NCBI RefSeq assembly: GCF_009184905.1
Contig: NZ_WESC01000007.1
Coordinates: forward strand, 62,001 to 126,000
Length of the DNA: 64,000 nt
Source: Parvibaculum sedimenti
GTDB lineage: Bacteria > Pseudomonadota > Alphaproteobacteria > Parvibaculales > Parvibaculaceae
Direction: 5' to 3'
The notes beneath the pieces are model-generated. The model was not told the origin of the DNA. It saw only the letters and a program-made list of their open reading frames with translations, and ran no database searches. The position numbers and the translations under genes were made by a program. Positions 1 to 64,000 of the stretch are shown here, one piece after another. Position 1 is the stretch's first letter, and every line of letters begins with the position of its first letter.

Positions 1-222
1 CATCGCGATTTGCACGGAACGCATGAGTTTGTCGCGATCGAAGGGAACCCGGCGTCCGCTGGCCTTGATAATGGTCAGCTCGCGCAACTGGACCCGCTCG
101 AAAGTGGTGAACCGGCCGCCGCAAGCGGTGCAGAAGCGTCGCCTCCGGATGGAGGTATTGTCCTCGGTCGGACGTGAGTCCTTGACCTGCGTATCTTCAT
201 TTCCGCAATACGGACAACGCAT
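1..222 (-). CDS. nrdR: NrdR transcriptional repressor (partial, runs off the left edge)
   Basis: The first 74 codons of NrdR, the ATP/dATP-sensing repressor of ribonucleotide reductase genes. The N-terminus begins [17 protein letters not shown], with the CPYC knuckle and a second CTACG pair at about residues 31-35 forming the zinc ribbon. The stretch [13 protein letters not shown] then starts the ATP-cone domain, which is cut by the window edge. The gene lies 59 bases downstream of glyA on the same strand, the usual alphaproteobacterial glyA-nrdR order, so the two are probably co-transcribed. Family identity is clear; the C-terminal half cannot be assessed. Confidence 0.95.
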
Positions 223-281
223 CCCCTCAGACCCCCGCCTTTTTCATCGAACAGACCTCAAATCGCCGCCTTGCGATGACC

Positions 282-1598
282 CTACTTCGGACCACCATAG
301 ATCGGGAACTGCTTGCAGAGACCGAGCACGCGTTCGCGCACCGAGGCCTCGACCTTCGCGTTCCCCTCTTCGCCATTCTGCGAAAGCCCCGTCAGGACCT
401 CCGTGATGAGCTTGCCGACCTGCTGGAACTCGGCCACGCCGAAACCGCGCGTCGTGCCCGCAGGCGTTCCGAGGCGTACGCCTGACGTGATGGTCGGCTT
501 CTCGGGGTCGAAGGGAATGCCGTTCTTGTTGCAGGTGATGCTGGCCCGCTCCAGTGCCGCCTCTGCAACCTTGCCGGTAAGCTTCTTGGGGCGCAGATCG
601 ACGAGCATCAGATGCGTGTCGGTGCCGCCCGACACGATGGCAAAGCCCGCGTCAGCGAGCGTTGCAGCAAGCGCGCGGGCGTTGTCGACGACCGACTGCG
701 CATAGAGCTTGAAGCCCGGACGCAGCGCCTCGCCAAAGGCGACAGCCTTGCCCGCGATCACATGCATCAGCGGGCCGCCCTGAATGCCGGGGAAGATCGC
801 CGAGTTGATCTTCTTGCCGATATCCTCGTTGTTCGAAAGGATCATGCCGCCGCGCGGGCCGCGCAGCGTCTTGTGCGTCGTTGTCGTGACCACGTCGGCA
901 TAGGGCAGCGGGCTCGGATGGACGCCGCCCGCGACGAGGCCTGCGAAATGCGCCATATCGACCATGAGCAGCGCGCCCACGCTGTCGGCGATGGCGCGGA
1001 AGGCCTTGAAGTCGATGATACGCGGATAGGCCGAACCGCCCGCAATGATGAGCTTGGGCTGGTGCTTCTTCGCCAGATCCTCAACCTCATTGAGATCGAT
1101 CTGATGATCCTGCTGGCGCACACCGTACTGCACCGCATGAAACCACTTGCCCGACTGGTTCGGCGCGGCGCCATGCGTGAGATGGCCGCCTGCGGCGAGG
1201 CTCATGCCCATGATGGTTTCGCCCGGCTTCAGCAACGCCATCATGACACCCTGGTTCGCCTGTGAGCCGGAATTGGGCTGCACATTCACGAAGGCGCAGT
1301 CGAAGAGTTTCTTCGCGCGTTCGATCGCGAGATTTTCAGCGATGTCGACGAATTCGCAGCCGCCGTAATAGCGGCGTCCGGGATAACCCTCGGCGTATTT
1401 GTTCGTCATGATCGAGCCCTGCGCTTCGAGCACAGCGCGTGAGACGATGTTCTCCGACGCAATCAGTTCGATCTGCGTCTGCTGGCGCCCGAGCTCCAGC
1501 TCGATGGCGCGCAGGATGTCGGGATCACTCTCCGCAAGGCTGTCGTTGAAGAAACCGGCAGGTACTGCCTGCCCAGTTGCCGCATTGCTCGATGACAT
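282..1598 (-). CDS. glyA: Serine hydroxymethyltransferase
   Basis: A 438-residue PLP enzyme that interconverts serine plus tetrahydrofolate with glycine plus methylene-THF, the main cytoplasmic source of one-carbon units. The N-terminal signature [11 protein letters not shown], the [13 protein letters not shown] substrate motif and the PLP-lysine block [14 protein letters not shown] (Lys about 243) are all present, and length is normal. The frame stays open upstream, but ATG at 1598 fits the family N-terminus and has AAGG a few bases ahead of it. nrdR follows on the same strand. The promoter should lie in the shared region with the divergent mucR. Confidence 0.97.
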
Positions 1599-2051
1599 CG
1601 ATTGAACCTTGTTCGCCGGAAAATTGAACCAGACGGGTATTCGGATTGCGGACCCGGATGGCCCAATACTGGACACCGGACCTGGGCTATATTCGGCCCC
1701 GCCTCTGCGCGCGTGATACCACATATCGCCTCGTGAAGCCAACGCGCTACATGATCAACGGGCTGCGCGGGTGGGGCCTGCCGGAGGCGCATTCACGGTC
1801 GGGGAGACGAAGGATTAAGCCGGCGTAATGAAACGGCCGATCTGCACAATCCTCGTCCAAATGTATTCAAATTCATAACACGATTATTACGTCTATACCT
1901 GCTTCCCATCCCGATTTTAGTGTCGGTGATCTCCGCAGTGGCCGCGGCGTACCTTGATCTCCACAGACTTAACGAGATAAAACAAACTCAATATTTCGCA
2001 TCACGATTCGGTCGATTGCGACGACCGCACCGAAGAGAAGGCCTCCAGACG
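1599..2051. other. Intergenic divergent promoter region glyA / mucR
   Basis: About 450 bases between two divergent genes. No convincing coding sequence is seen: the short open frames lack family features and good ribosome sites. Bases 1855-1920 and 1965-2010 are clearly AT-richer than the surrounding GC-rich DNA. Such T/A-rich patches suit a MucR/Ros-type regulator, a family known to bind its own promoter, so autoregulation is a reasonable inference. No riboswitch-like structure was recognised on the glyA side. Confidence 0.5.
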
Positions 2052-2501
2052 ATGAGCGAGAGCAAGGGCATGACCGAAGTGACCTCAATGGGGCTTCTCG
2101 GCCTCGCGAGCAACATCATCTCCGCCTATCTGAGCAGGAATACTGTCCCCGCCAATGACCTGCCGAACCTGATCCGAACCGTCCACACCACCCTCTCCGA
2201 ACTTGAAGCGGGCAAGGCGCAAGGGCCGGCGCAGGAACTCACACCTGCCGTGCCGGTCAAAAAGTCGGTCGCGCCCGACTACATCGTCTGTCTCGAAGAC
2301 GGCAAGAAGCTGAAAATGCTGAAGCGGTATCTCCGCTCGCAATACGGCATGTCGCCGGAGGAATATCGGGCGCGGTGGAGCCTGCCGCTCGACTATCCGA
2401 TGGTGGCACCAAACTACGCCGCGCAGCGTTCGCGCCTCGCCAAGCAGATCGGCCTCGGCCGCGCCAGCACGCAAGGGACTCGCGGCCGCAAGCGCAAGTA
2501 A
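2052..2501 (+). CDS. mucR: MucR/Ros-family transcriptional regulator, zinc ligands partly lost
   Basis: A 149-residue protein of the MucR/Ros family, global regulators of envelope, motility and cell-cycle genes in alphaproteobacteria. The C-terminal block with PDYIVCLEDGKK, LKRYLRSQYGMSPEEYR and YPMVAPNYAAQRSRLAKQ is typical. In most homologues the recognition helix reads KRHLxxHY and its two histidines bind zinc; here they are Tyr93 and Gln97, while Cys80 and Asp83 of the CLED position remain. The fold would therefore have to be stable without zinc, as reported for some Mesorhizobium loti homologues. ATG 2052 was chosen because homology begins there and AAGG lies upstream; the frame is open further 5' without similarity. 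Confidence 0.93.
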   Translation: MSESKGMTEVTSMGLLGLASNIISAYLSRNTVPANDLPNLIRTVHTTLSELEAGKAQGPAQELTPAVPVKKSVAPDYIVCLEDGKKLKMLKRYLRSQYGMSPEEYRARWSLPLDYPMVAPNYAAQRSRLAKQIGLGRASTQGTRGRKRK

Positions 2502-2522
2502 TCGCTGCCTGGAAGTAAATCG

Positions 2523-2825
2523 CTAGACGATTATTCCGCCGCCGCCGCGCCCACCCTTTTCGGGCGTGGGTTTTTCTGGCGCTCTGCCGAGCCCATCCAT
2601 TTCGCGCAAAATTCTTTGCTGCAATTTATGAAGTGCGAGCCGCTCAAGGTCGCGTTGCGGCGCACCCAACGGGCCGAGCACCGAGGCTTCGGCGCCCGTC
2701 GCGCAATCCACCGCCGTCACCTTCACGCTGGCGCCGAGCGGCATATATTCGAAAATCACTTCGCGGGGTTCGCCCGGCTGTCCGCCGGGCGTCGAGGGAC
2801 TGCCGGATTTCCCCTCAGGCGGCAC
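2523..2825 (-). CDS. Small conserved protein (DUF6898-like) downstream of hemA
   Basis: A 100-residue protein of unknown function. The core [20 protein letters not shown], followed by a segment around [11 protein letters not shown], resembles a small alphaproteobacterial family (DUF6898-like; recognised by eye, not searched). The ends are low-complexity: a Gly/Pro/Ser-rich start and a Gly-rich tail. It starts with GTG at 2825 and overlaps the 3' end of hemA by 11 bases, so translation is probably coupled to hemA. No signal peptide or membrane segment is visible. Confidence 0.75.
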
Positions 2826-4026
2826 GCCGGATTTTCCGCCGCGTCCAGACCTGATCGAGCGCCCTCACGAGGTCGTCCATCATTTCGTCCGTGTGGACCG
2901 GGCAAGGCGTGAAGCGCAACCGCTCCGTGCCGCGCGGCACGGTCGGATAGTTAATCGGCTGCACATAGATATCGTGGTCGTTGAGCAGATCGTCAGTCAC
3001 CTGCTTGCAAATGACCGGATCGCCGACCATCACCGGCACGATATGGCTTTCGCACATCATCACGGGAAGGCCCGCGGCCGCGAGCTTGGCGCGCAGCGTG
3101 GCGGCACGCTCCTGATGCTGTTCGCGTTCCACATTGCTCGTCTTGAGATGACGCACCGAGGCGAGGACACCTGCGACGAGCACCGGCGCAAGCGAGGTCG
3201 AGAAGATGAAGCCCGGCGCATAGGAGCGCACGACATCGACCAGCACCGAGGAGCCGGCAATATAACCGCCCATGACGCCAAAGCCCTTGGCCAGCGTGCC
3301 TTCGATGATATCGACCTTGTCGAGCACACCGTCGCGCTCGGCAATGCCGCCGCCGCGCGGGCCGTAGAGGCCGACCGCATGTACTTCGTCGAGATAAGTC
3401 AACGCGCCATATTTATGCGCGAGATCGCAAATCTCGCCGATCGGCGCAATGTCGCCATCCATGGAATAAACGGATTCGAAGGCCACGATCTTCGGCTGTT
3501 CGGGATCGATATCCTTCAGCAGCTGTTCGAGATGCGCAAGGTCGTTATGCTTCCACAGACGCTTCGGACCACCGCCGCGCTTGATGCCTTCGATCATCGA
3601 GGCGTGGTTCATCGCATCGGAGATGATGACGCAATCGCCGAGAACGCGCGCCAGCGTCGAAAGCGTCGCGTCATTCGCGGCATAGCCCGACGTGAAAAGA
3701 AGCGAGGCTTCCTTCTGGTGAAGGTCGGCAAGCTCGGCTTCGAGATCGACATGATAATGCGTGGTGCCGGAGATGTTCCGCGTACCACCCGAACCCGCGC
3801 CGCATTCATCGATCGCGCGATGCATCGCATCGAGCACGATCGGATGCTGCCCCATGCCGAGATAGTCGTTGGAGCACCAGACAACGATGTCGCGTGCGCC
3901 TTCGGGCGTGTGGAACGTCGCGCGGGGAAAATCGCCACGATGGCGAAGGATGTCGGCAAAAACGCGGTAGCGACCTTCATCCTTCACGGAGCGGAGCGCA
4001 TCGGCGAGCTTGGTCTGATAGTCCAT
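2815..4026 (-). CDS. hemA: 5-aminolevulinate synthase
   Basis: A 403-residue PLP enzyme that condenses glycine with succinyl-CoA to 5-aminolevulinate, the C4 route to haem typical of alphaproteobacteria. Seen: [13 protein letters not shown], the [15 protein letters not shown] substrate region, the [12 protein letters not shown] cofactor aspartate block, and EGTLAKGFG with the PLP lysine at about residue 247. ATG 4026 gives the standard MDYQ start; longer in-frame extensions lack similarity. hemB, the next pathway enzyme, lies about 3 kb away on the other strand. No clear FNR-type palindrome was seen upstream. Confidence 0.97.
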
Positions 4027-4191
4027 GGCCGTAACCCTGTTCTTACTTCGGCCTTCGCAACGGCGAAAAGCTGGCCTCCGGCCGGCTCCCGTCGCCTTGT
4101 GCCCCATTTAGTAACACACATTATCTTTCGGAGGCAGTTATGAGCTGCCACGAATTGTCGCATTAACTTCACTGCGCGACCATCAGGGTTA

Positions 4192-4977
4192 TTACGAGGT
4201 CCAAAGCCCTCTTTCAACAAGAACCGCTTTAAGAACCGCCGACCGGTCGGTCATGAGCCCGTCCACGCCGAGGTCAATCAGCCTGTTCATTTCGGCCGGC
4301 TCGTCGATGGTCCAGACATGAACCTGAAGCCCCAATTCGTGCGCGCGGGCGATAAGCGCCTCGTCCGCAAGGGGAATGCCATGATTGCTGACGGGTATCT
4401 GGGCGCAACCCCCGGCGAATCCGCCCCAGAGGAAACCCGCCCCGCCACTCCAGCTCGACAGCCGCAAACGCAGCGTCTCCATGCGGGCAAGGCCTGTGCA
4501 GAGCCGCGGCCCCAGAGCCTCCCTGACGGCCTGGATGCGGGCGCCGGAAAAGGAGGTGACGCAGACACGGTCGACCACACCGCTCGCCTTCAAGGCGCGG
4601 ACGAGCGGCGCTACGGCATTGTCACGCTTCGGGTCGATGTTGAGGCGAAGCTCCGGCCAGGCGAGCAGCAGCTCCTCCAGCCTCGGTATGGGCTCCCGGC
4701 CGCCGACGCGGGCCTTGGCCACATCCGCGTAATCCATCTCGGCAATTGTCCCCGAACAATCCGTTACGCGATCGAGTTCGTCGTCGTGAAAGGCGAGCAA
4801 CACGCCGTCGCGTGTCGCATGGACATCGGTTTCCACATAGCGGTAGCCGAGATCCACCGCGGCCTGAAAGGCGGGCATGGTGTTCTCCGGCCAGTCCCCC
4901 GCGCCGCCGCGATGGGCGAAGGCCAGAACCCCGTCATGCTCAAGATATGGAAATCCAGCAGGCCGCCGTGTCGCCAT
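4192..4977 (-). CDS. Glycerophosphodiester phosphodiesterase family protein
   Basis: A 261-residue GDPD-type TIM barrel that hydrolyses glycerophosphodiesters to sn-glycerol 3-phosphate and an alcohol. The N-terminus carries AFAHRGGAGDWPENTMPAF, the metal pair YVETDVH, and FHDDELDRVTD, followed by VHVWTIDEPAEMNRLIDLGVD near the C-terminus. No signal peptide is seen, so it is probably cytoplasmic (UgpQ-like). ATG 4977 is preceded by a purine-rich GGGGGAG at good spacing. It lies in tandem between ldt and hemA, but the gaps suggest separate transcription. Confidence 0.92.
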   Translation of the reverse strand: MATRRPAGFPYLEHDGVLAFAHRGGAGDWPENTMPAFQAAVDLGYRYVETDVHATRDGVLLAFHDDELDRVTDCSGTIAEMDYADVAKARVGGREPIPRLEELLLAWPELRLNIDPKRDNAVAPLVRALKASGVVDRVCVTSFSGARIQAVREALGPRLCTGLARMETLRLRLSSWSGGAGFLWGGFAGGCAQIPVSNHGIPLADEALIARAHELGLQVHVWTIDEPAEMNRLIDLGVDGLMTDRSAVLKAVLVERGLWTS

Positions 4978-5031
4978 CTCCCCGCTCCCCCAACGACTCG
5001 CCCGGCCGGGTGAGTCGGCCTCAAGTCTAGA

Positions 5032-6306
5032 CTAATTGGACAGAGCGCTCTGCTTCGTGTCGCGGCGATAGACGTCGTTGCGGAAGTTGACCGTGCCGTC
5101 GCTGTCGACCCAGGCCGTCAGGTAGAGCATGTAAATCGGCACGGGCGCCGCGAGCGCCGCATCCATATGCTCGCCGCCTGCAATCGTTGCGTCGATGCGG
5201 GCGCGGTTCCAGCTCCCTGTTCCCGCCAGAAGCCAGGCCGCAAGGTCGCGCACTCCCTCCACCCGGACGCAGCCCGAGCTGAAATTCCGCGCGCCCCGGC
5301 TGAAGAGCGATTTCACAGGCGTATCGTGGAGATAAACCGAATAGGGGTTGGGAAAGTTCACCTTCACCGTTCCGAGCGAGTTGAGCCTGCTCGGGTCCTG
5401 ACGCAGCCTGTAGCGAGAAGTGACGGCGGGCGACGACCAGTCAACGCTGGCGGAGCTCACCTCCCGCTCCGCGCCGTTCGACCACTTCAGAACGCGAATG
5501 CCCATGCGCTCCAGAAAACGTGGATCGGCCTTGATCTTCGGAAGCAAGTCCTTCACCGCAATAGACTGCGGCACGTTCCAATAGGGATTGAGCGTGACGG
5601 AATTGATGCGGCTCGAATATTCCGGCGTCTGACGATCTTCCTTGCCGACGATGACGCGCTTGCGCAGCGCGATGCGGCCATTCTCCACCGCCTCGACTTC
5701 CTGACCGGCGATATTGACGAAGACATAGCGCTGCCCGACCTTCGGTGCGACCTCGTTGAGCCGCTTGAGATTGACCTCGAGCTGCCGGATGCGGGCGGCG
5801 ACTGGAACATTCATGGCTGCAATCGTCGCATGGCCAGCCGTGCCATCGAGCGGCAGCCCATGGCGCGCCTGAAAGCGGCGGACCCCCTCCGCGAGCCCCC
5901 GGTCGAAAAGCAAAGGATCTCCGCTTCCCGCCGCCATGTCGCCGGTGGCGATCAGGCGCTTGCGGATCAGCGCCACGCGGGCATCGCGGATGCCCTGCTC
6001 GAGTCGCTCGCCATCCGGAATCCGGCCCCAGCCACCCCGCCTCGCGATCTCTTTGTAAGCCGCAATGGCGCGGACGACCGGCCAGAAGCCCTCATCGCTG
6101 AGTGTGGGAACGTTCGATTTTGCCAGCGGGGCTTCAGCGGCCTCAGCCGCTGCACTCGGCGGCGCCCAGGGGTCGATCCATTGCGGCTCCCCGGCGCCCG
6201 AGGCGGCAGCAGGCGTCCCGGCGCAGGCGAAAATCGCCAGCAGCGCCAGAATGTCAAAGCCCCCGATCTTCCCGAACCGCTTCAATGCCCTGCTCCGATT
6301 AGTCAT
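5032..6306 (-). CDS. L,D-transpeptidase of the YcbB/LdtP type
   Basis: A 424-residue exported L,D-transpeptidase, which makes 3-3 peptidoglycan cross-links or attaches proteins to the wall. A signal-like segment (about residues 14-35) is followed by a peptidoglycan-binding region (GVRRFQARHGLPLDGTAG) and a YkuD domain with LNPYWNVP, YSVYLHDTP and the catalytic SSGCVRV cysteine motif. ATG 6306 gives a normal signal peptide; another ATG lies 42 bases upstream. It sits directly downstream of ldtR on the same strand with a strong hairpin between them, the arrangement of the LdtR-LdtP pair described in Liberibacter and rhizobia. Confidence 0.93.
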   Translation of the reverse strand: MTNRSRALKRFGKIGGFDILALLAIFACAGTPAAASGAGEPQWIDPWAPPSAAAEAAEAPLAKSNVPTLSDEGFWPVVRAIAAYKEIARRGGWGRIPDGERLEQGIRDARVALIRKRLIATGDMAAGSGDPLLFDRGLAEGVRRFQARHGLPLDGTAGHATIAAMNVPVAARIRQLEVNLKRLNEVAPKVGQRYVFVNIAGQEVEAVENGRIALRKRVIVGKEDRQTPEYSSRINSVTLNPYWNVPQSIAVKDLLPKIKADPRFLERMGIRVLKWSNGAEREVSSASVDWSSPAVTSRYRLRQDPSRLNSLGTVKVNFPNPYSVYLHDTPVKSLFSRGARNFSSGCVRVEGVRDLAAWLLAGTGSWNRARIDATIAGGEHMDAALAAPVPIYMLYLTAWVDSDGTVNFRNDVYRRDTKQSALSN

Positions 6307-6339
6307 TTTGGCCCGCAAAGTGCGGCTTTGGGACATTCC

Positions 6340-6384
6340 GAGCCCCAAAACGACTGCAGCGCGCCTTGGTTCGAGGCGCGCTGC
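6340..6384 (-). terminator. Hairpin between ldtR and the L,D-transpeptidase gene
   Basis: An 11-base perfect inverted repeat (6356-6366 against 6374-6384, seven-base loop). Read on the minus strand it is followed by AGTCGTTTTGG. This fits an intrinsic terminator for ldtR, although the T-run is short. It lies immediately before the transpeptidase start at 6306, so it may also tune read-through from ldtR. Confidence 0.5.
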
Positions 6385-6409
6385 AAGAGCCGTGCTTGGT
6401 CCGCCGGTT

Positions 6410-6922
6410 TTAGAGGCGGTAGCGGATCTGATCGGTCCAGAAGCGCTCGAGCTTGTGGAGCGTCGAATTGATGAGCTTCAGCTCCGCAATGCTGATGTCA
6501 CCCACTTCGGCGACCGAGCGGCAATGCTTGTTGTAAAGATCGTCGATGGACTTGCAGATGGCGCGGCCCTTGTCCGTCAGACGGACGCGCACCGAGCGGC
6601 GGTCCAGCCGGGAGCGCTGATGGCTGATATAGCCTGCCTCGACGAGCTTTTTCAGATTGTAGGAGACGTTGGAGCCGAGATAATGGCCGCGCGTGCGCAG
6701 CTCGCCCGCCGTCATTTCCGCATCGCCAATGTTGAAAAGCAGCAGCGCCTGGACGCTGTTGATCTCCGAGCAGCCGATCCGGTCCAGTTCATCCTTGATC
6801 ACATCGAGAAGGCGGCGATGCAGGCGCTCCACATAGGTGAGCGCCTCCAGATAGGCGGGTTTGCTCGCCACATTGTCGGTGGGCGCGATTGCCATGCTGG
6901 CTTGGGTCGTCGTCATAGCCAT
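6410..6922 (-). CDS. ldtR: MarR-family regulator, LdtR-like
   Basis: A 170-residue winged-helix protein. The central region EINSVQALLLFNIGDAEM, AGELRTRGHYLGSNVSYNLKKL and GYISHQRSRLDRRSVRVRLTDKG holds the recognition helix and the wing of a MarR dimer. The sequence and its position directly upstream of an L,D-transpeptidase match LdtR, which in Candidatus Liberibacter asiaticus and Sinorhizobium controls the transpeptidase gene and stress tolerance. The symbol rests on this similarity and synteny. Two ATG codons lie close together at the 5' end; 6922 is used. Confidence 0.88.
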   Translation of the reverse strand: MAMTTTQASMAIAPTDNVASKPAYLEALTYVERLHRRLLDVIKDELDRIGCSEINSVQALLLFNIGDAEMTAGELRTRGHYLGSNVSYNLKKLVEAGYISHQRSRLDRRSVRVRLTDKGRAICKSIDDLYNKHCRSVAEVGDISIAELKLINSTLHKLERFWTDQIRYRL

Positions 6923-7141
6923 GGATTTGGCCTCTCAACAGCAGATATATTTGGACTGGGGTGGTAAAAATGACCCCGTTAAGGACCGAACATATCCAGT
7001 CGCGTCCTAACGACTGGTTTAAACTCTCGTCAAATTGGCCCAAAAACTTCTCTCGTATAGACCCTAGTGCCTATATGTGCTCTTGAGCCGCAACATTGCC
7101 CGCTGAGCAGGCTTGTCGAGGCCGAGGTTACGGCGGTATGA

Positions 7142-8161
<1,020 letters not shown>

Positions 8162-8324
8162 ACGCCTGCCCAGGCTTTGGTCATTTTAGATGCCGCCTGC
8201 CCACTTTGCGGCAGGTTCGCTCGTTCATGCGCGCCGAGAGTCGCGGCTTCGCCTTACACTTCCATTTGCATGCAATTTGCATCGTCCCGCCCGTAATTCG
8301 ATCAGGCGAAGGCGAGGCAACTCA

Positions 8325-9365
8325 ATGAATATCGTGCGGACGGGGAACGGCATCAGGAATTTCACAGGCACGGGCCTTACCGCCCGCAAGGTCGATTTCA
8401 CCGAAATTCCTCAAATCGACTTTGCCCCGATGGCAAGCGACGACATCGCCGACCGACTGAAGGTCGCCGCCGAGCTGAAAGACGCCTGTGTGAATGTCGG
8501 CTTCTTCTACCTCAAAAATCACAGGGTGCCGCAGGAAGTGATCGACGCGACCTTCGGCGCCGCGAAACGCTATTTCGCAACATCGCTCGAAGAGAAGATG
8601 CGGCTTCACGTCGCCAAGTCCACCAATCATCGCGGCTACGGACCGCTGCTCGAGGAAAACACGGATCCGACGGCGAAGGGCGACTTGCACGAAGCCTTCG
8701 ACCTCTCGCTCGATATTCCGGCGGACGATCCGGAGGTTCTCGCCGGCCATACGCTGCACGGGCCCAATGTCTGGCCCGAGAGCATGCCCAACTTCCGCGA
8801 GCCGCTGACGCGCTATTACGACGAGATGATTCTGCTCGGCCGACGCATCTTCCAGGCATTTGCGCTCGCGCTGGAACTCGACGAGGATTTCTTCGCGCCC
8901 ATGATCAAGCGTCCCGGCAGCTCGATGCGCGTTCTCTACTATCCGCCGCAGGAAGGTGTCATCGATGAAAAGCAGATCGGCATAGGTGCGCATTCCGACT
9001 ATGAGTGCTTCACCATTCTCGCCCAGGGCGGCGACGTCGAGGCGTTGCAGGTTCTCAACGCCAAGGGCGAGTGGATTTCCGCGCCGCCGATACACGGCGC
9101 CTTCGTCGTCAATATCGGCGATCAGATGGCGCGCTGGTCGAACGATCTCTTCAAATCGACGCTCCATCGCGCCATCAATCGCAGCGGGCGCGAACGCTAC
9201 TCGATCCCGTTCTTCTATGGCTGCGACTATGCAACCGTGCTGACGCCGCTACCCAATTGCGTCGACGGAGAGCACCCCGCCAAATACGAACCCGTCACGG
9301 CTTATGAATATGTGTCGGGCCGCTTTGCGGAGACATATGGCTACTTCAAAAAGGAAGAAGCCTGA
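8325..9365 (+). CDS. 2-oxoglutarate/Fe(II)-dependent oxygenase, isopenicillin N synthase-like
   Basis: A 346-residue non-haem iron oxygenase. It has the plant-type N-terminal half (IPQIDFAPM, NVGFFYLKNHRVP, HRGYGPLLEE) and the catalytic half with iron ligands His223, Asp225 (AHSDYECFTIL) and His281 (STLHRAINRSGRERYSIPFF). Arg291 and Ser293 form the usual RxS co-substrate site. The true substrate cannot be told from sequence. ATG 8325 was chosen because homology starts near there; an in-frame codon at 8190 adds unrelated sequence. It faces a TetR-type gene tail to tail, with six bases between the stops. Confidence 0.9.
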   Translation: MNIVRTGNGIRNFTGTGLTARKVDFTEIPQIDFAPMASDDIADRLKVAAELKDACVNVGFFYLKNHRVPQEVIDATFGAAKRYFATSLEEKMRLHVAKSTNHRGYGPLLEENTDPTAKGDLHEAFDLSLDIPADDPEVLAGHTLHGPNVWPESMPNFREPLTRYYDEMILLGRRIFQAFALALELDEDFFAPMIKRPGSSMRVLYYPPQEGVIDEKQIGIGAHSDYECFTILAQGGDVEALQVLNAKGEWISAPPIHGAFVVNIGDQMARWSNDLFKSTLHRAINRSGRERYSIPFFYGCDYATVLTPLPNCVDGEHPAKYEPVTAYEYVSGRFAETYGYFKKEEA

Positions 9366-9371
9366 GCGCAG

Positions 9372-9827
9372 TCAGGATAGTCCCGCCAGCCGCAACGACG
9401 CCATCCCGTGAAGCAATGCAAGGCCACCGGCCTCCTCGACGAGCTCGGAGACATGCGCAACCTCGTCATGCCGCTTCGCGGCTGAACCTCGATCGGCTAG
9501 CGGCCCGAACATTATTGAGTAGCGCCCCGGAAAATCGCCTGCAAAAGCGAGATAGGTGTCGCGCCTCGACCGCGCGCTGCTCACGCTCTCAAGATCGGTG
9601 ATCAGGATCTCGAAACCTTCGAGGACGACAGCTCCGAGAAGCGCGTCGAGATTGGCGAAGTGCCGATAGGGCGCCGCTTCGGAAACGCCCGCTCGCCGCG
9701 CCGCCGCACGAAGCGTTAGCGCCTCGGGCCCACGAATATCGATCAATGTCATCGCCGCTTCGAGCAAGGCATGCCTGAGATCGCCGTGATGATATTGGGT
9801 CTTTTGTCCCCTCAGCCTTGCCCGCAT
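9372..9827 (-). CDS. TetR-family regulator, apparently internally shortened
   Basis: A 151-residue protein with a good TetR DNA-binding domain: HHGDLRHALLEAAM, LTLRAAARRAGVSEAAPYRHFANLDALL. The sensor domain resembles the WHG/TetR_C_33 type (YLAFAGDFPGRYSIMFGPL), but family members usually run to about 190-210 residues. Here FGPLADRGS leads quickly into the terminal LALLHGMASLRLAGL, so about 30-40 residues in the middle of the sensor domain seem to be missing in frame. It may still bind DNA but sense a ligand poorly. A palindrome upstream (9861-9879) is a candidate operator. Confidence 0.82.
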   Translation of the reverse strand: MRARLRGQKTQYHHGDLRHALLEAAMTLIDIRGPEALTLRAAARRAGVSEAAPYRHFANLDALLGAVVLEGFEILITDLESVSSARSRRDTYLAFAGDFPGRYSIMFGPLADRGSAAKRHDEVAHVSELVEEAGGLALLHGMASLRLAGLS

Positions 9828-9860
9828 CTCCGGCGTTCCTCGTTTGTGCGCACGCTCTTT

Positions 9861-9879
9861 ATGTTATCGCCGTTAACAT
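9861..9879. promoter_or_regulatory. Candidate TetR operator
   Basis: A perfect inverted repeat ATGTTA / TAACAT with a seven-base centre, inside an AT-rich patch about 35 bases upstream of the TetR-type start codon. Position and symmetry fit an autoregulatory operator. This is inference from symmetry only. Confidence 0.4.
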
Positions 9880-9924
9880 ATATCACATGTATAAATAAAG
9901 AACGACACAGGAACTTGCGGCATT

Positions 9925-11067
9925 TCAAACAATGTCCTCATGTCCGTCTATCTGAACAACCGTGTCCGTGTAGAAGCCGTTGAAGGCGGTTTGCATACCG
10001 ATCGAATAAGCGCCCATGCGACGGAACTCGATCCAGTCGCCTTCGGCAATGCCGTCCGGCAGTTCGAATTCAACCCCGAAAACATCGAGGCTGTCGCAAG
10101 TTGGCCCGAAGATTCGGAAGCTCTTTGCTTCTCCCGTCACCGGAACGCAACGACCGTCGCGGCGCCCGAGCGCACGAACCGGCGGCTTCAGTGGCCCGAG
10201 CTGTATCTCGGCGAGGCAACCATAAATGCCGTCATTGATGTAGAGGTCGCTGCCCTTGCGAAGCTGCACCTGCGCGAGCACCGAGCAGCCATCGGCAACA
10301 AGTGCGCGGCCCGGCTCCGCATATAGCGGCAAGTCGAGCTTGAGTTCTGCGCGCGCCGCCTTGACGACCGAGAAGAATGTCTCGATCGGCGGAACGGGAT
10401 CGCCATACTCGGCGGGATAGCCGCCGCCAACGTCGATATAGTCGATCGGCACATTGGCGCGTTGCGCAATGACCGCCGCCTCTGCCATGGCGACGCGATA
10501 GGCTTCCGGGTCGGGGCACTGGCTGCCGACGTGGAATGCGATTGCCGTGCGCATTCCGCGACGGTTCGCCTCCTTCAACAACGCAACGGCATCGTCAGGC
10601 ACCGCGCCGAACTTCGACGAGAGATTATAGACGGCCGCCCCTTTGGGCGTCGCGATCCGCACCTCCACGGTAATGCCGGTGCCAACGACATCACAGAGCT
10701 TGTCCAACTCATCGATGTGATCGACCACATAATGTTCAAGCCCGTAAACCTCGTGCGCCGACTCCAATGCGCCCCGGCTTTTCACCGGATGGTTGAAGTA
10801 GCAATGAGCGTCCGGAAAGAGCTCCGAGACCTTGGCGATCTCGGGCAGGGAGGCCGTATCGAAATGCCGCACGCCAGCGGCGTAGAGCGCGCGAAGCACA
10901 TGCGGATCAGGATTGCATTTCACCGCGTAGAGGACGGTGCCCGGAAAGCCGTCGAGGAACGCCCTCGCCCGGTCCTTGAGTATTTCGGGAAAGACCATGA
11001 ACACGGGATAAGACGGGTTAAGCCGTTCGATGACATCGGCGACGGAACGAAACCTGACTTCTTTCAC
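9925..11067 (-). CDS. Ornithine/lysine decarboxylase-type PLP enzyme (fold III)
   Basis: A 380-residue eukaryotic-type ornithine decarboxylase relative that probably makes putrescine or cadaverine. The PLP lysine is Lys50 in TVLYAVKCNPDP. HVGSQCPDPEAY, VDVGGGYP-like YIDVGGGYPAEY and LYAEPGRALVADG form the phosphate and pyridine sites, and FGPTCDSLDVF carries the catalytic cysteine that completes the active site from the other subunit. Length is normal. Bacterial members often act on both ornithine and lysine, so specificity is left open. The beta-hydroxyacid dehydrogenase upstream on the same strand is 24 bases away and could be co-transcribed. Confidence 0.9.
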   Translation of the reverse strand: MKEVRFRSVADVIERLNPSYPVFMVFPEILKDRARAFLDGFPGTVLYAVKCNPDPHVLRALYAAGVRHFDTASLPEIAKVSELFPDAHCYFNHPVKSRGALESAHEVYGLEHYVVDHIDELDKLCDVVGTGITVEVRIATPKGAAVYNLSSKFGAVPDDAVALLKEANRRGMRTAIAFHVGSQCPDPEAYRVAMAEAAVIAQRANVPIDYIDVGGGYPAEYGDPVPPIETFFSVVKAARAELKLDLPLYAEPGRALVADGCSVLAQVQLRKGSDLYINDGIYGCLAEIQLGPLKPPVRALGRRDGRCVPVTGEAKSFRIFGPTCDSLDVFGVEFELPDGIAEGDWIEFRRMGAYSIGMQTAFNGFYTDTVVQIDGHEDIV

Positions 11068-11091
11068 GTGTTGGCCCTTTCGATCAGCGTC

Positions 11092-11961
11092 TCACTTCAG
11101 CAGCCGCGCAATGAGGCTCGATGTATCCCAGCGGCCGCCATCCATTGTCTGCACTTCACCATAGAACTGGTCAACCAGCGCAGTGACAGGAAGATGCGCG
11201 CCATTCGCCCGCGCCTCTTCGAGACAGATGGCGAGGTCCTTGCGCATCCAGTCCACTGCGAAGCCGTGATTGAACTCACCAGCTATCATCGTCTTGTAAC
11301 GGTTTTCCATCTGCCAGGATTGCGCCGCGCCCTTGGAGATGACGTCGATGACGGCCTCGGGATCGAGCCCCGCCTTCATCGCGAATTGGATGCCTTCCGA
11401 AAGCGCCTCGACGAGGCCCGCAATGCAGATCTGGTTGACCATCTTGGTGAGCTGCCCGGCGCCCGCAGGCCCCAGGCGCCTGACGGCCCGGGCATAGGCC
11501 GCAATGATCGGCTCTACAGCCGCGTAGCTTGCCAACTCGCCACCCGCCATGACGGTGAGGGCGCCATTTTGCGCACCCGCCTGCCCGCCCGATACCGGCG
11601 CGTCAACAAAGCCGAGACCGCGCTCCCGCGCCGCCGCGTCGAGTTCGCGGGCGAGTTCCGCAGAGGCCGTCGTATGGTCGACAAAGATTGCGCCACGGTC
11701 CATCGCGTCGAACGCGCCCCCGGCACCCGTCGTTACCTGACGCACATCGTCGTCGTTTCCGACACAGGCGAAGACGAAGCGAGCACCCTTCGCGGCTTCG
11801 CCAGGGGTCGGGGCGGCGCGCCCGCCATGCTCCGCGGTCCATTTGGCCGCTTTTTCGGCTGTCCGGTTGTAGACGGTCACATCGTGACCGGCCTTGGCCA
11901 GATGCCCCGCCATGGGATAGCCCATGACACCGAGCCCCAGGAACGCAACTTTCTCCGCCAT
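11092..11961 (-). CDS. NAD(P)-dependent beta-hydroxyacid dehydrogenase (3-hydroxyisobutyrate dehydrogenase family)
   Basis: A 289-residue two-domain dehydrogenase. The Rossmann motif VAFLGLGVMGYPMAGHL starts the protein, VDAPVSGGQAGAQNGALTVM is the substrate-binding loop, and GQLTKMVNQ carries the catalytic lysine. Related enzymes act on 3-hydroxyisobutyrate, tartronate semialdehyde, glyoxylate or succinic semialdehyde; the substrate here is not determined. ATG 11961 matches the family start better than the ATG 33 bases upstream. It precedes the PLP decarboxylase on the same strand. Confidence 0.9.
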   Translation of the reverse strand: MAEKVAFLGLGVMGYPMAGHLAKAGHDVTVYNRTAEKAAKWTAEHGGRAAPTPGEAAKGARFVFACVGNDDDVRQVTTGAGGAFDAMDRGAIFVDHTTASAELARELDAAARERGLGFVDAPVSGGQAGAQNGALTVMAGGELASYAAVEPIIAAYARAVRRLGPAGAGQLTKMVNQICIAGLVEALSEGIQFAMKAGLDPEAVIDVISKGAAQSWQMENRYKTMIAGEFNHGFAVDWMRKDLAICLEEARANGAHLPVTALVDQFYGEVQTMDGGRWDTSSLIARLLK

Positions 11962-12067
11962 TATCGCCTCGCCTTGCCTGCAATACCTTGCCATGCACTG
12001 TTTCTAGCAGGCAGGGACCGAAATTCAAACGGAGCTGACCGGCGACTTTAATCCGTATACAAATCGA

Positions 12068-12862
12068 CTATTTCACTTCGCCCTCGGCGGCGATGCGTCC
12101 GGTCTTGCAGAGCGTTGAGGACTCATTGCCGCATTCCGCATAATAGAGGCGGACGACGGAGCCATCCGCCGTGAGGTCGTAGCAGTCTTTCGTGCCGTAA
12201 TTGATGATATCCGACTGATGGCACCAGCGGTCGCCCTCGACCCACCAATGGCCCTCGCCGCTCTCGCTCCGCGTCGAGGAATATTGGCTGTGATAGGTCT
12301 GGAAGTAGTAATGCGTGAGCGTCACCTTGCTCGTGCCATCCGCGTGAAGCTCGATCACTGTATTGATGAGGCGATTGCTTCCCTGCTGGTCGAGACGGCC
12401 CATTTCGAGGTGAAACTCCCGCCCACCCATGCGCGTGCGTATGTCGTTGCCGGTGAGCGCGACGCCTTTATGGGCCGGTATCGGATCAAGAACGTCTGTG
12501 GCTGGCGCAACGGGCATGATCCCCGCGCCTTTCAGCCCCTCTTTCGGTTGCTCGACCGGCTTTTCAATGACCTTTGGCGGCCTGGGACGCGAGGCCTTGC
12601 GCGCCGGCTTCGGCTCGGGCTTCGGCTTCGGCTCGATCTTGGGCGGCGGCGGCAATTCCCTGGGCTTTGGTGTCGGGAAGATCGTAACCGCGACGAGCCG
12701 CTCGGCTCGCGGCAGCATATCGTCCTCTGATGTCACGATGAAATAGACCGGCACATGCACCAGAAGCGCGAACGCAAGCCCCCAATAGCGCAGACGACTG
12801 CGGCGCGGACGCGCCCAGCCTTGAGCGGAGAATGCCGCATGAGCCGAATCGATTGAAACCAT
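12068..12862 (-). CDS. Membrane-anchored periplasmic protein with TonB-like N-terminus, unknown C-terminal domain
   Basis: A 264-residue protein that I do not recognise as a known family. A basic cytoplasmic start is followed by one membrane segment (about 27-43, YWGLAFALLVHVPVYFIV) and a long Pro/Lys/Glu-rich spacer (about 64-108) like that of TonB. The C-terminal half lacks the TonB fold: it is Tyr/Trp-rich with four cysteines (in WCHQSD, KDCYD, AECGN and TLCKTG) that could form periplasmic disulfides. It is divergent from the MarR gene at 13124. No ExbB or ExbD genes are nearby. Confidence 0.75.
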   Translation of the reverse strand: MVSIDSAHAAFSAQGWARPRRSRLRYWGLAFALLVHVPVYFIVTSEDDMLPRAERLVAVTIFPTPKPRELPPPPKIEPKPKPEPKPARKASRPRPPKVIEKPVEQPKEGLKGAGIMPVAPATDVLDPIPAHKGVALTGNDIRTRMGGREFHLEMGRLDQQGSNRLINTVIELHADGTSKVTLTHYYFQTYHSQYSSTRSESGEGHWWVEGDRWCHQSDIINYGTKDCYDLTADGSVVRLYYAECGNESSTLCKTGRIAAEGEVK

Positions 12863-13123
12863 AGCTGCGCCGTGCGCCGCCTGCGCGGCACAACCTCCCT
12901 CTCTGGCCGGGACTGGCTACACGGAAATTACGGTTCCTCCCCGGAACCTCACTCCCCATTCGCGACGTTTTTATATCGCGAGAGCCTCCCTTTTAGTAAT
13001 TTGGCATTACGAAACCACCGGGGAAGCGACGCGTCAAGCCGCGTGTCGTATCCGACAAGAATTTAAAACAGGCAGCATAATGCCGCATAATCCGGATACG
13101 GATTGGTTGGGGGGAGACGCGAA

Positions 13124-13633
13124 GTGGCAAAGCACAGAGAGGATGCCGGGCGCATTGCAGGCAGCACGCCTTCGGACAAAGACATCGACACTCGCCTGTC
13201 GCCGCAATATTTTCTGAACCTCATCACCGAGGTCGGTGCCCTGCTCGCGAAGCTCTATGACCGGCGCAGCGGCCTCAGCCGCAACCAGACTCAAATCATC
13301 ACCGCCCTCCTGCAGCATGACGGCCAGACGCAGACCGACCTCGCGCAGGAGCTTCACATCCACAAGGTCTCGATCGGGATTTATGTGAACGAGCTGGAAG
13401 CGCTCGGCCTGGTGGAGCGCCGCGCGCATCCGACCGACCGTCGCGCCAAGTGCATCTACCTGACGCCGCTGCTCCATGCACACAAGGATCAGGGCATGGC
13501 CCATTACGCCGACATTCACAATGCGGCGATCGATGGTATAGGGCTGGATGAATATCTGACCATGCTCGACTGCATCGCACTCATGCGCGGCAATCTCGTC
13601 AGAACCGACGGCATGGACCAGGCCGGGGCCTGA
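13124..13633 (+). CDS. MarR-family transcriptional regulator
   Basis: A 169-residue winged-helix regulator. The DNA-binding core is QTQIITALLQHDG, TDLAQELHIHKVSIGIYVNELE and GLVERRAHPTDRRAKCIYLT, with the DRR wing typical of MarR. GTG 13124 was chosen because a GGGGGGAG ribosome site lies seven bases upstream; a TTG at 13103 is the alternative. The gene is convergent with the flavin reductase gene (three bases between stops) and divergent from the TonB-like gene, whose 261-base shared upstream region is its likely control point. The ligand is unknown. Confidence 0.88.
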   Translation: MAKHREDAGRIAGSTPSDKDIDTRLSPQYFLNLITEVGALLAKLYDRRSGLSRNQTQIITALLQHDGQTQTDLAQELHIHKVSIGIYVNELEALGLVERRAHPTDRRAKCIYLTPLLHAHKDQGMAHYADIHNAAIDGIGLDEYLTMLDCIALMRGNLVRTDGMDQAGA

Positions 13634-13636
13634 AAC

Positions 13637-14128
13637 TCAGGGCGTCCCCTCGGCAAGGCCCTTGTAGCCGCCACGATGATAGAGCAGCGGGCGTCCGTCT
13701 TCCGAATATTCGAAATGCAGGACGCGGCCGATAAAGATGATGTGGTCGCCGCCCTCATGCCGCGCCTCGACGCTGCACTCGAAATGCGCCAACGCCTCCT
13801 CCAGCGCCGGGCAGCCATTGCAGGCGCCGGTGCGGAGCGCCAGCCCTTCGAGGCTGTGATCGCCCTGCTTCGACAGGCGGTTGGAAATGTCGCGATGATC
13901 CTCGCGCAGCACGTTCACCGTGAAGCCCGTCACCGCCTCGAAGACCGGCAGCGTGTCCGACTTGCGATCGAGGCTCCAGAGCACCAGAGGCGGATCGAGA
14001 GAAACGGAGGAGAAGGAATTCACCGTTATTCCGATCGGCGGGCGGCCTTCGAGCTGGGCCGTGATCACCGCCACGCCGGTCGTAAAGCAACCCAGCGCAT
14101 TGCGGAACTTGCGAGTGTCGTGCGTCAT
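13637..14128 (-). CDS. Flavin reductase family (HpaC/DIM6-type) protein
   Basis: A 163-residue FMN-binding split-barrel flavin reductase, the small partner that supplies reduced flavin to two-component monooxygenases. Seen: FRNALGCFTTGVAVIT, PPIGITVNSFSSVSLDPPLVLWSL, FTVNVL, and HIIFIGRVLHFEYSEDGRPLLYHRGGY at the end. ATG 14128 gives the family start MTHDTRKFRNALGCF. No oxygenase partner gene is adjacent, so its partner must be elsewhere or it acts alone. Confidence 0.9.
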   Translation of the reverse strand: MTHDTRKFRNALGCFTTGVAVITAQLEGRPPIGITVNSFSSVSLDPPLVLWSLDRKSDTLPVFEAVTGFTVNVLREDHRDISNRLSKQGDHSLEGLALRTGACNGCPALEEALAHFECSVEARHEGGDHIIFIGRVLHFEYSEDGRPLLYHRGGYKGLAEGTP

Positions 14129-14368
14129 TTGGGGCGATCTTCTCCCTGTACCAACCTTCCGGGACTGCCGCTTCAGGCGGCTTTTGTCCGACGGCCAATC
14201 GGTTAAATCCCAGTAAATTGGCCCGCGCAACCCGCAGCCAGCGCAAATCCAACGTTTTTTCTGCAAAACCAGCGGATTAAACCCGCTGTTAATCGCAAGC
14301 CGACAGAATGCCTGTGTCGGGGTGCGACGGCACCTTTGTGGGGTTCTTAATAGAAAGTATCGGGCGCG

Positions 14369-15235
14369 ATGAAGCTGCTCATCGGCATGTTCGTTGTTCT
14401 GGCCAGCGTCTTCGGCGGCTATCTCGCCAATGGCGGGCACATAGCCGTGCTCTTCCAGCCCTTCGAACTTCTCATCATTCTCGGCGCGGCCATGGGCGGC
14501 TTCATCATCGGCAATCCGCCGGCGGTGCTCAAAGCCATGGGCGGCATGTTCGGTACGCTGTTCAAGGGTTCGCGCTATGACAAGAGCGCCTATCTCGAAC
14601 TGCTCGGCCTTCAGTTCACGCTCTTCAAGCTCGCCAAGAGCAAGGGCAATCTCGCGCTTGAGGCGCATATCGAAAACCCCGCCGAATCCGCGATCTTCGC
14701 GCAGTTTCCCCGCTTCGCGTCAGACCACCACGCAGTCGAGTTCATGTGTGACTACCTGCGCATGATCACGCTCGGCACGGAGGTTGCGCATGAGCTTGAA
14801 GCGCTGATGGACGAGGAGCTCGAAACGCATCATCAGGAGCGCGAGCGCATCGTGATGAGCCTTCAGTCGCTCGCCGATGGCACACCCGCCCTTGGCATCG
14901 TCGCGGCCGTGCTCGGCGTCATCCACACCATGGGCTCGATCACCGAGCCGCCGGAAGTTCTCGGCCATCTGATCGGGGGCGCGCTTGTCGGCACATTCCT
15001 CGGCGTCCTCTGCGCCTATGGCTTCTTCAGCCCGATGGCACAGTCGCTGCGCAACATCTACGAAGCCGAAGATAAATATTATCTCTCCATGAAGGCCGGC
15101 CTCCTCGCGCATATGTCGGGCTACGCGCCCGCCGTTTCGATCGAGTTCGCCCGCAAGGCCCTCATGTCGGATGTGCGCCCGACCTTCATCGAAGTGGAGC
15201 AGTCGACGGCCAATCTGCAACCCGCAGCGGGCTGA
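14369..15235 (+). CDS. motA: Flagellar motor stator protein MotA
   Basis: A 288-residue inner-membrane protein with four membrane segments, which with MotB forms the proton-driven stator. The start GMFVVLASVFGGYLANGGHIAVL, the long cytoplasmic loop (about 70-165) and the paired C-terminal helices (TPALGIVAAVLGVIHTMGSI and LVGTFLGVLCAYGFFSPMA) are typical. motB follows 26 bases later. A small inverted repeat CAGCGG/CCGCTG (14270-14288) lies in the upstream 240-base gap, which holds no other gene. No other flagellar gene is in the window. Confidence 0.96.
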   Translation: MKLLIGMFVVLASVFGGYLANGGHIAVLFQPFELLIILGAAMGGFIIGNPPAVLKAMGGMFGTLFKGSRYDKSAYLELLGLQFTLFKLAKSKGNLALEAHIENPAESAIFAQFPRFASDHHAVEFMCDYLRMITLGTEVAHELEALMDEELETHHQERERIVMSLQSLADGTPALGIVAAVLGVIHTMGSITEPPEVLGHLIGGALVGTFLGVLCAYGFFSPMAQSLRNIYEAEDKYYLSMKAGLLAHMSGYAPAVSIEFARKALMSDVRPTFIEVEQSTANLQPAAG

Positions 15236-15261
15236 ACGCACGCACGTAACGGGAGGCCAGG

Positions 15262-16212
15262 ATGGCCGTATCGAACGAACAACCGATCATCATCAAGCGC
15301 ATCAAGAAGCAGGCTCATGCCCATCACGGCGGCGCCTGGAAGATCGCTTATGCCGACTTCGTGACGGCGATGATGGCCTTCTTTCTGCTGATGTGGCTCA
15401 TCAGCATGACGACCCCGGAGCAGAAGCAGGGGCTCGCCGATTACTTCGCGCCCGCAAGTGTCAGCCGCTCGACCAGCGGTGCCGGCGGCGTTCTGGGCGG
15501 CACCGCCTTCGAACTCGAAGGCGCGCGCATGGCCGGCTCCGCGCCCCGCGTGGTCATGACCATCTCGACGCCCGCCGCGCCGAAAAGCCCCGAGACGAAC
15601 GACAAGCGCACAGCCAGTGCGTCGAACGGCACGATGGAGTCCACCAACTCCACTCAATCCTCGCCCAGCCAGACGACATCGAACGCTGCCGCCGCCGAAG
15701 CCATATCGCGCGACGAACAGAATTTCCGCAGCGCCGCCGAAAGCCTGCGCCAGGCGATGCAGAACGACCCCGATCTCGCCGAGCTGTCGAAGAACGTCAT
15801 CATCGACGAGACACCCGAAGGCCTGCGTGTGCAGATCGTCGATCAGGACGGGCGCTCCATGTTCCCCTCCGGCCTTGCCGAACCCTATGAGCGGACACGA
15901 AAGCTGATCGAGGCCGTCGCCAAGATCGTGATGAAGCTCCCGAACCGCATCAGCATTTCCGGCCACACGGACTCGACGCCCTTTACCGGAGCGCCCGGTT
16001 ACGGAAACTGGGAACTGACGTCCGACCGCGCCAATGCCGCACGCCGCATCATGGCGCGGCAGGGCCTTCCCGGCGACCGCATCTATCAGGTCGTCGGCAA
16101 GGCCGACTCCGAGCCGCTTTTCCCTGAAGATCCCCACATGGCTGCAAACCGGCGCCTGTCGATCGTGCTGCTCCGCGAAGCCCCTGCCATGCCGGCCAAC
16201 TTCAAGCCCTGA
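15262..16212 (+). CDS. motB: Flagellar motor stator protein MotB
   Basis: A 316-residue stator subunit. The single N-terminal membrane helix carries the proton-binding aspartate in WKIAYADFVTAMMAFFLLMW. A Ser/Thr/Asn-rich linker (about 100-150) leads to the OmpA-like peptidoglycan-binding domain with ISGHTDSTPF, WELTSDRANAARR and NRRLSIVLL. It follows motA with a gap of 26 bases and a GGGAGG ribosome site, so both are one operon. Length is normal for the shorter alphaproteobacterial type. Confidence 0.96.
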   Translation: MAVSNEQPIIIKRIKKQAHAHHGGAWKIAYADFVTAMMAFFLLMWLISMTTPEQKQGLADYFAPASVSRSTSGAGGVLGGTAFELEGARMAGSAPRVVMTISTPAAPKSPETNDKRTASASNGTMESTNSTQSSPSQTTSNAAAAEAISRDEQNFRSAAESLRQAMQNDPDLAELSKNVIIDETPEGLRVQIVDQDGRSMFPSGLAEPYERTRKLIEAVAKIVMKLPNRISISGHTDSTPFTGAPGYGNWELTSDRANAARRIMARQGLPGDRIYQVVGKADSEPLFPEDPHMAANRRLSIVLLREAPAMPANFKP

Positions 16213-16287
16213 CCGACCCGGCCTTGCAGTGGTCCTGTCCGTCGCCTATCTCAAAGGGGTCTGAGGAACAGGGAGCTTGCGGGCGAG

Positions 16288-16770
16288 ATGAGCGACGAAA
16301 ACAGTCTGGTCGGGCTCGAACCCGCCCGGTCCGGCGGCTATGACTGGCCCAGGGGCACTTTCGACGGGATCATCGCGGCCCGGGCACTTGCCTATATCGC
16401 CGACCTTCTGGTGCTGTTGGTCATCATCACCGCAGCGATCATCGTCTTCGGCATTCTGGGAATTCTGACCTTCGGCCTTTTATGGCCCGGAGCGGCGCTG
16501 ACGCCGCTCATAACGCTTGCCTATTTCGTCCTCAGCCTCGGCGGGCCCAACTCCGCGACGCCCGGCATGCGCTGGCAGGGAATCGAGCTCAGGACCTGGG
16601 ACGGGCGGCGCCCCGGTTATCTCCAGGCGGCGCTACAGACAATCCTCTTCTATATAACGGTCGGCATCAGTTGGGCCGTGGTCCTCATCGTGCCCTTCTT
16701 CAACGAGCGCCGCCGCGGCCTGCACGACTTCCTCTGCGGCACGGTCGTCGTCCATCGCGAGCCGGTCTGA
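16288..16770 (+). CDS. RDD-family membrane protein
   Basis: A 160-residue membrane protein of the RDD family. Family features are the early arginine and aspartate in AARALAYIADLLVLLV, two helices, the loop SLGGPNSATPGMRWQGIEL, and a third helix ending in NERRRGLHDFLCGTVVV. RDD proteins are poorly defined, and some have been linked to ion exchange. It follows motB by 75 bases and may be read from the same transcript, but no functional link to motility is known. Confidence 0.85.
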   Translation: MSDENSLVGLEPARSGGYDWPRGTFDGIIAARALAYIADLLVLLVIITAAIIVFGILGILTFGLLWPGAALTPLITLAYFVLSLGGPNSATPGMRWQGIELRTWDGRRPGYLQAALQTILFYITVGISWAVVLIVPFFNERRRGLHDFLCGTVVVHREPV

Positions 16771-16864
16771 GCCGCGCAAGGGGGCTCGTCATCGGGCGCC
16801 TTCGCCATTATCCTGTGTCCATTGAGGATCAGGCATCGGTGTGCAAGGCGATCGGGACGCAGAC

Positions 16865-17605
16865 GTGACAGAACATTTTGGCAACCGCTTTCCGCAGTTC
16901 TACATCACGACGCCACAGCCTTGCCCTTACCTGCCCGGCCGCTACGAGAAGAAGGTCTTCACGCATCTCCTCGGCGAGAATGCCGTCGCGCTCAACAATG
17001 TGCTGACGCAATCGGGCTTTCGCCGCAGCCAGAACATCGCCTATCGCCCGGCCTGCGACGGCTGCGCGGCTTGCGTATCGGTGCGCATCGTCGTCGATGA
17101 GTTCGAACCAAATCGCAGCTTCCGCCGCGTGCTGGCCCGCAACGAAGACCTCAATGGCGAGGAGAAGCCCGCGCGCGCGACGCCGGAACAGTTCTCACTG
17201 CTGCGCGTCTATCTCGATGCACGCCACGCGGAAGGCGGCATGGCGGACATGACATCCCTCGATTATGTCTCGATGATCGAGGACACCAACGTCATGACAT
17301 CGGTGGTCGAGTATCGTTCGCCGCCAGCATCCGACGAGGAAAAGGCCCCGCTCATCGCCGCCGCGCTCACCGACACGCTCGAAGATGGACTCTCCATGGT
17401 CTACAGCTTCTTCGACACCAGCGCGGAGGAGCGCAGCCTCGGCACCTTCATGGTGCTCGACCACATCAGGCGGGCGCAGCGCAAGGGCCTGCCTTACGTC
17501 TATCTCGGCTATTGGGTCGCCGATTGCCGCAAGATGGCCTACAAGATGCGCTACCGTCCGCTTGAAGCGTTGGGAATGAACGGCTGGGAACGCCATCCCG
17601 CCTGA
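16865..17605 (+). CDS. bpt: Aspartate/glutamate leucyltransferase (Bpt)
   Basis: A 246-residue ATE/Bpt enzyme that adds leucine from Leu-tRNA to proteins with N-terminal Asp or Glu, marking them for ClpAP degradation (N-end rule). The N-terminal motif [17 protein letters not shown] and the cysteine cluster [14 protein letters not shown] are diagnostic, and the C-terminal GNAT-like domain includes [27 protein letters not shown] 16865 gives the usual MTEHF start; GTG 16841 is an in-frame alternative. It is followed 49 bases later by a small anchored protein. Confidence 0.92.
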
Positions 17606-17654
17606 ACCCGGAAAACACCCACCCCGGAAAAATAGAAGAAGCACCGGAGAAGAG

Positions 17655-18137
17655 ATGACCGATCCGAAAACGCCGTCCGATCTCGGAAAGCGGATGATGA
17701 ACATGTCCTTCGCGATGCTCGCCGCGATCGGCGTCATCGCCTATTTCATCTACACAGGCGCGGTGAAGCCCGACGAGCCCGTCACGCTCACTCTGACGAC
17801 GGAGCAGCCCGAGGCGTCCGCCGCCGGCAAGCCCATCAATCTCGACGTGACCGTCCGGCTCGAGAACAATACGAAAGAGACGCAGGCCCTGACCGCGTCC
17901 ACGCAATGCGACGTGTTCCGCTGGTTCCTGACCGACGACAAGAAAGAATTCGTGCAGTCGCAGGCCGACGACAAGGTTTGCGCACAGGTTACTGTATCCA
18001 CAGTGCTCGCCGCTCGTAACATCATGACCGAAAAGTTCCCGATCGCGCTCGACCCGAAGCGCGTTCATCCCGGCGACTATCACATCTTCGTCCGCTATTG
18101 GGGACATGAGACGAACGCCGCCGTCACCATCCGCTGA
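17655..18137 (+). CDS. Small membrane-anchored protein, BsuPI-like beta domain
   Basis: A 160-residue protein with one N-terminal membrane segment (MMNMSFAMLAAIGVIAYFIY, about 14-33) and a periplasmic beta-rich domain. The segments PINLDVTVRLENNTKE, QCDVFRWFLTDDKKEF and VHPGDYHIFVRYWG resemble the BsuPI proteinase-inhibitor-like fold, but only loosely, so the function is unknown. Two cysteines (in TQCDVF and DKVCAQ) could form a disulfide. A strong terminator follows immediately. Confidence 0.75.
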   Translation: MTDPKTPSDLGKRMMNMSFAMLAAIGVIAYFIYTGAVKPDEPVTLTLTTEQPEASAAGKPINLDVTVRLENNTKETQALTASTQCDVFRWFLTDDKKEFVQSQADDKVCAQVTVSTVLAARNIMTEKFPIALDPKRVHPGDYHIFVRYWGHETNAAVTIR

Positions 18138-18142
18138 AAAGC

Positions 18143-18173
18143 AAACGGCCCGGCAAAACTGCCGGGCCGTTTT
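18143..18173. terminator. Bidirectional intrinsic terminator
   Basis: A 13-base stem (18143-18155 against 18160-18172) with the four-base loop AAAC. A-tract and T-tract flank both sides, so it can stop both the plus-strand bpt group and the minus-strand parC transcript, which converge here. Confidence 0.85.
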
Positions 18174-18193
18174 CCAGCTCACGTTTTGGTGCG

Positions 18194-20443
18194 TCACGCC
18201 GCGCCAAAATCTCCGCCAAACTTGTAGCCCGACGGATAGCCCTTGGGCGGCAGGCGCCCCGCTTGCGCGCGCTGGCCGAGCCATTCCTTCAGATCGGTGA
18301 AGAGGCGCGCCCGTGCGGAGCGATCATAGACCGTCAGGCCTTCCTTCAGATGGAAGCACTTGATATCGCCAAGGCCGCCATCCTTGTACTTCTGGAGGCG
18401 CACGCCCTTGCCGCGCGTCATCTCATTGACCTCGGCAAGCGGGAAAATAAGCAGCTTTCGGTTCTCGCCCATCGCCGCAACGTGATCGCCCTTCACCACC
18501 ACGCAGGCCACCGCCTCGTCGGTGCCCGAGACATTGAGCACCTGCTTGCCCGCGCGGCGCATCGCCACCACCTCGTCTTCCGGCACGACGAATCCGTTGC
18601 CCTCATGGGAGGCGACGAGAAGCTTGCGGCCCGGCTGATGAACGAAGAGCGCCACGATCTCGCGCCCCTCCTCCATGTCGATCAACAGACGCAGCGGCTC
18701 CCCATGGCCGCGCCCGCCCGGCAGCTTGTCGGCAGTGAGCGTGAAGAAACGCCCGTCCGTCGCGAACAGGATCAGCTTGTCCGTCGTTTCGGCGTGGATG
18801 ACGAAACGTTCGTTATCGCCTTCCTTATATTTAATCTCGGTGTCGGGCCCCACATGCCCCTTCATGGAGCGTATCCAGCCCTTGGCCGAACAGACGACCG
18901 TGATCGGCTCGCGCTCGATGATCGCTTCCGGCGGCACGTAGGTCATGGCGGGCGGATTCGAGAAAGTCGAGCGGCGGCGGCCGAGTTCCGTCTTGGGGCC
19001 GAACGTCGCCCTCACATCCTTGATCTCGTCCGCAATCCTCGCCCATTGCGCGTCCTCGGACTTGAGCAGGGTCTTCAGCGCCTTCTGCTCGGCCGAGAGT
19101 TCCTTGTGCTCGGTGCGGATCTCCATTTCCTCGAGCTTGCGCAAGCTGCGCAGGCGCATGTTGAGGATCGCTTCGGCCTGATTGTCGCTGAGCTTGAACG
19201 CCTTCATCAGTTCGAGCTTGGGCTCGTCCTCCTCGCGGATGATGCGGATCACCTCATCGAGGTTGAGATAGGCGATCAGATAGCCTTCGAGCGCTTCGAG
19301 ACGTTTGGCGATCTTGTCGAGGCGGAAGGCGGAGCGGCGCTGCAGCACCACCTGACGATGATCGAGCCACGCCTTGAGCACATCGCGCAGGCTCATCACG
19401 CCAGGCACCTGTCCCGCCGAGAGCACGTTCATGTTGAGCGGGAAGCGCGTTTCGAGTTCCGTCGCGCGAAAGAGCGACTCCATCAGATGGTCGGCTTCGA
19501 CAGCTTTGCTCTTGGGCACGAGCACGACGCGGATTTCTTCCGCCGACTCGTCGCGTACGTCTTCAAGCAACGGCAGCTTCTTCGCCATCAGAAGCTCGGC
19601 GAGCTTCTCGATGAGCTTCGACTTCTGCACCTGATAGGGAATTTCCGTGACGATGATCTGCCACATGCCGCGTGGCAGCTCCTCGATCTCCCAGCGCGCG
19701 CGCACACGGAAGCCGCCGCGGCCGGTCGCATAGGCCTCCGCGATCGACTCCCGGCTTTCGACAATGATGCCGCCTGTCGGAAAGTCGGGGCCGGGGACGA
19801 ATTCGATGAGCTTCTCCGTCCGCGCATTGGGATGCTTGATGAGATAGAGCGCGGCGTCGCAAAGCTCAGCCGCATTATGCGGCGGAATGGAGGTCGCCAT
19901 GCCGACCGCAATGCCCGCCGAGCCGTTCGCCAGCAGGTTCGGGAAGGCGCCGGGCAGGACGACCGGCTCCTTCTCACTGCCGTCATAGGTTTCTCGGAAG
20001 TCGACCGTGTCCTCGTCGATGCCGTCCAGCAGCAGCGCGGCGACGTCGGTCAGCCGCGCTTCCGTGTAACGCATGGCGGCCGCGCCATCGCCGTCGACAT
20101 TGCCGAAATTACCCTGACCGTCGACCAGCTGATAGCGGACCGAGAAATCCTGCGCGAGGCGCACCAGCGCGTCATAGACCGACTGGTCGCCATGCGGGTG
20201 ATACTTACCAATGACGTCGCCGACGACGCGGGCCGACTTCTTGAAGCCCGAACCCGGATCGAGCTTCAGCTGCCGCATGGCATAGAGCACGCGGCGATGC
20301 ACCGGCTTCAAACCGTCGCGCACATCCGGCAGAGCGCGATGCATGATCGTCGAGAGCGCATAGGCGAGGTAGCGCTCTTCCAGCGCCTCGCGCAGATTGA
20401 TGATGTGTTCCGGTCCCTCGGGCGGGGGGGCGAGTTTGCTCAT
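18194..20443 (-). CDS. parC: DNA topoisomerase IV subunit A
   Basis: A 749-residue type IIA topoisomerase subunit that unlinks daughter chromosomes with ParE. The N-terminal breakage-reunion domain shows [40 protein letters not shown] and the catalytic tyrosine in [10 protein letters not shown]. The C-terminal half has the weaker ParC-type beta-propeller rather than a clear GyrA box. The length fits alphaproteobacterial ParC. It ends the minus-strand block that begins at folK/rpoZ, downstream of recO, and stops 21 bases before the bidirectional terminator. Confidence 0.95.
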
Positions 20444-20549
20444 ATCGGACTTCCAGTCGGCTCGGCCCAGTCAGCCTGGGTCAGTCTCTTCGGGTAGGTG
20501 ATTCTCCGGCAACCCTCCCGGATTGCCACATCTGTCGCGTAAATGCAGC

Positions 20550-21290
20550 CTAGTTCGCCACCGCCCGGCTTCGGGTGAACACGCGCTCGGCAAGGCGAAT
20601 CCGCGCGTCGGGCAGATGCCGGCCATGCGGCGTGAAAAGATGCCGGTCGAGGAAATGGCCTGTGATTCGGAACCCTTCCGCCACATCGTCGGGCGTCGCG
20701 GCGCCAGCCTGCGCCCCGATCAGGAATTGGGGTAGCCGGAAGAGCCGCTCCTTGTATGGATCGCCCGCCTCCCGGCTCACGGCGCCGCCGCTGCGGGGCG
20801 AGATATAGACGAGATCGTCGCGCGAGCCGGTCGCCGCGCATTGGCCGAGGTCGAGACCGAAGCCCAACTCCTGAAGGAGTCCCAGCTCCCAGCGCACGAA
20901 AACCGCGGGCCAGATGTCGGGGTCATCCATCGTGTCGAGCAGAAGCTCGAAGCCCTCGTAAAGCGCCGGATGCGCCTCGCGTTCGGGGATGATGCCCGCC
21001 ACCGCGCAGGCCGCGCTGAGGCCCATCAGAGAGAAGGCATCTTCCATCAGCAGCCCCGCGCGCGGCTTCATCAGCTCCGCCGTATAGGTGCCGAGATGCT
21101 CGGAGAGCCTCGCCCGCCAATGTGCGGCGAGGCTGTTTCCGGCCTGTAGCGAGCTCTTGTGACGACGGCCCGCGCCGCCGCGCACAAGGCCCAAATGGCG
21201 GCCATGCTCGCGGGTGAAAAGCTCCAGGATGGCGCCCGACTCGCCATAGCTTCGCGCCGAGAGGATGATGCCCTCGTCACGCCATTCCAT
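20550..21290 (-). CDS. recO: DNA repair protein RecO
   Basis: A 246-residue recombination mediator that helps RecR load RecA on SSB-coated gaps. The N-terminal OB fold (EWRDEGIILSARSYGESGAI, LFTREHGRHLGLVRG) and the helical part with FVRWELGLLQELGFGLDL match the family. The C-terminal zinc-finger cysteines seen in some RecO proteins are reduced to a single CAATG here. It lies downstream of era in the conserved rnc-era-recO order, with a 93-base gap to era. Confidence 0.94.
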   Translation of the reverse strand: MEWRDEGIILSARSYGESGAILELFTREHGRHLGLVRGGAGRRHKSSLQAGNSLAAHWRARLSEHLGTYTAELMKPRAGLLMEDAFSLMGLSAACAVAGIIPEREAHPALYEGFELLLDTMDDPDIWPAVFVRWELGLLQELGFGLDLGQCAATGSRDDLVYISPRSGGAVSREAGDPYKERLFRLPQFLIGAQAGAATPDDVAEGFRITGHFLDRHLFTPHGRHLPDARIRLAERVFTRSRAVAN

Positions 21291-21383
21291 GGGGACAGCC
21301 TCTGTTGAAGCGGTTTCTCAACATGGGCCGATTATAACGGAAAAACGGGTGCTTGCGCGTTCTATCGAACCCTATAGCTCCAC

Positions 21384-22313
21384 TCAATCCTTCGGATAAT
21401 CGAGACCCATCTCGCGGTAACGCTCGCGGTCGTCGCCCCAGTTCTCACGCACCTTCACGAAAAGGAAGAGATGCACTTTCGTTTCCAGCATCTCTTCAAG
21501 TTCCTGGCGCGCCAGCTGGCCGACCGTCTTGATCGTCTGCCCGCCCGCACCGAGCACGATCTTCTTCTGGCTGTCGCGCTGAACGAAAATCACCTGCTGA
21601 ATGCGGATGGAGCCATCCTTCTTCTGCTCCCAGCTTTCCGTTTCGACGGTGAGTTCATAGGGCAGTTCGTCATGGACGCGCAGAAAGAGCTTCTCGCGCG
21701 TCACTTCCGCCGCGAGCGAGCGCATCGGCACGTCTGCTGTCTGATCTCCAGGATAGTGCCAGGCCCCCTTGGGCATCTGATCCGCGATATAGCGCTTGAG
21801 GTCGCTCACGCCGTCGCCGGTCAGCGCCGAGATCATGAAGGTCCGGGTGAAGAGGCCCGTCTCGTTGAGTTCGGCGGCGAGCTTCAGCAGCTTCTCGCGG
21901 CCCTTCTCGCTCGTCATGACGTCGGCCTTGTTGAGCACCAGCACGGCCTTGCGCCCCTGCTCCTTCAGCCCTTCGAGTACGCGCTGCAGATCTTCGCCGC
22001 GCTCGCGCTCGGTATCGACCATCAGGATGATGACATCGGCGTCGCCCGCACCGCCCCATGCGGCCTCGACCATCGCGCGGTCGAGCCTGCGCTTCGGCTT
22101 GAAGATACCGGGCGTGTCGACGAAGACGATCTGCGTATCGCCCTCGATCGCGATGCCGCGAATGCGGGCGCGCGTCGTCTGTACCTTGTGGGTAACGATC
22201 GCCACCTTGGAGCCGACCATGGCATTCAGAAGCGTCGACTTACCCGCATTCGGCGCGCCGATGATGGCGACAAAGCCGCACTTCGTCTCTTTGGGTTTCG
22301 CGGTATCAGTCAT
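21384..22313 (-). CDS. era: GTPase Era
   Basis: A 309-residue ribosome-assembly GTPase that binds the 3' end of 16S rRNA. The G motifs are GAPNAGKST (about 19-27), DTPGIF, and VLNKADV; the C-terminal KH domain holds VIFVQRDSQKKIVLGAGGQTIK. ATG 22313 overlaps the 3' end of rnc by eight bases, the usual coupled arrangement; an upstream ATG at 22334 is possible. Confidence 0.96.
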   Translation of the reverse strand: MTDTAKPKETKCGFVAIIGAPNAGKSTLLNAMVGSKVAIVTHKVQTTRARIRGIAIEGDTQIVFVDTPGIFKPKRRLDRAMVEAAWGGAGDADVIILMVDTERERGEDLQRVLEGLKEQGRKAVLVLNKADVMTSEKGREKLLKLAAELNETGLFTRTFMISALTGDGVSDLKRYIADQMPKGAWHYPGDQTADVPMRSLAAEVTREKLFLRVHDELPYELTVETESWEQKKDGSIRIQQVIFVQRDSQKKIVLGAGGQTIKTVGQLARQELEEMLETKVHLFLFVKVRENWGDDRERYREMGLDYPKD

Positions 22314-23028
22314 TTTCGGTCCATACACTTTCACGTATCAGCATGGCGCGCGCTGCGGCCTGCTCCGCCTGACGTTTCGAGCTTCCACTGCCCGTCTCCG
22401 CCGGCAATCCCTTCACTTCGATCTGCACCTCGAAGACGGGCGCATGATCCGGACCCGAACGGCCGATCTCCTTGTAAACGGGTACGCCGCGTCCGCGCGC
22501 TTGCGTCCATTCCTGCAGCGCCGTCTTGGCGTCGTTGCGAAGCTGCGTCGGCGTGGCGACGAAATGCGCCCATTCGGCGGCGATGAAGCGTGTCGCCGCT
22601 TCGAGCCCGCCATCGAGATAAAGCGCCGCGATCACCGCCTCGCAGGCATCCGCCAGAATCGCCGCCTTCTGGCGTCCGCCAGCCCGCTCTTCGCCGGGTC
22701 CAAGCGCCAGATGCGCACCAAGGCCGACACGCTCCGCAACAGCGGCGCAGGCTTCCTTGCGGACCAGCGCATTATAGCGCACCGCAAGCTCGCCCTCATC
22801 GGCCTTGGGATATTCGCGTAGCAGCCATTCGGCAACGGCAAGCCCAAGCACACGGTCGCCCAGAAATTCGAGCCGCTGGTTACTGAACAAGGCCGGAGAC
22901 TGTGTCCCCGTCAACGCGCTCGGATGACTGAGCGCCAGATCGAGAAGCGACTTGTCGGCGAACACATGACCGAGCCGCGCTTCCAGCGCACGGCTCTTGT
23001 TGCGGCGGTCCCTGCTCAATCGACCCAC
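22306..23028 (-). CDS. rnc: Ribonuclease III
   Basis: A 240-residue double-strand-specific endoribonuclease for rRNA and mRNA maturation. The catalytic signature QRLEFLGDRVLGLAVAEWLL and the second acidic patch LADACEAVIAALYLDGG are intact, and the C-terminal dsRNA-binding domain covers KTALQEWTQARG to SSKRQAEQAAARAML. It begins at GTG 23028, inside the last codons of lepB (13-base overlap), and overlaps era at its end, so lepB-rnc-era are translationally coupled. Confidence 0.96.
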   Translation of the reverse strand: MGRLSRDRRNKSRALEARLGHVFADKSLLDLALSHPSALTGTQSPALFSNQRLEFLGDRVLGLAVAEWLLREYPKADEGELAVRYNALVRKEACAAVAERVGLGAHLALGPGEERAGGRQKAAILADACEAVIAALYLDGGLEAATRFIAAEWAHFVATPTQLRNDAKTALQEWTQARGRGVPVYKEIGRSGPDHAPVFEVQIEVKGLPAETGSGSSKRQAEQAAARAMLIRESVWTEND

Positions 23029-23777
23029 TTGAAAATGCGGTTCCAGCGGATTGATGACGGCCAGTTCCAGATTTCCCAGAAATGGGCGCTGCCATCGGTC
23101 GAGAAGAAAATGATCTGTGCCTTGCCGACGAGATTTTCGAAGGGCACGTAGCCGACGACACTCGGAACGCGGCTATCGGCCGAGTTGTCGCGATTGTCGC
23201 CCATCATGAAATAGTGTCCCGGCGGCACGACATAGACGCCGGTATTGTCCGTCACGCTCTCCTCGATCAGGTCGAGCGTCGTGTAGGAAACGCCATTGGG
23301 CAGCGTTTCGCGGTATTGCGGGATGCGCTGCACGTTCCCGAGATTGTCACGCGCCACGAAGTCCTCGACGCGCACACGCGGAACCGGCTTGTCGTTCAGA
23401 TAGAGAACGCCATGCTTCATCTGGACCGTGTCGCCCGGAAGGCCGATCAGCCGCTTGATGAAGTCGGTGCGATTGTCGGTCGGCTTCTTGAACACCACCA
23501 CATCGCCACGGGCCGGCTGGCGGGCGAAAATACGTCCGTCGAAAAGCGGCGGGCTGAAGGGCAGCGAGTGCTTGGAGTAGCCGTAGCTGTATTTCGAGAC
23601 AAAGAGATAGTCGCCGATGAGCAGCGTCGGCACCATCGAGCTCGACGGGATATTGAACGGCTGGAACAGAAGTGCGCGAATGACGAGCGCAATCAGCAGC
23701 GCATAGCCAATCGTCCGCGCGTTCTCCCCAACGGAGCTCGTTCCGGCCTTCTTGATATTGTCAGTCATCGTCATCAT
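23016..23777 (-). CDS. lepB: Signal peptidase I
   Basis: A 253-residue inner-membrane serine protease that cleaves signal peptides of exported proteins. One N-terminal membrane segment (about 22-38) is followed by the catalytic serine in PSSSMVPTLLIGD (Ser47) and the general-base lysine in FIKRLIGLPGD (Lys108); YFMMGDNRDNSADSR is the family box D/E. ATG 23777 or the next ATG (23774) is supported by AGGAG just upstream. It starts the lepB-rnc-era overlap group. Confidence 0.95.
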   Translation of the reverse strand: MMTMTDNIKKAGTSSVGENARTIGYALLIALVIRALLFQPFNIPSSSMVPTLLIGDYLFVSKYSYGYSKHSLPFSPPLFDGRIFARQPARGDVVVFKKPTDNRTDFIKRLIGLPGDTVQMKHGVLYLNDKPVPRVRVEDFVARDNLGNVQRIPQYRETLPNGVSYTTLDLIEESVTDNTGVYVVPPGHYFMMGDNRDNSADSRVPSVVGYVPFENLVGKAQIIFFSTDGSAHFWEIWNWPSSIRWNRIFKWVD

Positions 23778-23871
23778 CGAGCTCCTGGCGCCCCGCCTGC
23801 CCCGCAGGCCGTCCCGACAAGGGACGGCGGACCATATCACACCGTCGCGGACGGCCAACCGTCTCCGGGCT

Positions 23872-24294
23872 TCAACCTTGCCCTTCGGCCAAATTGCGGG
23901 CCGGAATGGCCGAAATTATGACGAAAGCCTGGGCGAGAGGAAAATCGTCGGTAATCGTAATGTGGATAACGGCCTCCATCCCCGCCGGGGTGAGGCTCTC
24001 GAGGCGCTCCGCCGCTCCTCCGGTCAACGCCATGGTCGGTTGCCCACCCCGAAGGTTAACCACACCCATGTCACGCCAGAACACGCCCCGGTTGACCCCG
24101 GTGCCGAGCGCCTTGGCGCAGGCTTCCTTTGCCGCGAAGCGCTTGGCGTAGGAAGCGGCCCTGTTACGGCGGCGGTCCGATTTCTGCCGTTCAATATCGG
24201 TGAAAATGCGTCGGACGAAGCGGTCGCCAAAGCGTTCGAGCGTTTTCTCCACGCGACGAATGTCGATCATGTCATTGCCAATGCCGATGATCAT
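23872..24294 (-). CDS. acpS: Holo-[acyl-carrier-protein] synthase
   Basis: A 140-residue phosphopantetheinyl transferase that activates acyl carrier protein. The magnesium-binding aspartate in [14 protein letters not shown] (Asp8) and the glutamate in [15 protein letters not shown] are present, and length is normal. Its ATG overlaps the pdxJ stop by four bases (ATGA), so the two are coupled, the common pdxJ-acpS order. A 94-base gap separates it from lepB. Confidence 0.95.
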
Positions 24295-25049
24295 GCGACC
24301 TGCGCTCCGGCGCGAGCCTGATCCATCAACTCGCGCATATGCTTGATCGTCGAGTCGAGCCCGCCGAAGATCGCCTCCCCGATAAGGAAATGACCGATAT
24401 TGAGCTCGGCCACCTGCGGCAGCGCGGCCACCGGCTTCACATTGCCGAAGGTGAGCCCGTGGCCCGCATGAATTTCGAGGTCGAGCTCGGCCCCTTCCCG
24501 CGCCGCCCTGGTAAGCCGCGCAAGCTCCTCGGCATGCGCCGTGCCCGTCGTGTCGCAATAGGCGCCTGTATGCAGCTCCACCACCGGAGCACCGAGCGCG
24601 CGGGCCGCTTCGAGCTGCCGGCTATCGGGATTGATGAAGAGCGAAACCCGAATGCCGGCGTCGCCGAGGCGCCGGATGATGGGCGCAAGATTCTGCCGCT
24701 GGCCTGCGGCGTCGAGCCCGCCTTCCGTCGTCACCTCTTCACGCCGCTCCGGCACGATGCAGCAGGCGTGGGGACGATGGCGCAAGGCGATCTCGAGCAT
24801 CTCTTCGGTCGCGGCCATTTCGAGATTGAGCGGCAGGCCGATTTCCTTCATCAGCTTGTCGATATCCTCGTCGCGAATATGGCGTCGATCTTCGCGCAGA
24901 TGAGCAGTGATCCCGTCCGCGCCCGCCGCCGCAGCTGCATGGGCCGCGCGCACCGGATCTGGATGATCGCCGCCACGGGCATTCCGGATTGTCGCGACGT
25001 GGTCGATATTCACACCGAGGCGCAGACGCGCCGTCTTTGTCCCGCTCAT
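24291..25049 (-). CDS. pdxJ: Pyridoxine 5'-phosphate synthase
   Basis: A 252-residue TIM barrel that closes the pyridine ring of vitamin B6 from 1-deoxyxylulose 5-phosphate and 3-amino-2-oxopropyl phosphate. [17 protein letters not shown] at the start, [23 protein letters not shown], and [10 protein letters not shown] are all family motifs. It shares four bases with acpS and follows the DUF2062 gene by 21 bases. Confidence 0.96.
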
Positions 25050-25070
25050 GCCTCGAAACTCCCGCGTGCC

Positions 25071-25658
25071 TTATTCCTGCTCGTCATTCTCGTCGTTCAT
25101 CGCATCCCGCTCGGTCATGCGGGCGAGGACACGGGCCTCCAGCTGCTCACGACGGCGAAGCTGATAGGCCGCGACCGCCGTTTTCACGATGAAATATGTC
25201 ACGACCGCGCCCGCAATGCCGAGCGGCAAGGAACCCACGGCCATCGGCACAAGCACCGGCAGGATCATGTCGAAAGCCTTGTGGCTCATCAAAAGCTCGG
25301 AGAAGTTCACATGAGTCCGGCCCGACATTCCGAGGATCCAGTTGCCCACATCATAGGTCGCGATCCAGATCGGCGGATAGCTCAGCGGATTGCCGACAAG
25401 CGTTCCGAAGGCAGCCGCAATGAGATTACCGCGGAGCACCCAGGCGATCACGATCGCTGACATGATGTGGAAGCCGAGGAACGGCGTAAAGGCTGTGAAG
25501 GCGCCTGCCGCCACCCCAATGGCAATCGTGTGCGGCGATCCAGTCAGCCGCCAGACGCGCCGCCAGATATATTGGCTCGCACGAATCCAGCCGATGCGGG
25601 GCCAGAGCGACTCTCGCAGCTTTTGCAGCGGGTGAAGTTCGACCCTACGCCGGAACAC
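25071..25658 (-). CDS. DUF2062 membrane protein
   Basis: A 195-residue membrane protein of the DUF2062 family. The conserved block GSPHTIAIGVAAGAFTAFTP, GFHIMSAIVIAWVLRGN and GTLVGNPLSYPPIW, followed by a C-terminal helix and a charged tail, is diagnostic. Function is unknown. It starts at GTG 25658, only ten bases after the pyrE stop, so it is part of the pyrE-DUF2062-pdxJ-acpS transcript. This position is conserved in many alphaproteobacteria. Confidence 0.9.
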   Translation of the reverse strand: MFRRRVELHPLQKLRESLWPRIGWIRASQYIWRRVWRLTGSPHTIAIGVAAGAFTAFTPFLGFHIMSAIVIAWVLRGNLIAAAFGTLVGNPLSYPPIWIATYDVGNWILGMSGRTHVNFSELLMSHKAFDMILPVLVPMAVGSLPLGIAGAVVTYFIVKTAVAAYQLRRREQLEARVLARMTERDAMNDENDEQE

Positions 25659-25668
25659 CGATCAATCC

Positions 25669-26253
25669 TTACTTGAGACCTCGGCTGCCCGGTTTCGTCG
25701 CCGGGATCTTCGCAAGTTCCGGCGGAAGCTTGTCCGCCGGATAGGCCGGCACGTCGATCTGCGCAAGCGAGATGAGTTTGACGCCGACTTTGGCCTTGCC
25801 GCCGGAGCGGTCGATCAGACAGGCCGCCGCGACGACGCGGGCGCCCGTCTTTCGGATCGCGGCGATGCATTCGCGCGAGGAAAGGCCCGTCGTCACGATA
25901 TCTTCGACCATCAGGACATTCATGCCCTTCTTGAGTTCGAAGCCGCGCCGCACTGCGAACTCACCGTTCTCACGCTCGACATACATGGCGGGTACGCCGA
26001 GATGCCGCGCCGTTTCGTAACCGGGAATGATGCCACCGACCGCGGGCGAGACGATCGCGTCGATCGGCTTGTCGATCTCGTCGCGGACCTTGGCCGCCAG
26101 CGCCTTGCAGAGCTTGGAGGTGCGCTTCGGGTTCATGAAGACGCGCGCCTTCTGCAGGAAGAGCGGGCTGTGCAGCCCCGACGAAAGAATGAAGTGCCCA
26201 CGCAGCAGCGCACCCGATTTCTCGAATTCCTTGAGAACTTTTGCCTCTTTCAT
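25669..26253 (-). CDS. pyrE: Orotate phosphoribosyltransferase
   Basis: A 194-residue enzyme of pyrimidine synthesis that makes OMP from orotate and PRPP. The PRPP motif is [18 protein letters not shown], with [17 protein letters not shown] at the N-terminal side and [18 protein letters not shown] between. ATG 26253 has GGGGAG five bases upstream; the ATG 12 bases earlier overlaps that site and is less likely. The gene lies downstream of rsh with an 80-base gap. Confidence 0.95.
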
Positions 26254-26333
26254 GGCGCTCCCCATTTTTTTGCCGCTACGGGATAGCAGATTTCTACTGC
26301 GATGACCCGGAAATTAAATGACACATCCGCCGC

Positions 26334-28484
26334 TCAGCGGCGCGGTCTGGAAACCTTGCTTACCGCCGACAACCCGTTCAGCGCCGCCATGATCCGCGTC
26401 AGATGCTTGAAGTCGCGCACTTCGAGATCGACCTGCATGTCATAAAAGTCCGCATCCCGCTGGGTCATCGAGAGGTTTGTAATATTGCTGCCATAATCCG
26501 CGATCAGCGAGGTGATATGGCCGAGCGAGCCCACCTCGTTGCGCGCCGTGATCATGAGCCGCGCCGGGAAAACCTGCGGATGCTCGGCGTCGATGTCCCA
26601 TTTCACGTCAAGCCAGCGCGTCAGGTCGCCGTCGAACTCCTCCAGCGCCGGCGAGTCGATCGGATAGATCGTGATGCCCTTGCCCGGCGTGACGATGCCG
26701 ACGATGCGCTCGCCCGGCAGCGGAAAGCTGTTCGGCGCCATACTGATCGCGAGACCAGAGCCACGCCCGGTGAGCCGCACCACAGCGCGTTCATCGCCGG
26801 TGCCAATGCCCTTTACGGACTTGCGCTTCGTGCCCTTCTTTACCGGCAATTCGGGATAGACGGCTTCGAGCACCTGCTCGCCGGTGATTTCGCCCGCACC
26901 TACGGAAGCCAGAAGATCGTCAACATCCTCCTGATGCAGGGCACCCGCCGCACGCTGCAGAATGACATCGCTCATTTCCTTGGCCGCCGCGTCGAACACA
27001 CCCTTGAGGATTTGCCGCCCGAGGCGTCCGAACTCGGCAAGCTTCACCTGACGGATGGAGCGGCGGATGGCGGAGCGCGCCTTGCCTGTCGCAACAAAGG
27101 CTTCCCAGGCAGGCGACGGGCGCTGCGCCTGCGAGCGAATGATTTCGACTTCATCGCCGTTCTGCAAGACGCTGCGCAGCGGCATGTGGCGGCCGTTGAT
27201 CTTGCAGCCCACGCAACTGTCGCCGACATCGGTATGCACCGCATAGGCGAAGTCGATGGGCGTCGCGCCACGCGGCAGCGTGATGAGAAGGCCCTTCGGC
27301 GTGAAGCAGAAAACCTGATCCGAAAACATCTGAAGCTTTGTGTGCTCCAGAAATTCCTCAGGCGTACTGCCATGCTCCAGCATTTCGATGAGCTGACGCA
27401 ACCATCGGAAGGTGCTGGCGAATTCCGCCGACTTTTCGGCCCCGCCTGCGCCTTCCTTGTAAAGCCAATGGGCGGCGATACCGAGTTCGGCCAGCTCGTG
27501 CATCTTGTGCGTACGGATCTGCACTTCGACGCGCTTCTGCTCCGGCCCGATCATGGTCGTGTGGATGGAGCGATAGCCGTTGTTCTTCGGCGTCGAGATG
27601 TAATCCTTGAAACGTCCCGGAACCATCGGCCAGTTCGTGTGCAGAATGCCGAGCGCGCGATAGCAGTCGGCCACATCGTCAACGATGACGCGGAATCCGA
27701 AAATGTCGGAAAGCTGCTCGAGCGAAATGGCGCGGCGCTCCATCTTGCGCCAGACCGAATAGGCGCGCTTCTGCCGCCCGTCCACTTCGCAGGCAAGCCC
27801 CGCTTCCTGCAACTTGGCCTGCAGGTTGCTCGCGATGCGCTCTACGATGTTGCCGCTCGCGACACTGAATTCGTTCAGCCGCTTCATCAGCGTTTCGCGG
27901 GCTTCCGGGTTCAGCTCCTTGAACGCCAGATCTTCCAGCTCTTCGCGGATCTCCTGGATGCCCATGCGGCCCGCGAGCGGCGCGTAGATGTCCATCGTCT
28001 CCTGCGCGATGCGCGCCCGCTTCTCGGGCGAGGAGATGTATTGCAGCGTCCGCATGTTGTGCAGGCGGTCTGCAAGCTTCACCAGAAGCACGCGAATGTC
28101 GTTCGACATGGCGAGCAGGAACTTGCGGAAGTTTTCCGCCTGCTTGGAATGTTCGGACGTCAGCTCGATGCGGGTGAGCTTCGTCACGCCATCGACAAGA
28201 TTGGCAACTTCCGCGCCGAAGAGCTTGGTCAGCTCTTCCATCGTCGAGCCGGTATCCTCGATTGTGTCGTGGAGGATTGCGGTGACGATCGTCGCAGTAT
28301 CGAGCTTGAGATCGGTCAGAATGCCGGCGACTTCGATGGGATGCGAGAAGTAGGGGTCGCCCGAGGCGCGCTTCTGGCTGCCATGCTGCTTCATGGCATA
28401 GACATAGGCGCGGTTGATCAGGGCCTCGTCCGCTTTGGGATCGTAGCCGAGTATCCGATCGACCAACTCATACTGACGCAGCAT
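26334..28484 (-). CDS. rsh: Bifunctional (p)ppGpp synthetase/hydrolase
   Basis: A 716-residue Rel/Spo enzyme. The N-terminal HD hydrolase domain carries HDTIEDT and KLADRLHNMRTL; the synthetase domain has GRFKDYISTPKNNGYRSIHT, where the RFKD loop marks the bifunctional type. The C-terminal half holds a TGS domain (CFTPKGLLITLPRGATPIDFAYAVHT) and an ACT domain at the end. This is the only such enzyme in the window and, as usual in alphaproteobacteria, probably the only long RSH. ATG 28484 fits the MLRQYELVDRILGY start. It lies downstream of rpoZ, separated by an intrinsic terminator. Confidence 0.96.
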   Translation of the reverse strand: MLRQYELVDRILGYDPKADEALINRAYVYAMKQHGSQKRASGDPYFSHPIEVAGILTDLKLDTATIVTAILHDTIEDTGSTMEELTKLFGAEVANLVDGVTKLTRIELTSEHSKQAENFRKFLLAMSNDIRVLLVKLADRLHNMRTLQYISSPEKRARIAQETMDIYAPLAGRMGIQEIREELEDLAFKELNPEARETLMKRLNEFSVASGNIVERIASNLQAKLQEAGLACEVDGRQKRAYSVWRKMERRAISLEQLSDIFGFRVIVDDVADCYRALGILHTNWPMVPGRFKDYISTPKNNGYRSIHTTMIGPEQKRVEVQIRTHKMHELAELGIAAHWLYKEGAGGAEKSAEFASTFRWLRQLIEMLEHGSTPEEFLEHTKLQMFSDQVFCFTPKGLLITLPRGATPIDFAYAVHTDVGDSCVGCKINGRHMPLRSVLQNGDEVEIIRSQAQRPSPAWEAFVATGKARSAIRRSIRQVKLAEFGRLGRQILKGVFDAAAKEMSDVILQRAAGALHQEDVDDLLASVGAGEITGEQVLEAVYPELPVKKGTKRKSVKGIGTGDERAVVRLTGRGSGLAISMAPNSFPLPGERIVGIVTPGKGITIYPIDSPALEEFDGDLTRWLDVKWDIDAEHPQVFPARLMITARNEVGSLGHITSLIADYGSNITNLSMTQRDADFYDMQVDLEVRDFKHLTRIMAALNGLSAVSKVSRPRR

Positions 28485-28528
28485 TCTCGACCCTGCCTGC
28501 CTCCGTTCAATTTCGCCCGAACAACTCA

Positions 28529-28569
28529 AAACAAAAGCGCCGCCCTTACCTTCCGGCCGGGGCGGCGCT
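28529..28569 (-). terminator. Intrinsic terminator between rpoZ and rsh
   Basis: A perfect 10-base stem (28536-28545 against 28560-28569) with a 14-base loop. On the minus strand it is followed by TTTGTTTTGAG. It lies after the rpoZ stop (28620) and 45 bases before the rsh start, so it should limit how much rpoZ transcription reaches rsh. Confidence 0.78.
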
Positions 28570-28619
28570 CTAAACCGATTAACGCACGGGAGCGGAAATC
28601 ATCTCCGCCTTGCGGTCGC

Positions 28620-29042
28620 TTAGTCTTCCCCGTCCATGTCGTCCGCGTCGGCAGATTTCTGCTGCGGCGAGTCGATCTGGCTCTGGATGGCGCGGAGGAG
28701 TTCCTCTTCGCTCATACGGTCGCCGCCGGCGCCCGCGCCGAAGGTGTCGATGTCGGCGGCGCTCACTTCGCCGGCCGTCAGAAGCTGCAGGCTCTCGGCC
28801 TCCGGCTCGTCCGTCTCGACGCGCTTCTGCATGGTGCCGATCAGGTCTTCGCGAAGATCGCCCGGAACGATGGTCCGCTCGGCGATCTCGCGCAGCGCCA
28901 CGACGGGATTCTTGTCGTTGTCGCGATCGACAGTCAGCTCGGCGCCGGCCGACATGGCCCGCGCGCGATGAGCGGAGAGCAGAACCAGCTCGAAGCGGTT
29001 CGGCACCTTGTCGACGCAATCTTCAACGGTCACACGCGCCAT
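28620..29042 (-). CDS. rpoZ: RNA polymerase omega subunit
   Basis: A 140-residue subunit that helps beta' fold and, in proteobacteria, forms part of a ppGpp site on RNA polymerase. [20 protein letters not shown] and [11 protein letters not shown] are the family signatures. The C-terminal tail is acidic and longer than in E. coli, as is usual in alphaproteobacteria. It is followed by an intrinsic terminator and then rsh, which makes the ligand of the omega site. Confidence 0.96.
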
Positions 29043-29146
29043 GATCGCAACTCCGGGTAAGGCGGGAAATCTATTGTGCTGTGTATGTAGGGGCTGAGCA
29101 AGGAGAAAGCAAGCAGAAACAGGCTCTTAGGCGGAAGCGTCCCGTT

Positions 29147-29692
29147 CTAGGCGGTGATTTTCTCAATTCCGGCAAGCGCGCCAATGCCTTGCGCCGCCTG
29201 GAGCCGCTGGAGAAGTTCCTCCGGCCCCTGCCCGGTCACGGGGTGGCGCCACTCCGGCGCGACTTCGGCCAGCGGAACCAGCACGAACCCCCGGTCGGGA
29301 ATGCCCGGATGCGGCAGAGCCAGCGGCAACTGTCCGAGCCCCGCATCGGCGCCCCGACGCCCGACGGGCGGGACCACCAACCCGTCATAATCGAGCAAAT
29401 CGATGTCGATGATCCGCTCCCCCCAGCGCACGCGGCGGACCCGGCCGAACATCGCCTCGATCCGGTGAAGCATCTGGAGAAGCTCCACCGGCGGCAGCGC
29501 CGCTTCGACCACGGCAACGCCATTCACATAAGGCGGCTGGGCATAAGGCGTGATTGCAGGCGTCCGGTACCAGGAGGAGCGACGCCGAACGGATATGCCA
29601 AGCGAAGGCATCAATTCGAGCGCCTTCTCCAGCACCGTTATCGGCTCGCCATGAACAGACGTAAGATTTGCGCCGAAGGCGAGCAGGATCAT
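29147..29692 (-). CDS. folK: 6-hydroxymethyl-dihydropterin pyrophosphokinase
   Basis: A 181-residue HPPK of folate synthesis, which transfers pyrophosphate from ATP to 6-hydroxymethyl-dihydropterin. LLAFGANL at the start, RRRSSWYRTPA, PPYVNGVAVVE, the metal motif RWGERIIDIDLLDYD, and LPHPGIPDRGFVLVPLAEVAP are all visible. It lies upstream of rpoZ on the same strand with a 104-base gap. Confidence 0.95.
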   Translation of the reverse strand: MILLAFGANLTSVHGEPITVLEKALELMPSLGISVRRRSSWYRTPAITPYAQPPYVNGVAVVEAALPPVELLQMLHRIEAMFGRVRRVRWGERIIDIDLLDYDGLVVPPVGRRGADAGLGQLPLALPHPGIPDRGFVLVPLAEVAPEWRHPVTGQGPEELLQRLQAAQGIGALAGIEKITA

Positions 29693-29846
29693 TTCAAATT
29701 GTCCATGTAGCCCGAATACCCATTTTCAAAGCAAACCGGCTTCTATATTTTCTCGCCATAAATGGCCACCCCAAGCCGCACAGCATCGCCAGGCCTTTCT
29801 ACTTTTCAAATCATCGAAACGCATTAGCTACTCTCAGGAGTGCAGC

Positions 29847-30470
29847 ATGAATTTCTATCCACAGGAACGCATCGCGCTCTTCATCGACGGTGCGAACCTC
29901 TATTCTGCCGCGCGCGGTCTCGGCTTCGACATCGATTACAAGCGCCTTCTCGAACTCTTCCGTTCCAAGGGCACTTTGCTCCGCGCCTTCTACTACACGG
30001 CCCTGCTTGAAGATCAGGAATATTCGCCGCTTCGCCCGCTGATCGACTGGCTGGACTACAACGGCTTTTCAGTGGTGACGAAGCCCGCCAAGGAGTTCAC
30101 CGACGCCACGGGCCGCCGCCGTGTCAAAGGCAATATGGACATCGAGCTGGCCATCGACGCGATGGAAATCGCCGACAAGGTCGATCATGTCGTGATTTTC
30201 TCCGGCGATGGTGATTTCCGGCGCCTCGTCGATGCCATCCAGCGCAAGGGAAAGCGTGTCTCGGTCGTCTCCACGACGCGCAGCTCTCCGCCCATGATCG
30301 CCGACGAGCTTCGCCGTCAGGCGGACCAGTTCATCGACCTCGAAAGCTTGCGGGGCTTCATCGGCCGCAATGCGGACAACCGGCCTCAGGTGGTCCAGCC
30401 GGTGGACGAGGATGACGACTATTACGACGATGAAGACGAGGACGATATCGACCTTCCCGCGCGGGCCTGA
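29847..30470 (+). CDS. NYN-domain (LabA/DUF88) putative RNase
   Basis: A 207-residue PIN-like NYN protein. The acidic metal-site residues are visible in RIALFIDGANLYSAARG, GNMDIELAIDAM and VVIFSGDGDFRRLVDAIQRKGKRV, the three blocks that define the family. The last 30 residues are very acidic (DEDDDYYDDEDEDD), an unstructured tail seen in alphaproteobacterial members. Relatives degrade RNA; the target is unknown. It is followed 17 bases later by a uracil-DNA glycosylase gene, probably the same transcript. Confidence 0.9.
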   Translation: MNFYPQERIALFIDGANLYSAARGLGFDIDYKRLLELFRSKGTLLRAFYYTALLEDQEYSPLRPLIDWLDYNGFSVVTKPAKEFTDATGRRRVKGNMDIELAIDAMEIADKVDHVVIFSGDGDFRRLVDAIQRKGKRVSVVSTTRSSPPMIADELRRQADQFIDLESLRGFIGRNADNRPQVVQPVDEDDDYYDDEDEDDIDLPARA

Positions 30471-30487
30471 ACGCGCTAGAAAGCGGC

Positions 30488-31144
30488 ATGTCCGACATCG
30501 AAGCTGCGGCGCCCGAAGCGCCGCGCGATTGCCAGCTCTGCCCCCGCCTCGTCGCCTACCGGCGCGAAAATCAGGCCGCTCATCCGGACTGGTATAATGG
30601 CCCCGTGCCGTCCTTCGGCGACGAGAAGGCGCGCCTTCTCATCGTCGGCCTCGCCCCCGGCGTTCAGGGCGCGAACCGCACCGGCCGGCCCTTCACCGGC
30701 GACTATGCGGGCGACCTTCTCTATTCGACGCTGATCGAGTTCGGCTTCGCCAAGGGCGAGTTCAAGGCACGGCCCGATGACGGGCTGACGCTGCATGACG
30801 CGATGATTTCCAACGCCGTGCGCTGCGTGCCGCCACAGAACAAGCCGACGCCGCTTGAAGCGAAGACCTGCCTGCGCTTCTTCTCCGCCCGCCTCGCCGC
30901 CCTGCCCAAACTCGCCGCCATCCTCGCGCTTGGCCGCATCGCCCATGACAGCGTACTGACGGCGCATGAGGCGAAGCGCTCCAGGTTTCCCTTTGCCCAT
31001 CAGGCGAGCCACGACATCGGCAACGGCCTGCGCCTCTTCGATAGCTATCATTGCTCGCGCTACAACACGAACACGCGGCGACTGACGCCGGAGATGTTCC
31101 ATGCGGTGTTCAGGGATATCCGGGCTTATCTGGATCAGCGCTGA
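30488..31144 (+). CDS. Uracil-DNA glycosylase, family 5 (UDGb)
   Basis: A 218-residue iron-sulfur uracil-DNA glycosylase. Cysteines in DCQLCPRLV and further cysteines in RCVPP and KTCLRF fit the 4Fe-4S cluster. Motif 1 is GLAPGVQGANRTGRPFTGD, which lacks the catalytic polar residue of families 1 and 4 as is normal for UDGb, and motif 2 is the YHCSRYNTNTRRLTPEM region. Family 5 enzymes also remove hypoxanthine and other deaminated bases. It lies just downstream of the NYN gene. Confidence 0.9.
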   Translation: MSDIEAAAPEAPRDCQLCPRLVAYRRENQAAHPDWYNGPVPSFGDEKARLLIVGLAPGVQGANRTGRPFTGDYAGDLLYSTLIEFGFAKGEFKARPDDGLTLHDAMISNAVRCVPPQNKPTPLEAKTCLRFFSARLAALPKLAAILALGRIAHDSVLTAHEAKRSRFPFAHQASHDIGNGLRLFDSYHCSRYNTNTRRLTPEMFHAVFRDIRAYLDQR

Positions 31145-31152
31145 GAATATTC

Positions 31153-31824
31153 TCAGCTATACCGTTCTTCCGTCCACGGATCGGCCTCGTTGTGATAGCC
31201 GCGCTCTTCCCAGAAGCCGGGCTTGTCGACCGGGCTGAACTCGATCCGCTCGATCCACTTCGCGCTCTTCCAGAAATACCATTGCGGCACGATGGCGCGC
31301 ACGGGCCCACCATGTTCGCGCGTCAGCCGCTCGCCTTCCCAGGCATGGGCAAGCAGGACATCGGGTTCTGCAAAGACTTCGAGTTTGATGTTGGTCGTAT
31401 AGCCGTCATGCGAATGGAAAATGACGTGCCGCGCCGCGTCGGTTGGCTTCACCAGATCGAGGATCGTCTGTGACGAAACGCCGTCCCAGTTGTTGTCGTA
31501 GCGGCTCCATGTCGTCACGCAATGAATGTCGCTGACGTAATGGACCTGCGGCAGCGCCATGAACTCATCGAAGCCAAGCGTAACGGGATTCCGGACAGCG
31601 CCGTCGATAACGAGGGCCCAGGTGTCGAGCGGAATGTCGGGTTGAATGCCGAGGTCGAGCACGGGCCACTTCTCGACGAGATGCTGCCCGGGCGGCAACC
31701 TGTTCTCGCGGCGAAGATCGGCCTTGCCAGTCAGGTGACGCCCTTCAGCCGCCGTCCTCTCCTTGGAGTGGATCAGCTTGTCCTTGATCTGCCCGATCAG
31801 GCTGGGCTTCTCGCCGTCGCTCAT
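31153..31824 (-). CDS. Sulfite oxidase-like molybdopterin oxidoreductase
   Basis: A 223-residue protein with the molybdopterin-binding domain of the sulfite oxidase/YedY superfamily. The molybdenum-ligand cysteine lies in YVSDIHCVTTWSRYDNNWDG, with VLDLGIQPDIPLDTWALVIDG before it and EHGGPVRAIVPQWYFWKSAKW after it. No Tat signal is seen, so it is probably cytoplasmic, unlike MsrP. The substrate is unknown. Its start overlaps the EamA stop by four bases, so the two genes are coupled. Confidence 0.9.
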   Translation of the reverse strand: MSDGEKPSLIGQIKDKLIHSKERTAAEGRHLTGKADLRRENRLPPGQHLVEKWPVLDLGIQPDIPLDTWALVIDGAVRNPVTLGFDEFMALPQVHYVSDIHCVTTWSRYDNNWDGVSSQTILDLVKPTDAARHVIFHSHDGYTTNIKLEVFAEPDVLLAHAWEGERLTREHGGPVRAIVPQWYFWKSAKWIERIEFSPVDKPGFWEERGYHNEADPWTEERYS

Positions 31825-32759
31825 TTCCCGCCTCCTCGCCGCGCCTCCGCGAATGCCAGCCCACCCAGGATCAGCGCCATGCCGATGGCGTGATAGAGGT
31901 GGAACGGTTCTCCCAAAAGACCGACCGCGAGCAGGCTCACCATCATCGGCACGAGATAGATCGCAACGCCTGCGCGCGCCGGCCCAAGCAATTCAATGCC
32001 GCGATTGTAGCAGAAATAGGCTGCGACTGCCGGAAAGAGCGCCACATAGAGGATGGCGCCAAGGCTCACCTCGGTGAGGGGGACCGGCCGCCCGTTCATC
32101 GTCTCGACCAGATACAGCGGCAGCAGCGCCATCGAGGACACGCCGAATATCCCGGCGAGCAGGCTTAGCGGATGCACCTTCGGCTTCCACTTCAGCACGA
32201 TGGAGTAGAAGGCGTTGAGGACGACGCCCGCCACGATCCAGACGTCGCCGCGCGTGAAGGAAAGGTCGAGAAGCCTCGCAATATCGCCCTGAAAGATGAT
32301 CGCCAGAACGCCTGCAAAGGCGACAACCATGCCGGACACCTGCCGCACGCTCGTCCGCTCGCCCAGAATCGGAATGGCGAGCATGAGGATCGTCACGGGA
32401 ATGAAGGCCTGCAACAGACCGGCATTGATCGCCTGCGTCGTCTGGAGGCCGATATACATGCAGAGATTGAAGCTCGCTCCGCCAAGCGTGCCGAGGCCGA
32501 GCATGACGGGCCAGGTGTCGAGCATGCTACGCCACTCGATGCGCAGATGCCGCCACGCGAAGGGAAGCACGATCAGGAAAGCGAGAAACCAGCGCCAGAA
32601 GGAAAGCCCTATGGGCGGCATGCCCTGCTCGATCGCGGCGCGACCGACAATTGCGTTACCGCTCCAGAAAAGCGCCGTCAGCGAAAGAAGAAGATAGGGT
32701 TGGTTGAACAGGAAGCTCAGCGCATACGCCACAATTCCGCGCCGTTTCACATCTTCCAC
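31821..32759 (-). CDS. EamA/DMT-family transporter
   Basis: A 312-residue inner-membrane protein with ten predicted membrane segments, built as two EamA repeats (about 25-150 and 165-305). LSLTALFWSGNAIVGR and INAGLLQAFIPVTILMLAIPILGER are typical of the first repeat, and LGPARAGVAIYLVPMMVSLLA of the second. Such proteins export or import small metabolites; the substrate cannot be inferred. GTG 32759 starts three bases after the smpB stop, and the gene overlaps the molybdoenzyme at its end, giving a dapA-smpB-EamA-molybdoenzyme transcription unit. Confidence 0.88.
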   Translation of the reverse strand: MEDVKRRGIVAYALSFLFNQPYLLLSLTALFWSGNAIVGRAAIEQGMPPIGLSFWRWFLAFLIVLPFAWRHLRIEWRSMLDTWPVMLGLGTLGGASFNLCMYIGLQTTQAINAGLLQAFIPVTILMLAIPILGERTSVRQVSGMVVAFAGVLAIIFQGDIARLLDLSFTRGDVWIVAGVVLNAFYSIVLKWKPKVHPLSLLAGIFGVSSMALLPLYLVETMNGRPVPLTEVSLGAILYVALFPAVAAYFCYNRGIELLGPARAGVAIYLVPMMVSLLAVGLLGEPFHLYHAIGMALILGGLAFAEARRGGGK

Positions 32760-32762
32760 ACG

Positions 32763-33260
32763 TCACCCCCGTTCGCGCATCACGCGAGCCTTGTCGCGCT
32801 CCCAGCTACGCTGCTTTTCCGTCTCTCGCTTGTCTGCAAGTTTCTTGCCTTGTGCGAGACCCAGCTCGACCTTCACCCGGCCCTTGTCGTTGAAATACAT
32901 CTTCAACGGAACGAGCGTCATGCCCTGGCGCAGCACGGCCTGCGAGAGCTTGTCGATCTCGCGACGATGCAGCAGCAGCTTTCGCGGCCGCCGCGTCTCG
33001 TGGTTGAACTGATGCGCCTGCAGATAGACGGGGATATAGGCGTTGACGAGCATGATCTCGCCCTGCTTCGTCGCCTGCGCATAGGCCTCATTGAGGCTGC
33101 CCTGCCCGACGCGCAGCGACTTGACCTCGGTGCCCTTCAGTTCGACGCCCGCTTCATAGACATCGGAGATCGAATAGTGGAATCGCGCCTTGCGGTTGTC
33201 GGCGATGATCTTCCGGCCGTCTCCCAGCTTCTTTTTTGCGCCGCCGCTCTTCGATGACAT
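32763..33260 (-). CDS. smpB: SsrA-binding protein SmpB
   Basis: A 165-residue partner of tmRNA that rescues stalled ribosomes. [42 protein letters not shown] and the basic C-terminal tail ([19 protein letters not shown]) that reads the empty mRNA channel are present. It lies 19 bases downstream of dapA, the conserved alphaproteobacterial pair. The tmRNA gene itself is not in the window. Confidence 0.96.
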
Positions 33261-33279
33261 GTGATCCCGGTTCGGAAAC

Positions 33280-34155
33280 TCAGTTGATAAGGCCGGCGTG
33301 GCGCATGGCGCCGCGAACCTTCTCGCGCGTCGGTTCGGTCACCGGCACGAGCGGCAGGCGCAATTCTTCACGGCAAAGGCCGAGCAGGCTCGCCGCATAC
33401 TTGATCGGGCCGGGGCTCGGCTCGATGAAGAGATTGTGGTGAAGCGGCATGAGCCTGTCGTGAATCTCCAGCGCCTTCTTGTAGTCGCCGGAGAGCGAGG
33501 CATTCTGGAATTCGGCGCAGAGCTTCGGCGCGATATTCGCCGTCACCGAGATACAGCCCTGTCCGCCATGCGCGTTGAAGCCCAGCGCCGTCCCATCCTC
33601 GCCCGAAAGCTGGATGAAGTCGGGGCCCATGGCCTGGCGCTGAAGGCTCGCGCGGGCGAGGTTCGCGGTTGCGTCCTTCACGCCGACGATGTTCTTCAGC
33701 TCGAAGAGCCGGGTCATTGTCTCGACGCTGATGTCGACAATCGTGCGGCCGGGGATGTTGTAGAGAATGATCGGCAGCTCGACCGCATCGTTCAGCGCCT
33801 TGAAATGCTGGTAGAGGCCTTCCTGCGAGGGCTTGTTGTAGTAGCCCGTCACGCAGAGCGCGCCGTCCGCGCCAACCTTCTTGGCATGGTGCATCAATTC
33901 CAGCGCTTCGGCCGTGTTATTCGACCCGGCGCCAGCGATGACCGGCACGCGCTTCTTCGTCACCTCGACGCAGATTTCGACGACCTTGCGGTGCTCTTCA
34001 TGGGAAAGCGTCGGCGACTCGCCCGTCGTTCCGCAGGGAACGAGCCCGTGCGTACCTTCGGTGATCTGCCATTCGACCAGTTTGGCGAACGCGTCCTCAT
34101 CCACCTTGCCGTCCCTGAACGGGGTGATGAGAGCGACGTACGATCCCTTGAACAT
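33280..34155 (-). CDS. dapA: 4-hydroxy-tetrahydrodipicolinate synthase
   Basis: A 291-residue TIM barrel that condenses pyruvate with aspartate semialdehyde, the first step toward lysine and meso-diaminopimelate. [14 protein letters not shown], the catalytic tyrosine region [23 protein letters not shown] and the Schiff-base lysine in IVGVKDAT are intact. ATG 34155 matches the family start [13 protein letters not shown]; longer in-frame starts are not supported. Two GC-rich hairpins lie in the 5' untranslated region. smpB follows. Confidence 0.96.
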
Positions 34156-34173
34156 GTTCCTCAAGCTCCAAAG

Positions 34174-34207
34174 CCCCGCCTTGCCGGGGACGCCCGCCTT
34201 TCGGGCG
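34174..34207 (-). promoter_or_regulatory. Tandem GC-rich hairpins in the dapA 5' region
   Basis: Two adjacent inverted repeats, CCCCG/CGGGG (34174-34189) and CGCCCG/CGGGCG (34191-34207), just upstream of the dapA start. No T-run follows, so they are not a normal terminator. They are not a lysine riboswitch, and no lysine-rich leader peptide was found. Confidence 0.3.
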
Positions 34208-34407
34208 GCGCGCACGATAACCATAACCCACGGGCGCGGCAAGAAATCCGCCGAAAACGGCAGGCGATGCGACTTGCGGCCCATTGCCGTGCTTGTTACC
34301 ACAACGCTAATCTCAATGAACGACAAACCGGCAGTGAGTCGCAAAAATGCCGGCTGCCGTCGAAGGGGTCGAAGGCGTTCCTCAGGGGGGCGATCCGGCC
34401 GAAATTC

Positions 34408-36890
<2,483 letters not shown>

Positions 36891-36894
<4 letters not shown>

Positions 36895-37760
36895 CCGCAC
36901 TTCCCTATCGCGAATTGTTCTACACCACGCAGGACGGACTCCGCCTCTTTGCGCGTGACTATGGCGCGCGCGCATCGCGGGCAACGCCCGTGATCTGCCT
37001 TCCGGGCCTCACCCGCACCTCGCGCGATTTCGAAGCCTTCGCCGAACGCCTCGCGGCGACGCGGCGCGTCATCTGCGCCGACCTGCGCGGACGTGGCCGC
37101 TCGCAATATTGCGGGAGCTGGACCGATTACACGCCTGCCAACGAAATGCTCGACACCTTCGACCTGATGGGCGCGGCGGGCATTCACCGCGCCATATTCG
37201 TCGGCACCTCGCGTGGCGGCCTTGTCACCATGCTCATGGCGGCGCAGCGGCCCAACGCCATCGCAGGCGTCGTCTTCAACGATATCGGCCCGGAAATTGC
37301 CATTGCCGGGTTGCAGCGCATCGCCGGTTATGCGGGCGTGGGCGAAGCGCCGCCGGACTGGACGGAGGCTGCCTTCCGCCTGCGCATGGCCAATGAGCGC
37401 GAATTCCCCACCCTCACCAGCGAGGAATGGTACGCCTATGCGCGCCGCAGCTTCGCGGAGGAAAACGGCGCGCCGAAGATCGACTATGACGCGAAGATCG
37501 GAACGGCGCTCCGCAAAGGACTCGAGGCTGCGAATGGCGCCCTTCCCGACATGTGGGCCCAGTTCAGGACAATTGGCCATGTGCCCGCGCTCGTCATTCG
37601 CGGCGAGAACTCGGACATCCTCACGGCGGAGACCGTAAAGCGCATGGAGGCCGCCCATGCCGATCTCCAAAGCGTCACGGTCAGGGATCGCGGCCATGTG
37701 CCCTTCCTCGACGAGCCGGAAGCCGTGGCCACTCTCGACACGTTTTTCGAGCGCATCTGA
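36891..37760 (+). CDS. Alpha/beta hydrolase
   Basis: A 289-residue alpha/beta-hydrolase fold protein. The oxyanion region is CLPGLTRTSRDFE, the nucleophile elbow VGTSRGGLVT (serine), the acid ENSDIL (aspartate) and the histidine DRGHVPFLDEP near the end. The substrate is unknown; the fold covers esterases, lipases and dehalogenases. Its ATG overlaps the slt stop (ATGA), so it is translated with the transglycosylase. It is convergent with the SAM methyltransferase gene with no gap between the stops. Confidence 0.9.
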
Positions 37761-38465
37761 CTATTCCTTTCTGATGCGGAGCATCCGGGTCGCACCGCGC
37801 TGAAACTCGAAGGGTACGCGCACGAGTTCCGGAAACAGCCCCGCCGCCTCCAGCGCATCCATGACCGCCGGCAGATGGCTGGATGGACGCCCGTCGAGAT
37901 TGACCAGCGGGAATATCCTCACCTCGCGCGCGACCCGCGCGAGTTCGAGCGCCGCCGAGACATGAAACGCTGCATCGAGATCGTCCCCATAGAGAAAGAG
38001 GAGATGGGAACAGAGCGCTGTTTGAAACGCATCATTGCCGAAGGGCAGAGCCGGCAATGATGCAGGCACATACCGCTCGCGGCCACAAGCCTCGAAGTCT
38101 GCAAGGAACAGCTCCAGCGCCTCGCGCCGAATCTTTTCGATCCGCTCCGGCGAACCGTATCGCTTCCAGTTGAAGCGGTATTGCGCGACACGCAGTCCCG
38201 CCATCATGTCGTTGCGGGTTGCCTCGAAGCGCTGCCGGATCGCCTCGCCACTCGCCGCGTAGATCGGATCGCAGGCGACAACATTGAGCCCCCGCTCCGC
38301 GGCCTCCGCCGCGAAGGACGCAGGGCCCCCGCCTACGTCGAGGACTGGCCCCTCCGGCGGCATGTCGGCAAACGCGAAATAGTCCGCGTACTCGTCATAT
38401 CGCCGCCCCCAGGGCACGATGCCCCCGAGGTCGAATTCCTTTCGTGCTTCAGCTTCCTTGATCAT
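37761..38465 (-). CDS. Class I SAM-dependent methyltransferase-like protein, unknown substrate
   Basis: A 234-residue protein with a class I SAM-binding fold: PVLDVGGGPASFAAEAAERG is motif I (about 40-60) and VVACDPIY the acidic strand after it. The N-terminal WGRRYDEYADYFAF and the central LPFGNDAFQTALCSHLLFLYG belong to a widespread family without assigned function, recognised by pattern only. The gene is read from a region that looks like a complete tryptophan-codon attenuator 60-175 bases upstream. It could therefore act on a tryptophan-related metabolite, on tRNA, or be induced by Trp shortage for another reason; none of these is shown. Confidence 0.82.
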   Translation of the reverse strand: MIKEAEARKEFDLGGIVPWGRRYDEYADYFAFADMPPEGPVLDVGGGPASFAAEAAERGLNVVACDPIYAASGEAIRQRFEATRNDMMAGLRVAQYRFNWKRYGSPERIEKIRREALELFLADFEACGRERYVPASLPALPFGNDAFQTALCSHLLFLYGDDLDAAFHVSAALELARVAREVRIFPLVNLDGRPSSHLPAVMDALEAAGLFPELVRVPFEFQRGATRMLRIRKE

Positions 38466-38524
38466 TTTGCGCTCCGTAACGGCGCCGGAGGCTGCCCCTG
38501 AAGGCGCCTTCCATCCGGTTACGG

Positions 38525-38606
38525 AAATAAAAAGGCCGCCTCCAAATGGGGCGGCCGATCCGGCAGGTCGATAGACGACATGACTGGGCCACCCTTCAGG
38601 TGGTCC
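38525..38606 (-). promoter_or_regulatory. Putative Trp-dependent transcription attenuator
   Basis: Read on the minus strand, four segments can pair in alternative ways. Segment 1 is GGACCACC (38606-38599), segment 2 GGGTGGCC (38594-38587), segment 3 GGCCGCCC (38556-38549) and segment 4 GGCGGCC (38540-38534). Segments 1:2 form a stem around the leader stop codon. Segments 2:3 pair over eight bases with one G-U. Segments 3:4 make a seven-base GC stem followed by TTTTTATTT, an intrinsic terminator. A ribosome stalled on the Trp codons would cover segment 1 and free 2:3; a ribosome at the stop would cover 2 and allow 3:4. Confidence 0.75.
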
Positions 38607-38640
38607 ACCAAGCCTTGTTGCAAAGAAACATGCGCGTCAT
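38596..38640 (-). CDS. Leader peptide with tandem tryptophan codons
   Basis: A 14-codon reading frame, MTRMFLCNKAWWTT, ending in TGA. GAGG lies eight bases before its ATG. The two TGG codons (38610-38605) fall three codons before the stop, exactly where a stalled ribosome would mask segment 1 of the attenuator. A second in-frame ATG at codon 4 is an alternative start. Rhizobial trpL leaders have the same design with consecutive Trp codons, but they precede trpE, while this one precedes a methyltransferase gene. Confidence 0.7.
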   Translation of the reverse strand: MTRMFLCNKAWWTT

Positions 38641-38678
38641 CGGTCTATCCTCGCCCGGCAAATCCGGGAATGGCCGGC

Positions 38679-38707
38679 AATCTACTCCCGGTCCGAGGGC
38701 TTGCCAA
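38679..38707 (-). promoter_or_regulatory. Candidate sigma-70 promoter for the leader and methyltransferase
   Basis: On the minus strand, TTGGCA (38707-38702) and TAGATT (38684-38679) are separated by 17 bases. They match the -35 box at five of six positions and the -10 box at four of six. Transcription would begin near 38672, about 30 bases before the leader ATG. The promoter lies just after the TRIC stop codon. Confidence 0.55.
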
Positions 38708-38717
38708 CCCCGCCCAC

Positions 38718-39350
38718 TCACTCCGGCTCCGTCGGCTCGACCTTGAAGGTCGGGATCGACCAGCGCATGGCGAGCGCGGCGAGACGGATCGCCAGAGCGA
38801 CGGCGATGGAACCCCAGAGGTCCAGCCCCGCCGGGAGATCGAACTGGCGCAGCAGCACGAAGAGCGCCGCCCCGATCAGGGCGGCAATCGCATAGACCTC
38901 GCGCTTCAGGATGATCGGAGTCCGGTTGGCCAATACATCCCGGATAAGACCGCCAAAGACCCCCGTGACCACGCCCATGATCACAGCAACCGAGCCCGAG
39001 ATGCCCATGTCCAGCGCCTTGCGCGTTCCGAGCACGGCAAAGACCGCAAGGCCGATGGCGTCCGCGATCAGCATGGGGCGGCGGACATCAATCCCCCACA
39101 TCACGAGGGGGATTGTCGCCAGCGCGAATCCCGATGCCACGGCGACGTACCAAGGCGAGACAATCCAGAAAACCGGCGTCGCGCCAAGCATCATGTCGCG
39201 AAGCGTCCCGCCGCCGACGGCGACAATGACACCGAGAACCACAACCCCGAACCAGTCCATTTCCCGCTCGCCCGCGACCAGTGCTCCGGACACGGCGAAG
39301 GCGGCAACGCCGATGAATTGAAGAAACGCTAGTAAATTGATAGCAAGCAT
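38718..39350 (-). CDS. Trimeric intracellular cation (TRIC) channel family protein
   Basis: A 210-residue membrane protein of the UPF0126/TRIC family, with seven helices in two inverted repeats. Each repeat carries the glycine-rich kink: VGGGTLRDMMLGATPVFW in the first and VFGGLIRDVLANRTPIILKREVYA in the second. Bacterial TRIC homologues are K+-permeable trimers. ATG 39350 gives a normal start; the frame remains open far upstream only as antisense to the efflux gene. It is divergent from the RND membrane-fusion gene. Confidence 0.93.
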   Translation of the reverse strand: MLAINLLAFLQFIGVAAFAVSGALVAGEREMDWFGVVVLGVIVAVGGGTLRDMMLGATPVFWIVSPWYVAVASGFALATIPLVMWGIDVRRPMLIADAIGLAVFAVLGTRKALDMGISGSVAVIMGVVTGVFGGLIRDVLANRTPIILKREVYAIAALIGAALFVLLRQFDLPAGLDLWGSIAVALAIRLAALAMRWSIPTFKVEPTEPE

Positions 39351-39530
39351 GCCGTTTCGCCTCCCAAATCGCTGCCACCCCTTGCTACGCGGCAGCACTG
39401 CCTTTAGTAAAATCGGCAGATGCTCTATTTTAAATGTCGGGCCGATCCCCCATATGGACTTCGGTCCTGCCCCCCCCCGCTCGCCGACACCATTCTGTAA
39501 CCTTAGCTGAAATTGCACCTGGAGAAGCCC

Positions 39531-40664
39531 ATGATGACCAGACGCATGGCAATCATGCTCGCCATAGTCGGCGCCATTCTTGCGCTGTTCATCGGCTACA
39601 AGATCTTCATGGGCATGATGATCAAGAAGTTCATGGCGTCGATGGGCAACAAGGCCGAAACGGTCGCCGCCATGACCGTGACTCCGCAGAACTGGGAACC
39701 GACGATCAGCGCCGTAGGCAGCCTCCGCGCCGTTCGGGGCACCGACATCGCGCCGCAGCTTGCAGGCGTGGTTGCCTCCGTCCCCTTCAAGTCCGGCGAT
39801 GACGTCAAGGCGGGCGACGTGTTGCTGCAGCTTGCCGATGAAGACGACGTCGCGAACCTGAATTCCCTCAAGGCTTCGGCCGAGCTCGCGCGCATCACCT
39901 ATGAGCGCAACAAGGAACTCGTCCGCACGCGCGCCGTCAGCCAAGCCGCGCTGGACAGTGCTGTTGCCACCTACAAGAGCGCGCTGGCGCAGGTCGCTGC
40001 CCAGCAGGCGCTGGTCAACAAGAAGCAGATCAAGGCGCCCTTCGCGGGCCGCGTTGGCATCCGCCTCGTCGATGTCGGCCAGTATCTGACGGCAGGCACC
40101 AAGGTCACGACCCTTCAGGCGCTCGACCCTATTTTCATCGACTTCTCCGTCCCGCAGCAGTCGGTCCACCTCGTGAAGCCGGGTCAGAAGATCACGCTGA
40201 CGACCAATGCCTTCCCGGGCGAAACCTTCACGGGCGAGATTGCCGCCATCGATCCGAAGCTCGATTCTGAAACGCGCAACGTCGCGGTCCGGGCCGAACT
40301 TCCCAATCCCGACCGCAGGCTCCTGCCCGGCATGTTCGGCTCGGTGAAGGTCGTTACAGGCGAACCGGAGAAGATCATCGCACTGCCTCAGACGGCCATT
40401 ACCTTCAATCCCTATGGCCAGTCGATCTTCATCGTGAAGAAGGGCGAGCCCGGCGCCGACGGCAAGCCTGTGCTCACCGTGGACCAGACCTTTATCACGA
40501 CGGGCGACACGCGGGGCGACGAGATTGCCGTGTTGAAGGGCCTCAAGGATGGAGACATGGTCGTCACCTCCGGCCAGATCAAGCTGAAGAACGGGTCGCA
40601 TATCGTCATCAGCGATAGCGTGAAACTGCCCAACGATACCTCGCCGACAGTACAGGACCGCTAA
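39531..40664 (+). CDS. RND efflux periplasmic adaptor (membrane fusion protein)
   Basis: A 377-residue HlyD/AcrA-type adaptor. One N-terminal membrane anchor (about 6-24) is followed by a lipoyl half (GVVASVPFKSGDDVKAGDVLLQL), a short coiled-coil hairpin (about 95-150), the second lipoyl half (IKAPFAGRVGIRLVDVGQYL) and beta-barrel domains. ATG 39531 has GGAG upstream at good spacing. The RND pump gene follows 14 bases later; an outer-membrane channel gene is not present, so a shared TolC is expected. Confidence 0.92.
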   Translation: MMTRRMAIMLAIVGAILALFIGYKIFMGMMIKKFMASMGNKAETVAAMTVTPQNWEPTISAVGSLRAVRGTDIAPQLAGVVASVPFKSGDDVKAGDVLLQLADEDDVANLNSLKASAELARITYERNKELVRTRAVSQAALDSAVATYKSALAQVAAQQALVNKKQIKAPFAGRVGIRLVDVGQYLTAGTKVTTLQALDPIFIDFSVPQQSVHLVKPGQKITLTTNAFPGETFTGEIAAIDPKLDSETRNVAVRAELPNPDRRLLPGMFGSVKVVTGEPEKIIALPQTAITFNPYGQSIFIVKKGEPGADGKPVLTVDQTFITTGDTRGDEIAVLKGLKDGDMVVTSGQIKLKNGSHIVISDSVKLPNDTSPTVQDR

Positions 40665-40678
40665 GGCCGGAGTAAGCC

Positions 40679-43600
40679 ATGCACTTCACGGACATCTTTA
40701 TCCGGCGTCCCGTCCTTGCCACGGTGGTGAGCCTGCTCATCCTCGTGCTCGGGCTCCGCTCGGTCTCGTTGCTGCCGATCCTGCAATATCCGCGCACCGA
40801 GAACGCCGTGGTGACCGTGACGACGTCCTACTACGGCGCCAGCGCGGATGTGGTGGCCGGCTTCATCACCACGCCTCTCGAGGCCTCCATCGCGCAGGCC
40901 AACGGCATCGACTATATGTCGTCGAGCAGCCTTCAGAGCCTGTCACAGATCCAGGTGCAGATCCGCCTCAACTACGACTCCGCCAAGGCGCTCACCGAAA
41001 TCAACACCCGCGTCAACGCGGTCAAGAACCAGCTTCCCGCCGAAGCCCAGGAACCGGTCATCACCATCGCCGTCGGCGAGACGATCGACTCCATGTATCT
41101 CGGCTTCAACAGCGAAGTGCTGGCCACGAACCAGATCAGCGACTATCTGCTGCGCGTTGTCGTGCCGAAGCTGCAAGCCGTCGAAGGCGTGCAGCAGGCC
41201 GAATTCCTCGGCGAAAAGCGCTTCGCGCTTCGCGTCTGGATGGATCCGGACAAGCTCGCCGCCTATGGCCTCACGGCCACCGACGTCTCGACGGCGCTCG
41301 CCCGCAACGACTTCCTCTCCGCCGTCGGCACCACCAAGGGCCAGATGGTGCAATACGACCTGACGGCTTCGACGAGCATTCACACACTCGACGAGTTTCG
41401 AAACCTCATCATCAAGAACAAGGGCGGCACCTCGGTCCGCGTTCAGGACGTCGCCAATGTGACGCTTGGCGCGGAGGACTATGAGTCCGCCGCCGGTTTC
41501 GACGGGAAGCCTGCCGTGCAGATCGGCATCAAGGTCGCGCCGACAGCAAACCTGCTCGACGTCATCAAGCGCCTGCGCGCCATTTTCCCGGAAATTGAGG
41601 CGCAGCTCCCCGAAGGCCTCCACGGCGCCATCGCCTATGACGCGACGAAGTTCGTCAACAGTTCCATCTCGGAAGTGGTGCGCACGCTTGTCGAGTCGCT
41701 GATCATCGTAACGCTCGTCGTCTTCGCCTTCCTCGGCTCGCCGCGGTCTGTGCTTATCCCGACGCTCGCCATTCCGCTGTCGCTGATCGGCGCCTTCGCC
41801 TTCATGCTGATGTTCGGTTTCTCGATCAACCTGCTCACGCTGCTGGCCCTGGTTCTCGCCATCGGACTCGTGGTGGACGATGCGATCATCGTGGTCGAAA
41901 ACGTGAACCGGCATCTTGAGGAAGGGCTCCCTCCACTACAGGCCTCCGTCCTCGCCGCGCGGGAGCTCAGCGGCCCGATCATCTCCATGACCGTGGTTCT
42001 GATCGCGGTCTATGTCCCGATCGGCTTCATGGGCGGTCTCACCGGCGCGCTTTTCACGGAATTCGCCTTCACACTGGTCGGCGCGGTCACGGTTTCCGCC
42101 ATCGTCGCCCTCACCCTTTCGCCGATGATGTGTTCGCGCTTGCTCAAGGCGCATGATGCCGAGAAGAGCGACTGGGAACAGCGCCTCATCCGCTACATCG
42201 ACCGGCGCTTCGAGCAATTGCACCGGGGCTATTCGCGCGCCCTCTCGGCGAGCCTCGACCAGATTCAGGTCGTGGTCGTCTTCGCGCTCATCGTCATCGG
42301 AAGCCTTTACATCTTCTGGTCCTTCGCAAAGACGGAACTTGCCCCACAGGAAGACCAGGGCATCGTCATCAGCATGATCACCTCGCCGCCCACGGCGACG
42401 ATCACGCAGCGCCAGATCGGACAGGCGGAGGTCTACAAAGCGATCCGAAGCCACAAGGAAACGGATCACGTCTTCCAGGCGATCATGCCGACGCAGGCGA
42501 TCGCCGGCCTCGTCACCATTCCCTGGGACGAACGTTCGAAGACGGCCACACAGATCCAGACGGAACTGCAGGGACAGCTCAACCAGATTCCGATCGTTCG
42601 CGCCGTGGCCTTCCAGCCGCCACCGCTTCCCGGCGCGCGCGGCCTTCCGGTCGACTTCGTCATTCAGACGACAGAGCCTTTCGAGCGGCTCGACGAGGTC
42701 TCTCGCAGCTTCCTCGCCGAAGCGCAGAAGAGCGGCAACTTCATCTTCCTCGATACCGACCTCAAATTCGACAAGCCGCAGGCCCAGATCGTCATCGACC
42801 GCGACAAGGTCGCGGACATGGGCCTGACCATGACGGATGTCGGCGCAGCGCTCACCTCGATGCTCGGCGGCGGATATGTGAACTATTTCAGCCTGTCCGG
42901 CCGCTCCTACAAGGTGATCCCGCAGGTGCAGCAGCAGTTCCGCCTGAACACGGACCAGCTGACGAACTACTACATCCGCACATCATCAGGTAAGTCGATT
43001 CCGCTTTCCACCATCGCCCATATCGAGATGAAGACAGTGCCGGAGGCGCTGAACCACTTCCAGCAGCTCAACGCCGCCTCGATCACCGGTGTGCCGAGCC
43101 CGAGCATCACCACGGGCGAAGCGCTCAACTACCTCCGCGACCTTGCAGCCCGGACCTTGCCCGCCGGCTATACGGTCGACTTCGGCGGCCAGTCGCGTCA
43201 GTTCGTGCAGGAAGGCAGTGCCCTTCTCATCACGTTCTTCTTCGCCCTCGTCATCATCTTCCTGACGCTGGCGGCGCAGTTCGAAAGCTTCCGCGATCCG
43301 GTTATCATCCTGATCACGGTGCCGATGTCGCTTTGCGGCGCGCTGATTTTCATCAGCCTCGGCATCGGCGGCGCGAGTCTCAACATCTATACGCAGGTGG
43401 GCCTCGTGACGCTGATCGGCCTCATCAGCAAGCACGGCATTCTGATCGTGGAATTCGCGAACAACCTTCAGCTCGAAGGCAAGAAGAAGCGCGAAGCGAT
43501 CGAGGAAGCGGTCGGCATCCGTCTCCGTCCCATTCTGATGACCACCGCCGCCATGGTGCTCGGCGTCATGCCGCTCATCCTCGCAAGCGGCGCGGGCGCG

Positions 43601-43765
43601 GTGTCGCGTTTCAATCTCGGCCTCGTCATTGCGAGTGGCCTTGCCATCGGAACGCTCTTCACGCTCTTCGTCGTCCCCGCCATGTACATGCTGATCGCCG
43701 AAGACCATCAGGCGATCAAGGCCGAGGAAGACGCACTGGCCGCCGCCGAGGCTGAGGTCCACTAG
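40679..43765 (+). CDS. RND-family multidrug efflux transporter (AcrB/MexF-like)
   Basis: A 1028-residue inner-membrane proton antiporter. It starts with FTDIFIRRPVLATVVSLLIL, has two large periplasmic loops (about 35-335 and 555-860) and twelve membrane helices. The proton-relay aspartates of helix 4 are in AIGLVVDDAIIVVENVNRH, and GLISKHGILIVEFAN marks helix 10 with its lysine. Together with the adaptor upstream it should export hydrophobic or amphiphilic toxic compounds; substrates are not predictable. Confidence 0.95.
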   Translation: MHFTDIFIRRPVLATVVSLLILVLGLRSVSLLPILQYPRTENAVVTVTTSYYGASADVVAGFITTPLEASIAQANGIDYMSSSSLQSLSQIQVQIRLNYDSAKALTEINTRVNAVKNQLPAEAQEPVITIAVGETIDSMYLGFNSEVLATNQISDYLLRVVVPKLQAVEGVQQAEFLGEKRFALRVWMDPDKLAAYGLTATDVSTALARNDFLSAVGTTKGQMVQYDLTASTSIHTLDEFRNLIIKNKGGTSVRVQDVANVTLGAEDYESAAGFDGKPAVQIGIKVAPTANLLDVIKRLRAIFPEIEAQLPEGLHGAIAYDATKFVNSSISEVVRTLVESLIIVTLVVFAFLGSPRSVLIPTLAIPLSLIGAFAFMLMFGFSINLLTLLALVLAIGLVVDDAIIVVENVNRHLEEGLPPLQASVLAARELSGPIISMTVVLIAVYVPIGFMGGLTGALFTEFAFTLVGAVTVSAIVALTLSPMMCSRLLKAHDAEKSDWEQRLIRYIDRRFEQLHRGYSRALSASLDQIQVVVVFALIVIGSLYIFWSFAKTELAPQEDQGIVISMITSPPTATITQRQIGQAEVYKAIRSHKETDHVFQAIMPTQAIAGLVTIPWDERSKTATQIQTELQGQLNQIPIVRAVAFQPPPLPGARGLPVDFVIQTTEPFERLDEVSRSFLAEAQKSGNFIFLDTDLKFDKPQAQIVIDRDKVADMGLTMTDVGAALTSMLGGGYVNYFSLSGRSYKVIPQVQQQFRLNTDQLTNYYIRTSSGKSIPLSTIAHIEMKTVPEALNHFQQLNAASITGVPSPSITTGEALNYLRDLAARTLPAGYTVDFGGQSRQFVQEGSALLITFFFALVIIFLTLAAQFESFRDPVIILITVPMSLCGALIFISLGIGGASLNIYTQVGLVTLIGLISKHGILIVEFANNLQLEGKKKREAIEEAVGIRLRPILMTTAAMVLGVMPLILASGAGAVSRFNLGLVIASGLAIGTLFTLFVVPAMYMLIAEDHQAIKAEEDALAAAEAEVH

Positions 43766-43834
43766 AGCCTCGGGCTGCTCCCGCCTCTCAAACCGGCCCC
43801 ATCCGTCAATGACAGGTGGGGTCGACGCGGACGC

Positions 43835-44221
43835 TCAGCACTGGTCGGGAAAATAGGATTGGCGTTCGACCCGGCCACCACTGAACCAGAGATAGACCGT
43901 CTTCTCGCCATTGCAGTCGCCGCAGCCTTCCTCGGCACTCACGCTGTAGCGCACGGGAACCCGCCAGCCGAAATGCTTGCCGAGTACGCTGATATTGCAG
44001 GCCGCGATATCGGGCGAGGCCGGAAGCACCGTCAACGTTCTCCTGGGGTCCTTCAGCGAGGCACGGACCCACTCCGCCGCCACCGCATTGTAGTCAGCCG
44101 GCAAGGGTCCCACCGTGTCCGGCGTGTTGAAGCCCGCCGATGGCCCGAGCTGGGATGTACATCCCGCCAGCACCAGCGTCGCAACCGCAAGCGCCAGCCT
44201 GCCCCTCGTCATTCCCAGCAT
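43835..44221 (-). CDS. Putative lipoprotein, unknown function
   Basis: A 128-residue exported protein. A type II signal peptide ends in the lipobox VLAGC (Cys about 21). The mature part contains ISVLGKHFGWRVPVRYSVSA and several cysteines (CN, CGDC and the C-terminal residue), which suggests disulfides. I do not recognise a family. It is tail to tail with the RND gene and divergent from the SleB-like gene; GGAGG lies ten bases ahead of ATG 44221. Confidence 0.75.
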   Translation of the reverse strand: MLGMTRGRLALAVATLVLAGCTSQLGPSAGFNTPDTVGPLPADYNAVAAEWVRASLKDPRRTLTVLPASPDIAACNISVLGKHFGWRVPVRYSVSAEEGCGDCNGEKTVYLWFSGGRVERQSYFPDQC

Positions 44222-44429
44222 ATGAATCGTCCCTCCGGCTCGGTGTGCGCGAGTTTATCCGCATCGGCGGCGGCGGCGCAAATGGCGGGACATCTCCGTA
44301 ACGGGGGAAATCCGGGCAGTTTTCGGTTCTTGCCGCCTTCGGTCCAACTTATCGCCGCATTTCCCGGGTATCAGAGCCACCCTCCGGGCGGCATAATCCG
44401 CCACCATGCCGCACAGCCAAGGACCCTCT

Positions 44430-45020
44430 ATGCGCCGTCTCTTGACCCTGCCCATGATTGCGGTTGCCAGCGCGACGCTGGCGGCTTGCGCCTCGTCGCC
44501 CGCCCGTGAAATCGCCGTGCCAGCGGAGCCCTTGACCTACACTCCCCGCGCCCATTCTGCGCCCTACCCCACATTCGCGCCGCCTCTCGTCGAGGTGCCC
44601 GATCTTCCGCTCCGGCAACCCCTGCAATTGAACGCAAAGGACCGCACCTGCCTTGTCGCTGTGATGTACTACGAAGCCCATGGCGAAGGCCAAAAAGGCA
44701 TGGAAGCGGTCGGCCATGTCGTGCTCAACCGTCTCGGAGAGAGACCGGAAGGCACCACTGTCTGCGACGTCGTCTATGAGAAGAAGCAGTTCGGCTGGAC
44801 CCGGAAGATCTCGCGCAAAAGAGTCGCCATCGGCAAGACGCGCGGATGGAAAACCGCCGCCACCGTCGCCGACAAGCTCATCGCCGGCTACAGCGAGGAC
44901 CTGACGCAAGGCGCGACGTCGTTCTATTCCGTCTTCGAATTCAGGGACGGCCCGCCCGAATGGGTGGAGAACGACGAAAAGACCGTGCAGATCGGCAACC
45001 ACGTCTTCATCGCGCCCTGA
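44430..45020 (+). CDS. SleB-like cell wall hydrolase, lipoprotein
   Basis: A 196-residue protein with a lipoprotein signal (TLAACASS, Cys about 19) and a Hydrolase_2 (SleB) domain. CLVAVMYYEAHGEGQKGMEA holds the catalytic glutamate, followed by VGHVVLNRL, KKQFGWT and TSFYSVFE. Such enzymes are lytic transglycosylase-like muramidases; in non-spore-formers they act in wall remodelling. ATG 44430 has AAGGA at six bases; an earlier ATG at 44406 is less likely. Confidence 0.9.
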   Translation: MRRLLTLPMIAVASATLAACASSPAREIAVPAEPLTYTPRAHSAPYPTFAPPLVEVPDLPLRQPLQLNAKDRTCLVAVMYYEAHGEGQKGMEAVGHVVLNRLGERPEGTTVCDVVYEKKQFGWTRKISRKRVAIGKTRGWKTAATVADKLIAGYSEDLTQGATSFYSVFEFRDGPPEWVENDEKTVQIGNHVFIAP

Positions 45021-45046
45021 GCGGGTTCCTCGCGCGCTGGTAAGGC

Positions 45047-45865
45047 TCACTCACCCTTGAAAACCGGCGCACGCTTTTCGCGGAAGGCGGCCACGCCCTC
45101 GCGATAGTCGGCGCTGTCATAGACCTTGCGGCGCATGTCCTGAATACGTTCGAAGGTCTGGGCGGGAATGGGCACATAGTCGCTCATCACCCGGATCTGC
45201 TCCTTGATGATGGCCATCGCAAGGGGCGCCTTGGTCGCCATACGCCGCGCCATATCCATCGTATAGGTCTCAAGCTCCGCTTCCGGCAGCAGATGGTTGA
45301 TGATGCCCCATTCGAGCGCCGTCTCGGCATCGACAGGCGCCGCAGTGAAGAAGAGTTCCTTGACCACGTTGAGCCGCAGCCGCCCGATGAAATGCAGCAG
45401 CCCGGTCGTGTTGTAAGGCAGACCCAGATTGACCGGCGTAATGGCGAAGGTAGCGGTCCCGTCCGCGATCACCATGTCGCAACTCAGCACGAGGTCGAGC
45501 GCACCGCCCCAGACCGATCCATGCACCATCGCGATCACCGGGCCGGAAAACAGGCGGACCGCGCGCAGCGTTTCTTCCATAGGATCGGCATAGTTCAACG
45601 GATCGAGCCCACCGATCGGCAGCTCTCCGATGTCGTGGCCCGCCGACCAGACCTTCTGGCCCGGCTCCGCGCGGATGATCACGACACGCGCCTTCGCGCC
45701 GCCAAGCGCTTCAATCGCCTCGGTCAGGCCGTTCATCATCTCATGCGTCAGCGCGTTGCGCTTGGCCTGGTTCGCAAGAGTAACGATGCCGATATCGCCA
45801 ACCCTCTCCATCCGTACAAGCGGCGTCGCAGCGTAGCGTTGAGCGCGAATATTATTTTCAGCCAT
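45047..45865 (-). CDS. scpB: Methylmalonyl-CoA decarboxylase-like crotonase
   Basis: A 272-residue crotonase-fold enzyme. The segments VWSAGHDIGELPIGGLDPL, MVHGSVWGGALDLVLSCDMV and TFAITPVNLGLPYNTTGLLHF match E. coli ScpB closely, more so than ordinary enoyl-CoA hydratases, and the C-terminal RIQDMRRKVYDSADYREG also agrees. ScpB converts methylmalonyl-CoA to propionyl-CoA. The partner genes scpA and scpC are not adjacent, so the assignment rests on sequence alone. ATG 45865 starts the recognisable domain. Confidence 0.85.
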   Translation of the reverse strand: MAENNIRAQRYAATPLVRMERVGDIGIVTLANQAKRNALTHEMMNGLTEAIEALGGAKARVVIIRAEPGQKVWSAGHDIGELPIGGLDPLNYADPMEETLRAVRLFSGPVIAMVHGSVWGGALDLVLSCDMVIADGTATFAITPVNLGLPYNTTGLLHFIGRLRLNVVKELFFTAAPVDAETALEWGIINHLLPEAELETYTMDMARRMATKAPLAMAIIKEQIRVMSDYVPIPAQTFERIQDMRRKVYDSADYREGVAAFREKRAPVFKGE

Positions 45866-46188
45866 GAATGTCACACCACTCCGATTTACCGGGATTTGCG
45901 TAAAGGGAAACGCGGGTGCGAATACTCCGCCGCTTCTGAAATGATCGCCCTTGCACAAGCGCTTGACCACTAAGGAGGACTACCTATCCGCCCGCGGGTT
46001 GCACGCGGACACGAACAAACGGCGTAATAAAAAAGGTGACGGCCCCCGTTCCCAATGGCATCGTCGCTCCCCGTAAATCGGGCATGGCGACCTGATAGGT
46101 ATTCGCAACTGGTGCCGGACCGGCCGGAGTACGAGCCTGGTGACGACACCCGCGATTGAACAATGCGTTTAAACAGGTTGAGTTGACC
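45866..46188. other. Divergent intergenic region, no clear gene
   Basis: About 320 bases between scpB and the sugar-transferase gene. An AAGGAGG-like ribosome site at 45973 is not followed by a usable start with a long frame. A minus-strand open frame ending at 45984 runs antisense into the transferase and shows no family features. Probably it holds the promoters of both genes; no strong -10/-35 pair was assigned. Confidence 0.4.
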
Positions 46189-47214
46189 GTGCATAAACTG
46201 AAATACAGACACGTCCTTGCCAGTGAATTGCGCCGCGCGTGGTATTTTTTCAAATTGCTGGCAAGGCAGAACGTGGGGACGGATAAGAACTTCTTCACGA
46301 GCGACGCTGCCGTAAAGCTCTCAAGAGGCGTTCTGCCGCAAGGTGTGAAGATAACCTGTAGCGGGCGCGCCGATGGAATCGGCATGCAGGCCCTTACCCG
46401 GATGTCCACCATCAGCTTCGCCAAAGCCTTTGGCGCGACCTATGTTCACTCCCCCTTCACAGATATCGACCACTCCGACGGCGATCCTGAAGAGTGGGTC
46501 AGCAGCTGGGAGCGCTTCTTCAATTTCGGCAAAGGTGAAGAAGTCGTGACGGACAGGCATTCCGTTATCGACTACGCGGACTATTTGACCGGGAAAGAGA
46601 AGCTGACCGAAAACTCGGTTCTGAGATTTCAGCAATGCTGGTATTTCACGCGCCGCTATCCAAATTCATTCCTCGACGTGCGGGACCTCTTCAGAAAAAA
46701 GATGGGCCTCAGTGAGCAACCGGGAGACACCCTGTCTGTCGCCGTTCACGTCAGACGAGGAGATGTCGGGCAGGAAAGCAATTCGCTTCGTTTCACCCCG
46801 AACAGTAAAATTCTTCAAACGATCAAATGTCTGAAAGAAGCTGCGGCGCTGGCGAATACAAGACTGTCGATCGCGGTTTTTTCGCAAGGCAGCAAAGACG
46901 ACTTTCAGGAGTTCGTCGAGCTTGGGTGCTCGCTTCATCTCGATACGGATGCTCTCGACACGTTGAGGGGCCTCATTGAGAGTGACATTCTGGTGATGTC
47001 GAAGAGCTCCTTCAGCTACGTCGCTGCCTTGTACAACAACGGCGTCGTCATTTATGAGCCCACCTTCAATCCGGCGCTGGACGGCTGGTTGATCAAAAGC
47101 CCTGACGGAAGCGTCGATCCGAAGTTGGTGGCGGACAGGATCAAGAAGCATATTGCCCAATCGCCCGCCCCTGCTTTGGCGAAGAGCGCGGCAATGACGC
47201 CAGTTATCGCCTAG
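46189..47214 (+). CDS. Fucosyltransferase-like glycosyltransferase (HxRRxD motif)
   Basis: A roughly 341-residue protein with the nucleotide-sugar motif VAVHVRRGDVGQES, typical of alpha-1,2- and alpha-1,6-fucosyltransferases, and a late ESDILVMSKSSFSYVAALYNNGVVIY block like their C-terminal subdomain. No membrane segment is clear. The sugar donor is not certain. Start is uncertain: GTG 46189, TTG 46183 and TTG 46156 are all in frame. Base composition looks lower in GC than neighbouring genes, suggesting acquisition. It overlaps the GT8 gene tail to tail by four bases. Confidence 0.72.
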   Translation: MHKLKYRHVLASELRRAWYFFKLLARQNVGTDKNFFTSDAAVKLSRGVLPQGVKITCSGRADGIGMQALTRMSTISFAKAFGATYVHSPFTDIDHSDGDPEEWVSSWERFFNFGKGEEVVTDRHSVIDYADYLTGKEKLTENSVLRFQQCWYFTRRYPNSFLDVRDLFRKKMGLSEQPGDTLSVAVHVRRGDVGQESNSLRFTPNSKILQTIKCLKEAAALANTRLSIAVFSQGSKDDFQEFVELGCSLHLDTDALDTLRGLIESDILVMSKSSFSYVAALYNNGVVIYEPTFNPALDGWLIKSPDGSVDPKLVADRIKKHIAQSPAPALAKSAAMTPVIA

Positions 47215-48155
47215 ACGCGTGAGGCCTGCTCGGCGCGTTCGAGCGCTTGCGCGAGAATGCGGCGCTTGCCGAATGAAAGCGTCTTGCGCAAGAAGCGCTC
47301 CACACCCTTGAGCGACCACCGCCAGCCACCGGGAACGACAAAACCGCTCCACGGCGTGCCCGAGAGACTGTCCTGATAGAAGGCACGGAACTTCCTGTCG
47401 GCAAAACGCGGCGCTTCGGCCCACGGTTTCGGCGAACTGGTGAAATGTTTGATGCCGATCTCACACGACATGTATTCGGTGATGAGCGCAATAACGTTCC
47501 ATTTTGGGGGCAGCACCCGCCACCGACCGCGGAAGACGATGTTCAATATGTCCTGCTCGGAAAAAAGCGACTTCTCCACCGTCGGCAACAGCGCAACCGC
47601 CTTCTGCAGATATTGCCCGGACAGGCACTGCCGCCAATCGAACAGGAGAACGCCCGAATTGAAATAAGGCGTCACCTCATCGAAGCCAATATCGGCGCGG
47701 TGCGTGGCGGCAGTGGTCACAAGATCGGGCATGAAGCCGACATCAATGGCCGCTCCGAGGGGATAACCCTTCAAGTCCGTTTCGAGCAGGTCATCAATGG
47801 GCTGAAGCGCGAGCACATCGCTATCGAGGTAGAGAACCCGGCGGTAACGCTCATCAAAATACCTGCTCATGGTCAGCCGGATGCCGTGGCCTAGCCACCG
47901 GCCAAGATTCAGAATTTCCTTCTCTACGATCTCGACATGCTGAAGCCTGATCGCGGTCGAGTGCCTGGCGTTGAAGGCTTCCAGAGCCGCCTCGTCGGCG
48001 GGCCCGCCCCCGACGAGCATGATGACGAAATCGGCATTGGCAGGGACGCCATGGCGAAGGCATGACAGCAGGGTCACTGCGGCGGCGGGAAGCCAGTTCG
48101 ACGTCGCGCAGCACACGACGGCGACCTTCTCATCTTCAATTGCTTGCGTTTGCAT
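47211..48155 (-). CDS. Glycosyltransferase family 8 protein
   Basis: A 314-residue GT8-type retaining glycosyltransferase. The DxD manganese site is RRVLYLDSDVLALQPIDDL, followed by GAAIDVGF, YFNSGVLLFDWRQC, FSEQDILNIVFRGRW and KHFTSSPKPW, the family's ordered motifs. Relatives add glucose or galactose to lipopolysaccharide or other surface glycans. It is tail to tail with the fucosyltransferase-like gene and sits beside tRNA-Ser; both genes probably decorate the cell surface. Confidence 0.88.
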   Translation of the reverse strand: MQTQAIEDEKVAVVCCATSNWLPAAAVTLLSCLRHGVPANADFVIMLVGGGPADEAALEAFNARHSTAIRLQHVEIVEKEILNLGRWLGHGIRLTMSRYFDERYRRVLYLDSDVLALQPIDDLLETDLKGYPLGAAIDVGFMPDLVTTAATHRADIGFDEVTPYFNSGVLLFDWRQCLSGQYLQKAVALLPTVEKSLFSEQDILNIVFRGRWRVLPPKWNVIALITEYMSCEIGIKHFTSSPKPWAEAPRFADRKFRAFYQDSLSGTPWSGFVVPGGWRWSLKGVERFLRKTLSFGKRRILAQALERAEQASRV

Positions 48156-48294
48156 CAGGTGGGGCCCCGGGTGCCGCTGCAGCGACTATCGCACATGATG
48201 ACACGCCCCGGACCGCGCGCAAGCCGGCCGCTTCGCCTGCCCCGTGTACAGCCCGCAAAAATATCTTTAAAAATCAATGATTTAAAAGGGGGAA

Positions 48295-48387
48295 TGGCGG
48301 AGAGGATGGGATTCGAACCCACGATACGGCTTTTGACCGTATAACGGTTTAGCAAACCGCCGCCTTCAGCCTCTCGGCCACCTCTCC
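48295..48387 (-). tRNA. tRNA-Ser (anticodon GCU)
   Basis: A serine tRNA with a long variable arm and an encoded 3' CCA (48295-48297). The acceptor stem GGAGAGG pairs with CCTCTCC; the anticodon loop around TTTGCTAAA gives GCU, reading AGC/AGU. The T arm reads GGGTTCGAATCCC. The cloverleaf folds without mismatch in the acceptor and T stems. Confidence 0.97.
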
Positions 48388-48475
48388 GTAGGCCCGTGTA
48401 TGCCCAAGATTGCCGTTTGCTTCAAGGGAGAAGTCCCTCTCAGGCGCATTTCCGGGGCGAAAAAGCATGGAAATC

Positions 48476-49333
48476 TTATCCGTGGTAGCGGATCAGCCCT
48501 TCTTGGGCCACGGAAGCGACAAGCCGCCCATCCCGCGTATAGATGCTGCCCCGGTTGAGTCCCCTGGCGCCTGAGGCACTTGGGCTGTCCTGCGTATAGA
48601 GCATCCACTCATTGACGTTGAACGGCTGGTGGAACCACATCGCATGGTCGAGGCTCGCCGATTGCAGCTTGCCCGACACCCAGCTCACGCCATGCGGGCG
48701 AACGCAGGTATCGAGCAGCGTCATGTCGGAGGCATAGGCAAGGATGCACTGGTTGAGCGCGATGTCGTTGCCGATCTCCTTGCGCGCGCGGACCCAGACA
48801 TGCTGCACCGGCTCCATCGGCGCCGGGTCGATATAGTGCTGCGGATTGACGGGGCGAATCTCGATCGGGCGCGGACGCGCGAAATGCTTCTGGATCGCTT
48901 CAGGCAGCTGGCCTTCGATCGCCCTCCTCAGCTCGCGCTCGCTCGGCAGGTCTTCGGGCTGCGGCACGTCGGGCATCGTCGACTGATGCTCGAAGCCCTT
49001 CTCCGGCGTCTGGAACGAAGCGGCGAGATTGAATATCTGCTTTCCGTGCTGGATCGCCACGACGCGCCGCGTCGTGAAGCTCTTGCCGTCGCGCGAGCGA
49101 TCGACCTCATAGACGATCGGAATTTTCGGATCGCCGGGCCGGATGAAATAGGCGTGCAGCGAATGGCACACACGATCCTCGACCGTGCGATAGGCGGCGA
49201 CCAGCGCCTGCCCGATCACCTGCCCGCCAAAGACGCGCTGCCAGCTCGAGTCGGGGCTGTGGCCCCGGAAAAGATTCACCTCGATCTGTTCGAGGTTGAG
49301 TAACTGGATGAGGTCTTCCACGGCGTCGGCCAT
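48476..49333 (-). CDS. tesB: Acyl-CoA thioesterase II
   Basis: A 285-residue double hot-dog thioesterase that hydrolyses acyl-CoA to fatty acid and CoA. SSWQRVFGGQVIGQALVAAYRTV, SLHAYFIRPGDP, RDGKSFTTRRVVAIQ and the C-terminal SLDHAMWFHQPF, GLNRGSIYTRDGRLVASVAQEGL fit TesB throughout. ATG 49333 has AGGAG five bases upstream; the ATG directly before it is closer to that site. Confidence 0.95.
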   Translation of the reverse strand: MADAVEDLIQLLNLEQIEVNLFRGHSPDSSWQRVFGGQVIGQALVAAYRTVEDRVCHSLHAYFIRPGDPKIPIVYEVDRSRDGKSFTTRRVVAIQHGKQIFNLAASFQTPEKGFEHQSTMPDVPQPEDLPSERELRRAIEGQLPEAIQKHFARPRPIEIRPVNPQHYIDPAPMEPVQHVWVRARKEIGNDIALNQCILAYASDMTLLDTCVRPHGVSWVSGKLQSASLDHAMWFHQPFNVNEWMLYTQDSPSASGARGLNRGSIYTRDGRLVASVAQEGLIRYHG

Positions 49334-49426
49334 CATCGCTCCTGTCGCGTCTCGTTTCGCGCGAACATAAAGCGCAAGCCGTCGCCTGTCATCCGGTTCA
49401 AGGCGGTGCGATGACGCTAGCAAAGA

Positions 49427-49696
49427 TCAGTGCGTGGCAAGCCACTCGCGCGCCTGCCGCTGCGCCTCGGCGACTTCGGCCGGGCCCATTTCCCGGGCAA
49501 GTTCGGCGCGATAGGAGCGGGCCGCCTCGCTGCCGCGCATGGCCGCAAGGTTGAACCATTTGTGCGCCGTGACGAGATCGACCTCGACGCCATTGCCGGT
49601 TGAGTAGATCAGCCCCAGTTCATAGAGCGCGTCGCACTTGCCGCCTTCCGACGCAAGTTCGCTCTCCTGAAGCGCTTCGTGCTGCATGCGAGCCAT
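49427..49696 (-). CDS. Small Sel1-like repeat protein
   Basis: An 89-residue cytoplasmic protein with one Sel1/TPR-like repeat: CDALYELGLIYSTGNGVEVD followed by LVTAHKWFNLAAMRGSEAAR. The C-terminal helix EVAEAQRQAREWLA resembles the tail of alphaproteobacterial short SEL1 proteins, which are usually of unknown function. ATG 49696 with GAGGTGGG upstream was chosen; the frame is open to 49792 without similarity. Confidence 0.8.
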   Translation of the reverse strand: MARMQHEALQESELASEGGKCDALYELGLIYSTGNGVEVDLVTAHKWFNLAAMRGSEAARSYRAELAREMGPAEVAEAQRQAREWLATH

Positions 49697-49873
49697 TGCC
49701 CACCTCTTCCCAAAGTGGCGGCTCGCCTGATTCCAAACCCACTCGGCGCCGCCCGTCAGCCGCAAGGAATTCCTTGCCCCTGAGGAAAGCATTTCATCGC
49801 TACGCTGAAAAAATGGTTAACGCACCATTTGCCATATGCGGACCAGGTCCGCGCGTTGGAAGGCGTGGGACGT

Positions 49874-50509
49874 TCAGCCGAGCTTCGGCACAGCCATGCC
49901 GCGCTGAACGGCGGGGCGCGCGCCGACCTCGGCGATCCAGCGCCGCGTGTTCGCTGCCTCGCCCACCATGTCGGGCTTCGCGGCCGCGATAAGGTCTATC
50001 GCCGGCGCAATCCAGGGATAGGTGATGATGTCCGCGACCGAATAATCACCGCCGAGGAACCGCGCTTCGCCGAGGCGTTTGTCCATCACGCCGACGAGGC
50101 GCGCCGCCTCGCTCGCGTAGCGATCTGTCGCATAGGGGATCTTTTCCGGCGCCGTGTTGATGAAGTGATTGAGCTGTCCGAACATCGGCCCGACGCCGCC
50201 CATCTGCCACATCAGCCATTCGAGTGCCTGGGCGCGCTGGCGCCCCTTCGGCGCGAGGAACTTGCCGGTCTTCTCCGCGAGATAGATGAGGATCGCGCCG
50301 GATTCGAAAACGGCGAGCGGCCCGCCATCGCCTTCCTGATCGACGATAGCCGGGATGCGGTGGTTGGGGCTGATCTTCAGAAATTCCGGCGCGAACTGCT
50401 CGCCCTTGCCGATGTTGATCGCATGCGCCGTGTACTCGAGGCCGCACTCCTCCAGCATGATGGAGACCTTGCGCCCGTTCGGTGTCGTCCAGGTATAGAG
50501 ATCGATCAC
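49874..50509 (-). CDS. Glutathione S-transferase (YfcG/nu-class-like)
   Basis: A 211-residue GST. The N-terminal thioredoxin-like domain has IDLYTWTTPNGRKVSIMLEE, the glutathione site NHRIPAIVD and VFESGAILIYLAEKTG; the helical C-terminal domain includes YATDRYASEAARLVGVMDKRL and GGDYSVADIITYPW. These fit the TPNG-type nu class, which acts as disulfide-bond reductase in E. coli YfcG. GTG 50509 has GGAGGAGG upstream. A second, related GST lies 0.5 kb away. Confidence 0.9.
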   Translation of the reverse strand: MIDLYTWTTPNGRKVSIMLEECGLEYTAHAINIGKGEQFAPEFLKISPNHRIPAIVDQEGDGGPLAVFESGAILIYLAEKTGKFLAPKGRQRAQALEWLMWQMGGVGPMFGQLNHFINTAPEKIPYATDRYASEAARLVGVMDKRLGEARFLGGDYSVADIITYPWIAPAIDLIAAAKPDMVGEAANTRRWIAEVGARPAVQRGMAVPKLG

Positions 50510-50542
50510 CCTCGCCTCCTCCACCGGATTGCGGCTCGCCGC

Positions 50543-50899
50543 TCAATATTCCGCGGTCACTTCCACATGGTGATGGCGATGGCGTGTGCAGACATAGGGG
50601 TCAAGCACATAGTTTCCGGCGGCCAGCTTCAACCCGACTGCCTGCTGCGGATCAAGGAAATTCGCGACCTCCTCGCCCTTGGCGTTGCGGATCGCAAATC
50701 CATAGGTGCCGTCCATGACGCGTGTGATCTTGCCGGCGCGCGGCAGCGAGAGGCCCGAACCCCACTCCGTCTGCGTGTGATATTTGTCCTTCATGACAAG
50801 GGTGCCTGTGCCAGTCACCTCTGCCGCCTGCGCCGTCCCGCCGACCAGAGAGATGCCCAGAACCACAGCTCCAGCGAGTCTCATCACACGATTATTCAT
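50543..50899 (-). CDS. Small exported protein with histidine-rich C-terminus
   Basis: A 118-residue protein with a cleavable signal peptide (about 1-26, ending near TAQAAEV). The mature part is beta-rich (GTGTLVMKDKYHTQTEWG, TYGFAIRNAKGEEVA, AAGNYVLDPYVC) and ends in TRHRHHHVEVTAEY. The histidine cluster with one cysteine could bind metal; that is a guess. No family recognised. ATG 50899 is preferred because the frame's earlier part overlaps a terminator hairpin. Confidence 0.72.
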   Translation of the reverse strand: MNNRVMRLAGAVVLGISLVGGTAQAAEVTGTGTLVMKDKYHTQTEWGSGLSLPRAGKITRVMDGTYGFAIRNAKGEEVANFLDPQQAVGLKLAAGNYVLDPYVCTRHRHHHVEVTAEY

Positions 50900-50956
50900 C
50901 GGACACCGACCTCCGCGTCGGGCTTTCGCGAAGCGAAGCCCATGAGAGCAACCCCA

Positions 50957-50994
50957 TAAAGACAAACAGCGTGTCCGGGTTGCCGGACACGCTG
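50957..50994 (-). terminator. Intrinsic terminator after the second GST gene
   Basis: A perfect 12-base stem (50967-50978 against 50983-50994) with loop GTTG. On the minus strand it is followed by TTTGTCTTTATGG. It closes the transcript that carries the histone-like gene and the GST gene at 51034. Confidence 0.82.
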
Positions 50995-51033
50995 CAAGTT
51001 TAGCATAAGCGGGACGCGACGTAAGTCGGCCCT

Positions 51034-51822
51034 TTATTGTGCGCGTTGCCCGAACAGAATCTTCCGAGCCTGTTCGGCTGCTTTGGTCTTGTCCCCAAGG
51101 GTTCCCTGGCGCAATTCGCGTCCAAGGGAGAAGCCTCTTTTGACGGCCGGTCGGGCGCCAACCCGCTCGAACCAGTCTTTGAGGCGGGGAAAGTCTTCAA
51201 GCTGCTGACCCTGGTTCTTGTAAGGTACGACCCAGCACCAGCAAGCTATGTCTGCAATCGAGTATCGCCCGGCGAGATAATCGCGGTCCTTGAGGCGTCT
51301 GTTCATAACGCCATAGAGCCGGTTCACCTCGTTTGTATAGCGGTCGATCGCATAAGGGATCTTCTCTTGTGCGTACTGCCGGAAATGATGGGCTTGGCCC
51401 GCCATGGGACCAAGCCCAGCCATCTGCCAGAACAGCCATTGGTCGACCTCAACTCTCTGCCGTTCATTCGACGGATAAAACTTCCCCGTCTTGCGGCCGA
51501 GATATTGAAGGATTGCCCCCGACTCGAAAATCGAGATCGGTTTTCCCCCTGGACCATCCGGGTCCACGATGGCTGGCATCCGATTGTTCGGAGCTATCCT
51601 TAAAAAGGACGGCTTGAACTGGTCGCCAACTCCGATATTCACCGGCCTGACCACATAGGGCAGCCTGCATTCCTCCAGCATGATCGATATCTTCCAGCCG
51701 TTTGGCGTCGGCCAGTAATAGAGATCGATCGGCTTCGGCCCATCCCGCACTGCGGGAGAGGCCTGCTTGGGAGAGCGCTTGCCTGCCGCAGAAAGCGCGG
51801 CAGGCCGGCGATTACCGGTCAC
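51034..51822 (-). CDS. Glutathione S-transferase (nu-class-like), extended termini
   Basis: A 262-residue GST related to the one at 49874, with the same IDLYYWPTPNGWKISIMLEE start of the thioredoxin-like domain, NNRMPAIVDPDGPGG, IFESGAILQYLGRKTGKF and GRYSIADIACWCWV. It has about 30 extra residues at the N-terminus and a basic tail (GDKTKAAEQARKILFGQ). It starts at GTG 51822, three bases after the histone-like gene ends, so both are probably translated from one mRNA. Confidence 0.88.
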   Translation of the reverse strand: MTGNRRPAALSAAGKRSPKQASPAVRDGPKPIDLYYWPTPNGWKISIMLEECRLPYVVRPVNIGVGDQFKPSFLRIAPNNRMPAIVDPDGPGGKPISIFESGAILQYLGRKTGKFYPSNERQRVEVDQWLFWQMAGLGPMAGQAHHFRQYAQEKIPYAIDRYTNEVNRLYGVMNRRLKDRDYLAGRYSIADIACWCWVVPYKNQGQQLEDFPRLKDWFERVGARPAVKRGFSLGRELRQGTLGDKTKAAEQARKILFGQRAQ

Positions 51823-51825
51823 TAA

Positions 51826-52200
51826 TCAGGCCGCCTTCTTGACCGCCGGCTTCCGCTTCGCGGCAACCTTCTTGGCGGCCGGCTTCTTCGCAGCCGGCTT
51901 CTTGGCGGCGACTTTCTTGGCGGCCGGCTTCTTCGCGGCAACCTTCTTGGCGGCCGGCTTCTTGGCGGCAACCTTCTTTGCGGCGGGCTTCTTCGCCGCA
52001 GGCTTCTTCACAGCAGCCTTCTTCGCCGCGGGCTTCTTCACCGCCGCCTTCTTGGCGGCCGGCTTCTTCGCCGTGGTCTTCTTCGCCGTCGTCTTGGCGG
52101 CGAGCTTCTTCACAGTCTTCTTCGCAGCCGTCTTCTTGGCGGCGGGCTTCTTCGCAGCCGGCTTCTTGGCGGCGGGTTTTGCTTTAGCTTTCGTAGCCAT
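51826..52200 (-). CDS. Histone H1-like Ala/Lys/Pro repeat protein
   Basis: A 124-residue low-complexity basic protein composed almost only of Ala, Lys, Pro, Val and Thr, built from repeats of the type AAKKP and AAKKV. This matches bacterial H1-like nucleoid proteins (AlgP/Hc-like tails). It lacks any folded domain, so DNA or RNA binding through charge is the likely role. The DNA is a degenerate tandem repeat over the whole gene and may vary in copy number. ATG 52200 starts it; a GST gene follows after three bases. Confidence 0.85.
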
Positions 52201-52420
52201 GTTTCTCTAGCTCCTGATGTGCCGATATCGTTGGCGACAATCCATTGACTCGCAACGCACACACTTTTCTTGCGCCCTCGTACCCCTCAGGCGCGATGAA
52301 TAATATGAGCGCGGTCAATGCCCTCCGCAACACAGTGTTGCATTTTTGTGCAAGCGTCGGCGCGCCACTCTCTGTCGAAAGTGGTTGACAAACGGTTCAC
52401 AGGGAGCCGTGAAAAATTGA

Positions 52421-53905
52421 TCAGCCGTCGGACGAAAGGCCCAATTTGCGCGCGAGGATTTCGTTGACGACTTGCGGATTTGCCTTGCCAGACGTGGATT
52501 TCATGACTTGTCCGACAAACCAGCCCGCGAGAGACGGCTTTTCTTTTGCCTGCGCGACCTTGTCCGGGTTCGCCGCGATGACCGCGTCGATTGCGGCCTC
52601 GATGGCGCCCGTATCGGTCACCTGACGCAGACCTTCTTTTTCGACGATTTCGGCGGGGTCGCCGCCGGTTTTGTACATTGATTCGAAAATCTGCTTCGCG
52701 ATTCGTCCGGAGATGGTGTTGTCCGAGATCAGATCGATGAGCTTTCCGAGGTGCTCCGCAGACACCGGAGAGGTCTCGATCGAGTGTCCTTCCCGGTTCA
52801 GCGCGCCGAACAATTCCACCGTCACCCAGTTCGATGCGAGCTTCGCATCGCGCCCCTTCGCCACCGCTTCATAGAAGTCGGCGGTCGCTTTTTCGCCGAC
52901 GAGAACGGTCGCGTCATAGGGAGACAGACCGTATTCGGCGATCAGGCGCGCCTTCTTGTCGTCGGGAAGTTCGGGCAGGCTCGCCTTGATCGCGTCGACG
53001 TCGGCCTGCACGATTTCCAGCGGCAGAAGATCGGGATCGGGGAAGTAACGATAGTCATGCGCCTCTTCCTTGGAGCGCATGGAGCGCGTCTCGCCCGCCT
53101 TCGGATCGAAAAGGCGGGTTTCCTGATTGATCTTGCCGCCCTCTTCGAGGATTTCGATCTGACGGCGCGCTTCATATTCGATCGCCTGGCCGATGAAGCG
53201 GATCGAGTTGACGTTCTTGATCTCGCAGCGCGTGCCGAGCGGACCGCCGGGGCGGCGCACCGAGACGTTAACGTCCGCACGAAGCGAACCTTCTTCCATA
53301 TTGCCGTCGCAAGTGCCGAGATAGCGCAGGATCGTCCTCAGCTTCGTGACGTAAGCCTTTGCTTCGTCAGCGGAACGCATGTCCGGCTTCGAAACGATTT
53401 CCATCAGCGCAACGCCCGACCGGTTGAGGTCGACATGGCTCACCGATGGTCCGAGATCGTGGATGCTCTTGCCCGCATCCTGCTCAAGATGCAGGCGCTC
53501 GATGCCCACGATTTCCGAGCGGCCGCCCGCCAGGTCGATCACGATTTCGCCCTCGCCGACGATCGGATGCTTGAACTGCGAGATCTGATAGCCCTGCGGC
53601 AGATCGGGATAGAAATAGTTCTTCCGGTCGAAGATCGAGCGCAGGTTGATCTGCGCCTTGAGGCCGAGGCCGGTCTTCACCGCCTGCTCGACGCAGTAAC
53701 GGTTGATGACGGGCAGCATGCCGGGCAGCGCGGCGTCGACGAGGCTCACCTGCGTGTTCGGCTCCGCGCCGAACGCGGCCGACGCGCCGGAGAAGAGCTT
53801 CGCATTCGACGTCACCTGGGCGTGGACTTCGAGACCGAGCACGATCTCCCAGTCGCCAGTCATGCCTTTGATCAGATCTTCGTTACGGGGTTCGCGGTTG
53901 CGCAT
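52421..53905 (-). CDS. gatB: Aspartyl/glutamyl-tRNA amidotransferase subunit B
   Basis: A 494-residue subunit of the GatCAB complex, which converts Glu-tRNA(Gln) (and often Asp-tRNA(Asn)) into the amidated form. [51 protein letters not shown] and the helical/YqeY-like C-terminus ([11 protein letters not shown]) are present. ATG 53905 lies five bases after the gatA stop; ATG 53863 is an internal alternative. gatC-gatA-gatB form one minus-strand operon. Confidence 0.96.
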
Positions 53906-53910
53906 TTGGA

Positions 53911-55389
53911 TCACGACCTCCACCAGACTGCCGGTTCGGCCTTGAACTGGGCCGCTTCCTCAAGCGCGTAAGCCACGCGGAACAAGGTTTCTTCGTCGAA
54001 CGTCTTGCCGATGAGCTGCAAGCCCAGCGGCAGACCGTCACTCGACAGGCCAGCCGGCACCGAGATGCCGGGAAGCCCCGCCAGGTTCACCGTCACGGTG
54101 AACACGTCGTTCAGATACATCGACAGCGGATCGGCGGTCTTCTCGCCGATGCCGAAGGCCGCCGAGGGCGCCGTCGGAGTCAGCAGCACGTCGCACTTCG
54201 CGTAAGCCTCGGTGAAGTCCCGCGCGATCAGCGTGCGCACCTGCTGCGCCTTCAGGTAATAGGCGTCGTAATAACCGGCCGAGAGAACATAGGTGCCGAT
54301 CAGCACGCGGCGGCGAACTTCCGTCCCGAAGCCCGCCGCGCGGGTCTTCTCGTACATGTCGGTGATGTCCTTGCCTGGAACGCGCAGGCCATAGCGGACG
54401 CCGTCATAGCGCGCGAGGTTCGAGGAACATTCGGCAGGCGCCACGATGTAATAGGTCGGCAGCGCATATTTGGTGTGAGGCAGGCTCACATCGACGATCT
54501 CCGCGCCCGCAGCCTTGAGCCACTCGATGCCTCTCGTCCACAGCGCATCGATCTCGGCTGGCATGCCGTCGACGCGATACTCTTTCGGAATGCCGACGCG
54601 GAGCCCCTTGAGGCTCTGGCCGAGCGATGCCTCGTAGTCGGGCACCGGGCGATCGACGCTGGTCGAGTCCTTGTCGTCATAACCCGCCATCGAGCGCAGC
54701 ATGATCGCCGCGTCGCGCACGTCGCGGGCGATCGGGCCCGCCTGATCGAGCGACGAGGCGAAGGCGACGACGCCCCAGCGCGAGCAGCGGCCATAGGTCG
54801 GCTTGATGCCGACGGTGCCGGTGAAGGCCGCGGGCTGGCGGATAGAGCCGCCCGTGTCGGTCGCCGTCGCGGCAAGGCAGAGCTTCGCCGCCACCGCCGC
54901 CGACGAACCGCCCGACGAGCCGCCCGGCACGATCTTCGTCGTGTCGCCGTTCCGCCGCCACGGGTTCACCACCGGGCCGTAGAAGCTCGTCTCGTTCGAC
55001 GAGCCCATGGCGAACTCGTCATTGTTGAGCTTGCCCAGCATCACCGCGCCGTCGTGCCACAGGTTCTGCGTCACCTGCGACTCGTAGGGCGGCTTGAATC
55101 CGTCGAGGATGTGGCTGCACGCCGTCGTCAGCACACCCTTCGTGGCGAAAAGATCCTTGATGCCGAGCGGCAGGCCTTCGAGCGCGCCGCCCTGGCCCTT
55201 GCCGAGCTTCAGGTCGGAGGCCTTCGCCATTTCGCGCGCCTGATCGGCCGTCACGGTCACATAGGTGTTGAGCGGAGTCGCCGCCTCGATCGCGCCGAGA
55301 TAGGCGTCGGTCAGCTCGAGCGAGGTGAATTCTTTCTTCTTCAGCGCGTCGCGCGCGCCGGCCAGCGTCAGCTTGGTCAGATCGGTCAT
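53911..55389 (-). CDS. gatA: Aspartyl/glutamyl-tRNA amidotransferase subunit A
   Basis: A 492-residue amidase-signature enzyme that releases ammonia from glutamine for GatB. The Ser-cisSer-Lys triad is in [13 protein letters not shown] (Lys), [15 protein letters not shown] (cis-Ser) and [13 protein letters not shown] (nucleophile Ser). Length is standard. It starts three bases after gatC and ends five bases before gatB, so all three subunits are co-translated. Confidence 0.97.
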
Positions 55390-55392
55390 GAT

Positions 55393-55680
55393 TTACTCCA
55401 CCACCCTCGGCACGACATAGAAGCCGTCTTCGGAACCGGGCGCGTTCTCCGTGACTTCCTTCTGGAGGTTGCCCGAGGTCACGACGTCGTCGCGCATCTT
55501 CATGGTCACGGCGACGGCGCTCGTCATCGGCTCGACACCATTGGTGTCGACCTCGCCGAGTTGCTCCACCCAGTCGAGGATGGAGTTGAGTTCGCCTGCG
55601 AGAGCCGAAAGCTCATCGTCCCGGACTGCGATCCGCGCAAGCCGGGCAATGTGCCGGACCGTGTTCTGATCGACCGACAT
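55393..55680 (-). CDS. gatC: Aspartyl/glutamyl-tRNA amidotransferase subunit C
   Basis: A 95-residue small subunit that wraps GatA and GatB together. [39 protein letters not shown] and the C-terminal [15 protein letters not shown] are the family blocks. ATG 55680 is the standard [12 protein letters not shown] start. It is the first gene of the operon and is divergent from ruvX across a 246-base region with short repeats. Confidence 0.96.
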
Positions 55681-55812
55681 AAGCCTGCCTTTGGTTGTGG
55701 TTCGGAGAAGGGCCGCCCGTTCCGGGCACCCTTGGCTGCCGACCCCGTATTGGAGAGGATTCGATGCGGGCAACATAACAAAGCCGGAGCGTCGGGGGCA
55801 ACGCCGCCGCCA

Positions 55813-55845
55813 CCCTATATAGGGAGATATAGGGAGATATGGGAG
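55813..55845. repeat. Short palindrome and tandem decamer in the gatC/ruvX promoter region
   Basis: CCCTATATAGGG (55813-55824) is a perfect 12-base palindrome. It overlaps a direct decamer repeat, AGGGAGATAT, at 55821-55830 and 55831-55840, followed by the partial copy GGGAG. The purine-rich strand and position between divergent genes suggest a control site or slippage-prone tract. Confidence 0.6.
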
Positions 55846-55926
55846 GTTTGTGGGGATATCGTTGCGCACTTTCGCCTCACCCCCTATCTTCCTGACAAAT
55901 AAGCGATTTCTGTGAATGGAGCGCCG

Positions 55927-56397
55927 TTGAGCGACAATCTGAAGACGCCGGGCGAGTTGAAATCCGCCCTGAAGCGCGGCGAAAGGCTGATGGGGGTCGA
56001 TCTGGGCTCAAAAACCATCGGCCTCGCCCTCTCCGACCTGTCGCTGACCGTGGCAACGCCGCTGGAGACGATCAGGCGCGTGAAGTTCACGGCGGACGCC
56101 AACCGCATGCTCGAACTCATCGCCCAACACGGCGTCGGCGGTCTCGTCGTGGGCCTTCCCCTCAACATGGACGGCTCGGAGGGCCCCTCCGCCCAGTCGG
56201 CCCGCGCCTTCGTCCGCAATTTCGAAAAGCTCTCACCCTTGCCACTTGCCTTCTGGGATGAGCGCCTCTCCACCGCCGCCGTCACCAGGACGTTGCTCGA
56301 AGCCGATACGAGCCGTGCGCGCCGCGCCGAGGTTGTCGACAAGATGGCCGCTGCCTACATCCTCCAGGGGGCGCTGGAACGGATGCGGAGTTTGTAA
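55927..56397 (+). CDS. ruvX: Holliday junction resolvase-like RuvX/YqgF
   Basis: A 156-residue RNase H-fold nuclease, linked to 16S rRNA 5' end processing in E. coli. The metal-site motif is [17 protein letters not shown], followed by [31 protein letters not shown] and [17 protein letters not shown] 55927 has GGAG five bases upstream; GTG 55912 is an in-frame alternative. In many alphaproteobacteria ruvX sits directly beside pyrB; here several accessory genes intervene. Confidence 0.92.
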
Positions 56398-56435
56398 CCG
56401 CATCGGCGGAGCGCCGTCCACTGGGGGGATACGAA

Positions 56436-57722
56436 TTGACCGACACTGCCGTTCAGAAGCTTCCGCGCGAGCAACGCCTGCTGCTCCTTCTCGTCGGCAG
56501 TTCCCTCCTCATCAACAATTACGATCTCGGCATCTTCGCCCTCGCCCTGCCGCAGATACAGGCCTCGCTCCATATCCCGGAAGAAAACCTCGGCCTCTAT
56601 ACCGGCATCATCCGCTTCGGCGTGCTGCTCGCCTTCCCGCTTGCCTTCATGGCCGATGTCGTCGGCCGCCGGAAGCTGCTCCTTTTCACCGTCATCGGCA
56701 TGACGCTGTCGACGGTGCTGAGCGCCTTCGCCCAGAACGCGCCGCAATATCTCGTGCTGCAGACCTTCGCCCGGTGCTTCTCCTATGCCGAGGAAATGAT
56801 CTGCTATGTGATCATCGCGGAAGAGATCGCGCCGCATCTGCGCGGCTGGGCGCTTGCCCGCCTCGCGGCGCTCGGTACGCTCGGCTATGGCCTCTCATCG
56901 CTGCTCTATGGACAGATCGGCGCGCTGCCGCATGGCTGGCGCGACTTCTACCTGATCGGCGGCCTTGGCCTCATCGTCATCATGCTGGCGCGGCGCAGCC
57001 TCAAGGAGACGGCGCGCTTTTCCGAACTCAAGGCGTCGCGCGGCGCGACACAGAGCTTCCGCGACCACCTGAGGCCCATCGTCTCCCTCGCCCGCGCCTA
57101 TCCGGGCCGCTTCGTCGCGCTGGTCGGCACCACTGCGCCCTACGCCTTTGGCATTTCAGCGGCCTTCGCCTTCATCTCGAAGTTCCTGCAGGAGACGCAT
57201 GGCTTCTCGCCGGCTCAGGTCGGCTATCTGCAATTCTTCGGCGGCGCGCTCTCGATCCTCGGCTTCTTCACCGCAGGCCGCATCGGGGACTTCGCGGGCC
57301 GGCGTCTCGTGCTCTGCATTTGCATCCCCCTCGTCGTCGGGCTCTTCCTCGCCTTCTACCTGACCAACGACCCGACGTTTCTCGTCGCAAGCTGGATCGG
57401 CTGCCTCTTCTTCTATTTCGCCTCCGAGGTCACGCTGTCGGCCATGGGCAGCGAACTCTTCCCGACCTCCTATCGCTCGACCTCCTCGGCCGCGCGCGGC
57501 GTCATCAACACCGTCTCGGGCATTGCGGGCCTCGCCGCCGAAAGCGCGCTCTACGCCTTGGTCGGATCGCATGCGCTTTCGGTCATCATCCTTCTGGCGC
57601 TTGCGCCGCTGGCCATCATCCCGGTCATCTTCTTCCTGCCCGAGACCGCGCGCCGCTCGCTCGACGAGATTTCTCCCGAGGTCGAGCTCGATGTCGACAC
57701 CGCGCCCAAGCCGTTCCTTTGA
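56436..57722 (+). CDS. MFS transporter
   Basis: A 428-residue membrane protein with twelve helices of the major facilitator superfamily. The loop 2-3 motif is FMADVVGRRKLLLF, and TAGRIGDFAGRRLVL is its counterpart in the second half. NNYDLGIFALALPQIQ at helix 1 and LFPTSYRSTSSAARG near helix 10 recall the sugar/metabolite:H+ symporter branch. The substrate is unknown. It starts at TTG 56436 behind a GGGGGG ribosome site, 38 bases after ruvX. Confidence 0.88.
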   Translation: MTDTAVQKLPREQRLLLLLVGSSLLINNYDLGIFALALPQIQASLHIPEENLGLYTGIIRFGVLLAFPLAFMADVVGRRKLLLFTVIGMTLSTVLSAFAQNAPQYLVLQTFARCFSYAEEMICYVIIAEEIAPHLRGWALARLAALGTLGYGLSSLLYGQIGALPHGWRDFYLIGGLGLIVIMLARRSLKETARFSELKASRGATQSFRDHLRPIVSLARAYPGRFVALVGTTAPYAFGISAAFAFISKFLQETHGFSPAQVGYLQFFGGALSILGFFTAGRIGDFAGRRLVLCICIPLVVGLFLAFYLTNDPTFLVASWIGCLFFYFASEVTLSAMGSELFPTSYRSTSSAARGVINTVSGIAGLAAESALYALVGSHALSVIILLALAPLAIIPVIFFLPETARRSLDEISPEVELDVDTAPKPFL

Positions 57723-57819
57723 AGCGCAAACACCTTGAGCCAGGTGTGAAATCGGCTAGAAGAAAGAAGCGCCGCCGCACATTCATAAAAACAAGGCGGA
57801 GTGAGGAAACGATCCCACC

Positions 57820-58734
57820 ATGCTCGCCATTCTGAACTCGCTCGTTCCCATCTTCCTCGTCATCGCGCTCGGCTTCGTGATCCGGCGCAAGGGCTTTCCC
57901 GGCGAGGGTATCTGGCTGCCCCTCGACCAGCTCAACTACTATGTGCTGTTCCCGGCCCTGCTGCTGAACACGCTGGCGACCGCCGACCTGCGCAGCTTCG
58001 ACATCTGGCCCATGGCCTTCGCGCTCGCCTGCGGCATGTTCGCGATGGTCGGCGTGCTGATGCTCTCCAAGCGCCTCCTGCCGGTCTCCGGCCCCGAATT
58101 TTCGAGCATGTTCCAGGCCGCCGCCCGCTGGAACAGCTTCGTCGCGCTGGCCTCCATCGCTTCGCTCTATGGCAAGCAGGGCGTCACCATGGCCGCCGTC
58201 TCGGTCGCCGTGCTGGTGCCGCTGGCGAACATTCTCTCGGTAACGGTGCTGACGCGCTACGCCCTCAATCGCCGTGCGGAGCCGTTGGAACTCGCGAAGC
58301 TACTCGCGAAGAATCCGCTCATCCTCGCCTGCGCTGCCGGCATCTTCCTCAACGCGACGGGCATCGGCCTGCCCGGCCCCCTCGCCGTCACCGCGAAGAT
58401 CATCGGGGACGCCTCGCTGACGCTCGGCCTCATCGCCGTCGGCGCCGGGCTTCGCATCGGCCATGTCTTCGAGGCGAAATGGACCGTGCTCTATACGAGC
58501 GCCCTGAAGCTCCTCCTCATGCCCGCGATGATGATGGGCTTCTGCTTCCTCTTCGGCGTCACCGGCCTCCCCCGTCTCGTCGTCCTCATCTGCGCCGCCG
58601 TCCCCGGAGCAACGTCGTCCTACGTCCTCGCGCGCCAACTGGGCGGTCATATGGAACTGATGTCGAGCCTCATCACCGGCGGCACGGTGCTCGCAATCGT
58701 CACAATGCCGTTGATGCTGTGGGTGTTCGGGTAA
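57820..58734 (+). CDS. AEC-family transporter (auxin efflux carrier type)
   Basis: A 304-residue membrane protein with about ten helices. LVPIFLVIALGFVIRRKG and LNYYVLFPALLLNTLATADL at the start, ARWNSFVALASIASLYGKQG in the middle and PGATSSYVLARQLGGH near the end are AEC/MleP-family features. Characterised members export malate or other carboxylates. It follows the MFS gene by about 100 bases on the same strand and converges on an orphan gene across a palindromic repeat. Confidence 0.9.
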   Translation: MLAILNSLVPIFLVIALGFVIRRKGFPGEGIWLPLDQLNYYVLFPALLLNTLATADLRSFDIWPMAFALACGMFAMVGVLMLSKRLLPVSGPEFSSMFQAAARWNSFVALASIASLYGKQGVTMAAVSVAVLVPLANILSVTVLTRYALNRRAEPLELAKLLAKNPLILACAAGIFLNATGIGLPGPLAVTAKIIGDASLTLGLIAVGAGLRIGHVFEAKWTVLYTSALKLLLMPAMMMGFCFLFGVTGLPRLVVLICAAVPGATSSYVLARQLGGHMELMSSLITGGTVLAIVTMPLMLWVFG

Positions 58735-58749
58735 TCGCAAACCAATGCT

Positions 58750-58942
58750 GTCATCCCGGGACTAGCCCCGGAACCCAAAGACCGCCCGACATGACGCGGC
58801 GCCCATGGGGCCCGCAACAAGTGTCGGGACGACATATGTGTAATGAGCATCCCCACCAACCGTCATGCCGGACCCGATCCGGCATCCATCTTCCCTTCAA
58901 ACAACGCAGCAAAGATGGATCCCGGCTCGAGGCCGGGATGAC
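58750..58942. repeat. Palindromic intergenic repeat element
   Basis: A 193-base element bounded by the inverted ends GTCATCCCGG (58750-58759) and CCGGGATGAC (58933-58942). Inside, ATGCCGGA/TCCGGCAT (58865-58885) forms a stem and ATCCATCTT (58884-58892) pairs with AAGATGGAT (58912-58920). The GTCATnCCGG...ATCCA pattern resembles extragenic palindromes scattered in many alphaproteobacterial genomes. It occupies most of the 316-base gap between two convergent genes; the remaining bases 58943-59050 hold nothing recognised. Confidence 0.75.
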
Positions 58943-59050
58943 GAAGCTGAATGGACGCACTTCTGAAGATTACGAATAAATGGGAAGCAGCGTCACGCTC
59001 GTCAATAGGTCGTCTTTACCCGGACGAAATTTAGAACGGGGATAAGTCTT

Positions 59051-59506
59051 TTAGCAGCTTCGCTTTCTTTGAGCGAAGGATAGCGTTGGAAGAAACTTCG
59101 ACTGCAATATCTGGCCGTCCACCTGCTGCCCAAACCACTGTAGCGCTTCGCTATATTGCCGCTGATACCGTACCATATCTTTGAAGCTTTGAACTGCAGC
59201 CGCCTGCTTGCGCAATTCTGTAAGATACAAATTTGTCTTCTCGTCTAAAAGAAATGGAGCATCCTCAACGCCTAAATTGAATGTCCTCATCGCCTCAATT
59301 GAAACTTCCACCTTCGAAACCACCTCTCCAATAAGCGTCCGCGCGGCCACAAAAACTGCAAACCTCCGATCATAAAGATCGAAATCAAGCCTCCTTGACG
59401 AAATTCTCATCTGTTGCCAAGCCACCCATGAACCTATTACGGCAATGGTTGGCGTGGCCAAAGCCTGCATCCAAAGTACCCAATGAGGCAGCGTATCAGA
59501 ACCCAT
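59051..59506 (-). CDS. Hypothetical protein with one membrane segment
   Basis: A 151-residue protein that I do not recognise. One membrane segment (about 9-32) is followed by a helical, charged domain with likely coiled-coil parts (LDFDLYDRRFAVFVAART, KQAAAVQSFKDMVRYQRQY). The DNA is visibly less GC-rich than its neighbours, a sign of transfer. ATG 59506 has GGGAGG about seven bases upstream. It lies between a palindromic repeat and an acyl-CoA dehydrogenase gene. Confidence 0.7.
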   Translation of the reverse strand: MGSDTLPHWVLWMQALATPTIAVIGSWVAWQQMRISSRRLDFDLYDRRFAVFVAARTLIGEVVSKVEVSIEAMRTFNLGVEDAPFLLDEKTNLYLTELRKQAAAVQSFKDMVRYQRQYSEALQWFGQQVDGQILQSKFLPTLSFAQRKRSC

Positions 59507-59534
59507 TATGTTCCTCCCACTATTCTTGCAGTCC

Positions 59535-61211
59535 TCACCGCACCACTCGTGCCCGCTCCAAAATCGCGCGCTGATCGACACCCGCGGGAAGCGTCCCGTA
59601 AATATCGCCCCAGTCGCGGCCGAGCCGCGTCGCGCAATAAGCGTCCGACACATATTCCGGCGCATGGCGGATCAGGATCGCGCCGGCTTCGAGCTTCGCC
59701 ATCATCTCGACGATCTGGCGTGAGCGGCCTTCCAGTCCCGCGAGATCCGTGAACGCATCCTTCAGCGCATCGAGCGCGCCGTCAAAGGCGCGGTTTGCGC
59801 CGCGCGAGGTTTCGAGCTCGTCGATCACCACGTTCAGCGCATCGGGCTCGCGCGACAGCGCCCTGAGCACATCAAGGCACATGACATTGCCGGAGCCTTC
59901 CCAGATCGCATTGACCGGCATCTCGCGATAGATGCGGCCCGCAATCCCTTCCTCGACATAACCGTTGCCGCCCAGACACTCCATGGCCTCATAGGCAAGG
60001 TTCGGCGCGCGCTTGCAGACCCAGTATTTCGCTACCGGCGTCATGATGCGGCGGAAGGCCGCTTCCTGCTCGTTGCTCTCCGCACGGTCGAAGCTCCGCG
60101 CCACGCGGAATGACAGCGCCGTCGCCGCTTCCGTTTCGAGCGCGAGATCGGCCAGCACATTCGCCATCAGGGGCTGGTCGATCAGCTTCTTCTGGAACAC
60201 GGTGCGATAACTGCAATGATGCACCGCCTGCGCCACCGCCTGACGCATCATGCCCGCCGTCGCCACCGCGCAGTCGAGCCGCGTATAGGTCGCCATTTCA
60301 ATGATGTTGCGAACGCCGCGCCCTTCCTCGCCGATGAGCCATGCGCTCGCCGCCTGAAACTCCACTTCCGACGAGGCGTTGGAGCGGTTACCCACCTTCT
60401 CCTTCAACCTCTGTATACGGATCGGATTGACCTCTCCATCCGGCGTGAAACGCGGCATCAGGAAGCACGAGAGTCCACCCGGCGCCTGCGCGAGCACGAG
60501 AAACGCGTCGCACATGGGCGCGGAGAAAAACCACTTGTGGCCTGTAACGCGATATTCCGCGCCCGGCCCGCCCGCGCCCACAGGTTCGGCGACCGTCGTA
60601 TTCGCGCGCACATCCGTGCCGCCCTGCTTCTCCGTCATGCCCATGCCGAAGGTGACGCCGGTTTTCTCCTTTGCCGGAATGAAGCGTCCGTCATATTTCC
60701 GCGACAGGATGCGCGGCACCCATTCCTTGGCAAGGTCATGCTGGAAGAGCAGCGCCGGCACCGCCGCATTGGTCATGGTGATCGGACAGCCGTGCCCCGC
60801 CTCGATCTGGGTCATCATGTAGGTGCCCGCCAGCCGCGCCACCACCGCGCCGGGCTGCGGCTGCCCACCCGTCAGCAGATGCTCCCAGGGCGATCCCTGA
60901 AGCCCCTGCTCCACCGACAGCGCCATGAGCTGATGATAGGAAGGATGGAACTCCACCCTGTCGGTGCGATGGCCGAAACGGTCGAAGCTCTTCAGCACCG
61001 GCAGATAGGTATTGGCCTGACGCCCAAGGTCGATCACCTCCGCCGTCCCGAGCTTCGCGCCGAAGGCCGTCAGCGAGGCCGCGGCGTCGCCCGCGCCCTC
61101 CCGCTCCACCGTTTCGGCGAGCACACGGTCGGATGTAAAGAGGTTGTAGCCTTCCAGCGCGGGCGGCTGGTTGAAGACCTCATGCGTGGCAAAATTGCTG
61201 GGGCTGGTCAT
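59535..61211 (-). CDS. Acyl-CoA dehydrogenase, AidB-like
   Basis: A 558-residue flavoprotein of the acyl-CoA dehydrogenase superfamily, of the longer AidB type. The start [17 protein letters not shown], the [18 protein letters not shown] flavin/substrate block, [18 protein letters not shown] and the late [33 protein letters not shown] are family features. AidB in E. coli is linked to alkylation response; catalytic substrates are uncertain. ATG 61211 has GGAGG seven bases upstream. It is divergent from pyrB. Confidence 0.92.
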
Positions 61212-61335
61212 ACGCATTCCTCCATTTCCGATCGGCCCGAAGCCTAGCATGGCCGCCGAAAACGGGGATAACTCACTTGCCGCACCCCTCGATACTTGCC
61301 GCATTCCGGAATCGGCCCTATACAATGCGGCTTTA

Positions 61336-62304
61336 ATGACCAGCGCGGAAAAACAGCTCCCCCCGATCTTTCCACACCGGCACCTGCTGGGGATCGAAGG
61401 GCTTTCTGCTGCCGACATCACAGCCCTTCTCGACCTCGCCGACACCTATGTCGAGCAGAACCGCCAGGTCGACAAGAAGGGCTCCGTCCTTCGCGGTCGC
61501 ACACAAATCAATCTCTTCTTCGAGGCCTCCACGCGCACGCAAAGCTCCTTCGAGCTGGCGGGCAAGCGTCTCGGCGCCGATGTCATGAACATGTCGGTCG
61601 GCTCGTCCTCGGTCAAAAAGGGCGAGACGCTGATCGACACCGCGGTCACGCTCAACGCGATGCACCCGGACCTCATCATCATCCGCCATGCTTCTTCCGG
61701 CGCGGTCGAGCTTCTGTCGCAGAAAGTCTCCTGCTCGGTCGTGAATGCGGGCGACGGTGCCCATGAGCATCCGACGCAAGCGCTTCTCGACGCGCTTACC
61801 ATCCGCCGCCGCAAGGGCCGCATCGAAGGTCTCACCGTCGCGATCTGCGGCGACATCCTGCATAGCCGCGTCGCGCGTTCGAACATCCTGCTTCTCGGCG
61901 CCATGGGCGCGCGCGTCCGCGTCATCGCGCCGCCCACGCTTCTGCCCAGGGGTATTGACCGTTTCGGCGTCGAGGTTTTCCACGACATGCGAAAGGGTCT
62001 CGAAGGCTGCGACATTGTAATGATGCTGCGCCTCCAGCTCGAACGCATGTCGGGTTCCTACGTGCCCTCGCAGCGCGAGTACTTCCACTATTTCGGCCTC
62101 GACTACGAAAAGCTCGGCCATGCGAAGCCCGACGCGCTGGTCATGCATCCCGGCCCGATGAATCGCGGCGTCGAGATCGACAGCGCCGTTGCCGACGACA
62201 TCAACCGCAGCGTTATCCGCGAGCAGGTCGAGATGGGCGTTGCGGTCCGCATGGCGGTTCTCGATGCGCTTGCCCGCAATCTGCCGAACGAGTTGCGCAT
62301 ATGA
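61336..62304 (+). CDS. pyrB: Aspartate carbamoyltransferase catalytic subunit
   Basis: A 322-residue enzyme that makes N-carbamoyl-aspartate, the committed step of pyrimidine synthesis. The carbamoyl-phosphate loop [57 protein letters not shown] and [14 protein letters not shown] are intact. No pyrI regulatory gene follows; instead a PyrC-like gene overlaps by four bases. ATG 61336 is the best start. Confidence 0.96.
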
Positions 62305-63599
62305 GCCGCACAGCCTTCATCAATGCGCGACTGGTCGATCCGGCCTCCGGCCTCGACGTAAAGGGCAACCTGCTCGTCGCCGACGGCAAGATCGCCGATC
62401 TCGGCCCCGACCTTTTCAGCGACGGCATTCCAGACGGTGCGGAGATCGTCGATTGCCGCGGGCACATTCTGTCTCCCGGTCTCATCGATTGCCGCGTCTT
62501 CACCGGCGAACCCGGCGCAGAACATCGTGAAACACTGCGCACCGCGAGCCTTGCCGCCGCCGCTGGTGGCGTCACCACGCTCATCGTCATGCCGAACACG
62601 CATCCCGTGATCGACGATGTCGCGCTTGTCGATTTCATCGAGCGCCGCGCCCGCGACACCGGCATCGTGCATATCCATCCGATGGCGGCGCTGACCAAGG
62701 GCCTTGCCGGTGCCGAGATGACCGAGATCGGCCTCCTCAAGGAAGCCGGCGCCGTCGCCTTCACCGATGGCGACCGCGCCGTGGCCAACGCGCAGGTCAT
62801 GCGCCGCGCCATGTCTTATGCGGGCCTTTTCGGTGCGCTCATCGTCCAGCATGCCGAAGTGCCCGAGCTTGCGACCGGCGTGATGAACGATAGCGAGCTT
62901 GCCAGCCGTCTCGGCCTTTCCGGTATTCCGGCGATTGCCGAAACCATCATGATCGAGCGCGATCTGCGCCTTCTCGAAACGACCGGCGGTCGTTATCACG
63001 TCGCGCAGGTTTCCTGCGCGGCTTCCGTCGAGATCATCCGGCGCGCGCGCCATAACGGGCTCAACGTCACCTGCGGCGTCTCCGCCGCGCATCTCGCGCT
63101 CAACGAGAACGACATTCGCGGCTACCGCACCTTCTTCAAGGTCTCGCCACCGCTCCGTTCGGAGGAAGACCGCAAGGCGCTCGTTGCCGGTGTCGCCGAT
63201 GGCACCATCGACGTCATCGTCTCGGGCCACAATCCGCAGGACGCGGACGCGAAGCGCCATCCCTTCGCGGAGGCTTCCTTCGGAGCCATCGGTCTCGAAA
63301 CGCTCCTGCCCGCGAGCCTCGCCCTCGTTCATGATGGCGACGTGCCGCTCACCCGCCTTCTCGGTGCGCTGACCTTCGCGCCCGCAGACCTTCTCGGCCT
63401 CCAGACCGGTCGTCTGGCTGCCGGTCTTCCCGCCGATCTCGTCCTCATCGACATGGGGATGCCCTGGGTCGTAGAATCCGCCAGGCTGCGCTCGACATCC
63501 AAGAACACGCCTTTCGAGGATCGCCGCGTTCAGGGCCGCGCGCTGCGCACCATGGTCGGCGGACGCACGGTCTATATTCACGGGGACGGGGGACACTAA
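62301..63599 (+). CDS. pyrC: Dihydroorotase-like protein, probably non-catalytic partner of PyrB
   Basis: A 432-residue amidohydrolase-fold protein of the class found beside pyrB. In active dihydroorotases the first metal motif is DxHxH; here it reads [12 protein letters not shown] (Arg65 and Phe67 in place of the histidines). Later histidine positions are also changed ([21 protein letters not shown]). It therefore resembles the inactive PyrC' that holds PyrB dodecamers together in Pseudomonas. A true dihydroorotase would have to be encoded elsewhere. It overlaps pyrB by four bases and precedes plsY. Confidence 0.88.
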
Positions 63600-63601
63600 T
63601 C

Positions 63602-64000
63602 ATGATCGAGGCATTGAACACGGCAGCGCCCTGGGTTCTGGCGGCGCTGGCCGTCGGCTATCTTCTTGGATCAATCCCGTTCGGATTGATCTTCACACGA
63701 ATGGCTGGGCTCGGCGACATCCGCGATATCGGCTCCGGCAATATCGGCGCGACCAACGCGCTGCGCACCGGCAATAAGTGGGTCGCGGGCGCCACCTTTC
63801 TCTGCGATGCGGGCAAAGGCGCCGCCGCCGTGCTGCTGGCGCGTCAGTTCGCGCCGGAAGCCATCGCGCCAGCATTGTCGCTATTCGCGGGCGCAGGCGC
63901 CGTCGTCGGCCATCTCTTCCCCATCTGGCTGAAGTTCAAGGGGGGCAAGGGCTTCTCGACCTTCATCGGCATCAACCTCGCGCTCTACTGGCCTGTTGTC
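63602..64000 (+). CDS. plsY: Glycerol-3-phosphate acyltransferase PlsY (partial, runs off the right edge)
   Basis: The first 133 residues of PlsY, the membrane enzyme that acylates glycerol 3-phosphate from acyl-phosphate to start phospholipid synthesis. [17 protein letters not shown], the catalytic loop [27 protein letters not shown] and [13 protein letters not shown] are the conserved motifs. It begins two bases after the pyrC stop, so it is in the same operon. The C-terminal part lies beyond the window. Confidence 0.95.

Follow-up and report, generated by a model that had tools for sequence, protein, structure and literature searches.

In the E. coli trp operon, the attenuator carries tandem Trp codons over RNA segment 1 and a stop codon between segments 1 and 2, and its segments form the mutually exclusive pairings 1:2, 2:3 and 3:4. 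Attenuators of this type usually, though not by definition, control genes that serve the metabolism of the amino acid they sense or the charging of its tRNA. The S. meliloti attenuator trpL (rnTrpL) has consecutive Trp codons, two exclusive structures and a 14-residue leader peptide, and is followed by trpE(G) (PMC7298713, PMC7143759). The attenuators of Actinobacteria use double or triple UGG codons and GC-rich terminators with poly-U, display the triple gGCC-rGCy-GGCC and act on trp operons and trpS2 (PMC1262725). In the reports consulted, Trp attenuators precede genes for Trp synthesis or for tRNA-Trp charging (PMC1262725, PMC7298713).

We analyzed a 64,000-nucleotide stretch of Parvibaculum sedimenti DNA, hereafter the window, in which a leader of similar build stands in front of a gene for a class I SAM-dependent methyltransferase. 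Like the E. coli attenuator, it has tandem Trp codons over segment 1 and three exclusive stems, but its target gene is a different one. It shares with S. meliloti trpL the consecutive Trp codons, the two exclusive structures and the 14-residue peptide, with a methyltransferase gene where trpE(G) follows in S. meliloti (PMC7298713, PMC7143759). The repeated UGG codons and the GC-rich terminator with poly-U recall the Actinobacteria attenuators, whose triple is matched here by GGCC in segment 2, GGCC or CCGCC in segment 3 and GGCC in segment 4; target and phylum differ (PMC1262725). Within a limited literature search, the mechanism appears classical and the methyltransferase target new: among the open-access papers listed by that search, none reports a Trp leader before such a methyltransferase.

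We read the leader as a Trp-sensing, ribosome-mediated transcription attenuator of the trpL type that probably controls the methyltransferase gene starting 59 bases past its terminator, and we give this reading, drawn from sequence and modelling, a probability of about 0.8. It rests on the anatomy of the leader, its conservation, the complementarity of its segments, a footprint folding model and its constant association with the gene. When charged tRNA-Trp is plentiful, the ribosome would pass the two Trp codons (WW) to the stop and cover segment 2, the 3:4 stem would form and transcription would end near 38525. With charged tRNA-Trp in short supply, the ribosome would stall at WW and cover segment 1, segments 2 and 3 would pair, no terminator would form and the methyltransferase gene would be transcribed. 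Finding such a leader in Parvibaculum and in two genera related to it is a hint of a so far undescribed response to a lack of tryptophan, a condition in which the enzyme may benefit the cell.

Anatomy of the leader

The leader and the methyltransferase gene lie on the minus strand. A putative promoter, from which it would be transcribed, consists of a -35 element TTGGCA (38702..38707) and a -10 element TAGATT (38679..38684), both read from the sequence and separated by a 17-base spacer. The Shine-Dalgarno sequence GAGG (38649..38652) is found eight bases before the ATG at 38640 of the leader ORF MTRMFLCNKAWWTT (38596..38640), whose 14 codons and TGA, taken from the sequence and its ORF translation, would be translated into the leader peptide. 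Within it, the tandem Trp codons TGGTGG (38605..38610) are the predicted control codons, based on the sequence and on conservation in relatives. Alignment and duplex energies delimit segment 1, GGACCACC (38599..38606), the partner of segment 2; segment 3, GGCCGCCCC (38548..38556), the partner of 2 or 4; and segment 4, GGAGGCGGCC (38534..38543), which belongs to the terminator stem. Segment 2, GGGTGGCCC (38586..38594), for which folding was used as well, can pair with segment 1 or, as antiterminator, with segment 3. The U-run TTTTTATTT of the intrinsic terminator occupies 38525..38533, and the methyltransferase gene (37761..38465) begins with the ATG at 38465. A preliminary description of 38707-38525 had listed the promoter, the GAGG, a 14-codon leader, segments pairing as 1:2, 2:3 and 3:4 and the U-run, and our reading of the sequence finds each of them in its place.

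The duplex energies of the window segments are -13.2 kcal/mol for 1:2, -18.5 for 2:3 and -16.7 for 3:4. By plain folding alone, the window leader does not stand out (z -1.28, with 23 of 200 shuffles folding equally well), and the weight of the case therefore rests on conservation.

Between the terminator and the methyltransferase gene (38466-38524, minus strand), a further hairpin is predicted that pairs the gene's own Shine-Dalgarno sequence; translation of the gene may therefore be controlled too. Over 24 loci, counted with no shuffle control, this Shine-Dalgarno sequence is mostly paired in 17, unpaired in three and was not located in four.

Conservation of the leader with the methyltransferase gene

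The methyltransferase gene is present in 27 of the 40 genomes of the order that were searched, all of one family: 24 of the 27 Parvibaculum genomes, two Tepidicaulis-like genomes and one genome of a third genus. Two Rhodobiaceae MAGs and Tepidicaulis marinus are the named relatives that carry it. Among the loci, L003 and L025 apparently represent one genome, L023 and L024 one gene, and L026 and L027 were taken as G055 and G054. In all 27 methyltransferase-bearing genomes a short ORF with Trp codons and a terminator stand directly before the gene. The cultured type strain P. lavamentivorans DS-1 carries the leader at L152. The preliminary description had predicted a WW leader and alternative stems at the orthologues, and both proved common to the three genera (27/27 loci, with WW itself in 26). 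These orthologue leaders and their complementarities support its further proposal that the logic of the trp operon attenuator operates here upstream of a non-trp gene. In G017 (L023/L024), the methyltransferase match is split into two neighboring parts that lie in different frames, and the leader before it looks intact.

All 27 leaders retain the first Trp codon and 26 the second, and codons -9 to -1 are variable; conservation in the leader peptide is confined to WW and the stem-forming Thr codons. Over 24 aligned leaders, the first TGG is invariant and the T following it nearly so, though both lie outside the modelled 1:2 stem, and the Trp codons are therefore no mere by-product of pairing. 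The G002 leader has WR in place of WW (second codon CGG). This leader (L021) and that of G011 (L022) are nearly identical, with CGG in the former and TGG in the latter as second Trp codon, and WR is either a natural variant or a sequence error. In 19 of the 27 leaders the stop directly follows WWTT-type codons, two codons past WW; it comes one codon later in three and, unlike that of the E. coli attenuator, five codons later, inside segment 2 or beyond it, in five (L007, L008, L010, L013 and L043). Of the 27 leaders, 23 match the promoter pattern TTGGC[AG] with a 17-base spacer and a TA-type -10 element.

R1, a covariance model made from 24 of these leaders, matches the 24 Parvibaculum leaders at E <= 4.5e-18 (24 model rows, partly by construction), the Tepidicaulis-like leaders at E 2.2e-13 and 5.7e-11, and the third-genus leader at 9.3e-6. 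Within the window genome itself, R1 has 10 matches with E no higher than 0.05, of which a single one is strong; the locus of the second-best (L059) holds no short WW ORF. The 13 family genomes without the methyltransferase contain no R1 match better than E 2.2e-5, and the best match in these genomes (L063) looks like an ordinary terminator. We also scanned generically for WW leaders with the three stems; the scan recovers 22 of the 24 leaders given to it and finds 4 and 10 sites per 3 Mb of random sequence (68% and 62% GC). Over 260 kb of strand, it returned one site besides that of the window and one in Rhodococcus.

We extended the R1 search to 385 genomes of the class, which gave 42 matches besides two of the leaders and, under stricter filters, missed the third-genus leader (G053). 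A WW leader was found in one of the 28 matches that were checked (L115-L142). This match, L117, comes from an alphaproteobacterium of another family, where the WW leader MVNRPHLPAFIWWRSF and a terminator (reverse complement, from base 1480) precede trpS.

Among the trp genes, trpE alone was searched for Trp leaders. It is matched in 39 of the 40 family genomes, and the copy of the window genome passes TIGR00564. At the 26 Parvibaculum trpE loci, no short WW ORF occurs within 400 bases upstream; in these 26 genomes trpE lies directly behind a presumed ppiD or overlaps it (gap -4 to 46). Of the 39 trpE loci of the family, a single one shows a WW ORF upstream, that of G046, from a sister genus in which the methyltransferase is absent. 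This ORF (L104), MNVRERLMMYWWRN, is accompanied by a hairpin and lies about 154 bases before trpE, and the G046 leader failed the generic stem scan. A Trp leader before the methyltransferase in three genera, with trpE lacking one in Parvibaculum, suggests that Trp shortage may call for more than Trp synthesis.

At gathering score, none of the 4227 Rfam families matches the leader, and a tRNA at 48298-48387 is the only one to pass in the whole window. T-box and Trp_leader are presumably among the families that did not pass. At a lax threshold the nearest families are SorX (25.3 bits, E 3e-4), a match tentatively taken for a resemblance of terminators, and RcsR1 (RF02552; 23.5 bits, E 0.007). 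RcsR1 is transcribed from a position identical to that of the S. meliloti trp attenuator RNA rnTrpL (PMC7143759). The gathering score of RcsR1 is 60 bits; the window falls below it at 23.5, which sets the leader apart from S. meliloti trpL, and none of the 40 family genomes is over the threshold. With an E limit of 0.5, a search of the family with the RcsR1 model picks up 11 of the 27 leaders together with numerous other sites; its two best matches are the methyltransferase leaders of G014 and G019 (40.7 and 38.5 bits). Another G014 site, unrelated and without a WW leader, scores 38.0 bits, and lax matches occur in 7 of 14 control genomes. Given the unrelated G014 match, the lack of any match past 60 bits and the matches in controls, we regard RcsR1 as soft support. 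Judged from its sequence, the leader is of Trp attenuator shape and is no member of a curated family.

The resemblance to RcsR1/rnTrpL, among the nearest Rfam families and described as acting in trans (PMC7298713, PMC7143759), suggests another possibility: the main action of the leader, through its RNA or its peptide, might be in trans, in the manner of rnTrpL/peTrpL in S. meliloti, with the methyltransferase as a side passenger. At trpE, 26 genomes show no WW leader in the 400 bases upstream, and a distant Trp-sensing RNA could therefore be useful. Against this, the R1 search of the 13 gene-less family genomes gives no sign of a leader without the methyltransferase, the peptide is not conserved outside WW, and control in cis accounts for the conserved complementarities. 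We consider action mainly in trans improbable.

Exclusive pairings and the position of the ribosome

Control in cis by attenuation calls on the pairings 1:2, 2:3 and 3:4. On 24 aligned leaders, standard pairs fill 96.6% of the cells of 1:2 and 3:4 and 94.1% of those of 2:3; when the partner is slid by 1-3 columns, they fall to 32.6-62.3% and 27.8-63.7%, respectively. The same leaders show two-sided changes in 2 of the 16 pairs of 1:2 and 3:4 and in none of the 8 pairs of 2:3. Three of 500 shuffles reach the covariation score of 1:2 and 3:4. The 2:3 score is lower than that of all 500, partly because segment 3 of Tepidicaulis is misaligned in the 24-row alignment.

The leader segments barely vary within Parvibaculum. 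Read directly from the sequences, all three complementarities are kept in the three genera with changed letters; across these genera segment 2 is GGGTGGCC, AGGCGGTC or AAGGCGGGCC versus GGCCGCCC, GGCCGCCT or GGCCGCCTT. When segments are swapped between genera in the energy calculation, the resulting 2:3 and 3:4 duplexes often equal or exceed the native ones in stability, and only 1:2 favors its own partner, in two of the three genera. Given the thin covariation and these swap energies, the support for pairing is conserved complementarity rather than strong covariation. By complementarity, with weak covariation, the leader has the mutually exclusive pairings 1:2, 2:3 and 3:4 and, after 3:4, the U-run of a trpL-type attenuator.

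We then modelled the ribosome as a mask over 13 bases counted from the A-site codon and folded each leader through the end of segment 3. Over the 27 leaders, the mean probability of 2:3 is 0.99 with the ribosome at the first or second Trp codon, 0.62 one codon past WW, 0.08 two codons on and 0.03 three codons on. When the mask is varied from 11 to 16 bases, the final codon at which 2:3 can form lies between the second Trp codon and two codons further on in 26 or 27 of the 27 leaders. The model thus puts the switch point just after the Trp codons: a ribosome stalled at the control codons would free segment 2, and one at the stop would cover it. This agrees with the earlier suggestion that the Trp codons sit where a stalled ribosome would mask segment 1. 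Stalls ahead of WW would likewise permit 2:3. In the ribosome-free equilibrium, 2:3 is often favored over 1:2 (mean 0.69), and termination without leader translation would therefore rest on folding kinetics. Known attenuators depend on 1:2 forming first.

The methyltransferase, its neighbors and its homologues

The Pfam matches of the methyltransferase, PF13649 and PF13489, are both under the curated cut-offs. No Pfam, NCBIfam or PDB sequence match names a function, and there is no PDB relative at E 0.01. PADLOC returned nothing specific; its match to mad2 (E 1e-4, 37 residues) was taken for the common SAM-binding motif. Our searches of sequence databases and open-access literature found no link between this methyltransferase family and Trp and named no substrate for it, and the leader may serve as a regulatory clue.

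Homologues are found on 22 plasmid records from Actinomycetota, Bacillota, Cyanobacteriota, Pseudomonadota, Campylobacterota and an archaeon. Five 10-kb plasmid neighborhoods have no constant neighbor, and three of them have a GNAT acetyltransferase gene no more than 5 kb away. In chromosomes the distribution is patchy, with homologues in 8 of 385 genomes of the class, 5 of 398 genomes of the phylum and 25 of 369 genomes of a second class.

A methyltransferase spread over plasmids of many phyla could be a protective one, induced in an erm-like manner by a leader that senses stalled ribosomes generally, for example under a TrpRS inhibitor or a drug that targets ribosomes; resistance methyltransferases under leader control have been reported. 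However, no Pfam match to an rRNA methyltransferase was found at E 0.001, and the conserved WW and stem Thr codons fit codon reading over a drug-dependent arrest motif. We hold this general sensing to be quite improbable.

Across the loci examined the leader and the methyltransferase are a constant unit. In the window, the methyltransferase gene is convergent with an alpha/beta hydrolase gene and is therefore probably transcribed alone. A TRIC gene (PF03458) lies upstream of the leader in the window and in L003, and in 12 other loci examined the upstream gene is one of four others, some of them divergent. The divergent genes are one starting MSYTDILYAEA and one like the RND-adaptor-like gene at window position 39513; the others are a co-directional gene ending in MHYRLAK or a variant, or a thiolase-like gene (identities by protein reading). 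Although the terminator lies about 160 bases past the TRIC stop in the window, it is hardly credible that the leader is a chance ORF and the hairpin a terminator of the TRIC gene only, a terminator role that the preliminary description had named as the alternative, since the upstream gene changes between clades and is not TRIC in the 12 other loci, and the leader, WW and segment 2 are conserved regardless of it.

We also searched upstream of homologues outside the family. None of the 37 non-Rhodococcus loci has a WW leader in the upstream stretch searched; some of these share one genus or one genome, and their gene starts were picked by script, at least one of which (L188) looks wrong. The 37 leave out L071 (partial gene), L183 and L185 (gene not located), L184, L187, L190 and L191 (partial or broken), and 8 of the 22 plasmid records, two of them Rhodococcus.

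In Rhodococcus plasmids, the homologue, 35% identical to the methyltransferase, is preceded by a WW leader, MTLTQHWWPYF, in the five records read of seven (L076:4812-4890, L160-L163). Its stems would be GGCCGU/GCGGCC, GCGGCC/GGCCGC and GGCCGC/GCGGUC, its fold has a z of -3.33 over a 76-base piece chosen by the analyst, and it has no U-run. The records are near-identical and therefore count as one case. From the random-sequence scan rate, about 0.02-0.04 such sites are expected by chance in 38 upstream stretches of 350 bases. On this sequence evidence, we treat the Rhodococcus leader as a lead only, not a finding.

Taken with the leaders of Parvibaculum and its relatives, the Rhodococcus lead raises the tentative and, in our estimate, doubtful idea that the methyltransferase is a dedicated responder to a shortage of Trp or tryptophanyl-tRNA, a link that would have been made at least twice, in Parvibaculum and relatives and independently on Rhodococcus plasmids. 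If so, the enzyme would protect or modify something that fails in Trp shortage, for example by detoxifying a Trp-like or TrpRS-targeting compound. In Rhodococcus aetherivorans BW2, the methyltransferase (L160:1165-1907) is annotated as two overlapping ORFs, and this copy therefore looks broken.
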